Shown here: piece by piece, positions 1 through 64,000 of the stretch
Position numbering within the stretch: the stretch's first letter is position 1
Layout: each line of letters begins with the position of its first letter
Notes under the pieces: model-generated
Told to the model about the DNA's origin: nothing
The model's input: the letters and a program-made list of their open reading frames with translations, nothing else
Databases searched by the model: none
Assembly: GCF_003992125.1 (NCBI RefSeq)
Contig: NZ_RQUY01000010.1
Location: 1-64,000, forward strand
From: Veillonella caviae
Lineage (GTDB): Bacteria; Bacillota; Negativicutes; Veillonellales; Veillonellaceae
Reading direction: 5' to 3'
DNA: 64,000 nucleotides
Program-made: the position numbers and the translations under genes

Positions 1-190
1 TGGAATGAGCTACATATGTCTACAAATTTTCCAACTTATTGGGATTAGTCACACACACTTTTTGTCCTATAACCCTTTGTATACGTAGCTATTGTGATTG
101 TATTGTCATGCTTATGATTAGTAAATTAGTGTAATGATGTCATCTATATAATTTATTCGCTACATGCATATATTCGGTGAGCTATATAAA

Positions 191-227
191 ATATTCATAT
201 CACTATGAATATACATACCCATGTATA
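191..227. promoter_or_regulatory. Two abutting palindromes upstream of the DUF4198 gene
   Basis: The first palindrome (191-212) has perfect 9-bp arms, ATATTCATA and TATGAATAT, around TCAC. The second (210-227) has perfect 7-bp arms, TATACAT and ATGTATA, around ACCC, and shares three bases with the first. They lie 70-107 bp before the chosen start codon at 298, where an operator would be expected. No U-tract follows, so they are unlikely to be terminators. The regulator is unknown. The rest of 1-297 is AT-rich and shows no gene. Confidence 0.5.
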
Positions 228-297
228 GGCGACAGCATAAAAGAAGCATATAATAAAGGTAATTTATTATTGATAGATATTCTTAATGGAGGTATGT

Positions 298-1020
298 ATG
301 AATAAGAAGGTATTGTCATCTATGTTTGCTGCTCTCGTTGCAACAGGTTGCGTATGTACACAGACGGACGCTCACGGCGTGTTTTTCGCGAATCGTACCG
401 ATGAAAAGGTACTCGTATTAGGTGAAGGTCCCGTAGACAATGCATATAGTTCTGACATGGTAAAAAGCATTAAAGGCTATGATACGATGGGCATGGAAAT
501 TCCTTTGAAAGTTGTGAAACACGAAAAAAATATCGCTATCGTACCTACTGATAATTTAGGGGTTACTACTACCTATTTTGATTATGGATACTGGACGAAG
601 GACAAAGATGGTAATACAGTACATCAAAAAATTACTGAAGTACCTGGTGCTACAAAAAGTACTCACGCTTTGAAATATGATGTGCATTATTGGAGTAAGG
701 ACGCTAAACCTTTAGTGAATAGCAGTGCTTTCATTCAAATTGTTCCATCCGTCAACCCATTGACATTGAAAAAAGGTGATACCTTTGAAATTCAAGTATT
801 GAAAGACGGTAAACCGTATGCGAATGCGCCGCTTATTCGAGATTTGATTAATGATATGACTGGTGAAAGTATGGCTGATGAAAATGGTAAGGCTACTATC
901 ACTGTAGCATCAGATGGTTTAAATGTAATTGGCGTAGAGGTCGCATTCCCTACAGATATCAAAGGGGAGCAAAACAAATACTTCAGTGCGTTGTCTTTTA
1001 TTATTTATCCTGAGGAATAA
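298..1020 (+). CDS. Secreted DUF4198-like protein
   Basis: 240-aa exported protein. The upstream in-frame ATG at 286 overlaps the Shine-Dalgarno GGAGG (288-292), so ATG 298 is the likely start. A Lys-rich n-region, a hydrophobic stretch and a probable cut after TDA would leave a mature protein beginning HGVFF. A start at His just after the signal peptide is typical of CopC-like and DUF4198 periplasmic metal proteins. The rest is beta-rich, with a C-terminal segment (KKGDTFEIQVLKDGKPYANA) like the Ig-like half of DUF4198. Metal binding is inference. A weak lipobox-like ATGC could instead make it a lipoprotein. Monocistronic: tRNA and terminator follow. Confidence 0.65.
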   Translation: MNKKVLSSMFAALVATGCVCTQTDAHGVFFANRTDEKVLVLGEGPVDNAYSSDMVKSIKGYDTMGMEIPLKVVKHEKNIAIVPTDNLGVTTTYFDYGYWTKDKDGNTVHQKITEVPGATKSTHALKYDVHYWSKDAKPLVNSSAFIQIVPSVNPLTLKKGDTFEIQVLKDGKPYANAPLIRDLINDMTGESMADENGKATITVASDGLNVIGVEVAFPTDIKGEQNKYFSALSFIIYPEE

Positions 1021-1035
1021 TAGTATTTACAAAAC

Positions 1036-1070
1036 TAGCCCCTTTAGCATACGCTATAGGGGTTAATTTT
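1036..1070 (+). terminator. Rho-independent terminator after the DUF4198 gene
   Basis: Stem TAGCCCCTTTAGC (1036-1048), loop ATAC, and right arm GCTATAGGGGTTA (1053-1065) with two mismatches, followed by AATTTT. It lies 15 nt after the stop codon. Confidence 0.8.
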
Positions 1071-1185
1071 ATGATAGCAAAGTACTTGTGTTTATCGGTG
1101 AACAACGAGATGTAAAAGCTTCTTGGTATACTGGTAATTTTGATGAAACTTAGAATATTTAGTTCTATAAATATAAGCTGAAATA

Positions 1186-1194
1186 TGGTATAAT
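1186..1194 (+). promoter_or_regulatory. Extended -10 promoter of tRNA-Arg
   Basis: TGG followed by TATAAT (1189-1194) is an extended -10, 15 nt before the mature tRNA 5' end. There is no good -35. Confidence 0.5.
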
Positions 1195-1209
1195 CAGTAA
1201 CGTATCCAT

Positions 1210-1284
1210 GCGCCTATAGCTCAGGGGATAGAGCGCCGGTCTCCGGAACCGGGTGCGCAGGTTCGAATCCTGCTAGGCGCACCA
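1210..1284 (+). tRNA. tRNA-Arg (anticodon CCG)
   Basis: Full cloverleaf. Acceptor stem GCGCCTA (1210-1216) pairs with TAGGCGC (1274-1280), then discriminator A and an encoded CCA (1282-1284). The anticodon stem CCGGT/ACCGG encloses loop CTCCGGA with anticodon CCG at 1243-1245, which reads CGG. The T arm CAGG-TTCGAAT-CCTG is canonical. Single gene, not in an rRNA operon. Confidence 0.97.
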
Positions 1285-1429
1285 TAATATTAAGAAATCT
1301 TTCTGGATGGAGATCTTTTATTTTTCATTATAAAATTAATGATTTTATTCAACTTATGAGATAAGTGTATATCAGCTATATTGAAAAAATATAATATAAT
1401 GTAACTTAGGTAACATAAAAATGAATGAG

Positions 1430-1462
1430 AATGATGTACAATATAAGTGCATCATTTTTTGT
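1430..1462 (+). terminator. Possible terminator hairpin before the YgbA-like gene
   Basis: AATGATG (1430-1436) pairs with CATCATT (1450-1456) across a loop, followed by TTTTG. It may end tRNA readthrough or sit in the leader of the next gene. Confidence 0.45.
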
Positions 1463-1506
1463 TTGCAAATTAGGAAAAAGGTCATGATTGAATTGTGAGG
1501 TGTAAG

Positions 1507-1839
1507 ATGACAGTAGATGAAAAGCGCAAAATGGAATTAGATACTATGCGCCAAATTATGGGGATTTACTGTCATAACAAACATAATACACAGAGAGGTG
1601 AATTGTGTGATGAATGCCAAGATCTATGGAGCTATGCAAAGTATCGTGTAGAAGTTTGTCCTCATATGGAACATAAGACCTTTTGCAGTGTTTGTAAAAC
1701 GCATTGTTATGGACCTATATATAGAGAGAAAATTCGTGCTATTATGAGATATGGTGGACCACGTATGTTATGGGTAGCGCCTATTAAGGTTCTACGTCAT
1801 ATGTTCTTAGAATGGCAAGATAAGCGTAGTTCAAAATAG
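1507..1839 (+). CDS. YgbA-like nitrous oxide-stimulated promoter family protein
   Basis: 110-aa cytoplasmic protein resembling E. coli YgbA (family name: nitrous oxide-stimulated promoter). The recognisable parts are IYCHNKH near the N-terminus, paired Cys motifs CDEC, CPHME and CSVCKTHCY, then REKIRAIMRYGGPRML. The many Cys and His residues suggest binding of a metal or iron-sulfur centre (inference). In enterobacteria ygbA is induced by nitrosative stress. GTG 1495 is also in frame, but the Shine-Dalgarno GAGGTG (1497-1502) sits correctly only for ATG 1507. The neighbouring nitroreductase would fit a redox or nitrosative response. Biochemical role unknown. Confidence 0.75.
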   Translation: MTVDEKRKMELDTMRQIMGIYCHNKHNTQRGELCDECQDLWSYAKYRVEVCPHMEHKTFCSVCKTHCYGPIYREKIRAIMRYGGPRMLWVAPIKVLRHMFLEWQDKRSSK

Positions 1840-1916
1840 GGTAGTTATAGCACACTGCGGATTATCGGATGTGGTAAGCTACACCGTATAGATAATATAT
1901 AAAAAAGGAGATATAC

Positions 1917-2624
1917 ATGAGTAAGTACACTATTGAAACAAAACATACTAGCGTCGCTAATTTAGAGCGTCAAGATTTATTGAATGCTATGATGTATCGT
2001 CATGCATGTAAGAAATTTGATTCCACTAAGATTATTGGTGAAGATGATTGGAATGCGATTTTAGACGCGGCTCGCTTGGCACCTACATCTCTTGGATTTG
2101 AACCATTTAAACTATTGGTCATTCAAAACAAAGAGATTCGAGAACAAATGAAACCCTTGGGCTGGGGAATCCAAGCAGGTCTTGAAGCCAGTCATTTTGT
2201 AGTCATCTTAGCAAGACGTAAGCAAGAACTAGAAATTGATTCTGACTATATCACACACATTCAAAATGAAGTAAAAGAATTACCTGAAGATGTGCAGAAT
2301 TTGTACAAAGATTTCTACGCTCGTTTTACAACAGAAGATTATAAAACGTTTGAATCAGAACGAGCTGCTTTCGATTGGGCTTCTAAACAGGCGTATATCG
2401 TTTTAGCGAATATGCTCATTATGGCGGCATATGAAGGCATCGATTCTGTACCATTAGAAGGATTCCATCAAGATAATATGACTCATCTCTTAGGCGATGA
2501 ATTAGGTTTATTCGATACGAAACAATTTGGCATCGCTGTAATGGCTGCTTTTGGATATAGAGGAGAAGAACCGCGCCGACCTAAAACACGACGTACTATG
2601 GATGAAATTGTTATCGTAAAATAA
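1917..2624 (+). CDS. NfsB-type NAD(P)H-dependent nitroreductase
   Basis: 235-aa FMN-dependent oxidoreductase of the nitroreductase superfamily. The N-terminal MMYRHACKKFDSTKII and DDWNAILDAARLAPTSLGFEP match the FMN-binding start of the family (R-x3-K-F and APTS). The C-terminal region has GFGIAV-like AAFGYRGEEPRRPKTRR, also family-typical. Such enzymes reduce quinones, nitro compounds or enals with NAD(P)H; the substrate cannot be told here. Strong Shine-Dalgarno AAGGAGATATAC lies just before ATG 1917. A terminator follows at 2642. It may share a promoter with the YgbA-like gene 77 bp upstream. Confidence 0.85.
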   Translation: MSKYTIETKHTSVANLERQDLLNAMMYRHACKKFDSTKIIGEDDWNAILDAARLAPTSLGFEPFKLLVIQNKEIREQMKPLGWGIQAGLEASHFVVILARRKQELEIDSDYITHIQNEVKELPEDVQNLYKDFYARFTTEDYKTFESERAAFDWASKQAYIVLANMLIMAAYEGIDSVPLEGFHQDNMTHLLGDELGLFDTKQFGIAVMAAFGYRGEEPRRPKTRRTMDEIVIVK

Positions 2625-2641
2625 TATATATTATAAACGAG

Positions 2642-2675
2642 AACATGCTGTTTCTTAATGAGGGAGCATGTTTTT
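2642..2675 (+). terminator. Terminator after the nitroreductase gene
   Basis: Stem AACATGCT (2642-2649) with AGCATGTT (2665-2672), then TTT. It lies 17 nt after the stop codon. Confidence 0.75.
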
Positions 2676-2725
2676 GCATTGTAGGACTGTAACTAGATAT
2701 TGTGTACATAATATGTGGGTTAGTT

Positions 2726-2777
2726 AATATAAAAATATCTCCCCACTACAACAGTAGCAAGGAGATATTTTTATATT
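2726..2777 (-). terminator. Terminator of the glutaredoxin-like gene (long perfect stem)
   Basis: Perfect 17-bp inverted repeat: AATATAAAAATATCTCC (2726-2742) and its complement (2761-2777), with an 18-nt loop. It overlaps the stop codon of the - strand gene. Both sides have A/T tracts, so it can act in both directions. Confidence 0.8.
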
Positions 2778-3054
2778 ATGCAATAGCTTTATCAAATACA
2801 GCTTTGATTAATGCTTTTGTTTGGTCATAGCTTTCACCAGGTTGAGCTTCATATTGTTTATCAAGGTCAAACCAAAGATTTGGATAGTATTCGTATGGAT
2901 GTGTTTTAAATAATTCGTGTGCATCTTGATCTTCTACCCATTTAATGTGGATATCAGCGTAGGCTGGATTTTCAGCCACTAATTCGTCAATAGCGCGAAA
3001 AGCGTTCATGCAATAAGGGCAGCCGTTCAAGTGGAAACCTAAGATTTCTTTCAT
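2776..3054 (-). CDS. Glutaredoxin/thioredoxin-like protein
   Basis: 92-aa single-domain thioredoxin-fold protein with the glutaredoxin-type active site CPYC at residues 12-15, right after the first beta strand (KEILGFHLNG). Length and motif fit a small glutaredoxin or NrdH-like redoxin. The usual cis-Pro seems to be in HPYEYYPNLWF (around residue 58). It probably catalyses thiol-disulfide exchange in the cytoplasm; the reductant is unknown. It is one of only two - strand genes here and is divergent from ilvB. Shine-Dalgarno GAAAGGAC precedes the ATG. Confidence 0.8.
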   Translation of the reverse strand: MKEILGFHLNGCPYCMNAFRAIDELVAENPAYADIHIKWVEDQDAHELFKTHPYEYYPNLWFDLDKQYEAQPGESYDQTKALIKAVFDKAIA

Positions 3055-3158
3055 GAGAATCAGTCCTTTCAGAAAATATGTATAATTTATATAGATTAAA
3101 AGCTATAAGACATACTCACAAATTGCAAGATATGTTATAGTATTGAGTATATCACAGT

Positions 3159-3189
3159 TTGTAACAACATTCAATTTTTTAGATATAAT
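3159..3189 (+). promoter_or_regulatory. Candidate ilvBN promoter
   Basis: -10 TATAAT (3184-3189) with a -35 TTGTAA (3159-3164) at a slightly long 19-bp spacing. About 50 nt before ilvB. No T-box or leader peptide was recognised. Confidence 0.4.
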
Positions 3190-3238
3190 GGTTAATATGA
3201 ATGAGAATGCACATGAATTTGCATGAATAGGAGGTCCT

Positions 3239-4966
3239 ATGATTTCTGGTGCTGCCTATGTGGTGAAAGCTTTGCAAGAGGAACAAGTTGAGTTTTTGTT
3301 CAACTATCCTGGTGCAGCTACCATCGATATAATGGATGAATTATATAAACAAGATCAAGTGAAGGTTATTTTGCCACGCCATGAACAGGCTTTGGCACAT
3401 GCTGCCGATGGGTATGCGCGTAGCACTGGTCGAGTAGGTGTTTGTATGGTTACGTCTGGTCCTGGTGCTACAAATCTTGTTACGGGGATTGCTACGGCCT
3501 ATTCTGATAGTGTTCCTATGGTTTGTATTACAGGGCAAGTCGACTTGTCTTTAATGGGGAATGATGCGTTCCAAGAGGTTGACACTGTTGGCATTGTTCG
3601 CAATGTATGTAAATATGCTGTTACAGTACGTGACAGAAAGGATTTAGGACGTATTCTGAAAGAAGCATTTTATATTGCTCGCACTGGTCGTCCAGGCCCT
3701 GTGGTAGTAGATATTCCTAAAAATATTCAAAAAGCTATGGGATCTGATGTATACCCTACAGAGGTTAATATTCGTGGATATAAACCAAATGAAACGGTAC
3801 ATATTGGGCAAATCAAAAAGGCATGCTCTATTATATCCAAGGCGAAACGCCCATTATTTTTGTTGGGTGGGGGCATTAGTATTAGTGGTGCTAACGATGT
3901 GATGACAGAGTTAGTGGATAAAACGGGTATTCCTGTAGTAACTACTTTAATGGGGAAAGGGGCTATTAGCTCTCGCCATCCTCTTTATTTAGGTAATGTA
4001 GGTATCCATGGTGGTTATGCACCGAATGTGGCTCTCACCGATTGTGATGTGATGATTTCCATCGGAACTCGTTTTAATGACCGCATTACAGGTAAATTAA
4101 GCACTTTTGCACAAAACTGTAAAATCGTGCACATCGATGTTGATGCGGCGTCTATTTCTAAAAATATTAAGGTCGATATTCCTATCGTAGCCGATGCTAA
4201 ATTGGCTATTGAAAAATTATTGGAATATATGGAACCTCATGATTTAGGTGACTGGTCTACACAATTACAACAATTAAAAAAGGAGCAGCCTGTAACGCAG
4301 TCCGATATTGAGGGGCTTACACCAGAGCGCGTGATTCAATATATTAATAATCACTATGATCGTCCTATTGTGGCTACCGATGTAGGGCAAAATCAATTGT
4401 GGACGACCCAATTTCTCGAAATTGATGGAAACCATCAATTATTGACTTCTGGTGGTCTTGGCACTATGGGATACGGTTTCCCTGCGGCACTAGGGGCACA
4501 AATGGGGAATCCTGAGGCGCGTGTATTTGCCATCTGTGGCGATGGTGGTGTACAAATGAATATTCAGGAATTTGCTACCGCTATGCACTACCATTTGCCG
4601 ATGACTCTCATCATTTTGAACAATGGTTATTTAGGCAATGTCCGTCAATGGCAGCAATTGTTCTATGATAAACGCTATGCGTGCACGAATTTGTTGATGG
4701 ATGAAAGCGCTATCGTTACTAGAGAGTCTATCGATAATGGTGAATTTGAATATGTGCCAAACTTTGTGCAATTAGCACAAGCTTACGGAGCCCAAGGTAT
4801 TCGTATTACGAAGGTAGAAGAATTAGAGGATGCTTTCACAAAAGCGGACAATTTTAAACAAGGTCCAACATTAATTGAATGTATTATTCCTACAGAGATT
4901 AATGTAATGCCCATGGTGCCGGCTGGTAAATCACTAAGCGATATGATGTTGAAAGATAAGAAATGA
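3239..4966 (+). CDS. ilvB: Acetolactate synthase large (catalytic) subunit
   Basis: 575-aa ThDP-dependent enzyme. It condenses two pyruvates to acetolactate, or pyruvate with 2-oxobutyrate, in valine/leucine/isoleucine synthesis. The catalytic Glu of ThDP activation is E49 in PRHEQ. Then come SGPGATNLVTG, the central FAD/DHAP-like domain, and the ThDP/Mg motif CGDGGVQMN...NNGYLGNVRQWQ (about residues 432-462). Length is normal for the family. Shine-Dalgarno AGGAGGTCCT precedes ATG 3239. The regulatory subunit starts 9 nt after the stop, so the two form an operon. Confidence 0.95.
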   Translation: MISGAAYVVKALQEEQVEFLFNYPGAATIDIMDELYKQDQVKVILPRHEQALAHAADGYARSTGRVGVCMVTSGPGATNLVTGIATAYSDSVPMVCITGQVDLSLMGNDAFQEVDTVGIVRNVCKYAVTVRDRKDLGRILKEAFYIARTGRPGPVVVDIPKNIQKAMGSDVYPTEVNIRGYKPNETVHIGQIKKACSIISKAKRPLFLLGGGISISGANDVMTELVDKTGIPVVTTLMGKGAISSRHPLYLGNVGIHGGYAPNVALTDCDVMISIGTRFNDRITGKLSTFAQNCKIVHIDVDAASISKNIKVDIPIVADAKLAIEKLLEYMEPHDLGDWSTQLQQLKKEQPVTQSDIEGLTPERVIQYINNHYDRPIVATDVGQNQLWTTQFLEIDGNHQLLTSGGLGTMGYGFPAALGAQMGNPEARVFAICGDGGVQMNIQEFATAMHYHLPMTLIILNNGYLGNVRQWQQLFYDKRYACTNLLMDESAIVTRESIDNGEFEYVPNFVQLAQAYGAQGIRITKVEELEDAFTKADNFKQGPTLIECIIPTEINVMPMVPAGKSLSDMMLKDKK

Positions 4967-4975
4967 GGAGGCTCT

Positions 4976-5485
4976 ATGTTACATTTAGAAAAGCGTTGCA
5001 TTTCGGCATATGTAGAAAATCAAATCGGTGTGCTTGCTAAAATTTCGGGCCTCTTTGCGGGAAAAAATTACAATCTTGATACATTGACTGTTGGGGAGAC
5101 GGAAGACCCAACTATGTCTCGTATGACCATCGAGCTGACTTGTGATGATTTGACGCATGAACAAATCATTAAACAATTGAACCGTAGCGTAGAGGTTATT
5201 AAGGTTATCGATTTTACAAATATGGCTATTACGAAAAAAGAATTGCTCTTTATTAAGGTGAATAGCTGCAAAGAATCAGATAAACAAGAGATTTTCCGCA
5301 TTGCTGAAACCTTTGATTTAGACATTATAGATTACAATCGTAAATCAGTTCTCGTTCAATGTGTGAAAACGGTGTCTAAAAATAATGATATGATTGCTTT
5401 GTTTAATGATTTATTCGTTAATCGTATCGAAGTAGTACGCGGTGGCAGCGTAGCTATTGAGGCGTTGTCAACGCCGGATCGATAG
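4976..5485 (+). CDS. ilvN: Acetolactate synthase small (regulatory) subunit
   Basis: 169-aa partner of IlvB. The N-terminal ACT domain (CISAYVENQIGVLAKISGLFAGKNYNLDTLTVG) is the valine feedback site, followed by the second ferredoxin-like domain (IDYNRKSVLVQC...FVNRIEVVRGGSVAIE). Its length matches the IlvH/IlvN family (about 160-175 aa). GAGGAGG precedes ATG 4976, and the gene follows ilvB with a 9-nt gap. Also called ilvH in some genomes. Confidence 0.95.
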   Translation: MLHLEKRCISAYVENQIGVLAKISGLFAGKNYNLDTLTVGETEDPTMSRMTIELTCDDLTHEQIIKQLNRSVEVIKVIDFTNMAITKKELLFIKVNSCKESDKQEIFRIAETFDLDIIDYNRKSVLVQCVKTVSKNNDMIALFNDLFVNRIEVVRGGSVAIEALSTPDR

Positions 5486-5563
5486 GTATTGAAAAATAGC
5501 TACAAGGATTGACTATGAATCACTTATGAGTAGAATAAATTAATAAGTATCCTTGGTGTATGT

Positions 5564-5569
5564 TATAAT
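5564..5569 (+). promoter_or_regulatory. -10 element of the carbonic anhydrase gene
   Basis: TATAAT at 5564-5569, no convincing -35. If used, transcription begins near 5576 and the hairpin at 5590-5618 lies within the leader. Confidence 0.4.
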
Positions 5570-5589
5570 AAGGATGAGCACAAAGCATA

Positions 5590-5618
5590 AAAGGTCTTGG
5601 CTATGCCAGGGCCTTTTT
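5590..5618 (+). terminator. Terminator-like hairpin before the carbonic anhydrase
   Basis: AAAGGTCTTGGC and GCCAGGGCCTTTTT around loop TAT, with G-U pairs and a T-run. It ends only 7 nt before the Shine-Dalgarno AGGAGG. It could be the ilvBN terminator or an attenuator of the next gene. Confidence 0.65.
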
Positions 5619-5634
5619 ATATATAGGAGGTATT

Positions 5635-6231
5635 ATGAGTTTATTAGCAGATATTTTAAAGCATAATAAGGAATATGTAGAGGATCAAAATACAGGTTAT
5701 GTAGAGACAGATACGAAATGCAGTAAAATGCCTAGTCGTGAAATGGCTATCGTTACCTGCATGGATACGCGTCTTGTCAATTTTTTAGAAGACTCCATGG
5801 ATATTGGGCGTGGTGAAGCAAAAATTGTTAAAACTGCGGGAAATTGTATTACAGGGCCCTTTGATGGTGTAGTGCGCAGCCTTCTCGTATGTATTTATGA
5901 ATTAGGGGTCAATGAAATTTTTATTATCGGTCATTACGAATGTGGCATGGCCAAAACGACCGCAAAGGATTTAACGGAAAAAATGTTGGCTCGTGGCATT
6001 GCGCCAGAAGCGATTCACATGGTAAAACGTGAGATGGAACATTGGGCAGATGGGTTTACGCATCCTGCAGAAAATGTAGAGGAAACTGTTGATGAACTAC
6101 GTATCAATCCTCTTATTCCCAAAGATGTACCTATTCATGGTCTTATTTTTCATCCTCGTACAGGAGAAATTGAGGTTATTGTGAATGGCTATAATCAAAT
6201 GAAACAATATTACGATACATCCATAGATTAA
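5635..6231 (+). CDS. Beta-class carbonic anhydrase
   Basis: 198-aa zinc enzyme interconverting CO2 and bicarbonate. Zinc ligands and catalytic dyad are visible: C42-x-D44-x-R46 in TCMDTRL, then H100-x2-C103 in IIGHYECGM, the beta-class spacing. KTAGNCI (66-72) is also typical. No signal peptide, so cytoplasmic. It could supply bicarbonate to carboxylases (inference). Own -10 and own terminator; independent of ilvBN. Confidence 0.9.
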   Translation: MSLLADILKHNKEYVEDQNTGYVETDTKCSKMPSREMAIVTCMDTRLVNFLEDSMDIGRGEAKIVKTAGNCITGPFDGVVRSLLVCIYELGVNEIFIIGHYECGMAKTTAKDLTEKMLARGIAPEAIHMVKREMEHWADGFTHPAENVEETVDELRINPLIPKDVPIHGLIFHPRTGEIEVIVNGYNQMKQYYDTSID

Positions 6232-6255
6232 AAGGAGGCGAGAGCCTCCTTTTCT
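6230..6255 (+). terminator. Terminator after the carbonic anhydrase
   Basis: Perfect stem AAAGGAGGC (6231-6239) / GCCTCCTTT with loop GAGA, then T. It overlaps the stop codon. Confidence 0.85.
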
Positions 6256-6409
6256 ATATATAAAATATATAGATAGCTATAAGTTTTAAGTATTCTCTAT
6301 TATATAATACATATTGACTTAAAGCTAAGTTTAAGTTGTAGCATTGATGTCATTAAAGTAAAAAGTTTTCCCCTATAAAAGCGGGGTCTATATAGAGAGA
6401 AAGGTTTAT

Positions 6410-7732
6410 ATGAATAAAAAGAACGTTTTTGGTGCCTTCCTAGGATTAGTCTTCATTGGCGCTATTACTGTAGGGGTGATGCAATATGGTATTATTCTCA
6501 ACGGCGTTAATCGGTTTATTTCTGTTGTGCAAGGGGCAGAAGTAAAGCCTTTATTATCATCAGAATCGCGTTATATTCGCCAAATAGTGGGCAAAGATAA
6601 TGCGACGAGCCGTACTATTATGTGGCAATCTGATAACAGTGAACAGAGTGCTATGGTCGAATATCGCCTTGTTGGTAGTGATGCTTTGCTATCGGCACCA
6701 GCTACGAATGTAAGCTTTACAGACGATGGTTCTACTACGTATATTCACGAAGCAACCTTGGTAGACTTAACACCAGACACGAAGTATGAATATCGTGTAG
6801 GTTATGATAGCGACCGTCGTAGTGATTGGAAACCATTACAAACGGCTAGCGAAAAGGGGAGTTATGAAGTATTGATTTATCCTGACTCCCAATCGGCTGA
6901 TTATTCTGGGTGGGAACAAATCGTAAAAGATTCTGCTGCCCGTCATCCTAATGCAGTCATGTATTTGAGTATGGGGGACCTAGTAGACAATGGGGAAGAA
7001 GCATCGCAATGGCACACATGGCTTAGTTCTGTGGAACCGTTGAGTTCTCGTATTCCATTGGCACCGATGATGGGGAATCATGAAATGTATGCATTAAATT
7101 GGAAAATGCGTGAACCAAAAGCCTATTTAGCCTATTTTGATGTACCAGATAATGGCAGTGAAAATTTTGACCGTCGCTATTATTCCTATGATTATGGTGA
7201 TGTGCATTACGTAGTATTGGATACACAATTCTTTGAAGCGAACCATGCCGATAATAGCGATACACATCACCCTGATCTTTACGATGTACAAATTCAATGG
7301 TTGCTTAATGATTTGTCAAAAAATACGAAGAAATGGACCGTTGTGCTAATGCATCGTGACCCATTCCAATATGCCATTAATGGACGCACCGATCGTGAAT
7401 CTGGATTCAGCGAAGAAGGTACCATATTCATGCCAATCTTTGATGAGTATAATGTGGATCTCGTATTGTCTGCCCATTTACATACTTATCGTGACCGTGG
7501 TCATATTCGTAATTTTGAACGAGATGCGACAGGACCATTATATATCATTACTGGTATTGCAGGAGATGTGCGCTATCCTAATTTATGGCAACAACATCCA
7601 TTAGATGTATATGTAGCTCCGCAACCGGAAACGAATAATTACATGACTCTTGATGTGAGTCCAAATCAGTTAATTGTGAAATCTTATTTGCCAGATGGTA
7701 CTGTATTAGAAGAGGTAAGTATTGATAAATAA
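6410..7732 (+). CDS. Exported purple-acid-phosphatase-like metallophosphoesterase
   Basis: 440-aa protein with an N-terminal membrane segment (about residues 7-29) that is a signal peptide or anchor. An Ig/FN3-like purple acid phosphatase N-domain follows (about 50-145: RTIMWQSD, ATLVDLTPDTKYEYRVG). The calcineurin-like metal centre shows D159 (PDSQ), GD (189-190) in MGDLVDN, GNHE (222-225), H315 in LMHRDP, and H356/H358 in SAHLHTY. It probably hydrolyses phosphate esters in the periplasm; the substrate is unknown. A short CCCC/GGGG hairpin lies in its leader (about 6371-6387). Confidence 0.85.
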   Translation: MNKKNVFGAFLGLVFIGAITVGVMQYGIILNGVNRFISVVQGAEVKPLLSSESRYIRQIVGKDNATSRTIMWQSDNSEQSAMVEYRLVGSDALLSAPATNVSFTDDGSTTYIHEATLVDLTPDTKYEYRVGYDSDRRSDWKPLQTASEKGSYEVLIYPDSQSADYSGWEQIVKDSAARHPNAVMYLSMGDLVDNGEEASQWHTWLSSVEPLSSRIPLAPMMGNHEMYALNWKMREPKAYLAYFDVPDNGSENFDRRYYSYDYGDVHYVVLDTQFFEANHADNSDTHHPDLYDVQIQWLLNDLSKNTKKWTVVLMHRDPFQYAINGRTDRESGFSEEGTIFMPIFDEYNVDLVLSAHLHTYRDRGHIRNFERDATGPLYIITGIAGDVRYPNLWQQHPLDVYVAPQPETNNYMTLDVSPNQLIVKSYLPDGTVLEEVSIDK

Positions 7733-7771
7733 CATAGCTATTCTGCCAATCGTCATAAACATGGTGGGTAG

Positions 7772-7791
7772 TTTGTATACTATAATACAAA
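7772..7791. repeat. Short inverted repeat downstream of the metallophosphoesterase
   Basis: TTTGTAT (7772-7778) and ATACAAA (7785-7791) flank ACTATA. A TATAAT lies inside it. It could be a weak promoter or an operator; function unknown. Confidence 0.35.
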
Positions 7792-7846
7792 AATACTATT
7801 ATTAAATCGATATAAGTATAAATGAAATTTCTTTGTGAATAAATAT

Positions 7847-7887
7847 AGACCTATTATTGTAAGTTTTTTACATTAATAGGTCTTTTT
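7847..7887 (+). terminator. Terminator hairpin between metallophosphoesterase and amidohydrolase
   Basis: Perfect 10-bp stem AGACCTATTA (7847-7856) / TAATAGGTCT (7874-7883), followed by TTTT. It lies 115 nt after the stop codon and just before the next promoter. Confidence 0.75.
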
Positions 7888-7901
7888 CTTGAAATAAATA
7901 C

Positions 7902-7930
7902 TTGATTAATATATGGGGAGGTATTATAAT
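7902..7930 (+). promoter_or_regulatory. Sigma-70 promoter of the amidohydrolase/arginine region
   Basis: -35 TTGATT (7902-7907), a 17-bp spacer and -10 TATAAT (7925-7930). The predicted start is near 7937, 11 nt before a perfect palindrome. Confidence 0.7.
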
Positions 7931-7947
7931 ACAAATATGATTTATAT

Positions 7948-7967
7948 TTATACATAATAATGTATAA
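7948..7967. promoter_or_regulatory. Palindromic operator candidate
   Basis: Perfect 8-bp arms TTATACAT and ATGTATAA around AATA, just downstream of the predicted transcription start. The inner 7-bp arms and the 4-bp spacing are the same as in the element at 210-227. The arms do not resemble the classical ARG box (TGAAT/ATTCA). Confidence 0.55.
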
Positions 7968-7994
7968 AAGAGTAGTACGAAAAGGAGATGCGCT

Positions 7995-9182
7995 ATGCAT
8001 TCTTTAGAATTATTAATTAAAGAAACTGCGGCCAAGTATTTAGAGCAAGTCATTGCTTGGCGACGACATATACATGCTCATCCGGAATTATCTGGCGAGG
8101 AAAAGGAAACATCCCTCTATATCCAATCGGTGTTGACTGAATTGGGCATACCTTTTAAAAATGATGTTTCCGATTATGCTGTTATCGGTACTATACAGGG
8201 CTCTCACACAGGCCCTGTTATTGCGTTACGGGCGGATATAGATGCATTGCCAATACATGAAAAAACAGGATTACCTTTTGCTTCTGAAAATGATGGCATT
8301 ATGCATGCGTGCGGTCATGATAGTCATGTGGCAATACTATTGGGTACTGCAGCTGTGTTACATGATATTAGGGAGCAATTACATGGCACTGTGAAACTTG
8401 TATTTCAACCATCTGAAGAGGAAGCTTTGTTTCCAGGGGCGCAAGGTATCGTAGACAGTGGTATACTCGATGATGTTGATGAAATTTACGGTCTTCACGT
8501 ATGGCCTCAATTGCCTGTGGGTACTGTGGGCCTTAGAAAAGGGAATCTCATGGCTGCGTCGGATCATTTCAAGGTACATATTAAGGGGAAATCTACCCAT
8601 GGTGCAGAGCCGCATAATGGTATCGATGCTATCGTGGCAGCTGTTAATTGGATTGTCAATGTAGAATCCGTCGTGGCTCGTGAAACGAATCCTATGGAAA
8701 ATCTAGTGTGTACCATCGGCGTTATCAACGCTGGTGACCGATACAATGTAGGCGCTGGCGATGCATTCTTAGAAGGAACATGCCGTACCTATGCGCCGGA
8801 AAAACGCGATTATATTGAACGTCGCCTTGGTGAAAGCCTTAAGGCCCTCGATATGATGTTTGGCACCACTAGTGTACTCGATTTTAGACGAGGACATGGA
8901 TCCACCATTAATAATCCAGATGCCATTGACTATGCCACAGCCATTGTGGAGCAATACATTGGGCCACAAGCTGTGGTACATCCAGAATTTCCGTCCATGG
9001 CGGCAGAGGATTTTTCCGCATACTTGCAAAAAATTAAAGGTGCCTTCCTTTGGTTAGGGACTGGCTTTGAAGGGAATCCACCACTGCATAATGATACTTT
9101 CACCATTGATGAAAGCATTATTGAAACGGGCATCGTTATGATGGCGGGCATTGCAGGAGAATTTTTACAACCAAAATCATAG
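7995..9182 (+). CDS. M20D-type metal-dependent amidohydrolase
   Basis: 395-aa cytoplasmic metallopeptidase of the M20D group (hippurate/IAA-amino acid/N-acetyl-diaminopimelate hydrolases). Visible motifs: WRRHIHAHPELSGEE, ALRADIDALP, HACGHDSHVA (metal ligands), FQPSEEE (catalytic Glu), GKSTHGAEPHNGID of the lid domain, and SMAAEDFSAY near the end. It removes an acyl group from an amino acid; the substrate is not set by sequence. It lies just upstream of argFCBD, and a paralogue ends the cluster, suggesting deacylation of an N-acetylated arginine intermediate (inference). Shine-Dalgarno AAAGGAG. Confidence 0.85.
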   Translation: MHSLELLIKETAAKYLEQVIAWRRHIHAHPELSGEEKETSLYIQSVLTELGIPFKNDVSDYAVIGTIQGSHTGPVIALRADIDALPIHEKTGLPFASENDGIMHACGHDSHVAILLGTAAVLHDIREQLHGTVKLVFQPSEEEALFPGAQGIVDSGILDDVDEIYGLHVWPQLPVGTVGLRKGNLMAASDHFKVHIKGKSTHGAEPHNGIDAIVAAVNWIVNVESVVARETNPMENLVCTIGVINAGDRYNVGAGDAFLEGTCRTYAPEKRDYIERRLGESLKALDMMFGTTSVLDFRRGHGSTINNPDAIDYATAIVEQYIGPQAVVHPEFPSMAAEDFSAYLQKIKGAFLWLGTGFEGNPPLHNDTFTIDESIIETGIVMMAGIAGEFLQPKS

Positions 9183-9307
9183 GCTCTACATAGTTGGTAA
9201 TGTTAGAGGGTATTTGTTGATTGTTATAGGATACATTGCTACGAGTGGTAGCCTATCTATAGAAATGGAGTATAACTCATAGAGATATAGAGTTTGAAGG
9301 AGTTATG

Positions 9308-10318
9308 ATGAAGAGTTTACACAATAAATCGTTTAAAACGATGTTAGATTATACACCAGAAGAAATTAAATATTACTTGGACTTAGCTGCTAAATTAAAA
9401 GCAGATAAAAAAGCAGGCACAGAAATTAAAACTATGGAAGGCAAGAACTTTGTTCTCATTTTTGAAAAGGATTCTACCCGTACTCGGTGTGCTTTTGAAG
9501 TTGGTGCCGCAGACCAAGGGGCTCATACGACGTATTTGGGACCTACAGGTTCTCAAATGAATAAAAAAGAGTCCTTAAAGGATACTGCTCGCGTTCTCGG
9601 TTCTATGTATGATGCCATTGAATTTCGTGGATTTGCTCAAGATGATGTAGATACATTAGCAGATTTTTCTGGTGTTCCTGTATGGAATGGACTTACTGAT
9701 ATGGATCACCCAACTCAAACATTGGCGAATTTCTTGACACTGCAAGAAAATATTGACAAACCATTAAATGAAATTTCTTATGCTTATGTAGGTCATGGTC
9801 AATCGAATATGTGTAATGCATTGATGAGTGGTGCTGTTAAAATGGGTATGGATTTCCGACTCATTGGACCTAAACAATATTGGCCGGAAGGCCCATTCTA
9901 CGAAGCGTGTTTGAAGGTAGCTAAAGAAACTGGTGCTACAATTACGTGTACTGATAATGTAGCAGAAGGCGTAAAAGGTCTCGATGTTATCTATACAGGT
10001 GTATGGGTGACTATGGGCGATACATATGATATGTGGGAAGAGAGGATTAATACATTTAAACCATTTCAAGTAAATGCGGAAATGATGGCATTAACAGGTA
10101 ATTCGAATACGAAATTCTGCCATTGCTTGCCTGCATTCCACAATACAGAAACACAAGTAGGAAAAGATATTTTTGAACGGTTCGGTATGAATGGCATTGA
10201 AGTGACAGAAGATGTATTTGAAGGGCCTAATTCATTAGCTTTTGAAGAAGCGGAAAATCGTTTACACACTATCAAAGCCGTGATGGTAGCCACTTTTGGT
10301 GATTATCCTATGGATTAG
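9308..10318 (+). CDS. argF: Ornithine carbamoyltransferase
   Basis: 336 aa. It transfers the carbamoyl group from carbamoyl phosphate to ornithine, giving citrulline. Carbamoyl-phosphate motif STRTR is at residues 56-60, followed by DMDHPTQT and ornithine-loop [11 protein letters not shown]. Domain order and length are those of E. coli ArgF/ArcB-type OTCs. ATG 9305 and ATG 9308 are adjacent; AAGGAG (9297-9302) favours the second. The argCBD context argues for an anabolic role rather than catabolic ArcB. A hairpin GCTAC/GTAGC lies in the leader near 9238-9252. Confidence 0.93.
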
Positions 10319-10441
10319 CTTATAACGTGATGTATGTATGATATAGGAGATTTTAGTATTGGATATAATCCTTTGTAATAAGTGTTATAGCCACATTAGG
10401 AATAGCTATATCGTATTGATACAATGGGGAGGAAGACACAT

Positions 10442-11392
10442 ATGAATCCATACAAAGTATTTATTGTTGGACACGAGGGTACAACAGGTCTTAGAATTCA
10501 TGAACGATTACAAGGCCGCAAGGACATTGAATTACTGTCTATCGAAGATGGAGATAGAAAAAATATAGATAAAATTGCAGCTATCGCTAAAACAGCAGAT
10601 ATTGTATTCCTTTGTTTACCAGATAGTGCATCCAAAGACATAGTAGCGGTTATCGGCGATTATGATTGTAAAATTATTGACACATCTACAGCGTTTAGAA
10701 CTGATACGGACTGGGCTTATGGATTTCCTGAATTAGGGGACGATTATCGAGGGGGCATTCAAGAGAAGAAACATATTGCAAACCCTGGGTGCCATGCTAG
10801 TGGGATGATTGCGTGTATTGCGCCTCTTGTAAAATCTGGTATTGTACCTAGTGATTACCCTTTCACTATTACCTCTCTAACTGGTTATAGTGGAGGCGGT
10901 AAAAAGATGATCAATCAATATGAATCATCACCAAAGGATTATTTTCTTTACGCGCCACGTCAATATGGATTGGGGCAAGGGCATAAACATTTACCAGAGG
11001 TGATGCATGTATGTGGTCTTACAGATGCGCCTATTTTCATGCCTATCGTTGATGATTACTACAGTGGCATGGAGGTTACCGTAGGGCTACATAAACGCTT
11101 ACTTTCATCAGGTAGTACGTTGAAAACGGTGCATCAAACATTAGATACGTTTTACAAGGGTAGTAAAATCGTTACTGTAGCACCTCTCAATGTGGCGGAG
11201 GATAACAAGTCATTCCTCAATGCTAACCGGTTGAGTAATACAGACGGCATGGTTATATCTGTGACAGGTAATGACGATCGTATTATGGTGCATGCCGTGT
11301 TTGATAATCTTGGCAAAGGCGCGTCTGGTGCAGCTGTACAATGTATGAATATTGCGCTGGGATTGCCCGAGGAGACTGGTTTGTCCTTATAA
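10442..11392 (+). CDS. argC: N-acetyl-gamma-glutamyl-phosphate reductase (type 2)
   Basis: 316 aa. It reduces N-acetylglutamyl phosphate to the semialdehyde with NADPH, the third step of arginine synthesis. N-terminal Rossmann motif VGHEGTTG; catalytic Cys117 in NPGCHASGM. The short form and FIVGHEGTTGLRIHERL start match the type 2 ArgC group rather than the longer type 1. The in-frame ATG 10424 overlaps the Shine-Dalgarno GGGGAGGAAG, so ATG 10442 is used. It sits between argF and argB. Confidence 0.92.
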   Translation: MNPYKVFIVGHEGTTGLRIHERLQGRKDIELLSIEDGDRKNIDKIAAIAKTADIVFLCLPDSASKDIVAVIGDYDCKIIDTSTAFRTDTDWAYGFPELGDDYRGGIQEKKHIANPGCHASGMIACIAPLVKSGIVPSDYPFTITSLTGYSGGGKKMINQYESSPKDYFLYAPRQYGLGQGHKHLPEVMHVCGLTDAPIFMPIVDDYYSGMEVTVGLHKRLLSSGSTLKTVHQTLDTFYKGSKIVTVAPLNVAEDNKSFLNANRLSNTDGMVISVTGNDDRIMVHAVFDNLGKGASGAAVQCMNIALGLPEETGLSL

Positions 11393-11507
11393 ATTAGCAT
11401 AGGTCGATGACGTATTAGGATTCATTTTGTTTTGATAACATGCGTAGTTACTAGTTATCACCAAATGGATTTTGATACGCAATAGTATAGGATGAGTAGG
11501 AGTTATT

Positions 11508-12368
11508 ATGAACACCGTAACAAATGCGATGCGAGCCCATATTTTGACGGCTGCCGTACCGTATATTAAACAATACACTGATAAATACGTTGTCGTAAAA
11601 TACGGCGGTAATGCTATGACGGATCCAGAATTGAAAAAATCCGTTATGAACGATTTGCTTTTACTGCAATTAGTTGGGGTAAAAGTTGTCCTCGTCCACG
11701 GTGGAGGGCCTGATATTAACAATGCCCTTCAGGCGATGCATATTGAGTCCCAATTTAAAAATGGGTTACGCGTTACTGATAAGGATACAATGGACGTAGT
11801 ACAAATGGTATTAGCTGGCAAGGTTAATAAAGGGCTCGTAGCTGATTTGATTAGCTTTGGTGGTCGTGCTGTAGGTCTGTGCGGTGTAGATGGTCATATG
11901 ATTCAAGTGCATCAAAAAAATGATGAACTAGGCTATGTAGGCGAAGTAGATGTAATCGACACTGCTATTATTGATGATGTTATTAGTAAAGGATATATTC
12001 CTGTTATTTCCTCTATTGGCTGTGGAGCTGATGGACAAGTGTATAATGTAAATGCTGATACGGTAGCCGCTAAAATTGCAGGTGCTCTTAAGGCCGAAAC
12101 AATGGTGGCTATGACAAATATCGATGGTGTGCTTCGGGATGTGAACAATCCATCATCGTTGATTCCTCGCATCACCGTAGCCGAAGCAGAAACATTAAAA
12201 GTGGAAGGCATTATCGCAGGTGGTATGATTCCAAAGGTGGATTGCTGTTTAGAGGCCATTGCAGCAGGGGCTCAAAAGGTATTTATCATAAATGGTGAAA
12301 TACCGCATGCCATTTTAATTGAGCTCCTCACAGATGAAGGTCTAGGGACTATGTTTGTAAAAGAATAA
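11508..12368 (+). CDS. argB: Acetylglutamate kinase
   Basis: 286-aa amino-acid kinase phosphorylating N-acetylglutamate with ATP. KYGGNAM (31-37), VLVHGGGPDINNAL, the NVNADTVAAKIAGAL segment and the MTNIDGVLRD/GGMIPKV motifs are all present. A mobile helix extension of arginine-sensitive NAGKs may be the N-terminal 20 residues (AHILTAAVPYIKQYTDKY), which suggests feedback inhibition by arginine (inference). Good Shine-Dalgarno TAGGAGTT. Confidence 0.95.
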   Translation: MNTVTNAMRAHILTAAVPYIKQYTDKYVVVKYGGNAMTDPELKKSVMNDLLLLQLVGVKVVLVHGGGPDINNALQAMHIESQFKNGLRVTDKDTMDVVQMVLAGKVNKGLVADLISFGGRAVGLCGVDGHMIQVHQKNDELGYVGEVDVIDTAIIDDVISKGYIPVISSIGCGADGQVYNVNADTVAAKIAGALKAETMVAMTNIDGVLRDVNNPSSLIPRITVAEAETLKVEGIIAGGMIPKVDCCLEAIAAGAQKVFIINGEIPHAILIELLTDEGLGTMFVKE

Positions 12369-12427
12369 TCCTTTTAGTGAAGTAATTGAATTGCATGATT
12401 TACTTTGAGTATATAGTTGAAATAGCT

Positions 12428-12457
12428 ATGGTGAGCTGCTATGGGCGGGCTCACCAT
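12428..12457 (+). promoter_or_regulatory. Hairpin between argB and argD
   Basis: Perfect 9-bp stem ATGGTGAGC (12428-12436) / GCTCACCAT (12449-12457), with a 12-nt loop. It is 10 nt before the argD Shine-Dalgarno and has no U-tract. It may stabilise or process the mRNA or modulate argD translation. Confidence 0.5.
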
Positions 12458-12475
12458 CGTTATATTGGAGGACGT

Positions 12476-13666
12476 ATGATTACGAAAACAGAACAATTTG
12501 AACAACAAGATAAGGAGTATATTGCCAACACCTATGGTCGGTTTAACGTATGCTTTGAAAAAGGTAAAGGTTCTTTATTATGGGATGTGGACGGTAAAGA
12601 ATATATCGACTTAGGTTCTGGCATTGGTGTTACAGCTTTTGGGGTAGATGATGCAGAATGGTCTGAAGCAGTAACAAAACAAACACATGCATTAAACCAT
12701 ATTTCTAATCTCTATTACTCATTACCACAAATTCAGTTGGCTGAATTTCTTTGCAAAGCAACAGGAATGAAAAAGGTATTCTTCTCTAATTCTGGTGCTG
12801 AATCTAATGAATGCTCCATTAAGGCAGCTCGTAAATATAGTCATGATAAATATGGTGAGGGCCGTCATGTTATTGTTACATTGGTGAATAGTTTTCATGG
12901 CCGTACTATTACAACATTATCAGCTACAGGTCAAGATGTGTTCCACCAACATTTTTTCCCATTTACAGAGGGCTTTCTTCATACACCTGCCAATGACATT
13001 GATGCAGCTATCGAAGTGCTAACTAGACCAGATGTATGTGCTATTATGATGGAACCTATCCAAGGGGAAGGTGGCGTTATGCCACTAGACAAGGAGTTTG
13101 TACAGGCTGTGACAAAGTTTGCTCATGAGAACGATAAATTAGTCCTCATTGATGAAGTGCAAACTGGGAATGGTCGTACAGGTTCTTTCTATGCATACCA
13201 ACAATTCGGTATCGAGCCAGATATCGTGTCTACTGCTAAGGGCCTAGCTGGAGGATTACCTATGGGGGCTACTTTATTTAATGAAAAAACACAATTTGTG
13301 TTGAATGCTGGCGCTCATGCTACTACGTTTGGTGGCAATCCGATTTGCGCGGCCGCTGCAAATACTATTGTAAATCGTTTAACACCAGAATTTTTAGATT
13401 CTGTAAAAGCTAAGGGCGAATTTGTAAAATCTATGTTAGTAGGAAAAACTGGTGTCATTGGTATTAGTGGTATGGGCCTTATGCTGGGCATTGAAACGAC
13501 GGTAGACGCTAAACAAGTTATTGCTAAATGTTTGGAAAAAGGCGTTGTAGTTTTATCTGCAAAAAACAAAGTACGTCTATTACCAGCTCTTAATATTCCA
13601 CAAGAACAATTGGAAAAAGCTATTACAATTCTCGGTGAAGTCATTGCGGAATTAGCTCATTCATGA
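12476..13666 (+). CDS. argD: Acetylornithine aminotransferase
   Basis: 396-aa class III PLP aminotransferase converting N-acetylglutamate semialdehyde to N-acetylornithine with glutamate. PLP-binding Lys is K255 in STAKGLAGGLP. Also visible: NSGAESNECSIKAARKYS, SFHGRTITTLSATGQ, and LIDEVQTGNGRTG with the PLP-contacting Asp. The frame is open back to 12386, but GGAGGA (12467-12472) places the start at ATG 12476, and the upstream residues are unlike the family. Context makes argD more likely than ornithine aminotransferase. Confidence 0.93.
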   Translation: MITKTEQFEQQDKEYIANTYGRFNVCFEKGKGSLLWDVDGKEYIDLGSGIGVTAFGVDDAEWSEAVTKQTHALNHISNLYYSLPQIQLAEFLCKATGMKKVFFSNSGAESNECSIKAARKYSHDKYGEGRHVIVTLVNSFHGRTITTLSATGQDVFHQHFFPFTEGFLHTPANDIDAAIEVLTRPDVCAIMMEPIQGEGGVMPLDKEFVQAVTKFAHENDKLVLIDEVQTGNGRTGSFYAYQQFGIEPDIVSTAKGLAGGLPMGATLFNEKTQFVLNAGAHATTFGGNPICAAAANTIVNRLTPEFLDSVKAKGEFVKSMLVGKTGVIGISGMGLMLGIETTVDAKQVIAKCLEKGVVVLSAKNKVRLLPALNIPQEQLEKAITILGEVIAELAHS

Positions 13667-13703
13667 TACCCTAGAATAAATAGTCTATATTGGAGGAGTA
13701 ATT

Positions 13704-13886
13704 ATGAATACAGAATCCTTACGCAATGAAGTGTTAGTGCCAGCAGTGGCTAAAACATTGGACATTGCAAGCAAAGCAAAACCAACAAAAGATGAATTGT
13801 GTACCACTGTAAAAATTACAGCTTGTGTAGCAGTAGCTACTGCTGTTGTATCCTTGGCGGTACAAGCGGTGTTGCGCAATCGATAA
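13704..13886 (+). CDS. Unrecognised 60-aa single-TM protein
   Basis: Small protein with a polar N-terminal half (about 1-34, one Cys) and a hydrophobic C-terminal helix (about 36-57: KITACVAVATAVVSLAVQAVL) ending in RNR. This suggests a tail-anchored inner-membrane protein. GGAGG lies 8 nt before ATG, and a good terminator follows, so it is probably expressed as the last gene of the argBD transcript, 37 nt after argD. No family recognised and no function proposed. Confidence 0.65.
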   Translation: MNTESLRNEVLVPAVAKTLDIASKAKPTKDELCTTVKITACVAVATAVVSLAVQAVLRNR

Positions 13887-13894
13887 AACTATAG

Positions 13895-13927
13895 GAAAAC
13901 GACAACCTTAGGGCTGTCGTTTTCTTT
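13895..13927 (+). terminator. Terminator of the arginine operon
   Basis: Perfect 10-bp stem GAAAACGACA (13895-13904) / TGTCGTTTTC (13915-13924), then TTTG. Confidence 0.85.
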
Positions 13928-14088
13928 GTATATATATAGGTTATTCCTGTTTTTATGGGGTGTTATCTATTGTATGATATAGTGCTGAATCTGCCAGTTA
14001 TAATATGATACACGATGAATCGTTGCTATGATAGTTGATAGATTTGGTGCATTGAACCGATACAATATATTTGATTAGAGAGGTTATT

Positions 14089-15267
14089 ATGCATAGTCGT
14101 GATTTAATTGAACAATATAAGTTCTACGTCCAAGATTGGCGTAGATATTTCCATAAACATCCAGAGCTTAGTAATGAGGAGTTTGAAACAACAAAAACGT
14201 TGGCAAAAGAATTGGAAGCAATGGGCGTAGAAGTACAAGTGGATACGGACCGTGGTACTGGTCTTATCGGCATTATCCGAGGTGATAAAACGGGTAAAGC
14301 TATTGCCCTTCGTGCTGATATTGATGCATTGCCTGTACAGGAGCATAATACATTTGATTTTAAATCTGACGTAGATGGTAAAATGCACGCCTGTGGTCAC
14401 GATGGACATATGGCGATTTTACTTGGGGCGGCGAAAATGCTCATGTCTATGAAAGATCGCATTGAAGGCACAGTATATCTCGCATTCCAACCGGCGGAGG
14501 AAACAGGGGCTGGTGCGCCAGATTTTATTAAATTTGGCGATTGGTATGAGAAAATTGATGCTATCTTTGGTGGTCATGTATGGATTGATTTGCCCGCAGG
14601 ATTTATTTCTGTAGAAGAAGGTCCGCGTATGGCGGCTAGTAGTATATTTAATATTAAGGTAACTGGTAAGCAAGGTCATGGTGCGCAGCCGCATCAAGCT
14701 GTTGATGCAGTAGTAGTGGCCAGTGCTATTGTGCTTAACTTGCAAACTGTTGTATCCAGAAATGTGAGTGCCTTAGATTCGGTGGTTGTTACCATTGGCA
14801 ATATCCATTCTGGAACAGAGTGGAATGTTATCCCAGGGGAAGCCACAATGGGAGGCACTGTACGATTTTTTGATCCTCATCAAGAAGAATACATTGTCGA
14901 CTCTATACGCCGCATTGTAGAATATACAGCAGCTGCTTATGGTGCTACAGCTGAATTAAACTACGAAAAAAGGGTACCACCGACTATTAACGACCCAACA
15001 TCTAGTGAATTGGCAGAACGCGTAGTTATCGATACGCTAGGTGCTGATAAACTCTCCAAAATGCGCAAAGTTATGCCTGGCGAAGACTTTGCGTGGTATT
15101 TACAAGAAAAACCAGGTTGCTTTGCCTTCATCGGCATTCAGAATCCTGATGTAGAAGCAACTTATGATCATCATAACAATCGATTCACCATGGATGATAG
15201 CGTACTGTCGGCGGCGTCAGCGGTGTATGCGGAATATGCTATTGCGTGGTTACAAGAAAATAAATAA
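14089..15267 (+). CDS. M20D-type metal-dependent amidohydrolase (second copy)
   Basis: 392-aa paralogue of the enzyme at 7995-9182, sharing the same motifs: WRRYFHKHPELSNEE, ALRADIDALP, HACGHDGHMA, FQPAEETG (catalytic Glu), GKQGHGAQPHQAVD and PGEDFAWYL. The two are clearly diverged in the lid domain, so substrates may differ. An in-frame TTG at 14071 precedes AGAGAGG (14077-14083), which places the start at ATG 14089. The gene has its own transcript between two terminators. Confidence 0.85.
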   Translation: MHSRDLIEQYKFYVQDWRRYFHKHPELSNEEFETTKTLAKELEAMGVEVQVDTDRGTGLIGIIRGDKTGKAIALRADIDALPVQEHNTFDFKSDVDGKMHACGHDGHMAILLGAAKMLMSMKDRIEGTVYLAFQPAEETGAGAPDFIKFGDWYEKIDAIFGGHVWIDLPAGFISVEEGPRMAASSIFNIKVTGKQGHGAQPHQAVDAVVVASAIVLNLQTVVSRNVSALDSVVVTIGNIHSGTEWNVIPGEATMGGTVRFFDPHQEEYIVDSIRRIVEYTAAAYGATAELNYEKRVPPTINDPTSSELAERVVIDTLGADKLSKMRKVMPGEDFAWYLQEKPGCFAFIGIQNPDVEATYDHHNNRFTMDDSVLSAASAVYAEYAIAWLQENK

Positions 15268-15326
15268 TCTAGTTTGTAGAGGAATAAAAATGTGGGTATT
15301 GTTTTGTTACAGCCCCTCATAAAAAT

Positions 15327-15368
15327 AGAGAGTAGTTAATCTTAAAGATTAGCTACTCTCTGTTTTTA
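15327..15368. terminator. Bidirectional terminator between amidohydrolase and guaC
   Basis: 15-bp stem from AGAGAGTAG (15327-15335) to CTACTCTCT (15353-15361) with one mismatch, followed by GTTTTTA. It separates converging genes. Confidence 0.8.
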
Positions 15369-15413
15369 TAGAAAAAGAATCCCCAAAGATACTTTTTTGT
15401 TGATATGTTCTTA

Positions 15414-16400
15414 TTAACGGTCGCCGTTAAAGATGGAGTTTTTAACTAATACGTAATCTACTTTGCGGATAGCGCCTAATGTAGTGCCACCAGCATAAGA
15501 AATAGCAGATTGCAAATCTTGTTCCATTTCTACTAAAGTATCGAAAATAGAACCTTTAGAAGGAATGAAGATTTTTTTGCCTTCTACGTTTTTTCGTTCA
15601 CCTTTCTGGAATTCAGAAGCGGAACCGAAATATTCTTTTACAGCTTTGCCGTCAACGATTTTCTCTTCCCCAGGAGATTCTTGGTGACCTGCAAAGAGAG
15701 ATCCAATCATAACCATAGTAGCGCCAAAGCGAATGGATTTTGCGATGTCGCCGTGGTCGCGGATGCCACCGTCAGCAATGATAGGTTTAGTAGCGGCTTT
15801 TGCGCACCAGCGAACAGCAGCCAACTGCCAACCGCCTGTACCGAAGCCAGTTTTTAATTTAGTAATACAAACTTTACCAGGTCCAATACCTACTTTAGTA
15901 GCATCGGCACCAGCGTTTTCAAGCTCGCGTACTGCTTCAGGAGTACCAACATTACCAGCGATAACGAAGGTTGTAGGTAATTGTTTTTTGATATATTGGA
16001 TCATGTTGATAACTGCGTTAGAATGACCATGTGCAATATCGATAGTGATGTAATCAGGAATGAGATTGGCTGCTGCTAATTCATCAACGAGGGTGAACTC
16101 TTCTTCTTTTACGCCGATGGAAATAGAAGAATAGAGGTTAAGGGAGTGCATACGTTTTACGAAATCTAAGCGGCGTTCTGGTTGGAAACGATGCATGATA
16201 TAGAAATAGCCTTTTTCTGCTAATTTTTCTGCTAATTCTTCGTCGATGATAGTTTGCATGTTCGCAGGAACTACTGGTAATTTAAATGTGCGATTGCCTA
16301 GAGTTACTTGTGTGTCGCATTCGCTACGACTGTTTACGATGCATTTATTAGGAATCAGTTGTACGTCTTCGTAATCAAAGATGTTCGTTGTATTAATCAT
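15414..16400 (-). CDS. guaC: GMP reductase
   Basis: 328-aa IMPDH/GMPR-family TIM barrel. It deaminates GMP to IMP with NADPH, linking guanine and adenine nucleotide pools. Catalytic Cys178 lies in [23 protein letters not shown] and the phosphate-binding [16 protein letters not shown] and [13 protein letters not shown] follow. There is no CBS domain and the length suits GMPR, not IMPDH (about 480 aa). It reads as the Firmicutes-type GuaC. Shine-Dalgarno AAAGGAG before ATG. A PurBox-like site is upstream at 16476-16488. Confidence 0.93.
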
Positions 16401-16475
16401 AGTTTCTATATCTCCTTTGAGGTATAATAAGATGAACCTGTACTATTATACTGAATTTGCTTTGAATTTTCAATA

Positions 16476-16488
16476 CATTCCGAATATT
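16476..16488. promoter_or_regulatory. PurBox-like site upstream of guaC
   Basis: CATTCCGAATATT agrees at 11 of 13 positions with the Bacillus PurBox (AWWWCCGAACWWT), 76 bp upstream of guaC. No partner box was found, so it is weak. The rest of 16401-16661 holds only the next promoter. Confidence 0.25.
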
Positions 16489-16613
16489 AAATTATAGTTT
16501 ATATATTATTAGTCAGGTTAATGATATGCAGACTATTTAAAGTGTATGTACAATAAGACATAGATGAGCTAGAGCACAGACATAATAAAATATATAAAAT
16601 AATGCAACAGAAA

Positions 16614-16643
16614 CAGTAGTACGCTATAATAGAAGTACTATTG
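16614..16643. promoter_or_regulatory. -10 flanked by an inverted repeat, upstream of the thiT-like/mob operon
   Basis: TATAAT (16625-16630) lies between CAGTAGTAC (16614-16622) and GTACTATTG (16635-16643), which pair over 9 bp with one G-T. The placement suits a repressor operator overlapping the promoter. No TPP riboswitch consensus was found here. Confidence 0.4.
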
Positions 16644-16661
16644 ATAGGAGGTAATATTGTT

Positions 16662-17192
16662 ATGGGTCAATCAAAAACAAGAATGCTCACCGAGGCCGGT
16701 GTAGCCATTGCTATTGCACAGGTATTGTCATTTATCACTATTTTTCATATGCCTCAAGGCGGATCTATTAAGGCCGCTTCGTTGGTTCCTCTTATGCTTT
16801 TTGCTTATCGATGGGGCGGAACGAGGGGAATTTTGGCCGGCGTTGTTTATGGCATACTCCATTTTTTATTAGGTTTTAAATCATCTATTCATTACTTGAG
16901 CATTATCCTTGATTATATCCTCGCTTATGGAATTATTGGTATATGTGGTTATTTCAAGGATTCCTTATCTGGATTGATCGGTGGTTCTATCGTGGCTATT
17001 GTCTTGCGTTGGTGTGCTTCCGTTACGAGTGGTGCCTTGGTGTTTGCTAGTTATGCACCACAAGGTCAAAATCCATGGATTTATTCGATGATTTATAATG
17101 CGTCCTACATGATTCCGGATGGTATTATTAATATTGTTGTGTTAGTACTTATCTACCAAGCGGTAAAACGAGGTTTAAAACGCGGTGTCTAA
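16662..17192 (+). CDS. ThiT-like ECF transporter S-component
   Basis: 176-aa membrane protein with about six hydrophobic segments. The features fit the ThiT (thiamine) family: GGSI with a Pro then FAYRWGGTRGILAG, LDYILAYG, R-x7-SG, YAPQG and YSMIYNASYMIPD. It would bind a vitamin and need an ECF A/A'/T module from elsewhere. From memory, ThiT has a thiamine-contacting His in the segment aligning with LRWCASVTSG, where Ser or Ala stands here. It overlaps the mobAB gene by 8 nt, so a Moco-related substrate is possible. TTG 16641 is in frame, but TAGGAGG (16645-16651) points to ATG 16662. Confidence 0.7.
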   Translation: MGQSKTRMLTEAGVAIAIAQVLSFITIFHMPQGGSIKAASLVPLMLFAYRWGGTRGILAGVVYGILHFLLGFKSSIHYLSIILDYILAYGIIGICGYFKDSLSGLIGGSIVAIVLRWCASVTSGALVFASYAPQGQNPWIYSMIYNASYMIPDGIINIVVLVLIYQAVKRGLKRGV

Positions 17193-18378
17193 ATTAGGTT
17201 TAATCATATTAGCAGGTGGTCTCAGCTCTCGCATGGGTCGTCATAAGGCTTTGTTGCCTTGGACTAATGGTGAAAGCCTCATATCCCACGCTCTTCGCAA
17301 TGCATTGGAACACGATATAGAAGATATTTTGATTTCTATCGGTGATGATGAAAGTCTTGGTTATGCTATTCAAAAGGATATTCTCGACACATTATCGAAT
17401 GAAGAGCGCAATAAGGTTTCAATCGTTCGGGATGCTGTAAGGCGATCCGGCCCAGTAGGAGGGCTCTATAGTGCTCTTTCGGTAGGTCGCAGTTCGGCTT
17501 ACGGTTTGTTAGCTGTGGATATGCCTTTTATGGATATTTCTTTATATTATCGTTGGCTCTATGATGTGGACGATTTTTGGAATGCCATCGTTCCTATGGG
17601 GGAAAGTAATCGTTTGGAACCTATGGCAGGTATTTATCAACGTCATATTGTGGAATCTTTGCAACAGGTCCTTAACGGTGAAGATGTATCATTACATCAT
17701 GCGTTACATATGATTGGTTCCGTAGCAGTAGTACAAGCTACAACAGACGTTGATTATTTTCGCAATGTAAATCATTTTGATGAATATGTGTGGGCTCGGG
17801 CAGAAATGCTCAATACAGAACGATTAGTGCCAGTAGTTACTGTCGTATCGAAAGAAAGAAAAACGGGTAAAACAACCGTTGTTACAAGATTAGTAGAAGT
17901 GCTTTCACAAAAAGGGCTATCCGTAGGCGTCGTAAAAAGCGATGGACATGGTTTTTACATGGATCATGAGGGTACTGATACAGCTAAAGCTTTCGATGCA
18001 GGCGCTAATGCGGTGGCTATTGCAGGTCCTACAGAAACGGCTATTCGCTTTCGTACTGAAGGTCAGACGAATCTGTATCATTTGACACAGCAAATGCCAG
18101 TAGATATTGTTATACTAGAAACGAGAAGTCAAGGTATATGTCCTATCATTGAAGTGGTACAATCCTCTGTGATAAAGCATAGTTACACTGATGATCAACA
18201 TAATCCTGTGAGTGAAGATAATAATGTTGCTATTTATGATAACAATGAAGTATGTATTAGTAACGCTGAAGATCGTGTAGCTCTTGTAGACTTGGATACC
18301 TTGGATTATACATTGCCGAAGTTAGTAGAACAGATAGAAAGAATGGTAAGAGTTAGCCATGGACGTCGTTTCCGTTGA
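17185..18378 (+). CDS. MobA-MobB fusion, molybdenum cofactor guanylyltransferase
   Basis: 397-aa two-domain protein. Residues 1-200 are a MobA nucleotidyltransferase (LAGGLSSRMGRHKALLPW at 9-26, LAVDMPFMD at 109-117), which joins GMP from GTP to molybdopterin. Residues 214-397 are a MobB-like GTPase whose P-loop reads SKERKTGKTT (222-231), with Ser where MobB usually has the first Gly. It makes MGD for DMSO-reductase-family enzymes. GTG start at 17185 overlaps the upstream gene; moeA overlaps the 3' end by 20 nt. A His/Asp/Asn-rich insert (about 332-365) separates the MobB core from its end. Confidence 0.88.
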   Translation: MSKLGLIILAGGLSSRMGRHKALLPWTNGESLISHALRNALEHDIEDILISIGDDESLGYAIQKDILDTLSNEERNKVSIVRDAVRRSGPVGGLYSALSVGRSSAYGLLAVDMPFMDISLYYRWLYDVDDFWNAIVPMGESNRLEPMAGIYQRHIVESLQQVLNGEDVSLHHALHMIGSVAVVQATTDVDYFRNVNHFDEYVWARAEMLNTERLVPVVTVVSKERKTGKTTVVTRLVEVLSQKGLSVGVVKSDGHGFYMDHEGTDTAKAFDAGANAVAIAGPTETAIRFRTEGQTNLYHLTQQMPVDIVILETRSQGICPIIEVVQSSVIKHSYTDDQHNPVSEDNNVAIYDNNEVCISNAEDRVALVDLDTLDYTLPKLVEQIERMVRVSHGRRFR

Positions 18379-19576
18379 GACCGCCCTCTTATTGTGGCGT
18401 GAAGTATTACAGTTTCATAAACAAAATATAATTCGAATACCTGTAGAAGAGGCTCAGCACTATGTCGTAGCTGAGCCTATTTATGCACCTGTAGATATAC
18501 CAGCATTTAATAAATCCGCTATGGATGGTTATGCACTATCTTATGAAGAGGGACAGTGTGAATATGTTATTGATGGTATCATTGGTGCCGGTGTAGTGTG
18601 GGATAAACCTATCTCAAAAGGTCATGCTGTACGTATTATGACTGGTGCCCCTGTACCTATCGATTGTGATACAGTAGTTATGCAAGAGCAGGTACAAACT
18701 GATGGGACAATAGGGTCGACACTAGTAATATACGGCCAGGTGAAATCAGGTGGTAATATAATTTATCGCGGTGAAGAATGTCGTGCCGGTACTATTGTAG
18801 TGCCCAAAGGTATTATCATAAATACTGAGGTACAAACTGTATTAGGAGGATTAGGTTATACGGACATTCCTGTTTATGCTATGCCAAAGGTGTTGCTTCT
18901 CACATCCGGGCGTGAAATTATTGAGCCAGGTATGCCTTTGCAAGATGGACAAGTATATAATTCTAATCGTATTATGTTATCTGGTTTATTGCGCGATGCA
19001 GGGTTCTTTAATATAACACAGTATCATGTTAATGATAATCCCCGCCGATTAAGTGATGAAATACAAGTCGTTATGGATTTGGCAACAGATGCGGATATCA
19101 TTATTAGCTCTGGTGGTGTATCAGTAGGTTTATTTGATACAATGCCTCTTATTTTTGAAAAGTTAGGTGCTAATTCTCTATATAAACGTATTCTTATGAG
19201 GCCGGGGGCGGCTAGTTATGGTGCTGTTACGGATAATGGTAAACTAATTTTTGGCTTATCTGGTAATCCTGGGGCTGCCTATAATGGATTTCATTTAGTA
19301 GTTAAACCGACATTGATGTATTATAAGGGCGTAACGGATTATGCACCACCTATCATATCATGTACTGTAGCGCATACTATTTGTAAACATAACCCTTTTG
19401 ATCGTTATATACAAGGACGTGTATTATTTAATCACAGTACGCCTGTATTCGAAGCTAGTAAACAATTTAATAGTAGTCATATGATTGGATTAGCTGGGGT
19501 TACAGCGTTAGCAAAAATACCGCAAGGTGTACATGAGGTCAATGAGGGACATAACATAGAGGTTTTGTTACTATAA
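18359..19576 (+). CDS. moeA: Molybdopterin molybdenumtransferase
   Basis: 405 aa. MoeA inserts molybdate into adenylylated molybdopterin, the last step of basic Moco synthesis. Typical features are FNKSAMDGYALS (about 50-61), the MTGAPVP and EQ region, the MoCF-like domain with ISSGGVSVGLFD, and SGNPGAAYNGFH. Full length for the family (about 400 aa). ATG 18359 lies 20 nt inside the mobAB end, suggesting translational coupling. The AraC-type gene starts 14 nt later. Confidence 0.93.
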   Translation: MDVVSVETALLLWREVLQFHKQNIIRIPVEEAQHYVVAEPIYAPVDIPAFNKSAMDGYALSYEEGQCEYVIDGIIGAGVVWDKPISKGHAVRIMTGAPVPIDCDTVVMQEQVQTDGTIGSTLVIYGQVKSGGNIIYRGEECRAGTIVVPKGIIINTEVQTVLGGLGYTDIPVYAMPKVLLLTSGREIIEPGMPLQDGQVYNSNRIMLSGLLRDAGFFNITQYHVNDNPRRLSDEIQVVMDLATDADIIISSGGVSVGLFDTMPLIFEKLGANSLYKRILMRPGAASYGAVTDNGKLIFGLSGNPGAAYNGFHLVVKPTLMYYKGVTDYAPPIISCTVAHTICKHNPFDRYIQGRVLFNHSTPVFEASKQFNSSHMIGLAGVTALAKIPQGVHEVNEGHNIEVLLL

Positions 19577-19590
19577 ATAAGAAGAGGCTT

Positions 19591-20625
19591 ATGGATTATT
19601 TTCACTATACCTATCAACACAATCATATAGAATTCAGTAGTCATGTATACAAAGTGAGTTCCTATCATTATAATTGGCATGATGAAGTAGAGGTGCTTGT
19701 TTTGTTAAAAGGAACGATGGAAATGAGTTGCAATGCAGAGGTATTCAAAATGAATCCTATGGATACAGTTATCATTTCACCTCAAGTTGGTCATGCTACG
19801 TTAGCACTCGAACCGGATACGATGGCTATAGTTGTTCATGTAGGGCGTCAATATTTTACCGATTTTGATAAACATTTTGATTCATATCGATTTGTGATTC
19901 ATTCCACAAAGGAAAGTCGTGATGATAGGTTTTTCACTCAACTGCGTGCTCGTATAGGCGCTATGATGCTTACGCAATGTAAAGAGGAGAATCCCATTCA
20001 GAAATTAGAGATGGAACAATACTTTACAGCTTTAGCATTGTCTATGTATGAAGAAATATGGAAGAAAAAAGAAGAATCCATATTAGTAAGGTCGAAAGAT
20101 AGTTCTTCTACAACTTTTGATAAAATGATTGCCTATATTGATGATAACTACCAGCACAAGATTGAATTAGAAGATATTGCTAAAATTGGTGGTTATAATG
20201 TGGGGTATGCATCTCAATTTTTTAAACGACAAATGGGTGTATCTTTTATTGAGTATTTGTTGAGATTGCGATTGCGTGAGGCTACGGTACGCCTTGTAAA
20301 TTCAGATGAACCGATTTCACGCATTGCTAGTCGTGTCGGTTTTGCAGATATAAAGGCTTTTAATGTGGCATTTAAAAAGCAATTTCATACGACTCCTTCG
20401 GAATATCGTTCTGTAGCAAAAGATATAGGGCGACAAACGAAATTGCATAATTGGAAAGAAATGGTTTCAGTTAATTCGGAGGACGTAGTAGCTATATTGC
20501 AGTTTATGAGTCAGGAAATGAATGTATGTGGAGATAATGAACGCATTAAGCAGCAAGTTGATGCAGAAACTAAGCTTTTTAAGTTACAAAAAGAATTGGA
20601 AAAACTGCTATGCTCTATTACATGA
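19591..20625 (+). CDS. AraC-family transcriptional regulator with cupin sensor
   Basis: 344 aa. Residues 1-100 form a cupin-like sensor (HYNWHDEVEVLVLLKG, MNPMDTVIISPQVGHA). A linker reaches about 172, and two helix-turn-helix motifs span about 176-276 (IELEDIAKIGGYNVGYASQFFKRQMG and PISRIASRVGFADIKAFNVAFKKQFHTTPSEYR). A charged C-terminal tail of about 65 residues extends past the usual end. Cupin AraC proteins usually sense small metabolites. It follows moeA by 14 nt and probably shares that transcript; targets are unknown. Confidence 0.85.
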   Translation: MDYFHYTYQHNHIEFSSHVYKVSSYHYNWHDEVEVLVLLKGTMEMSCNAEVFKMNPMDTVIISPQVGHATLALEPDTMAIVVHVGRQYFTDFDKHFDSYRFVIHSTKESRDDRFFTQLRARIGAMMLTQCKEENPIQKLEMEQYFTALALSMYEEIWKKKEESILVRSKDSSSTTFDKMIAYIDDNYQHKIELEDIAKIGGYNVGYASQFFKRQMGVSFIEYLLRLRLREATVRLVNSDEPISRIASRVGFADIKAFNVAFKKQFHTTPSEYRSVAKDIGRQTKLHNWKEMVSVNSEDVVAILQFMSQEMNVCGDNERIKQQVDAETKLFKLQKELEKLLCSIT

Positions 20626-21040
20626 GGCTTAGAATTGCATTATATAAACTGATTAACGGAAATTTTATTGTATTACATAACCCATGGAATGGTATTTAAA
20701 ACTGTAAATATTTACTGAATAAAAAATTGGAATATAAAAATATTGGGAGTAGGTGATTTTGTATATTACTGAATCCTACTAATAATGCAGGGGAAAAGAC
20801 TATGAAGCTTGATAGTTACATAGTCTTTTTTATTTTGGGTGAGGGGAGGTTTCTAGAATCCATAGGATATCTTAAGGGGATTTTTTAGATAAAATTACAG
20901 GTGATGTGGCTTTTATAAATAAAAAAACATCTACTTCTATGGATAGTTATATTTGTAAAATCAAGTAGAATAAAAGCATAAAGAGAAACAAAGTTCCTTA
21001 CTATAGTGAAACAAATTAAAGTCCCATTAGGAGGTTTATG
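20626..21040. other. 415-bp intergenic region before the fumarase operon
   Basis: The left part (20626-20790) is AT-rich, with nothing recognised. A terminator sits at 20794-20833. Further right, TCTACTT (20930-20936) and AAGTAGA (20963-20969) form a loose inverted repeat. I see no clear promoter and no coding frame of note. Confidence 0.5.
20794..20833 (+). terminator. Terminator downstream of the AraC-type gene
   Basis: Perfect 11-bp stem AAAAGACTATG (20794-20804) / CATAGTCTTTT (20819-20829) with a 14-nt loop, then T-rich. It lies about 170 nt after the stop codon. Confidence 0.8.
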
Positions 21041-21943
21041 ATGAGTACAAAAGAACAACAAGTACAAGAGATGACAAGAGTCATTGCTGCATTTATTGCT
21101 CATGTGGCGAAGAAGTTACCTGATGATGTGGAAGCGAAAATTAAAGAGCTTGCTGCAGACGAGAAAAATCCATTAGCAAAAACGATTTATGAAACTATGA
21201 AGACAAACCAAGATTTGGCCTTTGAATTAAATCGTCCTTCTTGCCAAGATACAGGGGTATTACAATTCTGGGTTAAGGTAGGTTCTAACTATCCATTACT
21301 TGGTGAATTAGAAGAAATCCTACGCAATGCTACCTACAAAGCAACACAAGATGCGCCATTACGTCACAATTGTGTAGAAACATTTGATGAGTTTAATACT
21401 GGGAAAAATATCGGTCGTACAGCACCGTATATTACATGGGATATCGTACCAAATCGAGATGATGTAGAGATTTTTCCTTATATGGCTGGCGGCGGGTGCT
21501 CCTTGCCTGGTTCTGGTAAGACATTGATGCCTGGTGAAGGCTATGAAGGGGTTGCTAAATTTGTATTAGACCTTATAACTAGCTACGGTTTAAACGCATG
21601 CCCTCCACTTTTAGTGGGCGTTGGTATTGCTACTTCTATTGATACCGCAGCGATGATGTCTAAAAAAGCATTAATGCGTCCTGTATCTTCTAAAGCGGAT
21701 AATGAAAAAGCGGCATATATGGAACAATTATTAGAAGATGGTATTAATGCGTTGCACATCGGACCACAAGGTATGGGTGGTGACAAATCGGTTATGGGCG
21801 TTAATATTGAACATGGTTCTAGACATCCATCTGTAATTTCTGTTGCTGTTAACGTTGGTTGTTGGAACCATCGTCGGGGCCACATGGTATTTGATAAAGA
21901 TGGTAAGTACGAAATTCTTTCTCACAAAGGAGTGACATTCTAA
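21041..21943 (+). CDS. Class I fumarate hydratase (or tartrate dehydratase), alpha subunit
   Basis: 300-aa oxygen-sensitive 4Fe-4S hydrolyase subunit. Cluster cysteines are probably C68 (SCQDTG), that of [10 protein letters not shown] and that of [10 protein letters not shown]. Class I enzymes interconvert fumarate and malate; tartrate dehydratase TtdA is the close alternative. Fumarase is favoured because the organism type ferments lactate through malate, fumarate and succinate, and dicarboxylate-type permeases follow (inference). Two ATGs at 21038 and 21041; TAGGAGG (21029-21035) allows either. The beta subunit overlaps by one base (TAATG). Confidence 0.85.
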
Positions 21944-22554
21944 TGGCTAAACATATTTTGACTACACCTATCAAACGTTCTGATCTTGATGGTATTAAAG
22001 CAGGGGACATCATTTATTTGAATGGCCATATTACAACATGTCGTGATGTTGCTCATCGTCGTTTAGTAGAATATGGTCGTGAATTGCCTGTAGATGTACG
22101 TGAAGGTGCTATTCTTCACGCTGGCCCAATCGTACGCGATCATGGCGATGATAAATTTGAAATGATTTCCGTAGGTCCTACTACATCTATGCGTATGGAA
22201 AAATTCGAATACGAATTTGTTAAACAAACGGGCGTGCGTCTCATCGTTGGTAAAGGTGGTATGGGCCCTGAAACAGCTCGTGCATGCAAGGAATTTGGTG
22301 CTCTTCACTGCGTATTTCCAGCAGGTAATGCTGTACTTGCTGCTACAGAAGTAGAGGAAATTGAGTCTGCTAATTGGCGTGAACTCGGTATGCCGGAAAC
22401 ATTATGGACTTGTCGTGTGAAAGAATTCGGCCCACTCATCGTATCTATCGATGCTAATGGAGATAACTACTTTGAAAATAAAAAAGTAGAATACAACGCT
22501 AAAAAAGAAGAAGTGTTGGAAGAAATATATAAGCACGTAAGTTTCATTAAATAA
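21943..22554 (+). CDS. Class I fumarate hydratase, beta subunit
   Basis: 203-aa C-terminal half of a class I hydrolyase, encoded separately. Family features: [47 protein letters not shown] and [11 protein letters not shown]. It carries the swivelling domain that completes the active site over the alpha subunit's Fe-S cluster. It overlaps the alpha gene stop (TAATG), so translation is coupled, and is followed by a terminator. As for alpha, TtdB is the alternative reading. Confidence 0.85.
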
Positions 22555-22567
22555 TATTTAATTACAT

Positions 22568-22605
22568 AGGAGGATTATACACGGATTGTACAATCCTCCT
22601 TTTTT
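22568..22605 (+). terminator. Terminator after the fumarase genes
   Basis: Perfect 9-bp stem AGGAGGATT (22568-22576) / AATCCTCCT (22592-22600), then TTTTT. The AGGAGG here is stem, not a ribosome binding site. Confidence 0.85.
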
Positions 22606-22654
22606 GTACTCACTTTCAAATTGTTATGCATATATATTGCACAGGGAGGTACCT

Positions 22655-23923
22655 ATGGATACTAGTGTAATGATTACCTTAGGATTTTTAGTGTTTGCCA
22701 TTATTATGTTTGCATGGGAAAAGATTCCTTTGTCTGTAACGGCTATGATTGTAGCTGTAGGTTTACACCTTAGCGGTGTACTGTCTGCCAAAGCAGCCTT
22801 TGCAGGCTTTGTAGATGCTAATGTATTGTTATTTATGGGCATGTTCATAATTGGTGCTGCCTTCTTTGAAACTGGCGTGGCTGTAGAGGTAGGCAATGTA
22901 GTTCACAGATTCGCAAAAACAGAAACGACTTTGCTTATTGCTGTTATGATGATTACGGGTATTATGTCTGGATTTTTATCGAATACTGGTACCGCAGCGG
23001 TACTGATTCCGGTTATTATTGGTATTTGTAAACGTAGTGGATTTAAACAAACAAAATTATTGATGCCTCTTGTGTTTGCAGCAGCTATGGGTGGTAATCT
23101 CAGTTTAATTGGTGCACCTGGGAATATGATTGCACAAGCGGGATTGCAACAAGCAGGGTTAGGCTCGTTTAACTTTTTTGATTATGGATTGGTAGGAGTA
23201 CCAATACTTTTAATTGGTACTATTTTCTATGCCGTTATCGGTAAACGTTTCTTACCAGATGCACCAAGTCATGAAGCGGATGCTAGTTATAATGATAATG
23301 ATGATTATGGTCACGTACCTAGTTGGAAAAAATGGACTGCTGCATTGGTGTTGATTTTAACTATTGTAGCTATGATTTTTGAAAAGCAATTAGGTGTTAA
23401 GCTCTATGTCAGTGCATGGATTGGTGCCTTGGTGTTAGTTGCCACTGGTGTTATCAGTGAAACAGCAGCTGTTAAATCTATTGATATGAAAACTATTTTA
23501 TTGTTCGCTGGCTCTATGGCTCTTGGTGATGCGATGGTAAGCACTGGGACGGGAGCAGTGATTGCTGATTTAATTGTAAATAGTTTAGGGGCAAGTCCAT
23601 CTCCGTTAGTTGTTCTCGTAGTATTATTTATACTCGGTGTATTTATGACGAATTTTATGTCTAATACAGCGACTTGTGCATTACTTGTGCCTATCGGCTT
23701 ATCCTTAGCTAATCAATTGGGGTTCGATCCTAAGGCAGTATTAGTAGCCATTGTTATTGCTAGCTCTTTAGCGTATGCTACACCAATTGGTATGCCTGCG
23801 AATACAATGGTATATAATATTGCAGGATATAGTTTTATGGACTATGTGAAAGCAGGATTGCCACTCATTATCGTGTCTAGTATTGTGGCCCTCGTATTGC
23901 TGCCAATTTTATTTCCCTTTTAA
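22655..23923 (+). CDS. SLC13-type anion/dicarboxylate permease (copy 1)
   Basis: 422-aa polytopic membrane protein (11-12 hydrophobic segments) of the SLC13/CitMHS ion-transporter superfamily. Signature stretches are FLSNTGTAAVLIPVIIGI and MTNFMSNTATCALLVPIG, two inverted-repeat hairpins with SNT motifs, as in DASS carriers. It probably moves a C4-dicarboxylate or related anion with Na+ or H+ (inference from fumarase context). GGGAGG before ATG 22655 sets the start; the frame is open upstream but unlike the family. A close paralogue follows directly. Confidence 0.78.
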   Translation: MDTSVMITLGFLVFAIIMFAWEKIPLSVTAMIVAVGLHLSGVLSAKAAFAGFVDANVLLFMGMFIIGAAFFETGVAVEVGNVVHRFAKTETTLLIAVMMITGIMSGFLSNTGTAAVLIPVIIGICKRSGFKQTKLLMPLVFAAAMGGNLSLIGAPGNMIAQAGLQQAGLGSFNFFDYGLVGVPILLIGTIFYAVIGKRFLPDAPSHEADASYNDNDDYGHVPSWKKWTAALVLILTIVAMIFEKQLGVKLYVSAWIGALVLVATGVISETAAVKSIDMKTILLFAGSMALGDAMVSTGTGAVIADLIVNSLGASPSPLVVLVVLFILGVFMTNFMSNTATCALLVPIGLSLANQLGFDPKAVLVAIVIASSLAYATPIGMPANTMVYNIAGYSFMDYVKAGLPLIIVSSIVALVLLPILFPF

Positions 23924-24049
23924 TTTATAGAACTAGCTAATTTTGAAATCCCATCTAGTATTGTCGTTTTTTGCTAAAATAGCCATTTACATATGAGGCG
24001 TGTGTCATATATACTATGTAGGTATGACTACTATGAAAGGAAAGTTCTC

Positions 24050-25324
24050 ATGGATTACAGTATTATGGTCACATTGGGATTTCTCGTATTTGCTATCGTA
24101 ATGTTTGCAATGGAGAAGCTCCCTTTGTCTGTTACAGCGATGATTACTGCTGTAGGTTTACACCTTGCCGGTGTATTGACCGCAAAAGAAGCTTTTGCAG
24201 GCTTTGTTGATTCTAATGTTATTTTATTTATGGCCATGTTTATCATTGGTGCAGCCTTCTTTGAAACAGGTGTTGCCGTTACTGTTGGTAATGTAGTAAA
24301 TAAATTTGCTAAAAATGAAACCATTCTTATCGTTGCTATTATGATGCTTACTGGTATTATGTCTGGTTTCTTGTCCAATACTGGTACTGCCGCTGTTATG
24401 ATTCCTGTTGTTATGGGGATTTGTAAAAAAGGCGGCTTTAATGCTACCAAATTTTTGATGCCAATCGTATTTGCTGCTGCTATGGGTGGTAATATTTCCA
24501 TGATTGGCTCTCCAGGTAACATGATTGCGAACTCTAACTTGCAACAAGCAGGTTTAGGCTCTTTTGGTTTTTTCGACTATGGTTGGGTTGGGTTGCCAAT
24601 GCTCATCGTAGGTACTATTTTTTACGCTTTAATTGGTAAACGTTTCTTGCCAGAAACACCAAGCCGTACACCAGATGCTAACTACAGTGAAAATGACGAT
24701 TATAGTCACATTCCTACATGGAAGAAATGGACTGCTGGTGTGGTTCTAGTGTTAACTATTTTAGCGATGATTTTTGAAAAGCAAATAGGTGTTTCTCTTG
24801 CTGTGAGCTCTTGGATAGGTGCTTTAGTACTTGTGGCGACAGGCGTTATCAGTGAAACTGCAGCTGTTAAATCTATCGATATGAAAACCATCTTGCTCTT
24901 TGCTGGTTCTTTAGCTTTGGGCACAGCGATGGTGAAATCTGGTACAGGGGCTTTCATTGCGGATCTTATTGTTCAAGGTTTAGGTGATACACCAAATCCA
25001 TTTGTATTGCTTTTTGTATTGTTCTGGTTGTCTGTATTTATGACAAATTTCATGTCCAATACAGCAGATGTTGCATTGTTGGCACCAATTGGATTAACAT
25101 TGGCGTCTACTCTTGGGTATGATCCTCGTGCTATTCTTGTGGCTATCGTTATTTCTAGTTCTCTTGCATATGCAACTCCAATAGGTATGCCAGCAAATAC
25201 AATGATTTATAATGTAGCAGGTTATAGCTTCAAAGATTTCGTAAAAGCAGGGTTACCGTTGATTATCGTATCTGCTATCGTGTCTTTGGTATTATTGCCA
25301 ATTTTATTTCCCTTTAACCCATAA
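24050..25324 (+). CDS. SLC13-type anion/dicarboxylate permease (copy 2)
   Basis: 424-aa paralogue of the preceding gene, nearly collinear, with long identical stretches such as LPLSVTAMI, GMPANTM and ETAAVKSIDMKTILLFAGS. Differences in the second SNT motif (MSNTADVALLAPIG against MSNTATCALLVPIG) and in other helices suggest altered substrate or ion preference. GAAAGGAAAG supports ATG 24050. An extended -10 (TGCTAAAAT, 23972-23980) may give it its own transcript. A strong terminator follows. Confidence 0.78.
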   Translation: MDYSIMVTLGFLVFAIVMFAMEKLPLSVTAMITAVGLHLAGVLTAKEAFAGFVDSNVILFMAMFIIGAAFFETGVAVTVGNVVNKFAKNETILIVAIMMLTGIMSGFLSNTGTAAVMIPVVMGICKKGGFNATKFLMPIVFAAAMGGNISMIGSPGNMIANSNLQQAGLGSFGFFDYGWVGLPMLIVGTIFYALIGKRFLPETPSRTPDANYSENDDYSHIPTWKKWTAGVVLVLTILAMIFEKQIGVSLAVSSWIGALVLVATGVISETAAVKSIDMKTILLFAGSLALGTAMVKSGTGAFIADLIVQGLGDTPNPFVLLFVLFWLSVFMTNFMSNTADVALLAPIGLTLASTLGYDPRAILVAIVISSSLAYATPIGMPANTMIYNVAGYSFKDFVKAGLPLIIVSAIVSLVLLPILFPFNP

Positions 25325-25346
25325 TTTTATATAGGTATGTCATACT

Positions 25347-25376
25347 AAACCGCCACGATTGTGGCGGTTTTCTTTT
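25347..25376 (+). terminator. Terminator after the permease pair
   Basis: Perfect 10-bp stem AAACCGCCAC (25347-25356) / GTGGCGGTTT (25361-25370), loop GATT, then TCTTTT. Confidence 0.9.
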
Positions 25377-25515
25377 ATATAGGCTGTGAAAGCTTGTGTT
25401 GCAATCGTTAATAAATGATAGACTGGAATATTATGTTTTTACTAAGTCTGTGGAGATGTGACTCTGATTAGTGCTTTCATAAGAAGAATCAATATATTAA
25501 TAAGTACATAAAATG

Positions 25516-25545
25516 TTAGACAGAATCGCTGCTTTCACATATAAT
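25516..25545 (+). promoter_or_regulatory. Candidate fhs promoter
   Basis: -10 TATAAT (25540-25545) with TTAGAC (25516-25521) 18 bp upstream as a possible -35. About 65 nt before fhs. Confidence 0.45.
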
Positions 25546-25611
25546 AGAACAGTAATAGATGTACAAATATACATTTACAGTAGACATAAATGAGTACATA
25601 TAGGAGGTATT

Positions 25612-27282
25612 ATGCTAAGCGATATTGAAATTGCTCAACAAAATGAGATGGAAAAGATTCAAATTATTGCTGATAAATGTGGTCTCACAGCTGATGATAT
25701 TGAACAATATGGACACTATAAGGCGAAAATTTCTTTCGATGCTATTAAACGCTTAGAACAGAAAGATAATGGTAAGCTTGTCCTTGTTACGGCTATAACG
25801 CCAACACCGGCAGGAGAGGGGAAATCCACTACGACTATTGGCCTCGTACAAGCGCTACATAAAATTGGACAAAATGCCATTGCTGCTTTGCGTGAGCCGT
25901 CCTTAGGACCTGTATTTGGTATAAAAGGCGGTGCTGCTGGCGGTGGATATGCACAGGTGGTACCAATGGATGATATTAATCTTCATTTTACTGGTGATAT
26001 GCATGCCATTACAGCAGCTAATAACTTATTATCTGCTATGATTGACAATCATATCCATCAGGGTAATGAATTAGCTATCGATTTGCGCCAAATTTCGTGG
26101 ACTCGTGTTCTTGATATGAATGATCGAGCTTTACGGAATGTTACTGTTGGCATGGGGGGCAAAGTGTGCGGGTTCCCTCGGGAAGATCATTTTATGATTA
26201 CTGTGGCGTCTGAAATTATGGCTATTTTATGCTTGGCAAAAGATTTAGACGATTTAAAAGCTCGTTTTGGCCGCATTGTTATCGGTCCTAATTTGCAAGG
26301 CGAACCTGTGTATGTACATCAGCTTGGTTGTGAAGGTGCTATGGCATTATTGATGAAAGATGCCATAAAACCAAATCTTGTACAAACATTAGAACATACA
26401 CCAGCTATCGTTCATGGTGGCCCATTTGCCAATATTGCCCATGGTTGTAACTCTGTAGTAGCTACTAAACTCGGTTTAAAATTAGGGGATATCGTTGTTA
26501 CTGAAGCTGGTTTTGGCGCCGATTTAGGAGCGGAAAAATTCCTCGATATTAAATGTCGATATGGTGATATTTTCCCTAATGCTATCGTTATTGTCGCCAC
26601 ATTGAGAGCCCTTAAAATGCATGGTGGCGTAGCTAAACAAGATTTGAATGTAGAAAATGTAGCGGCTGTTACTAAAGGTTTCAGTAATTTGCAAAAAGCA
26701 ATTGAAAATATGCGCTATTTTAATGTGCCTGTTATGGTAGCAATCAATAAATTTGCCACTGATACAGATGCAGAAATTGCAGAACTAACTCGTTTATGCG
26801 CTGACTACGGTGTGCCTGTAGAACTCAATGAATGTTGGGAAAAAGGCGGTGACGGTGGTATAGATATGGCAAAACGTGTGGTAGAACTTGTATCTACTAG
26901 CAATCCTACATCTAAATTTGTTTATGATGTGACTGACAGTATTGAAGAAAAAGTAGGTAAAATTGTCCGCACTATTTATGGTGGTAATGGGGTTATCTTT
27001 ACAGATAAGGCGAAGAAGCAAATTAAACAATTACAAGATTGGGGGCTTGCTGATTTACCTGTGTGTATGGCAAAAACACAATACTCTTTGTCGGATAATC
27101 CAAGTTTGTTAGGTGCACCAACAGGTTTTGATATTACTGTCTCCGATATTCGTGTGGCTAATGGAGCAGGATTCCTCGTATGCCGTACTGGGGATGTTAT
27201 GGTTATGCCAGGTCTACCTAAACGTCCTGCAGCACTTAATATGGATATTAAGGCAGATGGTACAATTACGGGATTGTTTTAA
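25612..27282 (+). CDS. fhs: Formate-tetrahydrofolate ligase
   Basis: 556 aa. It makes 10-formyl-THF from formate, ATP and THF, feeding purine and formyl-Met synthesis. The P-loop-like [16 protein letters not shown] spans about 64-79, and [18 protein letters not shown] and [12 protein letters not shown] are typical. Full family length. Shine-Dalgarno TAGGAGG. The next gene encodes a cyclodeaminase, another one-carbon folate enzyme, though a terminator lies between them. Confidence 0.96.
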
Positions 27283-27311
27283 ACATTATTGATGATAGAA
27301 TTAGTGCATTT

Positions 27312-27346
27312 GAAATAAGGTGGGTAATCACCTTATTTCTTTTTTA
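27312..27346 (+). terminator. Terminator after fhs
   Basis: Perfect 11-bp stem GAAATAAGGTG (27312-27322) / CACCTTATTTC (27329-27339), then TTTTTT. Confidence 0.9.
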
Positions 27347-27429
27347 TATAGTGATTTTATATGGTATAGATAGTATATCTATAGGTATTAATAGACTATA
27401 GATATACATTTGAATAGGAGAGAAGGACG

Positions 27430-28050
27430 ATGAATTTATTAGAATGCAGTGTAAAAGACTTTGTAGCTGCTACAGCATCAAAAGAACCAACACCAGGCGG
27501 TGGGGCTATTGCGGCATTGACTGCGGCGACTGGTGTAGCATTGGCCGAAATGGTAGCTAATTTAACCTTTGATAAAAAAGGTTATGAAGATGTGCAAAGC
27601 GACATGAAGGTCTTACAAGAGCAGGCTGCAACTATTAGAGAAGAGGCATTAGCATTGGTACAAGCTGATGCGAATGTATTTAATACATTTATGGATGCTC
27701 TTGGATTGCCAAAAAATACAGATGCGGAAAAAGCTAAACGTACAGAAGCATTACAACAAGCCTATAAAGATGCTGCTAATGTGCCTTTGAAAATTGGTAA
27801 AATTAGCTATGGTATATTTGATTTAGCCTATGAAGCCGTTACAAAAGGAAATAAGAACCTCATTACAGATGGCGCTATTGCTGCTATTAATGCACGGGCG
27901 GCTGTTAAATCTGCATTTCTCAACGTTCGGATTAATTTGGCTGGGATTAAAGATGCGAATTTTGTTGAAGAAATCAATAGTTATATGAATGATGTGGAAT
28001 CTCAATTAGATAAACGAGAAGAAGAAATTCTTAAATTTTGCAAATTCTAA
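27430..28050 (+). CDS. Cyclodeaminase/cyclohydrolase family protein (FchA-like)
   Basis: 206-aa all-helical protein like formiminotetrahydrofolate cyclodeaminase and the C-terminal half of FTCD. The start motif FVAATASKEPTPGGGAIAAL is the family hallmark (P-T-P-G-G-G). It would convert 5-formimino-THF to 5,10-methenyl-THF, or act as a methenyl-THF cyclohydrolase; sequence alone does not separate these. Placement after fhs supports one-carbon folate metabolism. Shine-Dalgarno AGGAGAG before ATG. Confidence 0.85.
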   Translation: MNLLECSVKDFVAATASKEPTPGGGAIAALTAATGVALAEMVANLTFDKKGYEDVQSDMKVLQEQAATIREEALALVQADANVFNTFMDALGLPKNTDAEKAKRTEALQQAYKDAANVPLKIGKISYGIFDLAYEAVTKGNKNLITDGAIAAINARAAVKSAFLNVRINLAGIKDANFVEEINSYMNDVESQLDKREEEILKFCKF

Positions 28051-28056
28051 TTGTTA

Positions 28057-28100
28057 AAATCCGAACAATACGATAAAATAAATAAGTAATGTTTGTGGAT
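28057..28100. promoter_or_regulatory. PurBox pair upstream of the purine permease
   Basis: 28057-28069 matches the Bacillus PurBox AWWWCCGAACWWT at all 13 positions. A degenerate box on the opposite strand (28088-28100) lies 18 bp away. PurR of Firmicutes binds two inverted boxes at about this spacing. The site lies 19-62 bp before the permease start. Confidence 0.5.
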
Positions 28101-28118
28101 TTTATATAGGAGTACATC

Positions 28119-29441
28119 ATGACAGAACAAAAGAATACTGTTGACAGTATGTTGCCTGTGCCGAAGCTGTTTGCCTATGGCTTACAACACGTATTGGCTA
28201 TGTATGCAGGGGCCGTAGCTGTGCCGATTATTATTGCACAAGCTATGAATTTACCTGTAGAGGATTTAATTCGTTTAATTACGGCAGATTTATTCACTTG
28301 TGGTATTGCTACATTGATCCAAAGTCTTGGATTTGGTAATATCGGTGGACGTATTCCGATGATTCAAGGTGTAACTTTTGCCGCTGTAGGTCCGATGGCG
28401 ATGATTGGTGCGCAACACGGTATGACCGCTATTTATGGTGCTATTATTGTTGCTGGTCTTTTTACATTCCTCGTAGCGCCATTCTTCAGTCGTTTGATTC
28501 GTTTATTTCCTCCTGTTGTAACAGGGACAATCATTACGATTATCGGCATTAATTTGATGCCCGTGGCGGTAAAATGGATGGGTGGCGGTGTAGGTAATCC
28601 TAACTTTGGTAGCTTTACTAATATTGGGCTTGGCTTTATTACCTTTCTTATCGTAGTATTTACTCATCGTTTTGCGAAAGGCTTTGTAGGAAACCTATCG
28701 GTCCTCATTGGTTTGATTGCTGGTACTGTTATTGCTATGGCAATGGGGGTTACTAATTTTAATGAAGTCGGAAAAGCTCATTGGATTTCTGTTATTGAAC
28801 CATTCTATTTTGGGTTGCCAACCTTTGATTGGGCTTCCGTATTATCTATGATTGTAGTTATGCTTGTAGTTATGGTTGAAACTACTGGTGATAGTATTGC
28901 TATTGGTGAAATCGTAGATAAAAAAATCGGTCGTAAAGAATTGGCATCTATCATTCGTGCCGATGGTTTATCTACTGTGATTGGCGGTATCTTGAACAGC
29001 TTTCCATATACTGCATTTGCTCAAAACGTAGGTCTTATTGCAGTAACACAAGTAAAGAGCCGTTTTGTTGTAGCTGCATCTGGAGTCATTTTAATCTTAT
29101 TAGGTTTATTTCCTAAACTAGCTGCTATCGTAGCATGTATTCCTAATGCCGTACTTGGCGGTGCTGGTATTGCTATGTTTGGCATGATTATTGCTAGCGG
29201 TATTCGATCTTTAGGTAAAGTATCATTTGATAACAACCATAACTTGATGCTCGTTGCTATCAGTATTGGTGTTTCTATGATTCCATTGGCAGCACCTAAT
29301 TTTTATGATCAATTCCCTACATGGGCACAAATCTTGTTAAAATCAGGTATTACTTTTGGCAGTGTGATGGCGATATTCCTTAATCTCTTATTTAATGGTC
29401 TTAGTCAAGGCGATGAATTTGAAAGTATAGGTCGCCGCTAG
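28119..29441 (+). CDS. NCS2 family xanthine/uracil permease
   Basis: 440-aa nucleobase:cation symporter with 12-14 hydrophobic segments. GLQHVLAMYAGAVAVPIII opens the protein. The substrate-site motif VETTGDSIAIGEI and NSFPYTAFAQNVGL are more like xanthine carriers (PbuX/XanQ, Q-N-V-G) than UraA. It probably imports xanthine or another purine. The upstream PurBox pair supports purine-responsive control. Shine-Dalgarno TAGGAGT. Confidence 0.88.
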   Translation: MTEQKNTVDSMLPVPKLFAYGLQHVLAMYAGAVAVPIIIAQAMNLPVEDLIRLITADLFTCGIATLIQSLGFGNIGGRIPMIQGVTFAAVGPMAMIGAQHGMTAIYGAIIVAGLFTFLVAPFFSRLIRLFPPVVTGTIITIIGINLMPVAVKWMGGGVGNPNFGSFTNIGLGFITFLIVVFTHRFAKGFVGNLSVLIGLIAGTVIAMAMGVTNFNEVGKAHWISVIEPFYFGLPTFDWASVLSMIVVMLVVMVETTGDSIAIGEIVDKKIGRKELASIIRADGLSTVIGGILNSFPYTAFAQNVGLIAVTQVKSRFVVAASGVILILLGLFPKLAAIVACIPNAVLGGAGIAMFGMIIASGIRSLGKVSFDNNHNLMLVAISIGVSMIPLAAPNFYDQFPTWAQILLKSGITFGSVMAIFLNLLFNGLSQGDEFESIGRR

Positions 29442-29482
29442 TTTTAAAACTATATATACCATTAACTGGTGCTTTCACAAGA

Positions 29483-29506
29483 AGGGGCTGTTTTATTACA
29501 GCCCCT
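29483..29506 (+). terminator. Hairpin after the purine permease
   Basis: Perfect 9-bp stem AGGGGCTGT (29483-29491) / ACAGCCCCT (29498-29506), loop TTTATT. The T-tract is poor (GTTATAG). Confidence 0.6.
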
Positions 29507-29528
29507 GTTATAGTTCCATGGACTTTCG

Positions 29529-29557
29529 TTGACAAAATGATGGTATTCTTATATAAT
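29529..29557 (+). promoter_or_regulatory. Consensus sigma-70 promoter of greA-lysS
   Basis: -35 TTGACA (29529-29534), exactly 17 bp, then -10 TATAAT (29552-29557): full consensus. Predicted start near 29564, giving an 83-nt leader. Confidence 0.85.
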
Positions 29558-29584
29558 TGACTAGAAAATTTGAAGACGAAAGAT

Positions 29585-29615
29585 AAGGTGTCATCGTATT
29601 GTGGCACTTTTTCTT
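29585..29615 (+). terminator. Terminator-like hairpin in the greA leader
   Basis: AAGGTGTCA (29585-29593) pairs with TGGCACTTT (29602-29610) with two G-U pairs, followed by TTCTTATT. It lies between the promoter and greA, so it could act as an attenuator. Confidence 0.5.
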
Positions 29616-29646
29616 ATTATTTATACGTAGAAAGAGTGGGGTACCC

Positions 29647-30120
29647 ATGGCAGACGTAAAAGAAACATTACTTACCGCCGAAGGTTTGAAGAAATTAGAA
29701 GAAGAGCTTGCGTATTATAAATCTGTACGCCGTATCGAGGTGTCTCAACGCATTAAGACTGCTATCGAATATGGTGATATTAGCGAAAACTCCGAATATG
29801 ATGATGCTAAAAATGAACAAGCTTTCATCGAAGGTCACATTTCTGAATTAGAAAATAAAATTAACACAGCAAAAATTATTGATGAATCTGTAAAAGGTGA
29901 TGTTGTATCTGTAGGTAGCAAAGTAACTGTACTAGATACTATGTATAATGATGAATTAGAATATGTTATCGTTGGTTCCTCTGAAGCGGATCCTTTTAAT
30001 AATCGCATTTCTAATGAATCTCCTGTAGGTAGAGCAATTTTGGGAAAACGTAAAGGCGATGAAGTAGAAGTAACTACTCCAGATGGTCCTGTAACGTTCA
30101 AAGTGTTAGCAATCCAATAA
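29647..30120 (+). CDS. greA: Transcription elongation factor GreA
   Basis: 157 aa, normal GreA length. The N-terminal antiparallel coiled coil carries the acidic tip [16 protein letters not shown] that reaches into the RNA polymerase channel to promote transcript cleavage. The C-terminal FKBP-like domain ends with [21 protein letters not shown]. The frame is open back to 29599, but homology starts at [13 protein letters not shown], so ATG 29647 is chosen. lysS starts 25 nt later, a common pairing. Confidence 0.95.
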
Positions 30121-30145
30121 TTTAACCAAAAGAAGAGGCGATACC

Positions 30146-31666
30146 ATGAGTGAAGAACTTAAAAATACCCAAGAAGAATTAAATGATCAAATGCAAATTC
30201 GCCGCGATAAATTGGCTCAATATGAAGCGGATGGCATTTATCCATTCGGTGAACGCTTTATCGTAAAGGATTATGCAAAGGACATTAAAGATGACTTTAT
30301 CAACTACGATAATCAACCAGTAGTTGTAGCTGGTCGTTTGATGACTATGCGTTCTCATGGCAAAACAGCATTTGCTAATATTCGCGATTTGTCTGGTGAT
30401 ATTCAAGTATATTTCCGCAAAGACGTACTTGGTGAAGATAATTATAAATACGTAAAAATGCTTGATATTGGTGATATCATCGGTATTGAAGGTCACGTAT
30501 TTAAAACACATATGGGCGAAACTACTATTAAAGTAAATAAATTGACACTATTGTCTAAAGCATTGCGTCCATTACCTGAAAAATGGCATGGTTTGAAGGA
30601 TACTGAACTTCGCTACCGTCAACGTTATGTAGATTTAATCGTAAATCCAGAAGTGCGTGATACATTTGTTAAACGTACTAAAATCGTGGCGAAAGTGCGT
30701 GAATATTTGAATGGACAAAACTTCATGGAAGTAGAAACACCTATGATGCATGCTATTCCTGGTGGTGCTGCAGCCCGCCCATTCATTACTCATCACAATG
30801 CGCTTGATATCGATATTTACATGCGTATTTCTCCAGAGTTATATTTGAAACGCCTTATCGTAGGTGGTTTAGAGCGCGTATATGAAATTAACCGTTCTTT
30901 CCGTAATGAAGGTATTGATAATCGTCATAATCCAGAATTTACGATGATGGAATCTTACCAAGCTTATGGTAACTACGAAGATGTAATTCGTTTAACAGAA
31001 AATATCGTATCTTACTGTGCAAAAGAAGTATTAGGTACGACTAAAATCAATTACCAAGGTACTGAAATCGATTTGACTCCACCTTGGAATCGTATCACTA
31101 TGCAAGAAGGTATCAAAAAATACACTGGCGAAGATTTCGATGCTATTGAAACATTGGAAGAAGCTCGTGCTATTGCGGATCGCTTGAATGTAGAATACGG
31201 TGCTGGCGATGGCATTGGTAAAATTATGAATGCTTGCTTTGAAGATTATGTAGAAGAAAATTTGATTCAACCAACCTTCGTCTATGGTCATCCAAAAGAG
31301 ATTTCTCCTTTGGCAAAATTGAACCGTGAAAAACCGTTAACAACAGAACGATTTGAAGCATTTATTTATGGTCGTGAATTGGCCAATGGATTCTCCGAGT
31401 TAAATGACCCAATCGATCAAAAAGAACGATTTGAAGCACAGTTGAAAGAACGTGAAGCTGGTGACGATGAAGCACATCGTATGGATAATGATTATGTAAC
31501 TGCGTTGGAATATGGTTTGCCACCAACAGCAGGTCTTGGCATTGGTATCGATCGCCTTGTTATGTTCTTAACCGATTCCGCATCCATTCGTGATGTATTA
31601 TTATTCCCATTGATGAAACCAGAAGTACAAAAAGTGCAAGAACAAGAAGAACTTGGTGCTGAATAG
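30146..31666 (+). CDS. lysS: Lysyl-tRNA synthetase, class II
   Basis: 506 aa. OB-fold anticodon domain (residues about 60-150) and class II catalytic core. Motif 2 is [20 protein letters not shown] and motif 3 is [13 protein letters not shown]; also [21 protein letters not shown]. It charges tRNA-Lys. Co-transcribed with greA from the strong upstream promoter. Shine-Dalgarno AGAGGCG. Confidence 0.97.
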
Positions 31667-31694
31667 TATATAAACTAGTTGGTATAAAACTATT

Positions 31695-31785
31695 AAAACG
31701 TCTATAGTCTAGATTCTGTTTACTAATATTAGCTTTGTTAAAGTCTAATGTTGGTGAGGCGGAGAAGGGCTATAGGCGTTTTTAT
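31695..31785 (+). terminator. Large stem-loop terminator after lysS
   Basis: Outer 13-bp stem AAAACGTCTATAG (31695-31707) / CTATAGGCGTTTT (31770-31782) with one G-U, followed by T. The 62-nt loop has further small inverted repeats (e.g. CTAATATTAG). Much larger than the other terminators here. Confidence 0.6.
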
Positions 31786-31935
31786 ATTTATTTAGAAGGG
31801 GATATAGCTTGGTATAAACTTATAAATAAAATTTATAAACAAATAAAAAAGAATATATGATTAAAAGTCATTTGAATAATACAAAATACAAAATATGTAT
31901 AGTTAAGCACTATTAAATATGGTCTAAACATGTTA

Positions 31936-31987
31936 ATATGGACGTGAAGATAAGAATATTTCCCATTTACAGACGCGTCCATATAAT
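31936..31987. promoter_or_regulatory. Inverted repeat with -10 upstream of the ornithine decarboxylase
   Basis: Perfect 9-bp arms ATATGGACG (31936-31944) and CGTCCATAT (31976-31984), 31 bp apart. TATAAT (31982-31987) overlaps the right arm. No good -35, consistent with a regulated promoter. About 90 nt before the gene. Confidence 0.4.
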
Positions 31988-32078
31988 GAGGGATCTCATC
32001 GAAAAAATTAATATATTGTTAGTATATTATTGAGTAATAAAAGAAAAGTTAAAGTTGTTTATTTGGGAGGAATACATT

Positions 32079-34253
32079 ATGAAACACATGAAAGTTGCTT
32101 TTTCCCATAAAGCGCAGTTTTATTTTGGCTCTTTGGAGGGGCGTGAAAGCGTTGATTTGAGTCAGACTGATTTTACTGATGTAGGGGCTATTGTGATTAG
32201 CGAGTCTGATACAGCTGTTTTAGAAAACGAATTAGTTCGCTCTTTTGGAATTCCTGTATTTTTAGTAGTATTTGATCAATCTGCTAACGTAGAGTCCTTT
32301 GTAGGTAAAGTAGAGCGTGTAATTGATGGCTCCACTACTAACTTTGATTTATATAAACGTCAAATTGAAGCGGCGGCAGCTAATTATGAAAAATCTATGT
32401 TGCCACCATTCTTTAGAGCGTTAGCTGATTATGTAGAAGATGGAAACTCCCAGTTTGACTGCCCAGGTCACCAAGGGGGTCAATTCTTCTGTAAACATCC
32501 AGCTGGCCGTGCGTTTTATGATTTCTATGGTGAAAATGTATTCCGCTCAGATCTTTGTAATGCAGATGTCAAGTTAGGGGATCTTTTAATTCACGAAGGA
32601 TATGCTTGTGAAGCACAACAACATGCAGCACAAGTGTATAATGCGGATAAAACATATTTCGTATTAAATGGCACTTCATCATCTAACAAGGTTGTGCTTA
32701 ATGCATTGCTTACACCTGGTGATATTATTCTATATGATCGCAATAATCATAAATCTATTTGCCATGGCGCCCTCGTTCAATCAGGCGCTACTCCAGTTTA
32801 CTTAGAAACGGCACGCAATCCATTTGGATCTATCGGTGGCATTTTAGAACACTGCTTTGATGAACAGTATATTCGGAATTTAGTTGCTGAAAAAGATCCT
32901 GAAAAATCGAAAGCACAACGCCCAATTCGACTTGCTGTTATTCAATTAGGCACTTATGATGGTACCATTTACAATGCACGTCAAGTAGTAGATAAAATTG
33001 GACATTTGTGCGATTATATTTTCTTTGATTCTGCATGGGTAGGATATGAACAATTTATCCCTATGATGAAAGATTGTAGTCCACTGCTTCTTGAATTAGG
33101 TCCAAATGATCCTGGTATTCTAGTGTCTCAATCGGTACATAAACAGCAAGCTGGGTTCTCTCAAACATCTCAAATTCATAAAAAAGATAAGCATATTAAA
33201 GGGCAAGATCGTTATGTAAACCATAAGCGTCTTAATAACTCTTTTATGATGCATGCTTCTACATCTCCTTTCTATCCATTATTTGCATCCCTAGATATTA
33301 ATGCCAAAATCCATGAAGGTGAAGCAGGTAAAAAATTGTGGGTAGATTGTGTAGAAACTGTTATCGATGCTCGTAAATCGGTTTTAAAACATTGTAAATA
33401 TCTTCGTCCATTAGTGCCTCCAATTGTACATGGTAAAAAATGGGAAGATGGGGACACGAAAGAAATGGCTCAAGATGTTGATTACTTCGCATTTGAACCA
33501 GGTGCAAAATGGCACTCTTTCCAAGGTTATGGAAAAGGTCAATATTTTATCGACCCTTGCAAATTCCAGTTGATTACACCAGGTATTAATGTAGAAACTG
33601 GAGAATATGAAGATTTTGGTATTCATGCTAATATTTTGGCAAACTATTTACGTGAAAATGGTATCATTCCAGAAAAATGTGATTTGAATACTATTCTATT
33701 CTTAATGACGCCTGCTGAATCCAAAACCAAAATGGATGATTTAGTTGCTCAACTCTGCAGATTTGAACGTCTTATTGAGGAAGACGCACCAATGCAAGAT
33801 GTATTGCCTTCCATTTATTACAACAATTTAGATAAATATAAAGGTTATCACATCCGTCAATTATGCCAAGAAATGCATGATTTCTACAAAGATAGAAATG
33901 TAAGTACTTTACAACAACGTCTATTCTTACATGATTACTTACCAGAATATGTAATGAACCCACAAGAAGCTAATTTCGAATTCCAACGTGGTAAAGGTGA
34001 ATTGGTTCCATTAAGTGAAGCGGAAGGTCGTATTGCACTAGAAGGTGCCTTACCATATCCACCAGGCGTATTGTGTGTACAACCAGGTGAACGTTGGTCT
34101 CGTACCGCTTGTGACTATTTCTTAGCACTAGAAGAGGGTATTAATAAATTGCCAGGCTTTGCTCCAGAAATTCAGGGGGTATATATTACCGAACAACCTG
34201 ATGGGTCGAAAAAAGCCTTTGGTTATGTATTGAAAAAAGAATTTGAAAAATAA
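32079..34253 (+). CDS. speF: Inducible-type ornithine decarboxylase
   Basis: 724-aa fold-type I PLP decarboxylase converting ornithine to putrescine and CO2. N-terminal wing/response-regulator-like domain (1-105), PLP core with FDCPGHQGG, HPAGRAFYDFYGENVFR, NNHKSICHGAL and the PLP Lys in SVHKQQAGFSQTSQ at K355, the same number as I recall for E. coli SpeF/SpeC. The motifs fit ornithine over lysine or arginine enzymes. potE follows, as in acid-stress speF-potE operons: it consumes a proton and exports putrescine. GGGAGGA sets ATG 32079 over the in-frame start at 32055. Confidence 0.9.
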   Translation: MKHMKVAFSHKAQFYFGSLEGRESVDLSQTDFTDVGAIVISESDTAVLENELVRSFGIPVFLVVFDQSANVESFVGKVERVIDGSTTNFDLYKRQIEAAAANYEKSMLPPFFRALADYVEDGNSQFDCPGHQGGQFFCKHPAGRAFYDFYGENVFRSDLCNADVKLGDLLIHEGYACEAQQHAAQVYNADKTYFVLNGTSSSNKVVLNALLTPGDIILYDRNNHKSICHGALVQSGATPVYLETARNPFGSIGGILEHCFDEQYIRNLVAEKDPEKSKAQRPIRLAVIQLGTYDGTIYNARQVVDKIGHLCDYIFFDSAWVGYEQFIPMMKDCSPLLLELGPNDPGILVSQSVHKQQAGFSQTSQIHKKDKHIKGQDRYVNHKRLNNSFMMHASTSPFYPLFASLDINAKIHEGEAGKKLWVDCVETVIDARKSVLKHCKYLRPLVPPIVHGKKWEDGDTKEMAQDVDYFAFEPGAKWHSFQGYGKGQYFIDPCKFQLITPGINVETGEYEDFGIHANILANYLRENGIIPEKCDLNTILFLMTPAESKTKMDDLVAQLCRFERLIEEDAPMQDVLPSIYYNNLDKYKGYHIRQLCQEMHDFYKDRNVSTLQQRLFLHDYLPEYVMNPQEANFEFQRGKGELVPLSEAEGRIALEGALPYPPGVLCVQPGERWSRTACDYFLALEEGINKLPGFAPEIQGVYITEQPDGSKKAFGYVLKKEFEK

Positions 34254-34261
34254 TTATTCTG

Positions 34262-34279
34262 GCCGAGCTTCGGCTCGGC
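34262..34279 (+). promoter_or_regulatory. UUCG-capped hairpin between speF and potE
   Basis: GCCGAGC-TTCG-GCTCGGC (34262-34279): a perfect 7-bp GC-rich stem with the very stable UUCG tetraloop, no U-tract after it. It probably protects or processes the mRNA, or gives partial termination. Confidence 0.65.
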
Positions 34280-34312
34280 TAGATATCATTTATGGAAAAG
34301 GTGACATGAATT

Positions 34313-35632
34313 ATGAGTACTAGTAAAAATAAAATGTCTGTATTACAGCTAACCATACTAACCGCTGTTAATATGATGGGCTCCGGCATTATTATGTTAC
34401 CTACGAAATTAGCAGAGGTTGGTGCGTTATCTATCGTATCTTGGCTGATTACTGCCGTAGGTTCTATGTGCTTGGCTTATGCATTTGCTAAATGTGGTAT
34501 GTACAGTAAAAAAGGCGGTGGCATGGGTGGCTACGCAGACTATTCCTTTGGTAAAGCAGGGAATTTTATGGCCAATTATACATATGGGGTTTCTCTGTTA
34601 ATTGCTAATATTGCTATTGCAATTTCTGCAGTTGGTTATGCGGCGACTTTTTTGGATGCTGAATTGACACCACTCATGACTTGTATTTATACGATTATTA
34701 CATTATGGTTGGCAACGGTGCTAAATTTTGGTGGTGCTAGTATTACTGGTCGCGTATCGAGCTTTACTGTATGGGGGGTTATTGCTCCTGTACTAGTTAT
34801 TAGTACATTGGGTTGGGCTTATTTTTCTGCAGATATGTATACAGCTAACTGGAATGTTCACAATATGCCTTTTATGGAAGCGGCTACTAATTCTATTGCA
34901 ATGACCTTGTGGGCCTTTCTAGGACTCGAATCTGCTTGTGCTAATGCGGATGCCGTAGATAATCCTGAAAAGAATGTACCTAAAGCTGTACTTGGTGGAA
35001 CATTAGGTGCTGCTGCTATTTATATTGTATCTACTAATATGATTTTTGGTATTGTTTCAGCTAATGAATTGGTGAACAGTAATGCGCCATTTGGTTTGGC
35101 ATTTGCTTCTATGTTTAACTCTACCATTGGTAAAGTTGTCATGGGTCTTATGGTAATGTCTTGTTTTGGCTCCTTGTTGGGGTGGCAATTTACCATTGCC
35201 AATGTTTTCAAAGGTGCTGCTGACGAAGGATATTTCCCTAAATTATTTAGTAAAATTACATCTAAAGAGGCTCCAGTAGTAGGCATGGTTACTATTACTA
35301 TTATGCAATCTTTTATGAGTTTGATGACAATTAGTCCTTCTTTAAGCGAACAGTTTGAAACTCTTGTAAACCTTGCAGTAGTAACTAATATTATTCCTTA
35401 TTTATTATCTATGGGTGCCATTATTGTATTGATGAAAGCAGCAAAACGGACTGGTACAGAATTGAAATCTACAACATTGATTGCTTTTGTCGGTTCTTTG
35501 TATAGCTTATACGCTCTCTATGCATCTGGTTTTGAGGCTATGACATATGGTTCTATCGTAACCTTTGCAGGTTGGACCTTGTACGGCTTTGTATCTGATC
35601 GATTTGATTTAGAGCAGAATATTGGTAAATAA
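34313..35632 (+). CDS. potE: Putrescine-ornithine antiporter
   Basis: 439-aa APC-superfamily carrier with about 12 hydrophobic segments. The start MSVLQLTILTAVNMMGSGIIM...LPTKLAEVG and GGGMGGYADYSFGKAGNFMANYTYG are nearly those of E. coli PotE. It exchanges internal putrescine for external ornithine, and with the upstream decarboxylase forms a pH-homeostasis and energy couple. Starts 59 nt after speF, past a stable hairpin; terminator follows. Confidence 0.92.
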   Translation: MSTSKNKMSVLQLTILTAVNMMGSGIIMLPTKLAEVGALSIVSWLITAVGSMCLAYAFAKCGMYSKKGGGMGGYADYSFGKAGNFMANYTYGVSLLIANIAIAISAVGYAATFLDAELTPLMTCIYTIITLWLATVLNFGGASITGRVSSFTVWGVIAPVLVISTLGWAYFSADMYTANWNVHNMPFMEAATNSIAMTLWAFLGLESACANADAVDNPEKNVPKAVLGGTLGAAAIYIVSTNMIFGIVSANELVNSNAPFGLAFASMFNSTIGKVVMGLMVMSCFGSLLGWQFTIANVFKGAADEGYFPKLFSKITSKEAPVVGMVTITIMQSFMSLMTISPSLSEQFETLVNLAVVTNIIPYLLSMGAIIVLMKAAKRTGTELKSTTLIAFVGSLYSLYALYASGFEAMTYGSIVTFAGWTLYGFVSDRFDLEQNIGK

Positions 35633-35644
35633 TATATCTATTGT

Positions 35645-35672
35645 AAAAGAGGCGCATTGGCGCCTCTTTTCG
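35645..35672 (+). terminator. Terminator after potE
   Basis: Perfect 11-bp stem AAAAGAGGCGC (35645-35655) / GCGCCTCTTTT (35660-35670), loop ATTG. Confidence 0.92.
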
Positions 35673-35729
35673 CATTATACTGCAAGGTGGTGTATAATAA
35701 AGAAACAGACTTGAAGAAAGGAGATTATT

Positions 35730-36683
35730 ATGGATATATTAGGCGCAAGGCGTTCTATTGAACAAAAACTATTGATGCAGTCCGTAGCACTTATGTCCTT
35801 AGTGGCTATTAGTGGTACTATTATGGGGGTTATAACCGGTTCCAGTGCAGTACTACTAGATGGGGTATTCTCCTTTGTAGATGTAATTATAAAAATCATG
35901 ATGCTTATGACTGCCAAGCTTGTGGCAAGGGAGACGAGTAAACGATTCCAATTTGGATACTGGCAGTTTGAACCTCTTGTACTTGCTGTAGAAGGTTTTT
36001 TCATATTACTCATAGTGGTGTATGCCCTGTTTAGTGGTGTCACAGATTTGCTTAATGGAGGACGTCATGTAGATTTTGGGCCAGCCATATATTATGCGGT
36101 ATTTTTTACTATTGCTGATACGGCATATTATCTCTATGTAAAGCGAGTCAATAAAAGCTTACAGTCGAATCTTATTAAATTTGATAATGTAAGTTGGTAT
36201 GTAGATGCATGGCTAGAAGCAGCTATTCTGATTAGTTTCATTGCAGCTATACTTCTAGAAGGGACGGCATATGAGCACTGGGCGGTTTATATTGACCCTA
36301 TTGTGTTAATCGTGTTGGCATTGCAAATGGTTCCATCTGTTATTGAAATTTTAGTGCCCTCTACAAAACAAATCCTTGGGTGGGCACCTACATCATTACA
36401 TAATGAAGTGCAAGAAATAATGGATCGATTTATGGAGAAGTATTCTTTTAAAGATTATGTGACGAGCGTACAAATATATGGGAATACGCGTATCATTGAA
36501 ATCGATATTTTAGTTAGAAAGAATTTTCCATATCAATCTATTGCAGAATTAGATGCTATTCGTAATGAAATCGATGAAGAAATTGGTGGAAATCCTACGG
36601 AAAAATGGGTTACTATATCTTTTACGGGTACTCGTAAATGGATGGCAAAAGACTATTTACTCGATGAAGAAGATGATGATTAA
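35730..36683 (+). CDS. Cation diffusion facilitator (CDF) family transporter
   Basis: 317-aa inner-membrane carrier: about six hydrophobic segments (20-210) then a soluble C-terminal domain (about 225-310). The TM2 site is LLDGVFSFVDV (D-x5-D) and the TM5 site is VDAWLEA (D-x3-E), where classical Zn2+ CDFs have H-x3-D. The metal is therefore uncertain; a divergent CDF subgroup is likely. It would export a divalent cation with H+ exchange. Single gene between two terminators; Shine-Dalgarno AAGGAG. Confidence 0.82.
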   Translation: MDILGARRSIEQKLLMQSVALMSLVAISGTIMGVITGSSAVLLDGVFSFVDVIIKIMMLMTAKLVARETSKRFQFGYWQFEPLVLAVEGFFILLIVVYALFSGVTDLLNGGRHVDFGPAIYYAVFFTIADTAYYLYVKRVNKSLQSNLIKFDNVSWYVDAWLEAAILISFIAAILLEGTAYEHWAVYIDPIVLIVLALQMVPSVIEILVPSTKQILGWAPTSLHNEVQEIMDRFMEKYSFKDYVTSVQIYGNTRIIEIDILVRKNFPYQSIAELDAIRNEIDEEIGGNPTEKWVTISFTGTRKWMAKDYLLDEEDDD

Positions 36684-36740
36684 TGGATGAAACTTTAATC
36701 AATTCATATGTATGGAGATAGTACAATTTTATATATAATA

Positions 36741-36790
36741 AAGACGATTCATGCTCTATTTAGTAGATAGATAATGAATCGTCTTTGGTT
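36741..36790 (+). terminator. Terminator after the CDF gene
   Basis: Perfect 12-bp stem AAGACGATTCAT (36741-36752) / ATGAATCGTCTT (36774-36785). The T-tract is interrupted (TGGTTTTG). Confidence 0.75.
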
Positions 36791-36853
36791 TTGTGGTATA
36801 CTTAACAGTATTGAAATACTAATTTGTCCGTCATACTAGAAGAGGCTGATACT

Positions 36854-38134
36854 ATGTTAGACTTGAAATTTGTACGAGAAAATCTCGATTTGGTAAAACA
36901 AAATCTTGAAAATCGTCACACTAAAGGCGATTTAGAGACCCTTGTGGCTGCTTATGATGAAAGAAAGCAATTAATTCAACAAGTAGAAGAATTGAAAGCA
37001 CTGCGCAATTCTGTAACAGAAGAGATTAGCCAACTAAAGCGTAATAAAGAAAATGCTGATGATAAAATTGCAGAAATGAAGCGTGTTGGTGATGATATTT
37101 CTGTTTTAGATACACGTATTCGAGATGTAGAAACTACGCTTCGTGATGCGGCATTGATGTTACCTAATATGTGCGATGAATCCGTACCTGTTGGTGCCGA
37201 TGAAGAAGAAAATGTAGAGCAACGTAAATGGGGTGAACCTCGGACCTTTGATTTTGAACCACAAGCGCATTGGGATTTAGGGGAAAATTTAGATATTCTT
37301 GATTTTAACCGTGCAGCTAAAATGAGTGGGGCTCGTTTTACAGTGTACAAAGGTTTAGGCGCTCGCTTAGAGCGTGCGCTTATCAATTTCATGGTAGACC
37401 TTCATGTAGATAAACAAGGTTATACTGAAATGATGACACCATATATGGTAACTCGAGAAACATTGACAGGTACAGGGCAGCTGCCTAAATTCGCTGAAGA
37501 TATGTACCATGTAGAGGATACAGAATATTTCTTGATTCCTACTGCAGAAGTAACATTGACAAACTACCATAGTGGTGAGATTTTGAGTGAAGAAGATTTA
37601 CCTAAATATTACACTGCTTTTACTGCATGTTTCCGTGCTGAAGCGGGTTCAGCAGGTCGTGATACACGAGGCTTGATTCGTCAACATCAATTTAACAAAG
37701 TAGAAATGGTAAAATTAGCAAAGCCAGAAGATTCTTTCAAAGAATTAGAAAAATTGACTGATAATGCAGAAGACGTATTGCGTCTCTTGGAACTGCCATT
37801 CCGAGTAATCACTCTCTGCACTGGTGATATGGGCTTTGGTTCTGCAAAAACCTATGATGTAGAGGTATGGATGCCTGCACAAGGTAAATATCGTGAAATT
37901 TCTTCTTGTTCTAATATGACTGATTTCCAAGCACGTCGTGCGAATATTAAATTCCGTCGCGGACCAAAAGGAAAACCTGAATTTGTTCATACATTGAATG
38001 GGTCTGGTCTTGCTGTGGGGCGTACGGTAGCTGCCATTTTAGAAAATAATCAACAACCAGATGGTTCTGTGGTAATCCCTAAGGTTCTCGTACCATACAT
38101 GGGGGGCGTAGAGGTTATTACTCCAGCGAAATAA
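36854..38134 (+). CDS. serS: Seryl-tRNA synthetase
   Basis: 426-aa class II synthetase. N-terminal long coiled-coil arm (about 20-105) that holds the tRNA-Ser extra arm; motif 2 [21 protein letters not shown] with the serine/ATP site; motif 3 [16 protein letters not shown]. Start ATG 36854 gives [10 protein letters not shown], the usual SerRS beginning; the longer frame from TTG 36824 adds non-homologous residues. No T-box leader was found upstream. Confidence 0.96.
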
Positions 38135-38256
38135 AATCTTTTTAGTTGCTAATAGAGATTAGATACTGGCATTAATATGAAGCTTAGTATATGTTATGGA
38201 ATTCTATATGCATATGTTGGTAGCGGATAGTTTGAATAGTTATGTGAGGAACTGTT

Positions 38257-38901
38257 ATGAAATTTTTTATCGATACTGCTGAATTTGACGAAATTAAAGA
38301 GGCCTATTCTTTTGGATTTATCGATGGTGTAACTACAAATCCATCGTTGATTGTGAAAGCTAAACGAGATTTGCAACAAGTTATCAAAGAAATCGCAGAA
38401 CATGTAGATGGACCTGTTAGTGCTGAGGTCATTGCATCTGATGCAGAAGGCATGATACAAGAGGCTCATGAACTTGTAAAGTTAGGAGCTAATGTAGTCA
38501 TCAAAGTACCTATGACACCAGAAGGGCTGAAAGCCGTTGCAGTACTTTCAAAAGAAGGTATCAAAACAAATGTAACATTGATTTTCTCTGCTAATCAAGC
38601 TTTATTAGCTGCTCGTGCTGGCGCTACATATGTAAGTCCCTTTGTAGGCCGTATTGATGATATTAGTATGGATGGATTAACATTGATTCAAGATATTGCG
38701 GAAATCTTTGCTATTCATGGTATTGATACCGAAATTATTGCCGCTAGTGTGCGTACTCCATTGCATATTATGCAATGTGCTAAAGCGGGGGCTCACATTG
38801 CCACTGTACCATATAAAGTATTGTTACAAGCTATGAAACACCCTTTGACTGATGCTGGATTAGAAAAATTCATGGCTGATTGGAATCAAGCTAATCAATA
38901 A
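38257..38901 (+). CDS. Small transaldolase / fructose-6-phosphate aldolase-like protein
   Basis: 214-aa single TIM barrel. [16 protein letters not shown] and [12 protein letters not shown] start the family, and the Schiff-base Lys is K83 in NVVIKVPMT. It probably transfers dihydroxyacetone units in the non-oxidative pentose phosphate pathway (transaldolase, sometimes named tal/talC); the fructose-6-phosphate aldolase FSA activity of the same subfamily is the alternative. class II FBPase follows, fitting gluconeogenic sugar phosphate flow. Confidence 0.88.
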
Positions 38902-39021
38902 TATAGTTACTCTATCCCGTTGGTATCACTTAGTTTTGGAGTTGTTAGGGATTAAAGGGGATAGAAATAAGGCCCTAATACAGAGCCGTTGAATACATAT
39001 CTCTTATAAGGAGGTCTTAAG

Positions 39022-39984
39022 ATGGATCGTACATTGTCTTTAGAATTTGCTCGTGTTGTAGAAGCAGCTGCACTTCGCAGTGGGCGTTTGTTAGGTCGTG
39101 GTCAAAAGGATGCTGCTGATGGGCTCGCTGTTGATGCTATGCGTCAAGCCTTTGATTCGGTACGTATTTCTGGTACTGTAGTTATTGGGGAAGGTGAAAT
39201 CGATGAAGCACCTATGTTATATATTGGTGAACATGTTGGTGCCGGTGGTCCAGAAGTAGATATTGCAGTAGACCCTATTGAAGGGACAAATTTAATTGCA
39301 AAAGGGCAAAATGGTGCTATTGCAGTTATGGCTATTGCGGAAAAAGGCGGTTTGTTGCATGCGCCAGATATGTATATGGAAAAACTTTGCGTAGGTCCTC
39401 GCGGTGCAGGAGCTATTGATATTAATAAGTCGTTAACCGAGAATATTAAATCTGTAGCAGCTAAGATGGAACGTAATGTAGATGAAATTAACCTTGTTAT
39501 GCTTGATCGTGAACGCCACTATGGTTTAATGCAAGAAGCTCGTGATTTAGGGGCTCGCATTATGCTTATTTCTGATGGTGATGTAAATCCTGCAATGGAA
39601 TGTTGTATCGAAGGCTCTGGTGTACATATGGTAGTAGGTACTGGTGGTGCTCCAGAAGGTGTCTTAGCTGCAGCTGCTCTTAAATGTGTAGGCGGTGATA
39701 TGCAAGCACGTTTGAAACCAGAAACGGAAGAAGAAATTCGTCGTTGTCATGAAATGGGCATTAAAGATGTAAATCAAGTGTTGACATTAGATGATTTGGT
39801 ACGTAGCGACGATGTTATTTTTGCAGCTACAGCTATTACTCGTGGTAATTTGCTAAACCCAATCCAATATTTCCCTGGTGGTGCTCGTACACATACTATT
39901 GTGATGCGTTCTAAAACTGGAACTGTGCGATTCTTAGATACAATTCATATGGATGAGAAATTAAAAACGTTGAAAGCTCGTTAA
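39022..39984 (+). CDS. glpX: Fructose-1,6-bisphosphatase, class II
   Basis: 320-aa metal-dependent phosphatase of the GlpX type, releasing phosphate from fructose-1,6-bisphosphate in gluconeogenesis. VIGEGEIDEAPMLYIGE and AVDPIEGTNLIAKG carry the acidic metal ligands; GTGGAPEGVLAAAALKC is family-typical. Strong Shine-Dalgarno AAGGAGG. Gluconeogenesis is essential for an organism growing on lactate rather than sugars (inference). Confidence 0.94.
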   Translation: MDRTLSLEFARVVEAAALRSGRLLGRGQKDAADGLAVDAMRQAFDSVRISGTVVIGEGEIDEAPMLYIGEHVGAGGPEVDIAVDPIEGTNLIAKGQNGAIAVMAIAEKGGLLHAPDMYMEKLCVGPRGAGAIDINKSLTENIKSVAAKMERNVDEINLVMLDRERHYGLMQEARDLGARIMLISDGDVNPAMECCIEGSGVHMVVGTGGAPEGVLAAAALKCVGGDMQARLKPETEEEIRRCHEMGIKDVNQVLTLDDLVRSDDVIFAATAITRGNLLNPIQYFPGGARTHTIVMRSKTGTVRFLDTIHMDEKLKTLKAR

Positions 39985-40085
39985 TTGAAATATATGCTTA
40001 CTTTTTACTTGTCAATGATAAAGATACTTTATTGAGACTATAAGGTCAGTAGTTTAAGCATTATATAATTGTATATGAACTCCGT

Positions 40086-40126
40086 AAAAATCCCCTAAGA
40101 CTATCCATTAATCTTAGGGGATTTTA
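40086..40126 (+). terminator. Terminator after glpX
   Basis: Perfect 14-bp stem AAAATCCCCTAAGA (40087-40100) / TCTTAGGGGATTTT (40112-40125). It sits just before the murA promoter. Confidence 0.9.
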
Positions 40127-40127
40127 C

Positions 40128-40157
40128 TTGATGAGAACTATGTAAAAATAGTATAAT
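40128..40157 (+). promoter_or_regulatory. murA promoter
   Basis: -35 TTGATG (40128-40133), 18-bp spacer, -10 TATAAT (40152-40157). It would start the envelope supercluster transcript. Confidence 0.6.
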
Positions 40158-40229
40158 AAGATTTAGTATATAACAGTATGACATATACAGCTTTGGCTGC
40201 TAACTATAAGATGTGTAGGAGGAATTCTT

Positions 40230-41495
40230 TTGGAAAAGCTAATCATAAAAGGTGGTAATCGACTTGAAGGGCGAATTCGTGTAAGTAGTGCTAAAAATGC
40301 GGTCCTTCCGATTATTGCGGCTACACTATTGGCGTCGACACCAAGTAAGTTATTGGACATTCCTAATTTGGAAGACGTAGGTACTATTTCCCAAGTTATT
40401 GAATCATTAGGTGTAAAAATCACTCGTAATGATGCTGATGGGGAGATTATCTTTGACGCATCCATGTTAACTGCTACAGAAGCACCAAGTGAATTAGTTC
40501 GAAAAATGCGTGCATCCTTCCTCGTAATGGGACCATTATTGGCTCGTAAAGGGGCTGCTAAAATTTATATGCCTGGTGGTTGTGCTATTGGCGCACGTCC
40601 TATTGATTTACATTTAAAAGCCTTTGAGGCACTGGGCGCTAAGATTGAAGTAACCGAAGATTATGTGTGTGCTGAAGCGCCAAATGGTTTAAAAGGCACC
40701 CAAATTTACCTCGATTTCCCAAGTGTAGGGGCTACTGAAAACGTAATTATGGCTGCGTCTATGGCTGAAGGTAAAACGATTATCGAAAATGCTGCAGAAG
40801 AACCTGAAATTGTTGATTTAGCAACATTTTTGAATGCTATGGGGGCTAATATTCGAGGTGCTGGTACAAATGTAATTCGCATCGAAGGTGTACCATCTTT
40901 GCATGGTGCCATTCACACAGTAATTCCTGATCGTATTGAAGCTGGTACATATCTTATTGCAGCGGCTATGGCTGGTGGTGATGTGTTTGTAGAAAACGCA
41001 TTGCCTGAGCATTTAAAACCAGTGGTAGCGAAATTGAAAGAAGCAGGAGTAACTGTAGAAGAAGATATTGATGGTATTCGCGTTATTAGTTCTGGTAAAG
41101 GATTGAAAGCTGTAGATATTAAAACACTACCATATCCAGGTTTTCCAACTGATATGCAAGCACAATTTATGGCTTTTACAACCATTGCAGAAGGTACGAG
41201 TACTGTAACGGAAACGGTGTTTGAAAATCGTTTTATGCATGTTGCGGAACTTCGTAAAATGGGGGCTCATATTGATATCGATAATCGTAAAGCTATCGTT
41301 GAAGGAATGCCGACATTGCATGGTGCTGAGGTAAACGCTACAGATTTACGAGCTGGTGCAGCCCTTGTTTGTGCAGGTCTTGCTGCAGAAGGTACTACGA
41401 AAATTGGTCGGTTACATCACATTGACCGTGGTTATGATGATTTAGTGGGTAAATTGAAAAGGTTAGGTGCCGATATTGTTCGGGTTGACGAATAA
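40230..41495 (+). CDS. murA: UDP-N-acetylglucosamine 1-carboxyvinyltransferase
   Basis: 421 aa, first committed enzyme of peptidoglycan synthesis: adds enolpyruvate from PEP to UDP-GlcNAc. Catalytic loop Cys is C118 in [14 protein letters not shown], so fosfomycin sensitivity is expected. Starts with TTG 40230 after TAGGAGGA, giving [16 protein letters not shown]. The end overlaps the in-frame extension of the next reading frame. It opens the envelope supercluster. Confidence 0.95.
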
Positions 41496-42957
41496 GAATA
41501 GGAACCAAAAACAGAATACATTGAAACGAAGCCGGCGTAAACAAGTGCCGGCTTCAAGTCGCATAAATAGATTGGCGAATAATAGTGGGAGTGAGGATGC
41601 TTCCAGTTATATAGAAGGTGCTGGTAGTGTACACTCTGATGTGGACGCCCTTCATGGCCGTAATGCCACAATAAATTCACAGGCTAACTCGCGTCGTATT
41701 ATTCGGCGTAAAAAGAGAATTAATCAACAGATTGCATCACAACCTGTATTGAGTCGTATTGATAGTAAACTAAAAGAACTTGTAAAAAATCGTACGACTC
41801 GTAGTGCCTCCGTTAAGGTTACTGCTATGCGTCGTAAAGAACGGCAAGAAAAACGAATGGAGCCTATTGCAAAAACGACACCGGCTATGACATTGAAGCG
41901 AATAGTGTCGCCTGTTAATGTAGGTGAAGCAGTCGCAAAGATTGGCCGATTATTGACATTTGATTTGGGCATTGATTTAGGTACCGCCAATGTATTGATT
42001 TATGCGAAAGGAAAAGGGCTTGTCCTTGATGAACCTTCATGTGTAGCAAAAGAGACTCATACTGGTGATGTACTTGCAGTTGGTGAAGAAGCACGTCGTA
42101 TGATTGGTCGTACGCCGAGAGGTATCTCTGTGATTCATCCTGTGCAGGCTGGAGTTATTGCTGATTACGATATGACCGAGTTTATGCTGAAATATTTTAT
42201 TCGCTCTGTAGTACCTGCGTCTCGGCTTATGAAAACACGTATTGTCGTATGTGTACCATCAGGGATTACACCTGTTGAAAAGCGTGCTATTTTAGAAGCT
42301 CTTCTTCGTACTGGGGCTAAAAAAACCGTACTCATAGAAGAGCCTTTAGCTGCTGCGATGGGAACTAATTTAAATGAAGCAGAACAAGTTGGGGCTATGG
42401 TAGTTGATATTGGTGGTGGAACTACAGATATTGCAGTTCTATCTGATACCGGTGTTGTAGTGAGTGAATCTATTCGTATTGGTGGGGGCACTTTTACAGA
42501 CTCTATCATTCGTTATGTACGAAGAAAAAAGAAATTAGTTATTGGGCCCTTAACGGCTGAGGAGATAAAGGTTTCCATAGGCACTGTAGACAGACGTTCT
42601 CAAGAGGAAATAGTGGATATTCGCGGTCGTGATGTTATATCAGGACTGCCTAAGACCGTAAGCCTTACGTCTCTGGAAATTCAACGTGCCTTAGAATCAC
42701 AAGTGATGAGTATTCTGGAGGGGGTTAAGGGAATATTAGAAAAAACACCTCCAGAGTTAGTAGCTTCTATTAGTGATCATGGTATTATTCTAACGGGTGG
42801 CGGTGTATTAATTGACGGTTTAGACCGAGTGATTACTCGCTCTGTTGGCATTGCGGCATATGTAGTGGAAAATCCTCGGTATGCAGTTATAAAAGGGGTG
42901 GCTAAAGCTTTGGATGAAATGGCGTCTCTTCGTGATACATTAGAAGATTTGCAATAA
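41467..42957 (+). CDS. MreB/Mbl-like actin homologue with basic N-terminal extension
   Basis: 496 aa as read from GTG 41467. Residues 164-496 are a complete bacterial actin: phosphate-1 [19 protein letters not shown], connect and phosphate-2 [15 protein letters not shown], and adenosine motif [11 protein letters not shown]. The first ~160 residues are Lys/Arg/Ser-rich, low-complexity and absent from MreB (usual length ~335-345). The real start may instead be ATG 41827 (M121, weak AAGG upstream). A 9-bp hairpin (41528-41555) lies within the extension. MreB directs wall elongation under the inner membrane; here it follows murA. Confidence 0.75.
41528..41555 (+). repeat. Hairpin just after murA, inside the MreB-like extension
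   Basis: Perfect 9-bp GC-rich stem GAAGCCGGC (41528-41536) / GCCGGCTTC (41547-41555), 10-nt loop, no T-tract. It begins 32 nt after the murA stop. It may be a processing or partial-termination signal, which would argue for a later MreB start. Confidence 0.5.
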
Positions 42958-42990
42958 TAATGCAACGTTACAATAGAGAAAGGAGCCTTT

Positions 42991-43491
42991 ATGATTCGTC
43001 GAACTCTGTTAGCAGTATTAGCAACCACTATTTTAGGGAATACAGCTTTCGCAGGTGATTTAACAGCTGTTCGGATATCTAACTATGATGGCACGAGCCG
43101 TATTGTATTAGACTTGACAGAATTGCCACTGTCTTGGACTAAATCTTATAATGATACGACTAATACGGTAACCTTGAATTTAGCGAATACAAATAATAAA
43201 GTTAATCAATCCATAGATAGGGATACCAATCAAAAGGGAGTGCTAAAAGGTATTGGGTTTACCACAATTAACGGTGGATTACAAGTTAAATTGATAGGTA
43301 ATCAAGATATTAATTATCATGCTTTTACTTTATCTAAACCAGAACGTCTTGTGGTGGATATGTTTTCTGATTATAGTCAAAAGACGACTCGAAACATTAA
43401 CGACTCTATACAAATATCAAAAATTAAAAGTACTGTGCAGAAGGTATCATTCAGGCGTTATCTATGGTGGTTAGTAATGAATCGCCTATGA
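42991..43491 (+). pseudogene. AMIN-domain fragment, 5' part of a probably frameshifted gene
   Basis: 166-aa reading frame with signal peptide (MIRRTLLAVLATTILGNTAFA) and an AMIN-like beta domain (about 24-125: ISNYDGTSRIVLDLTE, FTLSKPERLVVDMF). AMIN domains bind peptidoglycan or target periplasmic proteins. The last ~17 residues (KVSFRRYLWWLVMNRL) look out of frame. The reading continues in the -1 frame at 43428-44324 with a second domain, so one AMIN-glycosidase gene seems split, probably by a missing base in AAAA 43426-43429. A genuine short AMIN protein is the alternative. Confidence 0.6.
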
Positions 43492-44324
43492 AAATTATCA
43501 ATTCTACACAAGGTATAGCATTGTCTCAAATTGGTCAATCTCATGTAGCGGCAGTTGGGTTAAAGACGGTAAATGCTAATTTTGATAAACCATATGCAGT
43601 GAGCAAAACAGGTGAAGCGGATGTTGATAAAATACAATCTACTGGGGTGTTGCGATATACGCCTAGTAGAGGTTATTTTGTAGAAGAGAAGCGACCTTTG
43701 TTACAAGCAAAAGCTGGTAACGATACATTGTTGATTTCTGCTGTTAATGAACCGCGTCGTAACAATACGTTAACATTGTATACAAATCAGTATGGTTCCT
43801 CTACCAATACCAATCAATATGGTTATGAAGTGACTGTTAAGTCTGGGAAAGTGGTAAATCTATCAAAAGGGAATTCGCCCATAACTGAGGGGGGATATGT
43901 CCTTTCTGCACATGGCGAAGCGATTAAAGCATTAAAAACTTTGAAAGTAGGTACCCCTGTTGTACTAGAAACGAGACCAGAGTTAGCTAAAATTGATACT
44001 GATGGGGGATCCTTGTTTGAGGGAGGAACATTGGTGTTGAAGCAGGGGCATTATGTAGGTCCTAGCCATTCGCTAAATGAAAGTCGTTCGTTAATAGGTA
44101 CTACGAAGGATGAAAAGTTAGTGGTTGCTGTTGTTGACAAAGCATTACCTACATCGGTGGGGGTTACCTTAGAGGAGGGTGCAGCATTACTATCTTCTAT
44201 GGGGGCTATTAATGGATTTGAGTTATCTAACCAAGGTGGTGTTGATATAACAGTTAATCGAGATTATATTCATAAAACTGACAATCAATACACAGAATAT
44301 AAAAATATATTGCTTATCAAATAA
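43428..44324 (+). pseudogene. Phosphodiester-glycosidase-like fragment, 3' part
   Basis: Open from 43428 to the stop at 44324, with an internal ATG at 43464 that lacks a Shine-Dalgarno. TLYTNQYGSSTNTNQYGYEV, SKGNSPITEGGYVLSAHG and VGTPVVLETRPEL match the central and C-terminal part of secreted phosphodiester glycosidase (NAGPA-like) proteins. The usual INGGYF-type motif near the domain start was not found, so part may be deleted or degenerate. It has no signal peptide of its own, which supports its being the tail of the AMIN frame. A sequencing error or true loss cannot be separated. Confidence 0.55.
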
Positions 44325-44343
44325 AAGTTGTGTGCAATTTTGT

Positions 44344-44372
44344 TTGAGAAAAACATTTAAATTTAGTATAAT
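44344..44372 (+). promoter_or_regulatory. Promoter of the lipoyl-like/S55/mla segment
   Basis: -35 TTGAGA (44344-44349), 17-bp spacer, -10 TATAAT (44367-44372). About 37 nt before the lipoyl-like gene. Confidence 0.7.
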
Positions 44373-44408
44373 ACACTTATGTATCTAATTAAAAAAGGAG
44401 GGAGCGTT

Positions 44409-44693
44409 ATGAAAAAAACAATGTTAGCCTTAGTTGCATTAACAGCAATAGGCATTACTTCTGCAATGGCGGCCCCTGTATCATATCAAAGTGTATTAAC
44501 AGGTAAAGTAGCTTCTGTTGTTAATGTTGGTGCGCCTGTTACAGAGGGACAGACATTAGTAACTGTAGAAACCTTAGCAGGTCCAATGGCGGCAGCTAAA
44601 TCTACTGTAACTGGTACTGTATCTGCAGTGAATGTTACAGTAGGATCTGACGTTTCTCGTGACCAAGTCGTTGTCACAGTGGAAAGCAAATAA
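44409..44693 (+). CDS. Small secreted biotinyl/lipoyl-like domain protein
   Basis: 94 aa: signal peptide (1-23, cut after AMA) and one lipoyl-like domain built of two similar halves, VLTGKVASVVNVGAPVTEGQ and TVTGTVSAVNVTVGSDVSRD, each followed by a VTVE strand. The halves mimic the hammerhead of biotinyl/lipoyl and HlyD/RND-adaptor domains. The usual MKM/DKA turn is LAGPMAAAKS, so no standard modification Lys. An exported free-standing lipoyl-like module is unusual. AAAGGAGGGAG sets ATG 44409. It precedes the S55 protease by 11 nt. Function unknown. Confidence 0.75.
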   Translation: MKKTMLALVALTAIGITSAMAAPVSYQSVLTGKVASVVNVGAPVTEGQTLVTVETLAGPMAAAKSTVTGTVSAVNVTVGSDVSRDQVVVTVESK

Positions 44694-44704
44694 AGGAGAT
44701 AGGA

Positions 44705-46639
44705 ATGAAGTTTACTCATTCTTGGCGTCGGTATAGAAAAACGATACTGGCGCTTTTCTTCTGTAGTGCTCTAACATCGGTGCAGGCTGTAGATTTTATG
44801 TCTGTTAGTGATGTTGAGACCGGTATGGAAGGTATAGCAAAAACAGTAATTGTGGGAGATACCATTTCTGCTTTTGATGTAAAGGTATTAGGTGTTATGA
44901 AGGATAAAGGTCCTTCGGGTCATTTGATATTGGCAAAATTCTCAGGCCCTGTAATGGAACAGACTGGTGGTATTGCACATGGTATGAGTGGTAGCCCTGT
45001 ATATATCAATGGTAAGTTAGTTGGTGCTGTAGCTTATGGTTGGGGTTTTGCAGATGGTACTATTGGTATGATTACACCTATCGAAGATATGGTGAAACTA
45101 TGGAATATTCCGTATGAAAAAAATCTGACTAACATATGGTCTGACCAACAATTAATCCCTATGAAAACACCATTGATGGCTTATGGTTTTGATAGAACAT
45201 CGATGGATTACTTTAAATCTAAATTACCACAATATAATTATGAAACCTATGATACGGCTTCCTCTAGTGGTGATGATATAGCTAAACCACTTGTAGATGG
45301 TGGTTCTGTAGCAGCTCTCTTAGTAGATGGTGATTTAAAACTTGGTGCTATTGGTACTGTTACTTATGTAGATGGTAATCAAATAGTAGCTTTTGGACAT
45401 CCATTTTTAAAACATGGTTCAGCTAATTATTTTATGCATAATGCCAATATTTTTACCGTAGTTAAAAGTTATGAATCAGCTTTTAAATTAGGATCTATGG
45501 GTAGTGAAATCGGGACCGTAACAGAAGATCGTGGTGCTGGTATTGCTGGTGTATCTGGTGTTATTTCTAGTGGCATTCCAATGCGATTTAATCTAATTGA
45601 TTTAGATATGGGGCGAGATACAGTCTCTAATGTGAAAGTTATTGAAGATAAGGAGATGACCCCTACATTAGCGGCTACGTCTTTATATAATATGCTTAAT
45701 AAAACATTGGATCGTAGTGGTTCTGGTACAGCTACTATTAGTTATACTATTACGCCTAGAAATAAAAATTTAAAATCATTAACTAGAACGAATATGTTCT
45801 ATAGCTCTGATTCTATTAGTGAAAAAACAGTTGATGAGTTCTATAATGTTATTGACGTGTTGATGAATAATCGTTTTATTGATTATGAAATTACTGATAT
45901 TCAGGTGAAAACAAAGGTAACACAAGATAAGAAAACAGCTAAGCTCATTGATGCCACTGCATCTTCTACTATTGTTTCACCAGGAGATACCATTGTTATC
46001 GATGTCGTTCTTGAACCATATCGTGGCGATAAAATCGTTAAGGAAATTTTCTTTACTGTTCCTAAAGATAAACCTCTTGGGACCTATACATTAGAAGTTC
46101 GTGGTGGTGGAGAAATTCCTTTGCCATATGTACTGGAAAAACAGAAATACAATCTTACTGATGAAGTAATACGTCGATTAAAAGTATATAAAGATTTTGA
46201 CGATTTGTTTGATGAATTGCAAAAAACAGATACGAATAATCAAATTGTTGTTGAATTCTTAGAAGATGGTATTAGCTTAGTTAATGAAGAATCATCTACA
46301 AAAGCTGTAAAAAAAGCAAAACTACGAGATGTAGAAGAGAAACCATCACCAGAGGGGATTAAGAAAAAGAAATCTACTGATGATATTGGCGATGGTAAAG
46401 ATGATGATAAGAAAAAGGAAAAAACTGCAGTTGATACAGAATATATTGTACAAGGTGATGGGCAATTTACAATTCAAGTTATGGATCCACGTAAGCGAGA
46501 TAAAGTGTTAGAAAAACGTGAAAAAGAAGCGAAAGCTAAGGCGAAAATGGAACATAAATTAGAATTAGAAAAACTAGAGCATTCAAAAGATAGTGAAAAA
46601 GTATCGGGTAGCAAAAATAAACAAGATGTAGCTAAGTAA
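44705..46639 (+). CDS. SpoIVB-type (S55) serine protease-like exported protein
   Basis: 644 aa. Signal peptide (1-28). Residues 85-112 carry TGGIAHGMSGSPVYINGKLV with probable nucleophile S97, as in the end of SpoIVB. Residues 215-240 have GAIGTVTYVDGNQIVAFGHPF with probable H232, like the beginning of SpoIVB's catalytic domain, so motif order is reversed. A beta-rich region and a highly charged Lys/Asp/Glu tail (about 530-644) follow. Sporulation is not expected here; a periplasmic envelope-quality or signalling protease is inferred. Sits 11 nt before mlaE. Confidence 0.75.
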   Translation: MKFTHSWRRYRKTILALFFCSALTSVQAVDFMSVSDVETGMEGIAKTVIVGDTISAFDVKVLGVMKDKGPSGHLILAKFSGPVMEQTGGIAHGMSGSPVYINGKLVGAVAYGWGFADGTIGMITPIEDMVKLWNIPYEKNLTNIWSDQQLIPMKTPLMAYGFDRTSMDYFKSKLPQYNYETYDTASSSGDDIAKPLVDGGSVAALLVDGDLKLGAIGTVTYVDGNQIVAFGHPFLKHGSANYFMHNANIFTVVKSYESAFKLGSMGSEIGTVTEDRGAGIAGVSGVISSGIPMRFNLIDLDMGRDTVSNVKVIEDKEMTPTLAATSLYNMLNKTLDRSGSGTATISYTITPRNKNLKSLTRTNMFYSSDSISEKTVDEFYNVIDVLMNNRFIDYEITDIQVKTKVTQDKKTAKLIDATASSTIVSPGDTIVIDVVLEPYRGDKIVKEIFFTVPKDKPLGTYTLEVRGGGEIPLPYVLEKQKYNLTDEVIRRLKVYKDFDDLFDELQKTDTNNQIVVEFLEDGISLVNEESSTKAVKKAKLRDVEEKPSPEGIKKKKSTDDIGDGKDDDKKKEKTAVDTEYIVQGDGQFTIQVMDPRKRDKVLEKREKEAKAKAKMEHKLELEKLEHSKDSEKVSGSKNKQDVAK

Positions 46640-46650
46640 GGAGGAGCACG

Positions 46651-47412
46651 GTGAACGTATTTGAAGTGCTAGGTCGTAAAGTAATCAATGGCCTATCTCA
46701 AGTGGGAACGGCTATGCTTCTGATTTGGCAAACTATAAAACAATTAAGAATGCTAAATATTTGGCATGTATTGCAACAAATGGCACATCTTGGGGTAGAT
46801 TCGCTGCCAATTATTAGCTTAACATTACTATTTGCTGGTGGCGTTATGACCTTGCAGATTACAGATGTTCTTATTAAATACGGTGCACAAAGCACTGTAG
46901 GTGGGTTGATGGCAGTGGCTATGGGACGTGAATTAGGACCTATTCTTGTTGGAGTCGTCTTGGCTGGTCGTGTTGGTGCTGCTATTACTGCAGAGATTGG
47001 TACGATGAAGGTAACTGAGCAAATTGATGCACTCCGCGTTATGGCCGTGAATCCGATTGCTTATTTAGTTGTACCTCGTGTAGTAGCTTGTATGCTTATG
47101 GTCCCTATCCTTGCCTTTTATGGTGTTGTGATTGGCATTGGAGGTGGCTATTTTGTAGCCACATCAATTAAAGGATTAGCACCTACTACTTATTTAGATT
47201 CCATACAAATGTTTTCTACTATTTCTGATTTTACATTAGGTTTAGTGAAATCTAGCGTTTTTGGTGCAGTCATTGCTTTGGTTGGTGCCTATAAAGGGAT
47301 GCAAACTAAAATGGGTGCAGAAGCAGTTGGTTTTTCCACTACTAGTTCTGTTGTAACTAGCATTATCTTAGTATTTGTATTGAATTACTTCTTATCTTCT
47401 TTGCTTTATTAA
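46651..47412 (+). CDS. mlaE: MlaE-family ABC permease for phospholipid transport
   Basis: 253-aa inner-membrane protein with an N-terminal amphipathic helix and about five hydrophobic segments. The signature GAAITAEIGTMKVTEQIDALRVMAVNP carries the conserved E-Q of MlaE. It dimerises with MlaF and the MCE ring of MlaD to move phospholipids between the inner and outer membranes. GTG 46651 follows GGAGGAG. Neighbours mlaF and mlaD complete a minimal system; no mlaA, mlaB or mlaC is seen here. Confidence 0.93.
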   Translation: MNVFEVLGRKVINGLSQVGTAMLLIWQTIKQLRMLNIWHVLQQMAHLGVDSLPIISLTLLFAGGVMTLQITDVLIKYGAQSTVGGLMAVAMGRELGPILVGVVLAGRVGAAITAEIGTMKVTEQIDALRVMAVNPIAYLVVPRVVACMLMVPILAFYGVVIGIGGGYFVATSIKGLAPTTYLDSIQMFSTISDFTLGLVKSSVFGAVIALVGAYKGMQTKMGAEAVGFSTTSSVVTSIILVFVLNYFLSSLLY

Positions 47413-47433
47413 AAATCTTTACGCGAGGCATAT

Positions 47434-48192
47434 ATGATAGAATTACATGATGTAGTTGTGGCCTATGATTCTCGAGTGATTTTAGACTCTATCAATCTTA
47501 CTATAGCTGATGGCGAAACATTAGTTGTTTTAGGTGGTAGTGGTAGTGGTAAAAGTACACTCTTGCGTTTGCTTATTGGCTTACAACGACCTACATCTGG
47601 TCAGATTATAGTAGATGGCATAGATATTACTACTATTTCTGAAGAAGAATTTAATAAGGTGCGCCAAAAGATGGGGATGGTATTTCAATACTCTGCATTA
47701 TTTGACTCTATGAATGTAGGGGAGAATGTAGCTTTTGGTTTACGACAACATACACAAAAATCAGAGACGGAAATCTTTGATATTGTGAGTGAACGCTTGG
47801 GGTGGGTAGGCCTTAGTGGTTATGAATCTTATATGCCCAATGAATTATCTGGAGGCATGAAAAAGCGTGTTAGTTTGGCAAGAGCTATTGCATTAGATCC
47901 TACGCTGATATTATATGATGAACCTTCATCTGGTCTTGACCCGATTACGTCTGGTACCATTAGTATGCTCATTAGAGGTATGCAAGAACGATTAGGTTGT
48001 ACATCTGTAGTGGTTACGCATGATATGCAGTCCGCATTTTATGTAGCCGATCGAATCGCTTTACTCGATAAAGGACGATTTGTTGAAATCTCAACAGCGG
48101 AAGAGTTTAAGCATTCTTCACATCCAAAGGTACAACAATTTATAAATGGTGAAGCAGAAGCTATCGATATAGTAACAAGGGGAGACATATAA
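47434..48192 (+). CDS. mlaF: MlaF-type ABC ATPase
   Basis: 252-aa ATPase. Walker A GGSGSGKST (34-42), signature LSGGMKKRVSLARAIALDP, Walker B LILYDEPSSGLDP and switch VTHDMQ. It powers the MlaE permease in the cytoplasm. ATG 47434 is 21 nt after mlaE; mlaD overlaps its final base (TAATG), so the three are translationally coupled. Confidence 0.94.
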   Translation: MIELHDVVVAYDSRVILDSINLTIADGETLVVLGGSGSGKSTLLRLLIGLQRPTSGQIIVDGIDITTISEEEFNKVRQKMGMVFQYSALFDSMNVGENVAFGLRQHTQKSETEIFDIVSERLGWVGLSGYESYMPNELSGGMKKRVSLARAIALDPTLILYDEPSSGLDPITSGTISMLIRGMQERLGCTSVVVTHDMQSAFYVADRIALLDKGRFVEISTAEEFKHSSHPKVQQFINGEAEAIDIVTRGDI

Positions 48193-49454
48193 TGAAGTGG
48201 ACAACGGAAGCCAAAGTAGGGGCTTTCACAATAATTGGTATAGTATTATTTATTGTAGGTATTTTATTTGTGGGAAAAGTAGATGTTTTCGGGAAACCAC
48301 AAATGACTATTACAGGTGATTTTGAACAAGTAAATGGTTTGAAAAATGGGAACCAAGTTAAATTTTCTGGTGTAGCTATCGGTACTGTATCAGATATTGA
48401 AATTACATCTACAGGTGTTGTGGTGAGTATGAAAGTCGATGATAATACTAAAATTCCAATTGACTCTCAATTTACACTAGGTTCTGATGGTTTTTTAGGC
48501 GATAAATTTATTCAAATTTCACCAGGTAGTTCTAAAGTGTATTTGCATGACGGCGATGCTGTTAAAGGTGAAGGCGCAGATGCGATGGATAAAGCTATGC
48601 ACAGCGCGCAAAAGCTGATGGCTGGAACAGAGCAAATGTTGCAATCTATCAATAATATTATCGGTGACCCTCAAACGCAAAGTGCACTAAAATATTCATT
48701 GCAATCTACGGCTACTATGGCAGATAATGCAGTGGCTATTACACAAAATATGGCTGATGTGACAGCGCAATTAAATGCAGCGGCGCAACAGTTTAATGCA
48801 GATGGTAATGCTGGTGAAGATATGCGTGCTATTTTAACAAATATTAAACAAACCACAGAACGAGTAGATAATATGGCACGTACTATGGAAGGAACTGTAA
48901 CAGATCCAAAAGCACAAGACAATTTAAAAGAAACATTGCATAATACGGCGCAGATTTCTGCACGTGTTAATAAATTGATGGGCGGTAAGGCTTATCATAG
49001 TGAATCAGGAAACGTAGAAGGCGAAATAGGAGAAGATTCTGAAAAAAAGTCTTCCCTTAAAGTAGAACCTTCTATGGATTTACTTTATAATACTAATGAG
49101 AATGAATTGCGCGTAAATGGTCGTGTACGTTTATTTACAGATAAAGGTATGGGAGAAATTGGAGTTTCTAATTTAGGTGATGGATCTGATTTTGATTTAA
49201 ATGGTGGTAAATTCATCGCATCCAAATGGTTAGTCCGTGGCGGTATTTTTGAAAATAAGCTAGGGGTGGGAATTGACTATAATCCACGTGGGTCTTTTTC
49301 ACTATCTGCTGTTATGTATGATTTAAATCATCGTAAATACCGATTGCGTTCTGATATACGAATAAATAAAGACACGTATGGTGTAGTACAAATGACGAGA
49401 CCTTTTGGTTCATCTAATGGAGGCACCTACTTTGGTATTAAACAAGTATTTTAA
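48192..49454 (+). CDS. mlaD: Long MlaD with MCE domain and beta-rich C-terminus
   Basis: 420 aa, against about 180 in E. coli MlaD. TM segment (11-29), MCE domain (37-112: VNGLKNGNQVKFSGVAIGTVSDIEI), a long helical stretch (130-265) and a C-terminal beta-rich region (290-420) with alternating strands, ending in an aromatic residue (KQVF) as outer-membrane barrels do. I recall published work on Veillonella parvula describing MlaD as a bridge across the envelope, anchored in the outer membrane by a C-terminal barrel; this sequence fits. It would ferry phospholipids without periplasmic MlaC. Confidence 0.88.
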   Translation: MKWTTEAKVGAFTIIGIVLFIVGILFVGKVDVFGKPQMTITGDFEQVNGLKNGNQVKFSGVAIGTVSDIEITSTGVVVSMKVDDNTKIPIDSQFTLGSDGFLGDKFIQISPGSSKVYLHDGDAVKGEGADAMDKAMHSAQKLMAGTEQMLQSINNIIGDPQTQSALKYSLQSTATMADNAVAITQNMADVTAQLNAAAQQFNADGNAGEDMRAILTNIKQTTERVDNMARTMEGTVTDPKAQDNLKETLHNTAQISARVNKLMGGKAYHSESGNVEGEIGEDSEKKSSLKVEPSMDLLYNTNENELRVNGRVRLFTDKGMGEIGVSNLGDGSDFDLNGGKFIASKWLVRGGIFENKLGVGIDYNPRGSFSLSAVMYDLNHRKYRLRSDIRINKDTYGVVQMTRPFGSSNGGTYFGIKQVF

Positions 49455-49477
49455 ACACTTTATGTGGAGGTAAACTC

Positions 49478-50941
49478 ATGAATAAGAAAGCCCTTTCCTT
49501 AGCTATTATTCTCTCTATGGCTACAACAGGCGCTTTTGCGACAGACGTTGTGTCTACATCTGTGAATAACAGTGCCAAATTATCAAAATATCAAAAAGAA
49601 GCAGTTCAATTGACGCAAAAACAATTAGCTCAAAAAGCAGCTCAAGGTGCTAAAACCTATGAATCGTCTATTGCATTAAATGAAGCGAATACCGTAGCTT
49701 TAGCATTAGCAAATAATAGAACTGCAAAGCAATCTATGTGGAGTTATGAGGCAAGCAAAGCTAATGTAAGTCAAGTGGCGGCTGGGAAAAATCCGTCCTT
49801 TACATATAGTTGGAGCGGTACGCGTAGTGGTGGAGATACGGGTAATGGTAAAAATGGAAGTCATAGTTTCAAACTATCGGCACCTGTATTTAGCCCTCAA
49901 CTAGATGCATCCATTGATTCTGCTCGTTATTCTCGTGAAGGTGCTGGTGCTGCTTACGAAGAAGCTCTTCAACAAGCGAAATATGATGCTATTAATGGTT
50001 ACTATACTTTGATTATGAATCGTAATTTAGTAGAAGTAGCAAATCAAGCTGTTCGTGACTACCAAGGTCATGTTGATAATGTAAATGCACAATATAATGT
50101 TGGTTTAGTAGCAAATTCTGATGTATTGGCAGCAAATACTAATTTAGCAGAATCTCAAACTACATTGGTAGAACGTCAAAATACAGCTAATCTTTCTGAA
50201 GCTAATTTGAACAATGTTATCGGCTATCCGGTGCAAACAGTGATTACTACAGCGGAACAAAACTTACAATACAGACCGTACAATGTTACATTAGAACAAG
50301 CAAAAGCATATGCTATGTTACACCGTTCTGCATTAATACAATCCGCTATGCAAGTAGAAGCTGCAGAAGAATCTGTTAAATCTGCAAAATATGGGTATTT
50401 ACCAACCGTATCTGTTTCTGCAGGTCGTGGCTATGCTGATACAGATGGCTATATTGGTAGTGACAACAAATCTTGGAGTATTGGCGCTGGTGCATCTTGG
50501 AGTATTTGGGATGGTGGCGCTACTCAAAATGCAATTAAACAAGCCGAAGCAAATTTAGAAAAAGCGAAAGAAGCTAACTTAGCTGCTGTTGATTCCGTGA
50601 ATCTTGCAGTACAACAAGCGTATTTAAATTTGCGTTCTGCTGAGCAAACTATTGCAAGTACACAAACGGCAGTAACACAAGGTCAAGAAAATTTCCGCAT
50701 TGCTACATTACGTTATCGTGCTGGTGTAGGTACTAATCTTGATGTACTTGATGCAGAAACTACATTGACTACAGCTCGTAACAACTACGTTCAAGCATTG
50801 TATAAATACAATGTAAGCATTGCTGCTCTTGAACAAGCTACAGGGATACCTTTAGAAACTCTAGTTGGTGAAGGTGCAGCTGTGATTGCCAATAGTGGTG
50901 CTGAAGCTGAATTGGCAGCCTTAAGTAATACACGTAATTAA
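49478..50941 (+). CDS. tolC: TolC-family outer-membrane efflux protein
   Basis: 487 aa with signal peptide (1-22, MATTGAFA) and two OEP repeats, each long helix pair plus beta strands (about 55-260 and 265-465). Sequences such as NVGLVANSDVLAANTNLAESQT and RYRAGVGTNLDVLDAETTLTTARNNY are the paired helix repeats of TolC. It forms a trimeric exit duct used by secretion or efflux pumps. It lies 23 nt after mlaD, then a terminator. The partner pump is not in this window. Confidence 0.9.
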   Translation: MNKKALSLAIILSMATTGAFATDVVSTSVNNSAKLSKYQKEAVQLTQKQLAQKAAQGAKTYESSIALNEANTVALALANNRTAKQSMWSYEASKANVSQVAAGKNPSFTYSWSGTRSGGDTGNGKNGSHSFKLSAPVFSPQLDASIDSARYSREGAGAAYEEALQQAKYDAINGYYTLIMNRNLVEVANQAVRDYQGHVDNVNAQYNVGLVANSDVLAANTNLAESQTTLVERQNTANLSEANLNNVIGYPVQTVITTAEQNLQYRPYNVTLEQAKAYAMLHRSALIQSAMQVEAAEESVKSAKYGYLPTVSVSAGRGYADTDGYIGSDNKSWSIGAGASWSIWDGGATQNAIKQAEANLEKAKEANLAAVDSVNLAVQQAYLNLRSAEQTIASTQTAVTQGQENFRIATLRYRAGVGTNLDVLDAETTLTTARNNYVQALYKYNVSIAALEQATGIPLETLVGEGAAVIANSGAEAELAALSNTRN

Positions 50942-50953
50942 TATAATATGTAG

Positions 50954-50986
50954 AAAACGACGTCCAGTATAGGACGTCGTTTTTTG
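50954..50986 (+). terminator. Terminator after tolC
   Basis: Perfect 12-bp stem AAAACGACGTCC (50954-50965) / GGACGTCGTTTT (50972-50983), then TT. Confidence 0.92.
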
Positions 50987-51093
50987 TAATTATATTATAC
51001 ATATTAATGTTCTATTTCAAAGAAAATACTGTAAAGGTGGCAGAAAAAGGCTTTATAAAATATAATATATACCTATTGTTAATGTCTGGTTTA

Positions 51094-51102
51094 TGGTAAA
51101 AT
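51094..51102 (+). promoter_or_regulatory. Extended -10 upstream of tamB
   Basis: TGG followed by TAAAAT (51097-51102), with TTGTTA (51076-51081) 15 bp before as a weak -35. Confidence 0.4.
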
Positions 51103-51144
51103 TATACATATATAATGTGGTTATTTTGTAATCTGGAGTGCTCC

Positions 51145-54100
51145 ATGATGCGAAAGAAATGGTGCTTAGTTTGTGCTGCTTTATTAGGTATTTCAGTAGG
51201 TGCTGTTAATCCTATAGCTAACCAATACGTAGCACCTATTGTACAAGAACAATTACATACATCCCTTAATGGCAGTGTTCAATACGATTCGCTATCTGTT
51301 GGCTGGAATGGTGATGTGCATTTGCAAAATCTTGTTATTCGTGACTCGGATGAGCATTTAGTTGCTACTGTCCCGAATGCATCTGTATCCTTAAACTTAT
51401 CGTCTATACCTTCTATTGTATGGGGGAATACGAGTGGTGTTGGGATTATAGGTACTGTTGATTTAGATGCCCCAGATGTGCATATATGGCAGATGCCCGA
51501 TGGTACTTGGAACGTAACAACCTTGATTAAATCGAGTCAAGATAGTTCTAAAAAATCCTTTAATGGCGATGTGATAGTACATAATGGGACTGCTAAATTG
51601 CAATGGCAAAATGGCAATACACATGCCATAACAAACCTTGATGGTGTATTATCTATCGATGTAGATACGATTTCTAAAGGAACTATATCAGGGGCGTTAG
51701 ATAATCAATCGTTTAATGCCAATGGCTCTATTGATATGAACAAGAAAGATAACTTTGACATCTTTGTTTCGGCTAATCAACTAAATGTGGCGCCATTTAT
51801 CGAGTTACTACCTGTAAATAAAAATGTAACATTTTCTACAGGTATTTTAAAAGATGCTAGGATTCAGGTTACATCTCGCGATGGTATATATTCCTTAGCG
51901 GGTAGCGTACAGTTTGAAGATGTGGCAGGGAATGTTTTATACGGTAATAAAAAAGTTTCTTTAGCCAATGGTAATGGCCGTGTATTTTTACAAGATAAAC
52001 ATATATTGATTTCTCGTAGTGCATTTCTCGTTAATAATCAAACTGTAAAAACTAATGGTTTAGTTGATATTGAATCGGATGATGTTGGTTTGAATCTTAA
52101 TGTAGTAGTTGATTCTGCTGATATAGGTGCTTTTACAGAACAAATGATAACAGGTACTGTAGGTGGTCGTGCTCATATAGGAGGCACTAGTGTAAACCCT
52201 TTGGTTATTGCTTCTGTTAAAAGTAGTGGTCTTGGGTACAATGGTTATTTTATTGATAATGCCGAAGCGGATGTGATGTACACTGATGGTGTGGTTACGT
52301 TAAAACAAGGTACAGCATTTATTGGCGATGGTCATATCAAAGGCGAGGGGCGATATCGCATCGATTCAAGTGATTTTGATGTTTCTATGACGATGCATAA
52401 TGTGAATGTAGCAGCTGCTAGTGCAGGATTACCTGAACCGATGGCGGGCATTTTAAATGGTTCTGTTAAAGCGGTAGGTAAGAATAATACCGTTACTGCC
52501 TTACAAGGATCTATTGTAGCTGATACTGTATCTGTACGTGGTGTTACCATCGATACTGTACAGGGAACATTTGATTATGATGGAAATGCCACAAATGTGG
52601 CCCTCAATGGCGCTGTGGGAACAGGTACTTTCAGTGGTTATGGTACCTTACTAGATTCTGATTTGGATTTATCAGTATCTGGCAATTTACTAGATGTATC
52701 GAACTTTAAAAATTTGGTAGGTGCTGATATTGATGGTTATATAAATGCAACTGCTACTATAAAAGGGGCTATAGATAATCCGAATATAGTCGGTTCTATC
52801 GCTAGTGGAGAGCTTCACTATGGTGGTGCACATTTCAATTCTATTAACGCTGATTTTGAAGTTGCAAATCGTGTATTGGCTATAAATAATGGTCGTATTA
52901 GTGATGGTAATGGCAACTATGCTATGGATGGTACCTTTGGGTTAGATACTAAATCTTTAGAATTAGAACTCAATGCGACAGCTACGAGGATTGAGAATTT
53001 AATTAGACCGTTCACTGATGTGCCTATTACAGGTTGGTTTGAAACACATAATAAAATTACTGGTACTGTGGAGAATCCTCGTATTGTGGGAGAATCACAT
53101 TTATATGATGGTTCGCTATATGGCAAGCTCATCAGTGATGCTCGTGCGTCTTATACCGTAGATAATCAAGAGCTAAGATTATCCTCTATTAGCATCAAAG
53201 GTTATGGTGCCACAATAACTGGTAGTGGTACGGCATCTAGGGATAAGCTTGACATTGATTTTGTAGGCGATGATATCGATGTAAAACGATTGCTTATTAA
53301 TACTGATTACGATGTAGATGGGTATGTATCGGCTAAGGGTCGAATTCAAGGAAATGTAAATGACCCTCGATTTTATGGTGTGATTAATTCGAAAGCGCTT
53401 ACCATAAATGGTGAAACTATTTCTAATTTATTTGGTATGCTATATATTGACTCGGCGGTCATAAATTCCGAGAACCTTTCTTTTGATGAAGAAAATGGCG
53501 GTCATTATAAGGCAAAAGGAGGCATGTCCTTAGTCGGGGATCATCGTTTATTTGGCTCCTTAGATGTACAGGGCGGTCGTGTTAATAACTTACTTGAACT
53601 TTTAGGAAAATCAGTGCCAAATCTAGATGGATCCTTAAATGGCGCTATGGATATTGCTGGTACCCGTGATAATCCTAGCGTGCATGTCGTAGGTACCGTA
53701 AAAGATGTGACTATTGATAAACAAGTTGTTGGGGATGCAGAGGTAGATGCAGGATTAGAAAACCGTAAAATAACCGTTAAAACGATGAAACTACCTGTTG
53801 GTGATGGGATTATTGCTGCAGGGGGATCTATGGATTTAGATGGCGATTCAGATATACAAGTTGCTCTTCGCAATGTAGATGTGAAACAATTCATCCCATT
53901 GATTGGTAAGGATATTAATGCTACCGGTTCGGTTACAGGTGTTGTAAATATGACGGGGAAAACACAAAATCCTAAAATTGAATTATCTGCTAGTCTTGTA
54001 GATGGTTCATTTAATGGTGTTTCCATTGATCAAGCATTTATGTTGGCAACAATGGAAAATCGTGTAATTAATATCCAACGTATTCAAGGTGATAAAGGAG

Positions 54101-55425
54101 TTTACAAACTAAGTGCTTATGGTAAAATCCCATTGGCAGCTATTTATACATCTGGTTATTTAGATGCTAATGATAGCAAAGCTATGGATATGACCATAGA
54201 CTTTAATGATGCTGATATGGCCGTACTTCCATTGATGTTATCATCAGTAAAGGATGCGACTGGACAATTAAAAGGGCTTGTTCATATTACAGGAACCATT
54301 GATCAACCAGAGGCGTATGGCACTGTATCTATCCGAAATGGAATGATTAGCATTGATAAAATTGGAAACCCAATAAATAATATCGATGCAGACCTTATTT
54401 TTTCAGGACAACAAGGCGATTTCCAATCTCGTTTTATAATGGGTAAGGGGACTGCAGGTCTTGCTGCTAAGGTTAATTGGGAAGGTCATATAATGACTAA
54501 TTATCGGATGGCAGCTCAGTTAGAAGGTATTGATTTAGCTAATGAATATGTATCAGGTCCTCTAAAAGGTGAACTATATATTGCTGATAGAGATGGAATT
54601 CCTACATTGATGGGTCATATTGATCTAGAGGATATGAAACTTAAGATTCCGCTTTCCTATGAAAGTAGTGAAAGTACTAAAAATCTTGGTATGGATGTTA
54701 CTGTACATGCTGGCAAAAATGTACGGCTTTATGATAGAACTTTATACGATATGACCATTGGTGGCGATGTACATTTTGGTGGGTCTGTATTTTATCCGGA
54801 AGCTCGTGGTCAGTTTAATGTGGATAATGGTACTTTTAAATACTTAAGTCATACATTCGCTATTACAAAAGGAACGGCTAATTTTGTAAATGGTTCGTAT
54901 TTACCACGACTTCAATTAGATGCGGAAACGACGACTAATAATTATACGATAATGATTGGTGTCAATGGTACTGTGGATCAAATGAATTTAACACTTAAAT
55001 CTGATCCGCAACTATCAAGAAAACAAATTATTTCTATGCTAACCTTTGGTAGAGGTACATCAACTAATAGTAGCTCCATTTCTAATGAAGATGCAAATGC
55101 TATAGCAGTTGCTGGCGTGCAGATGTTTGCGTTCGGGTATGTTCAAGATGCATTGCAAAATACTTTGGGACTTGATCGTGTTAATATAACAACTGGATCT
55201 ATCGATCCTGATGAACCGACCAACCATGATACAGCAGGCCATTATAATATTGAAATAGGTAAATATATCTTGCCTAGAACGATGATCACTTATACACAAG
55301 GAATTAATAATAGCCAAACTAAATATGGTGTAGAGTATTCTGTAAAGAGAAATTTGAAATTGACAAGTTGGCATACTTCTAAAGGGAATACATATTTAGG
55401 TGGTCGTTGGACACGCGAATTTTAA
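51145..55425 (+). CDS. tamB: TamB-like translocation/assembly or lipid-bridge protein
   Basis: 1426-aa AsmA/DUF490-type protein. N-terminal anchor helix (about 5-24), then a very long beta-helical, repeat-like body with many G-T/D-G strands (IDGYINATATIKGAIDNPNIVG, VDGYVSAKGRIQGNVNDPRFYG). The C-terminal DUF490/TamB signature includes GTFKYLSHTFAITKGTANF, QLDAETTTNNYTIMIGV and DPQLSRKQIISMLTFGRG. Such proteins bridge inner and outer membranes and assist OMP assembly or phospholipid flow with TamA/BamA. GGAG (51135-51138) favours ATG 51145 over 51115. bamA follows. Confidence 0.9.
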   Translation: MMRKKWCLVCAALLGISVGAVNPIANQYVAPIVQEQLHTSLNGSVQYDSLSVGWNGDVHLQNLVIRDSDEHLVATVPNASVSLNLSSIPSIVWGNTSGVGIIGTVDLDAPDVHIWQMPDGTWNVTTLIKSSQDSSKKSFNGDVIVHNGTAKLQWQNGNTHAITNLDGVLSIDVDTISKGTISGALDNQSFNANGSIDMNKKDNFDIFVSANQLNVAPFIELLPVNKNVTFSTGILKDARIQVTSRDGIYSLAGSVQFEDVAGNVLYGNKKVSLANGNGRVFLQDKHILISRSAFLVNNQTVKTNGLVDIESDDVGLNLNVVVDSADIGAFTEQMITGTVGGRAHIGGTSVNPLVIASVKSSGLGYNGYFIDNAEADVMYTDGVVTLKQGTAFIGDGHIKGEGRYRIDSSDFDVSMTMHNVNVAAASAGLPEPMAGILNGSVKAVGKNNTVTALQGSIVADTVSVRGVTIDTVQGTFDYDGNATNVALNGAVGTGTFSGYGTLLDSDLDLSVSGNLLDVSNFKNLVGADIDGYINATATIKGAIDNPNIVGSIASGELHYGGAHFNSINADFEVANRVLAINNGRISDGNGNYAMDGTFGLDTKSLELELNATATRIENLIRPFTDVPITGWFETHNKITGTVENPRIVGESHLYDGSLYGKLISDARASYTVDNQELRLSSISIKGYGATITGSGTASRDKLDIDFVGDDIDVKRLLINTDYDVDGYVSAKGRIQGNVNDPRFYGVINSKALTINGETISNLFGMLYIDSAVINSENLSFDEENGGHYKAKGGMSLVGDHRLFGSLDVQGGRVNNLLELLGKSVPNLDGSLNGAMDIAGTRDNPSVHVVGTVKDVTIDKQVVGDAEVDAGLENRKITVKTMKLPVGDGIIAAGGSMDLDGDSDIQVALRNVDVKQFIPLIGKDINATGSVTGVVNMTGKTQNPKIELSASLVDGSFNGVSIDQAFMLATMENRVINIQRIQGDKGVYKLSAYGKIPLAAIYTSGYLDANDSKAMDMTIDFNDADMAVLPLMLSSVKDATGQLKGLVHITGTIDQPEAYGTVSIRNGMISIDKIGNPINNIDADLIFSGQQGDFQSRFIMGKGTAGLAAKVNWEGHIMTNYRMAAQLEGIDLANEYVSGPLKGELYIADRDGIPTLMGHIDLEDMKLKIPLSYESSESTKNLGMDVTVHAGKNVRLYDRTLYDMTIGGDVHFGGSVFYPEARGQFNVDNGTFKYLSHTFAITKGTANFVNGSYLPRLQLDAETTTNNYTIMIGVNGTVDQMNLTLKSDPQLSRKQIISMLTFGRGTSTNSSSISNEDANAIAVAGVQMFAFGYVQDALQNTLGLDRVNITTGSIDPDEPTNHDTAGHYNIEIGKYILPRTMITYTQGINNSQTKYGVEYSVKRNLKLTSWHTSKGNTYLGGRWTREF

Positions 55426-55429
55426 TGTT

Positions 55430-55480
55430 ATGACTATAACGGAGATACTTATATTTGTCTTCGTTATAGTCATTTTGATT
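55430..55480 (+). terminator. Terminator between tamB and bamA
   Basis: Perfect 12-bp stem ATGACTATAACG (55430-55441) / CGTTATAGTCAT (55462-55473), 20-nt loop, then TTTGATTTT. Confidence 0.85.
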
Positions 55481-55522
55481 TTATAAAATTGATTTAAAGT
55501 AGTACTCATTCCCAGTATTATA

Positions 55523-55531
55523 TGCTATAAT
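55523..55531 (+). promoter_or_regulatory. Extended -10 promoter of bamA
   Basis: TGC TATAAT (55523-55531) is a perfect extended -10; no strong -35. About 49 nt before bamA. Confidence 0.5.
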
Positions 55532-55579
55532 AATAAAGATTTAACACTCTTTAAGAGGGATAGATTTTAGGAGGAATTT

Positions 55580-57751
55580 ATGTTAACAAAGAAAGCCTAT
55601 AAAAGTATGCTGGCAGCGTCAGTATTGACTACCATTATGGGGACTGGCAGTGTATTTGCTGCAGAAATACAAGCAGGCTATACTCCAGATATGAATATAG
55701 TGACTAGTACTGATATGGCTACTAGACGAGATGTGCGCACAGAAACAAATCTGTATAATGAACAAAATACAGTTGTAACTAATGCTGCTGATGAAACTGA
55801 TGCGGCAATATTAGCTGCTCGTGGGGATACTGCATTATCTCAAGATGGTACTGTTGTACAAGGTTCTGATGGTACAGTAACCGTTAATAATGCAGCATTA
55901 AAAACAGATGACAATCAAGTTAAAATGATTTCCAAAACTACTGGTGGTACAGATTTGGACAAAGCTGCGGAAAATGGTCAAACACAAACTGTTACATCTA
56001 TTGAGGCACAATATGTAACATCTGTTAATGCAGAAACAGTAAATCCGTTTGTTGGTAAAACAATTTCTGGCATCTCTATTTCTGGTGTATCTGAAGCACA
56101 AGCGGTACAATTAATGCCGATTCTTACTGAGAAGGTAGGCGATGTAGTTGCCGTTGATAATATACTTAAAGATGTGCAAAATTTAGGTAATACAGGTTAT
56201 TTTTCTGAAGTTAACCCAATTTTTACTACCGTTCCAGAAGGTGTAAAATTAGATTTTGCAGTAGTCGTTAATCCAGTTGTGCATGGTGTTACATTTGAAG
56301 GTAATACTGTTTATACATCAGAAGTATTAACTAATTATATGGCTCTACCACAAGATCAAGTGCTAAACTCTGTCTATGTGGGACAAAAAATTCAAGGTAT
56401 TAATGCTGCATATGCGCGCGATGGATATATGTTGGCTCACGTAGATGGCGTGGCAGTAGATGATAATGGTATTCTCCATATTCGCGTAGTAGAGGGTGTA
56501 GTAGAAGATATCATCCCTGCAGGAAATAAAAAGACTCGCGATAAGGTTATCACTCGGGAATTTGTACAAAAGAAAGGTAAACCGTTTAACAAGTTCTTGG
56601 TTCGTCGATCTGTAGAACGGGTATATAACTTAGGTTTCTTTGATGATGTAAATGTAAGAATGTTACCAGGCAATGAAAATCCTAATAATGTTATTATCGA
56701 AGTCGATGTGTTAGAACATAAAACAGGTACTGTTACCTTAGGTGCAGGCTACTCTAAATCTGATGGCTTGGTGGGTATTATCGAATTTGGGGAAGAAAAT
56801 TTCCGAGGTACAGGTGATAAATTTAAAGTACATTGGGAAATCGGAGGTAAAGATAATTACAAAAATTATCAAGTATCTTATTTGAAACCTTGGATTGATA
56901 GTAAAGGGACTTCCCTTGGTTTTTCATACTTTAATCGCGAAGATGAATACACTGATTACAATGAAAATGGTTCTGAAGTGGCAGAATATAATAAAAAATC
57001 TCGTGGATTTAACATTTCTTTTGGACGCCAAACAGGAGAATATACTCGTGATTATTTAACCCTAGAGTCTCGTAAAGATGAATATAAATGGGATGATGAT
57101 GACAGTTCAGGATACCGATATGACAGAAATGCTGGGGCAGGTAATCGTTGGGATAATGGCAGCTATAATTTTGCCGATGATAACTATGTAGAAAACAACT
57201 TTGGACGTATTAATTCTGCTACATGGCAAAAAGTATATGATTCCCGTGACAATATTTATGAACCAACTCGTGGTCGTCGTATTTCTTATACTGCACAATG
57301 GGCAGGTCATGGCTTAGGCGGTGATTTTGATTTCTATAAATTTACTGCTGAAACGCGGATGTATAAAAAAATAGGTGCTAAAAATGTCTTGGCATTCCGT
57401 GCTCGTGCAGGTTTTATCCAAGGTGATGCACCATATAGCCAATTGTTCACTTTAGGTGGTGCAGACTCTTTACGTGGTTATGAAGATGACCAATTCCGCG
57501 GTAAAAAAATGTATAATGCTACTTTGGAATTCCGATTCCCATTAGTTAAAAAAGTCACTGGTGTTTTATTCGCTGATATCGGTGATGCTTGGGATGCGCC
57601 TAATGTTACATGGTATGATAGTAAAAAATCCTTTAACTATGGCGTTGGTGCCGGCGTCCGTGTCACTACACCTATTGGTCCAGTAAAACTTGATTATGGT
57701 GTTGGTAAGGACGAAAATAAATTCCACTTTAGCTTTGGTACACAATTCTAA
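55580..57751 (+). CDS. bamA: BamA-family outer-membrane protein assembly factor, three POTRA domains
   Basis: 723 aa. Signal peptide (1-27, SVFAA), then a Thr/Asp/Asn-rich linker (about 30-150), three POTRA domains (about 152-236, 237-313, 314-383) where E. coli BamA has five, and a 16-strand surface-antigen barrel (about 385-723). Barrel marks: LGGADSLRGYEDDQFRG (lid/strand motif) and the C-terminal FHFSFGTQF with terminal Phe. It inserts beta-barrel proteins into the outer membrane. Followed by ompH-like chaperone genes. AGGAGGAA before ATG. Confidence 0.95.
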   Translation: MLTKKAYKSMLAASVLTTIMGTGSVFAAEIQAGYTPDMNIVTSTDMATRRDVRTETNLYNEQNTVVTNAADETDAAILAARGDTALSQDGTVVQGSDGTVTVNNAALKTDDNQVKMISKTTGGTDLDKAAENGQTQTVTSIEAQYVTSVNAETVNPFVGKTISGISISGVSEAQAVQLMPILTEKVGDVVAVDNILKDVQNLGNTGYFSEVNPIFTTVPEGVKLDFAVVVNPVVHGVTFEGNTVYTSEVLTNYMALPQDQVLNSVYVGQKIQGINAAYARDGYMLAHVDGVAVDDNGILHIRVVEGVVEDIIPAGNKKTRDKVITREFVQKKGKPFNKFLVRRSVERVYNLGFFDDVNVRMLPGNENPNNVIIEVDVLEHKTGTVTLGAGYSKSDGLVGIIEFGEENFRGTGDKFKVHWEIGGKDNYKNYQVSYLKPWIDSKGTSLGFSYFNREDEYTDYNENGSEVAEYNKKSRGFNISFGRQTGEYTRDYLTLESRKDEYKWDDDDSSGYRYDRNAGAGNRWDNGSYNFADDNYVENNFGRINSATWQKVYDSRDNIYEPTRGRRISYTAQWAGHGLGGDFDFYKFTAETRMYKKIGAKNVLAFRARAGFIQGDAPYSQLFTLGGADSLRGYEDDQFRGKKMYNATLEFRFPLVKKVTGVLFADIGDAWDAPNVTWYDSKKSFNYGVGAGVRVTTPIGPVKLDYGVGKDENKFHFSFGTQF

Positions 57752-57767
57752 TATTGATATGTATTAT

Positions 57768-57800
57768 GGTGAAAGCTCCTTCTCAGAGGATGCTTTCACC
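57768..57800 (+). repeat. Hairpin after bamA
   Basis: GGTGAAAGC (57768-57776) / GCTTTCACC (57792-57800) with an inner TCC/GGA extension, no U-tract. Likely mRNA stability or partial termination before the ompH genes. Confidence 0.5.
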
Positions 57801-57902
57801 AATATCTCTATTAAGGGCAGTACAAAAATAGTTTATGTATAAACATATGAAACTATTATGTATTGTCAAAATCTATAATTTCAGAAATGAGGAAATTTAA
57901 TT

Positions 57903-58385
57903 ATGATGAGAATGATGAATAACAAGACGAATGTGAAGATATTCTCTATTGTTATTGCTGCGGTGTTTATTATTGGTATTGGTGCATTAGCGTATACTCA
58001 AATGGCAACGCCTGGCGTTAGTGCCGCAAGTAATATAGGTGTTGTAGATACATCTCGCATGATGTCTCAAGAAAACCCAGTTTTTCTTAAAGCTGCCAGT
58101 GATTATACAGCATACCGTAATCAATTGACTACGGAAGCACAAACTAAAATTGATGCTGCACAAGACGATGCAACAAAACAAAAAATTGCAGATGAAACAA
58201 GTACTACATTACAAAATAAAGATATGGAAATGGCAAAAGAAGTACGTGAAAAAACGATGGACGCTGCTAAATCCGTAGGTGAGGCAAAAGGTTTGAGCGT
58301 TGTCATGACGAAAGATACCGTATTGTATGGTGGTGTTGATATTACAGACCAAGTGCTTAAAAAACTGGCTTCTGATGCAAAATGA
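57903..58385 (+). CDS. OmpH/Skp-like periplasmic chaperone (1 of 3)
   Basis: 160 aa. N-terminal hydrophobic helix (about 13-33), a signal peptide or anchor (VSAAS may be cut), then an OmpH core: NIGVVDTSRMMSQENP strand, a coiled-coil tentacle (about 65-120) and a closing KGLSVVMTKDTVLYGGVDITDQVLKKL. Skp proteins hold unfolded OMPs on the way to BamA. Placed directly after bamA, supporting this role. The signal region differs from the next two copies. Confidence 0.88.
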   Translation: MMRMMNNKTNVKIFSIVIAAVFIIGIGALAYTQMATPGVSAASNIGVVDTSRMMSQENPVFLKAASDYTAYRNQLTTEAQTKIDAAQDDATKQKIADETSTTLQNKDMEMAKEVREKTMDAAKSVGEAKGLSVVMTKDTVLYGGVDITDQVLKKLASDAK

Positions 58386-58417
58386 TGTATTATTAGGCGT
58401 CAATAAAGGTAACCTGT

Positions 58418-59383
58418 ATGAAATTAGATAAAACATATATAGGGTTAATCGCTTTCTTGCTAGTTGCATTAATAGCGATGTTCGGTGCTTATCGCTTTGT
58501 TACCAATCATCAAAACAATGGCCCTTCTATAGGTGTGGTTAGATTGGATGATGTGTTGGAAATGAATCCATCCTACGAAGATTATAAATTAGCGAAAGAT
58601 GAATTATCACAATTGCAACATCAATATTCGATGGAACAAATGGCATTGAATCAAAAAGCACAATTGCAAGAAGAACAATTAAAAAACGTAGCGTTAAATG
58701 ATACGTTAACAGATGCGCTCAATGTAGAATTGCAAACGCGTATAGGTATTAAGGAACAAGAATTAAACCAAAAGTTAAATGCTAAACGAGCGGAGTTATC
58801 TGCTAAGTATTTGTCAGAGTTGAAAGAGGCGCATAATGCGTACGATTTAGAGATTGTAAATTTACAATTAGATTTGTATGCCTTTGATAGTCGCATCTAT
58901 ATTGATGAAGCACAAAAAAATGCGGCAGATGCTGAAAAGGCTGAAAAAGAAGCTCGATTAAAGGCGTTGTTGGAAAAGAGAAAGCCATCTAATGTTGATA
59001 TTGAACAGATTCAACAAAAAATTCAATCTGAATTAGAGCCTATGAAACGTGAAGGGGAAGCGGAATTAAAACAATATGCTGAAACTATTCAAGCTGATTT
59101 AGTAAAAAAACGAGATACTATGATGCAAACACAGGTACAAGAAGTTATGGCGAAACATAATTTGCCTGTTCCGCAGGAGTGGAATGATAGCTGGGCGCAA
59201 CGTTTATCTGATAAAGAAGCAGAAGTAAATGCGCTTCATGATGCTTTATTAGAAGATATTCGAATGAGAGCTAGTGTGGTTGCCAATGAACAGCAGTTAG
59301 ATTTAGTTTTAATCGATGATGGTGGAAATATAAAAGGACTCGACATTACTGATGCTATAAAAGCGTCTTATCGAGTTCAGTAA
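58418..59383 (+). CDS. Enlarged OmpH-like protein, membrane-anchored (2 of 3)
   Basis: 321 aa, twice the usual OmpH length. N-terminal uncleaved-looking TM helix (about 6-26), OmpH strand SIGVVRLDDVLEMNPSYEDY, a very long Gln/Glu/Lys-rich coiled coil (about 60-280), and a closing strand QQLDLVLIDDGGNIKGLDITDAI. The domain seems to have an inserted second helical segment. An inner-membrane-anchored, extended chaperone or spacer across the periplasm is inferred. Starts 32 nt after copy 1, ends 11 nt before copy 3. Confidence 0.82.
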   Translation: MKLDKTYIGLIAFLLVALIAMFGAYRFVTNHQNNGPSIGVVRLDDVLEMNPSYEDYKLAKDELSQLQHQYSMEQMALNQKAQLQEEQLKNVALNDTLTDALNVELQTRIGIKEQELNQKLNAKRAELSAKYLSELKEAHNAYDLEIVNLQLDLYAFDSRIYIDEAQKNAADAEKAEKEARLKALLEKRKPSNVDIEQIQQKIQSELEPMKREGEAELKQYAETIQADLVKKRDTMMQTQVQEVMAKHNLPVPQEWNDSWAQRLSDKEAEVNALHDALLEDIRMRASVVANEQQLDLVLIDDGGNIKGLDITDAIKASYRVQ

Positions 59384-59394
59384 GGAGTAAATCA

Positions 59395-59898
59395 ATGAAT
59401 AAAAAAATGAAATCTTTAGTATTAGGTGCAACATTGTTAGTAGCATTACCAATCTTAGGTGGTTGTGGCAATAATAATATTGGTTATGTAGACTCTATGA
59501 AAGTAGCTAATAGCACTGAAAAAGGATTAGCTATTACAAAAGAAATTAATGCAAAAGATAAAGAATTACAAGCTAAAGTTGCTGCTGCTGATGAAGCATC
59601 TAGACAACAAGTGATTCAACAAGCTCGTCAAGAATTTACAGCATTTTCAAATGCCAAAGCATCTGAATATAGACAATATCAAGAACAACAAATTAATGAA
59701 TTAGTAAAAGAGAAAAAACTTGATGTTATCATCGAGAAAGGCGCTGTTGTTGGTGGCGGCACAGATGTAACTGACGATTTAATCAATAAAATGGGCAAAG
59801 CATCCGATGCTGATATTAAAGCTGCTGAAAATGAAGCTAATGCAGCAGCTAGTCAGGATGCTCAAGCACAGGCTCAACCTCAAGAGTCAGCCCAATAG
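59395..59898 (+). CDS. OmpH-like lipoprotein (3 of 3)
   Basis: 167 aa. Lipoprotein signal with lipobox LGGC (C24), then OmpH core: NIGYVDSMKVANSTEK, coiled coil (about 47-105), and LDVIIEKGAVVGGGTDVTDDLI. An Ala/Gln-rich tail (about 140-167) may be a linker. As a lipoprotein it would be tethered to a membrane rather than free like E. coli Skp. Same transcript as copy 2 and lpxD. Confidence 0.85.
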   Translation: MNKKMKSLVLGATLLVALPILGGCGNNNIGYVDSMKVANSTEKGLAITKEINAKDKELQAKVAAADEASRQQVIQQARQEFTAFSNAKASEYRQYQEQQINELVKEKKLDVIIEKGAVVGGGTDVTDDLINKMGKASDADIKAAENEANAAASQDAQAQAQPQESAQ

Positions 59899-59927
59899 AT
59901 CTGAATTAGTTTAGGGGGAATGCAACA

Positions 59928-60959
59928 GTGGATAAAACTGTACTGGAATTAGCAACATTAGTAAATGGTCGCGTTGTAGGTGATGAATCTGTAGTTATTA
60001 CAGAAACACGTGGATTTGAGCAATCTGTACCGCAAGCGATTACTTTTGCTATTGGAGAATATGTAGAATATATTGGATTGTGTAAAGCTGGCGCTATTAT
60101 TTTAGAAGAAGAAGTTAATGATGCGCCTATGACTCAAATTATCGTAGACAATGCTAAAGCTGCATTTGCTCAAATTTTGCAATTATTTCACCCTCCAGTA
60201 GTGGTGCCACGTGAAATTCATCCTACCGCTATTATTGGTGAAAATGTATCTATTGGTGAAAATGTAGCCATTGGTGCATACTGCGTAATTAATGATAACG
60301 CTGTTATTGGTGACAATGTAACAATTCGTCCATATGTGTATATTGGACATAATACGCGTTTGGGTAATGATTGTGATATTTATGCGGGGGCTATTGTACA
60401 TGAAAATTGTGTATTAGGTAATCGTGTAGTACTTCGAGCAAAAGCTGTTATCGGTGGAGAGGGCTTTGGTTTTGCTACTGAGGACGGTATACATACACAT
60501 ATTCCTCAAGTGGGTAATGTAGTTCTTGAAGATGATGTAGAAATAGGCTCTTGTACGACTATCGACAATGCTACCATGGGATCTACATTAGTGCGAAAAG
60601 GAACTAAAATAGATAATCTAGTTCATCTTGGGCATAATGTGGAAATTGGTGAAAATTGTTTCCTCATCGCTCAAGTAGGTATCGCAGGTAGTACAAAGTG
60701 TGGCAATAATGTTATCTTCGCAGGACAAACAGGATGTACGGGTCATATTACAATTGGCGATAATGCTAAATTTGCAGGTAAGACTGGGATTACAGGCAAT
60801 GTGCCAGCAAACGCAATTATGGCTGGTTATCCAATGCGTCCTCATAAAGAATGGCTAAAATTAGCTGCTTATGAAACCCGTTTGCCAGATATGACTAAAA
60901 CGATTAAACAGTTACAAAAAGAAATTGACGCTTTAAAAGCACAGCTGAAGGAGAGCTAA
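59928..60959 (+). CDS. lpxD: UDP-3-O-(3-hydroxyacyl)glucosamine N-acyltransferase
   Basis: 343-aa trimeric left-handed beta-helix acyltransferase adding the N-linked hydroxyacyl chain, third step of lipid A synthesis. The N-terminal uridine-binding domain spans about 1-95; hexapeptide repeats (IGENVSIGENVAIGAY...) fill 100-310; catalytic His is in NLVHLGHNVEIGENC. The C-terminal helix is LKLAAYETRLPDMTKTIKQL. GTG 59928 follows TAGGGGGA. It couples the OMP chaperone genes to the lipid A block. Confidence 0.95.
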   Translation: MDKTVLELATLVNGRVVGDESVVITETRGFEQSVPQAITFAIGEYVEYIGLCKAGAIILEEEVNDAPMTQIIVDNAKAAFAQILQLFHPPVVVPREIHPTAIIGENVSIGENVAIGAYCVINDNAVIGDNVTIRPYVYIGHNTRLGNDCDIYAGAIVHENCVLGNRVVLRAKAVIGGEGFGFATEDGIHTHIPQVGNVVLEDDVEIGSCTTIDNATMGSTLVRKGTKIDNLVHLGHNVEIGENCFLIAQVGIAGSTKCGNNVIFAGQTGCTGHITIGDNAKFAGKTGITGNVPANAIMAGYPMRPHKEWLKLAAYETRLPDMTKTIKQLQKEIDALKAQLKES

Positions 60960-60966
60960 TGCATCT

Positions 60967-61869
60967 ATGTATAGGTTTATGAAGTTGTTAAGTGCCCTCG
61001 TATGTATGTTGCCACATGGGATACAATATGCACTAGGCACGCTGTTGGGGGAAATTGCTTGGCTTGCAGTGCCACCTAAACGTAAACGGCTAGCTATTGG
61101 GCAAATTTTATTTTGTAAAATCACAGATGATCCTACAGAGGCGAAGCGTATTGCAAAATCTAGTACTACTCGTTTTGGACGTATGATTATAGATGTATTA
61201 CGATATCCAGAGATTAAAGATGGTGATTATCTCGATATGATTGAATTTATCAATCGCGAGTATTTAGATGACGCTTTAGCCGATGGTAAAGGTGCTATTG
61301 TAGCAGCTATGCATAGTGGTAACTGGGAATTACTTGGTGGCGTTCTTGCATCTGAAGGCTATCCACTTATTTCGGTAGCCATGAAACAGAAGGGTGATGC
61401 AGATAAATTTATTAATGAGTACCGTCGATTAATGCATCAACATGTTACATATAAGACTGGTGTTAGAGAAATGGTAAGAGAACTTAAAAATGGTGCATTT
61501 TTAGGTTTGATTATGGATCAAGATCCTGGTGATGATGGTGTATTAGTACCGTTTTTTGGCTATGAAACATTAACAGCTGTTGGCCCGGCTGTACTTGGAC
61601 GTATGCAGGACGTACCGATTATATTTGTAACTATGCATTATAGTCCATACTCAGGTAAACATGAACTTGTAGTACATCCACCAATTTATGCGGAGAAGAC
61701 TGATGATAAAAAACGTGATGTAGCTGTTACAACAACATTATTAAGTGAATTTATGGAAGATTATATCCGTAGATATCCAGAAGATTGGTTTTGGTTACAT
61801 AACCGTTGGAAATGGACTCGTCGTTATTATGGGGACAAAATTGAAACTCCACCAGATGTGTATCATTAA
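60967..61869 (+). CDS. lpxL: Lipid A biosynthesis acyltransferase (LpxL/HtrB-like)
   Basis: 300-aa membrane-associated acyltransferase with the catalytic HX4E motif HSGNWE (around residue 117) and LIMDQDPGDDGVLVPFFG in the second substrate site. An N-terminal hydrophobic helix (about 5-25) anchors it. It adds a secondary acyl chain to lipid A precursors; LpxM or lysophospholipid acylation are alternatives. Starts at ATG 60967, 11 nt after AAGGAG; alternative ATG 60979. Confidence 0.85.
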   Translation: MYRFMKLLSALVCMLPHGIQYALGTLLGEIAWLAVPPKRKRLAIGQILFCKITDDPTEAKRIAKSSTTRFGRMIIDVLRYPEIKDGDYLDMIEFINREYLDDALADGKGAIVAAMHSGNWELLGGVLASEGYPLISVAMKQKGDADKFINEYRRLMHQHVTYKTGVREMVRELKNGAFLGLIMDQDPGDDGVLVPFFGYETLTAVGPAVLGRMQDVPIIFVTMHYSPYSGKHELVVHPPIYAEKTDDKKRDVAVTTTLLSEFMEDYIRRYPEDWFWLHNRWKWTRRYYGDKIETPPDVYH

Positions 61870-61904
61870 ATCTATAGATGTATCACTAGTTAGATTCAAT
61901 TGAT

Positions 61905-61957
61905 AAAACGGCATTATATGTGTTTGTAAAAATATATATGATGCCGTTTTTTTTTTT
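61905..61957 (+). terminator. Terminator after lpxL
   Basis: Perfect 10-bp stem AAAACGGCAT (61905-61914) / ATGCCGTTTT (61941-61950) with 26-nt loop, then a T run to 61957. Confidence 0.88.
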
Positions 61958-61988
61958 GGCTTTCATAACGAGAAATACTGTTAAATTC

Positions 61989-62017
61989 TTGTAACAGCTA
62001 TGCAAATAGGGTATAAT
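61989..62017 (+). promoter_or_regulatory. Promoter of lpxC-fabZ-lpxA
   Basis: -35 TTGTAA (61989-61994), exactly 17-bp spacer, -10 TATAAT (62012-62017). About 50 nt before lpxC. Confidence 0.75.
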
Positions 62018-62066
62018 ACATTATGGTGTATAGTAAACGTGAATTTACATATGAAAGGACTTTCTT

Positions 62067-62906
62067 ATGAGTAAGCCACAACAAACAATTAAACAGGCTG
62101 TTTCATATCAAGGGATTGGCCTTCATAGCGGAGAACCAGTAACAATGGTTTTCAAACCGGCACCAGATAATACCGGTATTGTGTTTGTCCGTACGGATAT
62201 CGAAGGTATGCCTTCTGTGCGAGCACACATTGATAATGTGACGAACACTATTCGAGCTACTACATTAGAAAATGGTGATGCCAAGGTTTTCACTGTAGAA
62301 CATGTTCTAGCTGCGTTCAGTGCTATGAATATTGATAACTGCTATATTGAAATGGATTCGCCTGAACCTCCTGTAGGAGATGGTAGCAGTGCTGTTTTTG
62401 TAGATTTAATTTTACAAGCAGGTATACAAGAGCAAAAGAGTTTGCGCCAAGTATACAAAGTGAAGAAAAGCCATACAATTTATGATGGTCATCGATTTAT
62501 ACTTATCGTACCTTATGATGGGTATCGTGTAACGTTTACCTCTGTAAATCCTCATCCACTACTTGGTACACAGCAATGTGATTTCGATGTAACACCAGAG
62601 TATTTTAAGGAACATATCAGTGCAGCTCGGACTATTGGATTTGTAAAAGAATTAGAACAATTACAAGCTATGGGTCTCGCAAAGGGCGGTAATACAGATA
62701 ATGCATTAGTCTATGATGACGAAACATGTTTGTCTGTACCTAGATTTGATGATGAACTAGTTCGCCACAAAGCTCTTGATGTTATAGGGGATTTATATTT
62801 ACTAGGCCCTATTGAAGGCCATGTAATTGCGTTAAAATCGAGCCATGAACTAAATTCTTGCTTGGCTCGTAGTATAATGGAAGAAATAAGGGAGACACAG
62901 CAATGA
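62067..62906 (+). CDS. lpxC: UDP-3-O-acyl-N-acetylglucosamine deacetylase
   Basis: 279-aa Zn2+ amidase, the committed step of lipid A synthesis. KQAVSYQGIGLHSGEPVTMVFKPA starts domain 1; VEHVLAAF holds the first zinc His; PPVGDGSSAVFVDLI follows; domain 2 has ARTIGF, and the zinc pair is in HKALDVIGDLYLLG. Shine-Dalgarno GAAAGGAC. The next gene overlaps its stop (ATGA), so the two are coupled. Confidence 0.96.
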   Translation: MSKPQQTIKQAVSYQGIGLHSGEPVTMVFKPAPDNTGIVFVRTDIEGMPSVRAHIDNVTNTIRATTLENGDAKVFTVEHVLAAFSAMNIDNCYIEMDSPEPPVGDGSSAVFVDLILQAGIQEQKSLRQVYKVKKSHTIYDGHRFILIVPYDGYRVTFTSVNPHPLLGTQQCDFDVTPEYFKEHISAARTIGFVKELEQLQAMGLAKGGNTDNALVYDDETCLSVPRFDDELVRHKALDVIGDLYLLGPIEGHVIALKSSHELNSCLARSIMEEIRETQQ

Positions 62907-63328
62907 TTCTTAATCATGAAGATATTTTAGAAATTTTACCACATCGTTACCCAATGCTTTTGGTAGATCGAATTATCGAACTTGAGCCAATGAAACGTGC
63001 TGTAGGCATTAAAAATGCTACATTTAATGAATTATTCTTCCAAGGTCATTTCCCTGGTAACCCTGTTATGCCTGGCGTATTGTTAACAGAAGCAATTGCA
63101 CAAGTTGGTGGTATTGCATTATTATATCCAGAAGAAAACAGAGGGTTAACACCTATGTTTACAGGCATTGACAAGGTGCGTTTCCGTCATCCAGTAAAAC
63201 CAGGAGATGTAGTTCGTATGGAAGTGGATATTGTTAAGATAAAAGGTCGTATGGGCAAGGTAGAAGGTCGCGCTTATGTAGGCGACAAACTTTGTGCTAG
63301 CGGTGAATACATGTTTGCCCTTGTATAA
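62903..63328 (+). CDS. fabZ: 3-hydroxyacyl-ACP dehydratase
   Basis: 141-aa hotdog-fold dehydratase for fatty acid elongation. ILEILPHRYPMLLVDRI and the catalytic His in GHFPGNPVMPGVLLTEAIAQVG are textbook FabZ. It balances hydroxyacyl-ACP use between fatty acids and lipid A, which explains its place between lpxC and lpxA. Start overlaps the lpxC stop by 4 nt. Confidence 0.97.
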   Translation: MILNHEDILEILPHRYPMLLVDRIIELEPMKRAVGIKNATFNELFFQGHFPGNPVMPGVLLTEAIAQVGGIALLYPEENRGLTPMFTGIDKVRFRHPVKPGDVVRMEVDIVKIKGRMGKVEGRAYVGDKLCASGEYMFALV

Positions 63329-63349
63329 TAGACTTAAGGAGTGATTATA

Positions 63350-64000
63350 GTGATAGTTGTAGGCATGGAACATGCGGAATCCAACATCCATAGTACAGCC
63401 ATTGTACATCCGAATGCTAAATTGGGCAAAGATGTTATCGTAGGACCCGGTGCAGTTATTGGGGAAAATGTAATTATTGGAGATGGCACACAAATTGGTG
63501 CTAATGTTGTCATTGGAGGGTGGACAACCATAGGTAAGCGTTGTGAAATTTATCCAAGTGCTTCCATTGGTTTAGAACCGCAAGATTTAAAGTTTAAAGG
63601 CGAAAAAAGCTATTGTCATATTGGTGATGAAACTGTTATCCGTGAGTTTGTAACGATTAGCCGAGCTACTGGAGAAGGTGAAGAAACTCGTGTTGGTAAT
63701 AATTGTTTGCTTCAAGCGTGTACTCATGTAGCACATAATTGTATCGTTGGCAATAATGTTATTATGAGTAATTGTGCTGGATTGGCCGGTCATGCTGTAG
63801 TAGAAGATCGCGTTGTTATTGGTGGACTTGCAGGTGTACATCAATTTGTAAAAATTGGTCGCAATGCTATGGTTGGTGGCATGGCGAAAGTGGTACAAGA
63901 TATACCGCCATATGTAATTGCAGATGGTCAACCGGCACGTGTTATCGGCTTAAATTCTGTAGGTTTATCTCGTGCAGGTATTTCCGAGGAAGTGCGCCGC
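63350..64000 (+). CDS. lpxA: UDP-N-acetylglucosamine acyltransferase, cut at the window end
   Basis: 217 codons with no stop before the window end, so incomplete. Left-handed beta helix: hexapeptide repeats ([21 protein letters not shown]), [12 protein letters not shown], and active-site His129 in THVAHN. SRATGEG-like and [22 protein letters not shown] follow. It adds the first hydroxyacyl chain to UDP-GlcNAc. GTG 63350 lies 8 nt after AAGGAG; ATG 63365 is the alternative. It continues the lpxC-fabZ operon. Confidence 0.95.

Follow-up and report, generated by a model that had tools for sequence, protein, structure and literature searches.

A 64,000-nt stretch of Veillonella caviae DNA (the window) carries a small gene, bsh, at the head of a run of closely spaced genes that continues with an S55 (SpoIVB-like) protease gene, mlaE, mlaF, mlaD and a tolC-like gene (Table 1). 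The gaps from bsh through tolC are 11, 11, 21, -1 and 23 nt, and a terminator-like stem closes the run ahead of tamB. The bsh reading frame ends in TAA and has a AAAGGAGGG ribosome site ahead of its ATG; an automatic ORF listing places the start at 44379, 10 codons earlier than 44409. An earlier note on this DNA proposed that bsh shares a promoter with the S55 gene and mlaEFD. The well-matched promoter-like site 5' of bsh makes this plausible, although such sites are not in excess across the whole region (35 versus 31.5 in shuffled sequences, sd 6.1). Upstream of bsh, the gene coding for AMIN and phosphodiester glycosidase domains has a frame break around 43464-43491 and is a single frame in Veillonella relatives (loci L096 and L097). 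The split may reflect a pseudogene, a frameshift or an assembly error.

Table 1. Features of the bsh region of the window (positions in nt; aa, amino acids).
Feature	Position	Strand	Basis
NAGPA/DUF2233 phosphodiester glycosidase + AMIN gene, next gene 5' of bsh, split into two frames in the window	42991..44324	+	ORFs, Pfam; neighbour in most Negativicutes loci
Promoter-like site TTGAGA-17-TATAAT, 11/12 matches, 36 nt 5' of the bsh ATG	44344..44372	+	Consensus match only
bsh, 94-aa exported free-standing barrel-sandwich-hybrid (BSH, lipoyl-like) protein	44409..44693	+	ORF, Pfam, AF2, Foldseek
Signal peptide MKKTMLALVALTAIGITSAMA/APV, probable cleavage after AMA	44409..44471	+	By eye; crude rule over orthologues
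BSH domain, 72 aa, six strands	44475..44690	+	AF2 pLDDT 95; Foldseek matches to biotinyl domains
Hairpin TLAGPMAAAKS replacing the carrier-lysine turn; family motif T-x-x-G-x3-A-A-[RK]-A (K in Veillonella)	44571..44603	+	Column counts
S55 (SpoIVB-like) serine protease gene, likely partner	44705..46639	+	Profile, AF2, alignment; Ser95/His232/Asp275 invariant
mlaE	46651..47412	+	PF02405, 2.5e-76
mlaF	47434..48192	+	MlaF model ranks best, 2.8e-64, under its cut-off
mlaD, long form	48192..49454	+	PF02470, 5.4e-18
tolC-like outer membrane efflux protein	49478..50941	+	PF02321, 9e-60
Terminator-like 17-pair stem 3' of tolC, at the end of the bsh-S55-mlaEFD-tolC run	50949..50988	+	
tamB	51145..55425	+	PF04357, 8.6e-45; alternative start 51115 in ORF listing

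The bsh product matches the Pfam Biotin_lipoyl model above its cut-off (26.9 bits versus 22.1, E 4.3e-6), and none of the NCBIfam models matched the protein at its own cut-off. Its two halves align locally with a score of 59, which none of 2000 shuffled second halves reached (mean 23.4), bearing out the duplicated hammerhead half described in the earlier note. An AF2 model of the mature 72 residues, built on an alignment of 59 orthologues, has a pLDDT of 95.0 and a pTM of 0.75 and contains no helix. The best solved folds returned by Foldseek for this model are biotinyl domains, led by 2d5d (TMq 0.83, 28% identity). Because Pfam, the alignment of the halves, AF2 and Foldseek agree, the predicted fold is that of a real BSH domain. 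Failure to predict a lipoyl fold had been set beforehand as a possible refutation, and AF2 and Foldseek both returned that fold (TM about 0.83). Together with the signal peptide, this upholds the original description of a 94-aa exported lipoyl-fold protein. A crude export rule applied to the 59 orthologues found a hydrophobic stretch in 52 and an [AVSTGIL]xA site in 55.

Biotin and lipoyl carriers are modified at a lysine in MKM or DKA motifs. In bsh the modification turn is occupied by LAGPMAAAKS, as previously noted, and none of the 59 Negativicutes orthologues has a lysine at the turn columns (34-37). A joint alignment of these 59 rows with 30 rows from a second phylum (see below) and two biotin paralogues identified MKM or [AS]MK in both paralogues and in 0 of the 59 + 30 BSH rows. 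The Negativicutes rows conserve G36 (59/59), A40 (57/59) and A43 (52/59), with arginine (56) or lysine (3) at position 42. The second-phylum rows conserve A40, A41 and A43 (30/30 each) and R42 (27/30). Position 42 is a valine in the other three and also in genomes G272 and G273, and three of the 30 rows have a lysine at column 36, outside any biotin motif. Strand alternation and the alignment to biotinyl domains suggest that A40 and R/K42 point outward from the hairpin.

We identified bsh by single-sequence search in all 40 genomes of the order and in 143 of the 200 genomes of the class (E<=1e-3). A profile search matched all 200 Negativicutes genomes, biotin enzymes included, and its listed matches separated into a first band at E<=9.6e-15 and a second at E>=4.3e-12, whose top match is in a 1155-aa frame. 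A hand count on the match table assigned orthologues, defined by the first band, to 142 of the 200 genomes, and the gene is conserved in Negativicutes. The 58 genomes lacking an orthologue comprise 33 of family code f14, 22 of f18 and three others (G124, G157 and G165), two of which have low completeness (72 and 58%). We then viewed 60 Negativicutes loci of up to 20 kb, hand-picked to span the family codes, and dropped two (L084 and L085) as biotin-carrier paralogues. In 57 of the remaining 58, an S55 gene in the same orientation lies no more than 400 nt 3' of bsh; the exception (L074) is a contig end. Most of these loci share the order phosphodiester glycosidase-BSH-S55-mlaE-mlaF-mlaD-tolC-tamB. 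In four of them (L043, L071, L083 and L091), the BSH-S55 pair stands without mla genes and MlaE is encoded elsewhere in the genome (G025, G099, G155 and G188). No fused BSH-S55 protein was present in the loci examined.

The gene pair also occurs outside the class. A wider survey covered 80 S55 loci from named genomes, out of 585 matching relatives, and among the loci listed BSH lies 5' of S55 in clusters like those of Negativicutes; the one clear outsider with this order is L130 (titled Armatimonadota), which reads BSH-S55-S55-TamB. We use "second phylum" for the 43 genomes of the phylum of L130, which do not include G203, a genome titled Armatimonadetes. Thirty-nine of the 43 encode bsh at E<=1e-12, and G272 and G273 carry it 5' of S55 at lower scores, bringing the count to 41. 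Neither BSH nor S55 was matched in the other two, the MAGs G247 and G274. S55 follows BSH in 28 of 30 second-phylum loci; the misses are an extra copy in G270, which has its own BSH at its S55 (L244), and an S55-deleted genome (L237). In 14 of 16 loci, S55 and then tamB lie 3' of BSH, the others being L254, where the S55 core is deleted, and L256, which holds an extra BSH. Searches with Veillonella queries (phmmer) detected no mla genes in these 16 loci, which span up to 20 kb. Across the second phylum, MlaE was identified in 20 of the 43 genomes, and none was found in 21 of the 41 with BSH (MAGs, which may be incomplete). Several second-phylum genomes have tandem S55 genes before tamB (e.g., L130, 5347-8933). 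The extra gene of G270 (L256, 9937-10395) is a second BSH-like gene apart from S55, another BSH preceding the S55 of that genome.

BSH was matched in none of the 61 genomes of the phylum of G203. It was matched in 1 of 81 genomes of the phylum of G228, with the same coordinates and E-value as in the Negativicutes genome G026. In a set of 42 genomes, G202 alone reached an E-value of 1e-12. Among the loci listed, S55-tamB or S55-mlaEFD neighbourhoods without BSH recur across other phyla. For example, S55 lies directly 5' of mlaE-mlaF(-mlaD) in L159, L164, L165, L170 and L172 (titled Riflebacteria, Synergistales, Wallbacteria and unnamed bacteria), and in several of these a NAGPA gene precedes S55. 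Negativicutes are therefore not the only group with an S55-mla neighbourhood. S55 is also found directly 5' of tamB, with no BSH, in L126, L132, L135, L141, L142 and L155 (titled Halanaerobiales, Halobacteroidaceae and other Bacillota).

The S55 gene persists where bsh is missing. A search of 59 Negativicutes genomes (the 58 lacking a bsh orthologue and G071) identified S55 in 54, the misses being G176, G144, G163, G189 and G124; thus, 53 of the 58 retain the protease. Since these genomes and those of other phyla have S55 without BSH, BSH is not required for S55 as such. Viewed on both strands, the best 30 loci of this search included one that still carries BSH (L176), 21 f14 loci ordered S55-murA and eight ordered S55-mlaE-mlaF, seven of them from f18 and one (L178) from f35. 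In part of f18, BSH is gone and NAGPA-S55-mlaE-mlaF is still in place. Of 37 genomes searched for MlaE, some with BSH and some lacking it, 36 gave a match, and the miss (G144) is also without S55. A quick tree of 88 S55 rows implies at least four changes between presence and absence of BSH, gain and loss not being distinguished by the tree. The wide spread of presence and a decayed copy lead us to favour losses rather than gains. The decayed copy is a BSH-like stretch before S55 in G165 (f35; L178, 3584-3910, minus strand; E 5.5e-4), whose similarity stops past the hairpin motif. This stretch fits decay in place rather than a plain loss of BSH in G165. In three f14 genomes without BSH (G119, G167 and G172), a single internal stop codon interrupts the S55 frame.

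The S55 protein matches PF05580 (8.2e-13) and the SpoIVB structure 9lnf (profile E 8e-13; 121 columns in Foldseek), and its AF2 model has a pLDDT of 86.1. Ser95, His232 and Asp275 are present in 159 of 159 aligned rows, those from the wider survey having been picked by patterns that contain the serine and histidine (the aspartate was not in the patterns, and the remaining rows were not so picked). The alignment to SpoIVB suggests that these are the catalytic residues. The S55 profile region with Ser95 (37-113) aligns to positions 223-299 of the SpoIVB chain, and that with His232 (220-262) aligns weakly to positions 122-168, with a score of -2.3 that rests on GTxTy...ALGH versus AFGH. The serine thus precedes the histidine in S55, the reverse of SpoIVB, an apparent circular permutation of the two protease halves.

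One second-phylum MAG separates parts of the S55 protein. Between an intact BSH and TamB, G285 has a 135-aa gene (L254, 9255-9662) whose product combines a signal-peptide-like start with the C-terminal ~100 residues of S55 and is missing the protease core. This tail is 50% identical over 100 aa to the end of the L258 S55 (E 1.7e-28), and no further S55 was found in the G285 genome. If the deletion is real in this one MAG, BSH has outlived the S55 protease core but not the S55 tail. We had dropped the tail as a marker of BSH-bearing genomes, given that its motif (T-x-Y-I-I-x-G-x) is kept in S55 proteins with and without BSH; G285 revives it as a candidate docking site.

Parts of the cluster have been described in Veillonella and its relatives. 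Proteins Vpar_0519 and Vpar_0521 were recovered in outer-membrane fractions, the former as a DUF2233 neighbour and the latter as a SpoIVB-domain protein named as a target of unknown role (Poppleton 2017, PMC5491611, in the excerpted text). Its neighbours identify Vpar_0521 as the S55 gene and the numbering would make Vpar_0520 bsh, which has no mention in the main text of PMC5491611. Antunes 2016 (PMC5007114, excerpted text) counts a COG750 protease among the conserved unknowns of the cluster. The mlaEFD-tolC-tamB genes of V. parvula are treated in Grasekamp 2023 (PMC10665443), whose excerpted text has no mention of SpoIVB, hypothetical, biotin or lipoyl. No paper on the small bsh gene was found among open-licence PMC papers.

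The bsh and S55 genes form a near-obligate pair in two very distant bacterial groups, and BSH is independent of Mla. The recurrence of the pair in both groups points to S55 as the likely partner of BSH. Furthermore, an accessory partner of S55 fits better than a part of Mla because the pairing holds in two phyla, the pair survives operon splits and BSH is lost without loss of S55 or Mla. We regard as evenly balanced the proposal that BSH is a dedicated non-catalytic partner of S55, bound through its hairpin, in a TamB/Mla phospholipid-traffic module. BSH would be exported to the periplasm as an unmodified domain and would bind S55 via the hairpin that holds the lysine in biotin carriers, with A40 and R/K42 facing outward. 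Once bound, it would hold, position or regulate S55 in the module that serves the outer membrane. Physical binding, the face involved and whether the protease would be activated, inhibited or tethered are the inferred parts of this proposal. It is favoured by the same hairpin motif in both phyla, the persistence of bsh beside S55 in the four genomes where S55 and mla are apart, the joint absence of BSH and S55 matches from G247 and G274, the retention of Ser95/His232/Asp275, the remnant in G285 and the S55-tamB and S55-mlaEFD neighbourhoods without BSH elsewhere. Counted against it are that gene order is not contact, that S55 exists without BSH, that G285 retains BSH without a protease core, that no BSH-S55 fusion was found in the loci examined and that R42 varies in the second phylum.

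The earlier note had instead viewed bsh as an adaptor resembling the lipoyl part of HlyD or AcrA that might close off the MlaD or TolC duct. Such an adaptor would form a ring, like the HlyD/AcrA lipoyl ring, on the hexamer of MlaD or the duct of TolC. The shared gene run of bsh, mlaEFD and tolC, seen in the window as in most Negativicutes loci, and the HlyD_D23 matches of 55 of 59 BSH rows (E<=0.1) are in keeping with this view. However, HlyD/AcrA adaptors contact TolC via alpha-hairpin and membrane-proximal domains, neither of which BSH has. Moreover, bsh tracks S55 rather than mla where the two are separated, mla is retained where BSH is lost and 21 second-phylum genomes have BSH with no MlaE found. 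Synteny with mlaEFD thus stands for most Negativicutes loci but not for G025, G099, G155 and G188 or for the second phylum, and no evolutionary tie of bsh to mlaEFD was found of the kind expected for an Mla component. For these reasons the adaptor was ruled down as our main reading and is highly improbable, leaving the earlier interpretation as a whole partly supported. A TamB-side subunit, in which BSH and the S55 C-terminal tail would act as a cap or guide for the TamB lipid bridge, would explain the BSH-S55-(S55)-tamB order of 14 of 16 second-phylum loci, the S55-tamB neighbours in other phyla and the retention of BSH, S55 tail and TamB in G285. We consider it unlikely, since tamB lies several genes downstream in Negativicutes, here past the terminator-like stem, and crown f14 genomes place S55 before murA.

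M23 and lipoyl domains belong to one fold group. Matches to M23 in 12 of 59 BSH rows (E<=0.1, best 1.1e-4) bring to mind a protein that S55 cleaves, as a substrate or to release it as a signal. BSH would be cut from the inner membrane to report the state of the envelope, much as SpoIVB, after which S55 is named, cleaves SpoIVFA in the linker before its LytM domain (PMC3808539, excerpted text). Yet the alignment reveals no cuttable linker from the signal peptide to the BSH domain, many BSH proteins should be soluble given the AxA-like site in 55 of 59 orthologues (crude rule) and in G285 BSH is still present although the protease core is not; such a role seems quite unlikely. The conserved, probably exposed hairpin residues without a lysine, and the repeated switches of BSH presence on the tree of S55, which is not itself lost, could also be explained if the hairpin bound a small ligand, lipid or peptidoglycan and bsh were merely co-regulated with S55. 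This is very unlikely, as it gives no account of bsh adjoining S55 in two phyla and past operon splits. An exported subunit of an enzyme carrying biotin or lipoate would agree with the Biotin_lipoyl score and the fold match. The carrier lysine is, however, absent, with no MKM or [AS]MK motif in the 59 + 30 rows, and the protein has a signal peptide; we consider a carrier function practically ruled out.

A dedicated partner of S55 could be extended to a two-part control of periplasmic phospholipid traffic outside Proteobacteria, in which a permuted SpoIVB-like protease and a lysine-less BSH regulator or tail anchor would act on TamB and, in Negativicutes, on the MlaD bridge as well. This extension is doubtful. 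If true, the SpoIVB-SpoIVFA pair would have a counterpart in the envelope, and S55 proteases would have been paired with BSH/M23-fold partners before sporulation made use of this arrangement, or independently of that use. The S55 protein of the Negativicutes outer-membrane cluster, a model for lipid movement in ancestral double-membrane bacteria, gains a probable partner absent from the excerpted text of the cited papers. The pair is documented in a second phylum and separated from Mla, and the hairpin residues are pinpointed. The biotinyl fold would, in this case, have gone from cofactor carrier to likely protein-binding unit outside the cytoplasm.

Known systems share some of these traits. 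The bsh product resembles biotinyl/lipoyl carriers (PF00364; BCCP, 2d5d, 1bdo) in fold (TM 0.83), length and two quasi-equal halves, but it is exported and has a T-x-x-G-x3-A-A-R-A hairpin instead of the carrier lysine. It also shares a periplasmic BSH domain and profile similarity with the HlyD/AcrA/BesA adaptors (BesA 4kku is among the Foldseek matches). In contrast to these adaptors, it is BSH only, with no alpha-hairpin, beta-barrel or membrane-proximal domain, and its gene is not tied to a transporter gene. The Veillonella parvula Mla system, to which bsh has no evolutionary tie, occupies the same mlaEFD-tolC-tamB locus (PMC10665443, excerpted text). The SpoIVB-SpoIVFA pair of Bacillus sporulation likewise links an S55-family protease with a protein that belongs to the BSH/M23 fold group (PMC3808539 and PMC3533761, excerpted texts), and the LytM domain of SpoIVFA is M23-like and likely inactive (PMC3533761, excerpted text). 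Unlike SpoIVFA, the BSH protein has no transmembrane helix and linker, and its M23 match is limited to the 12 of 59 rows. Unlike SpoIVB, the S55 protease has its serine before its histidine and is encoded amid TamB/Mla genes rather than sporulation genes.
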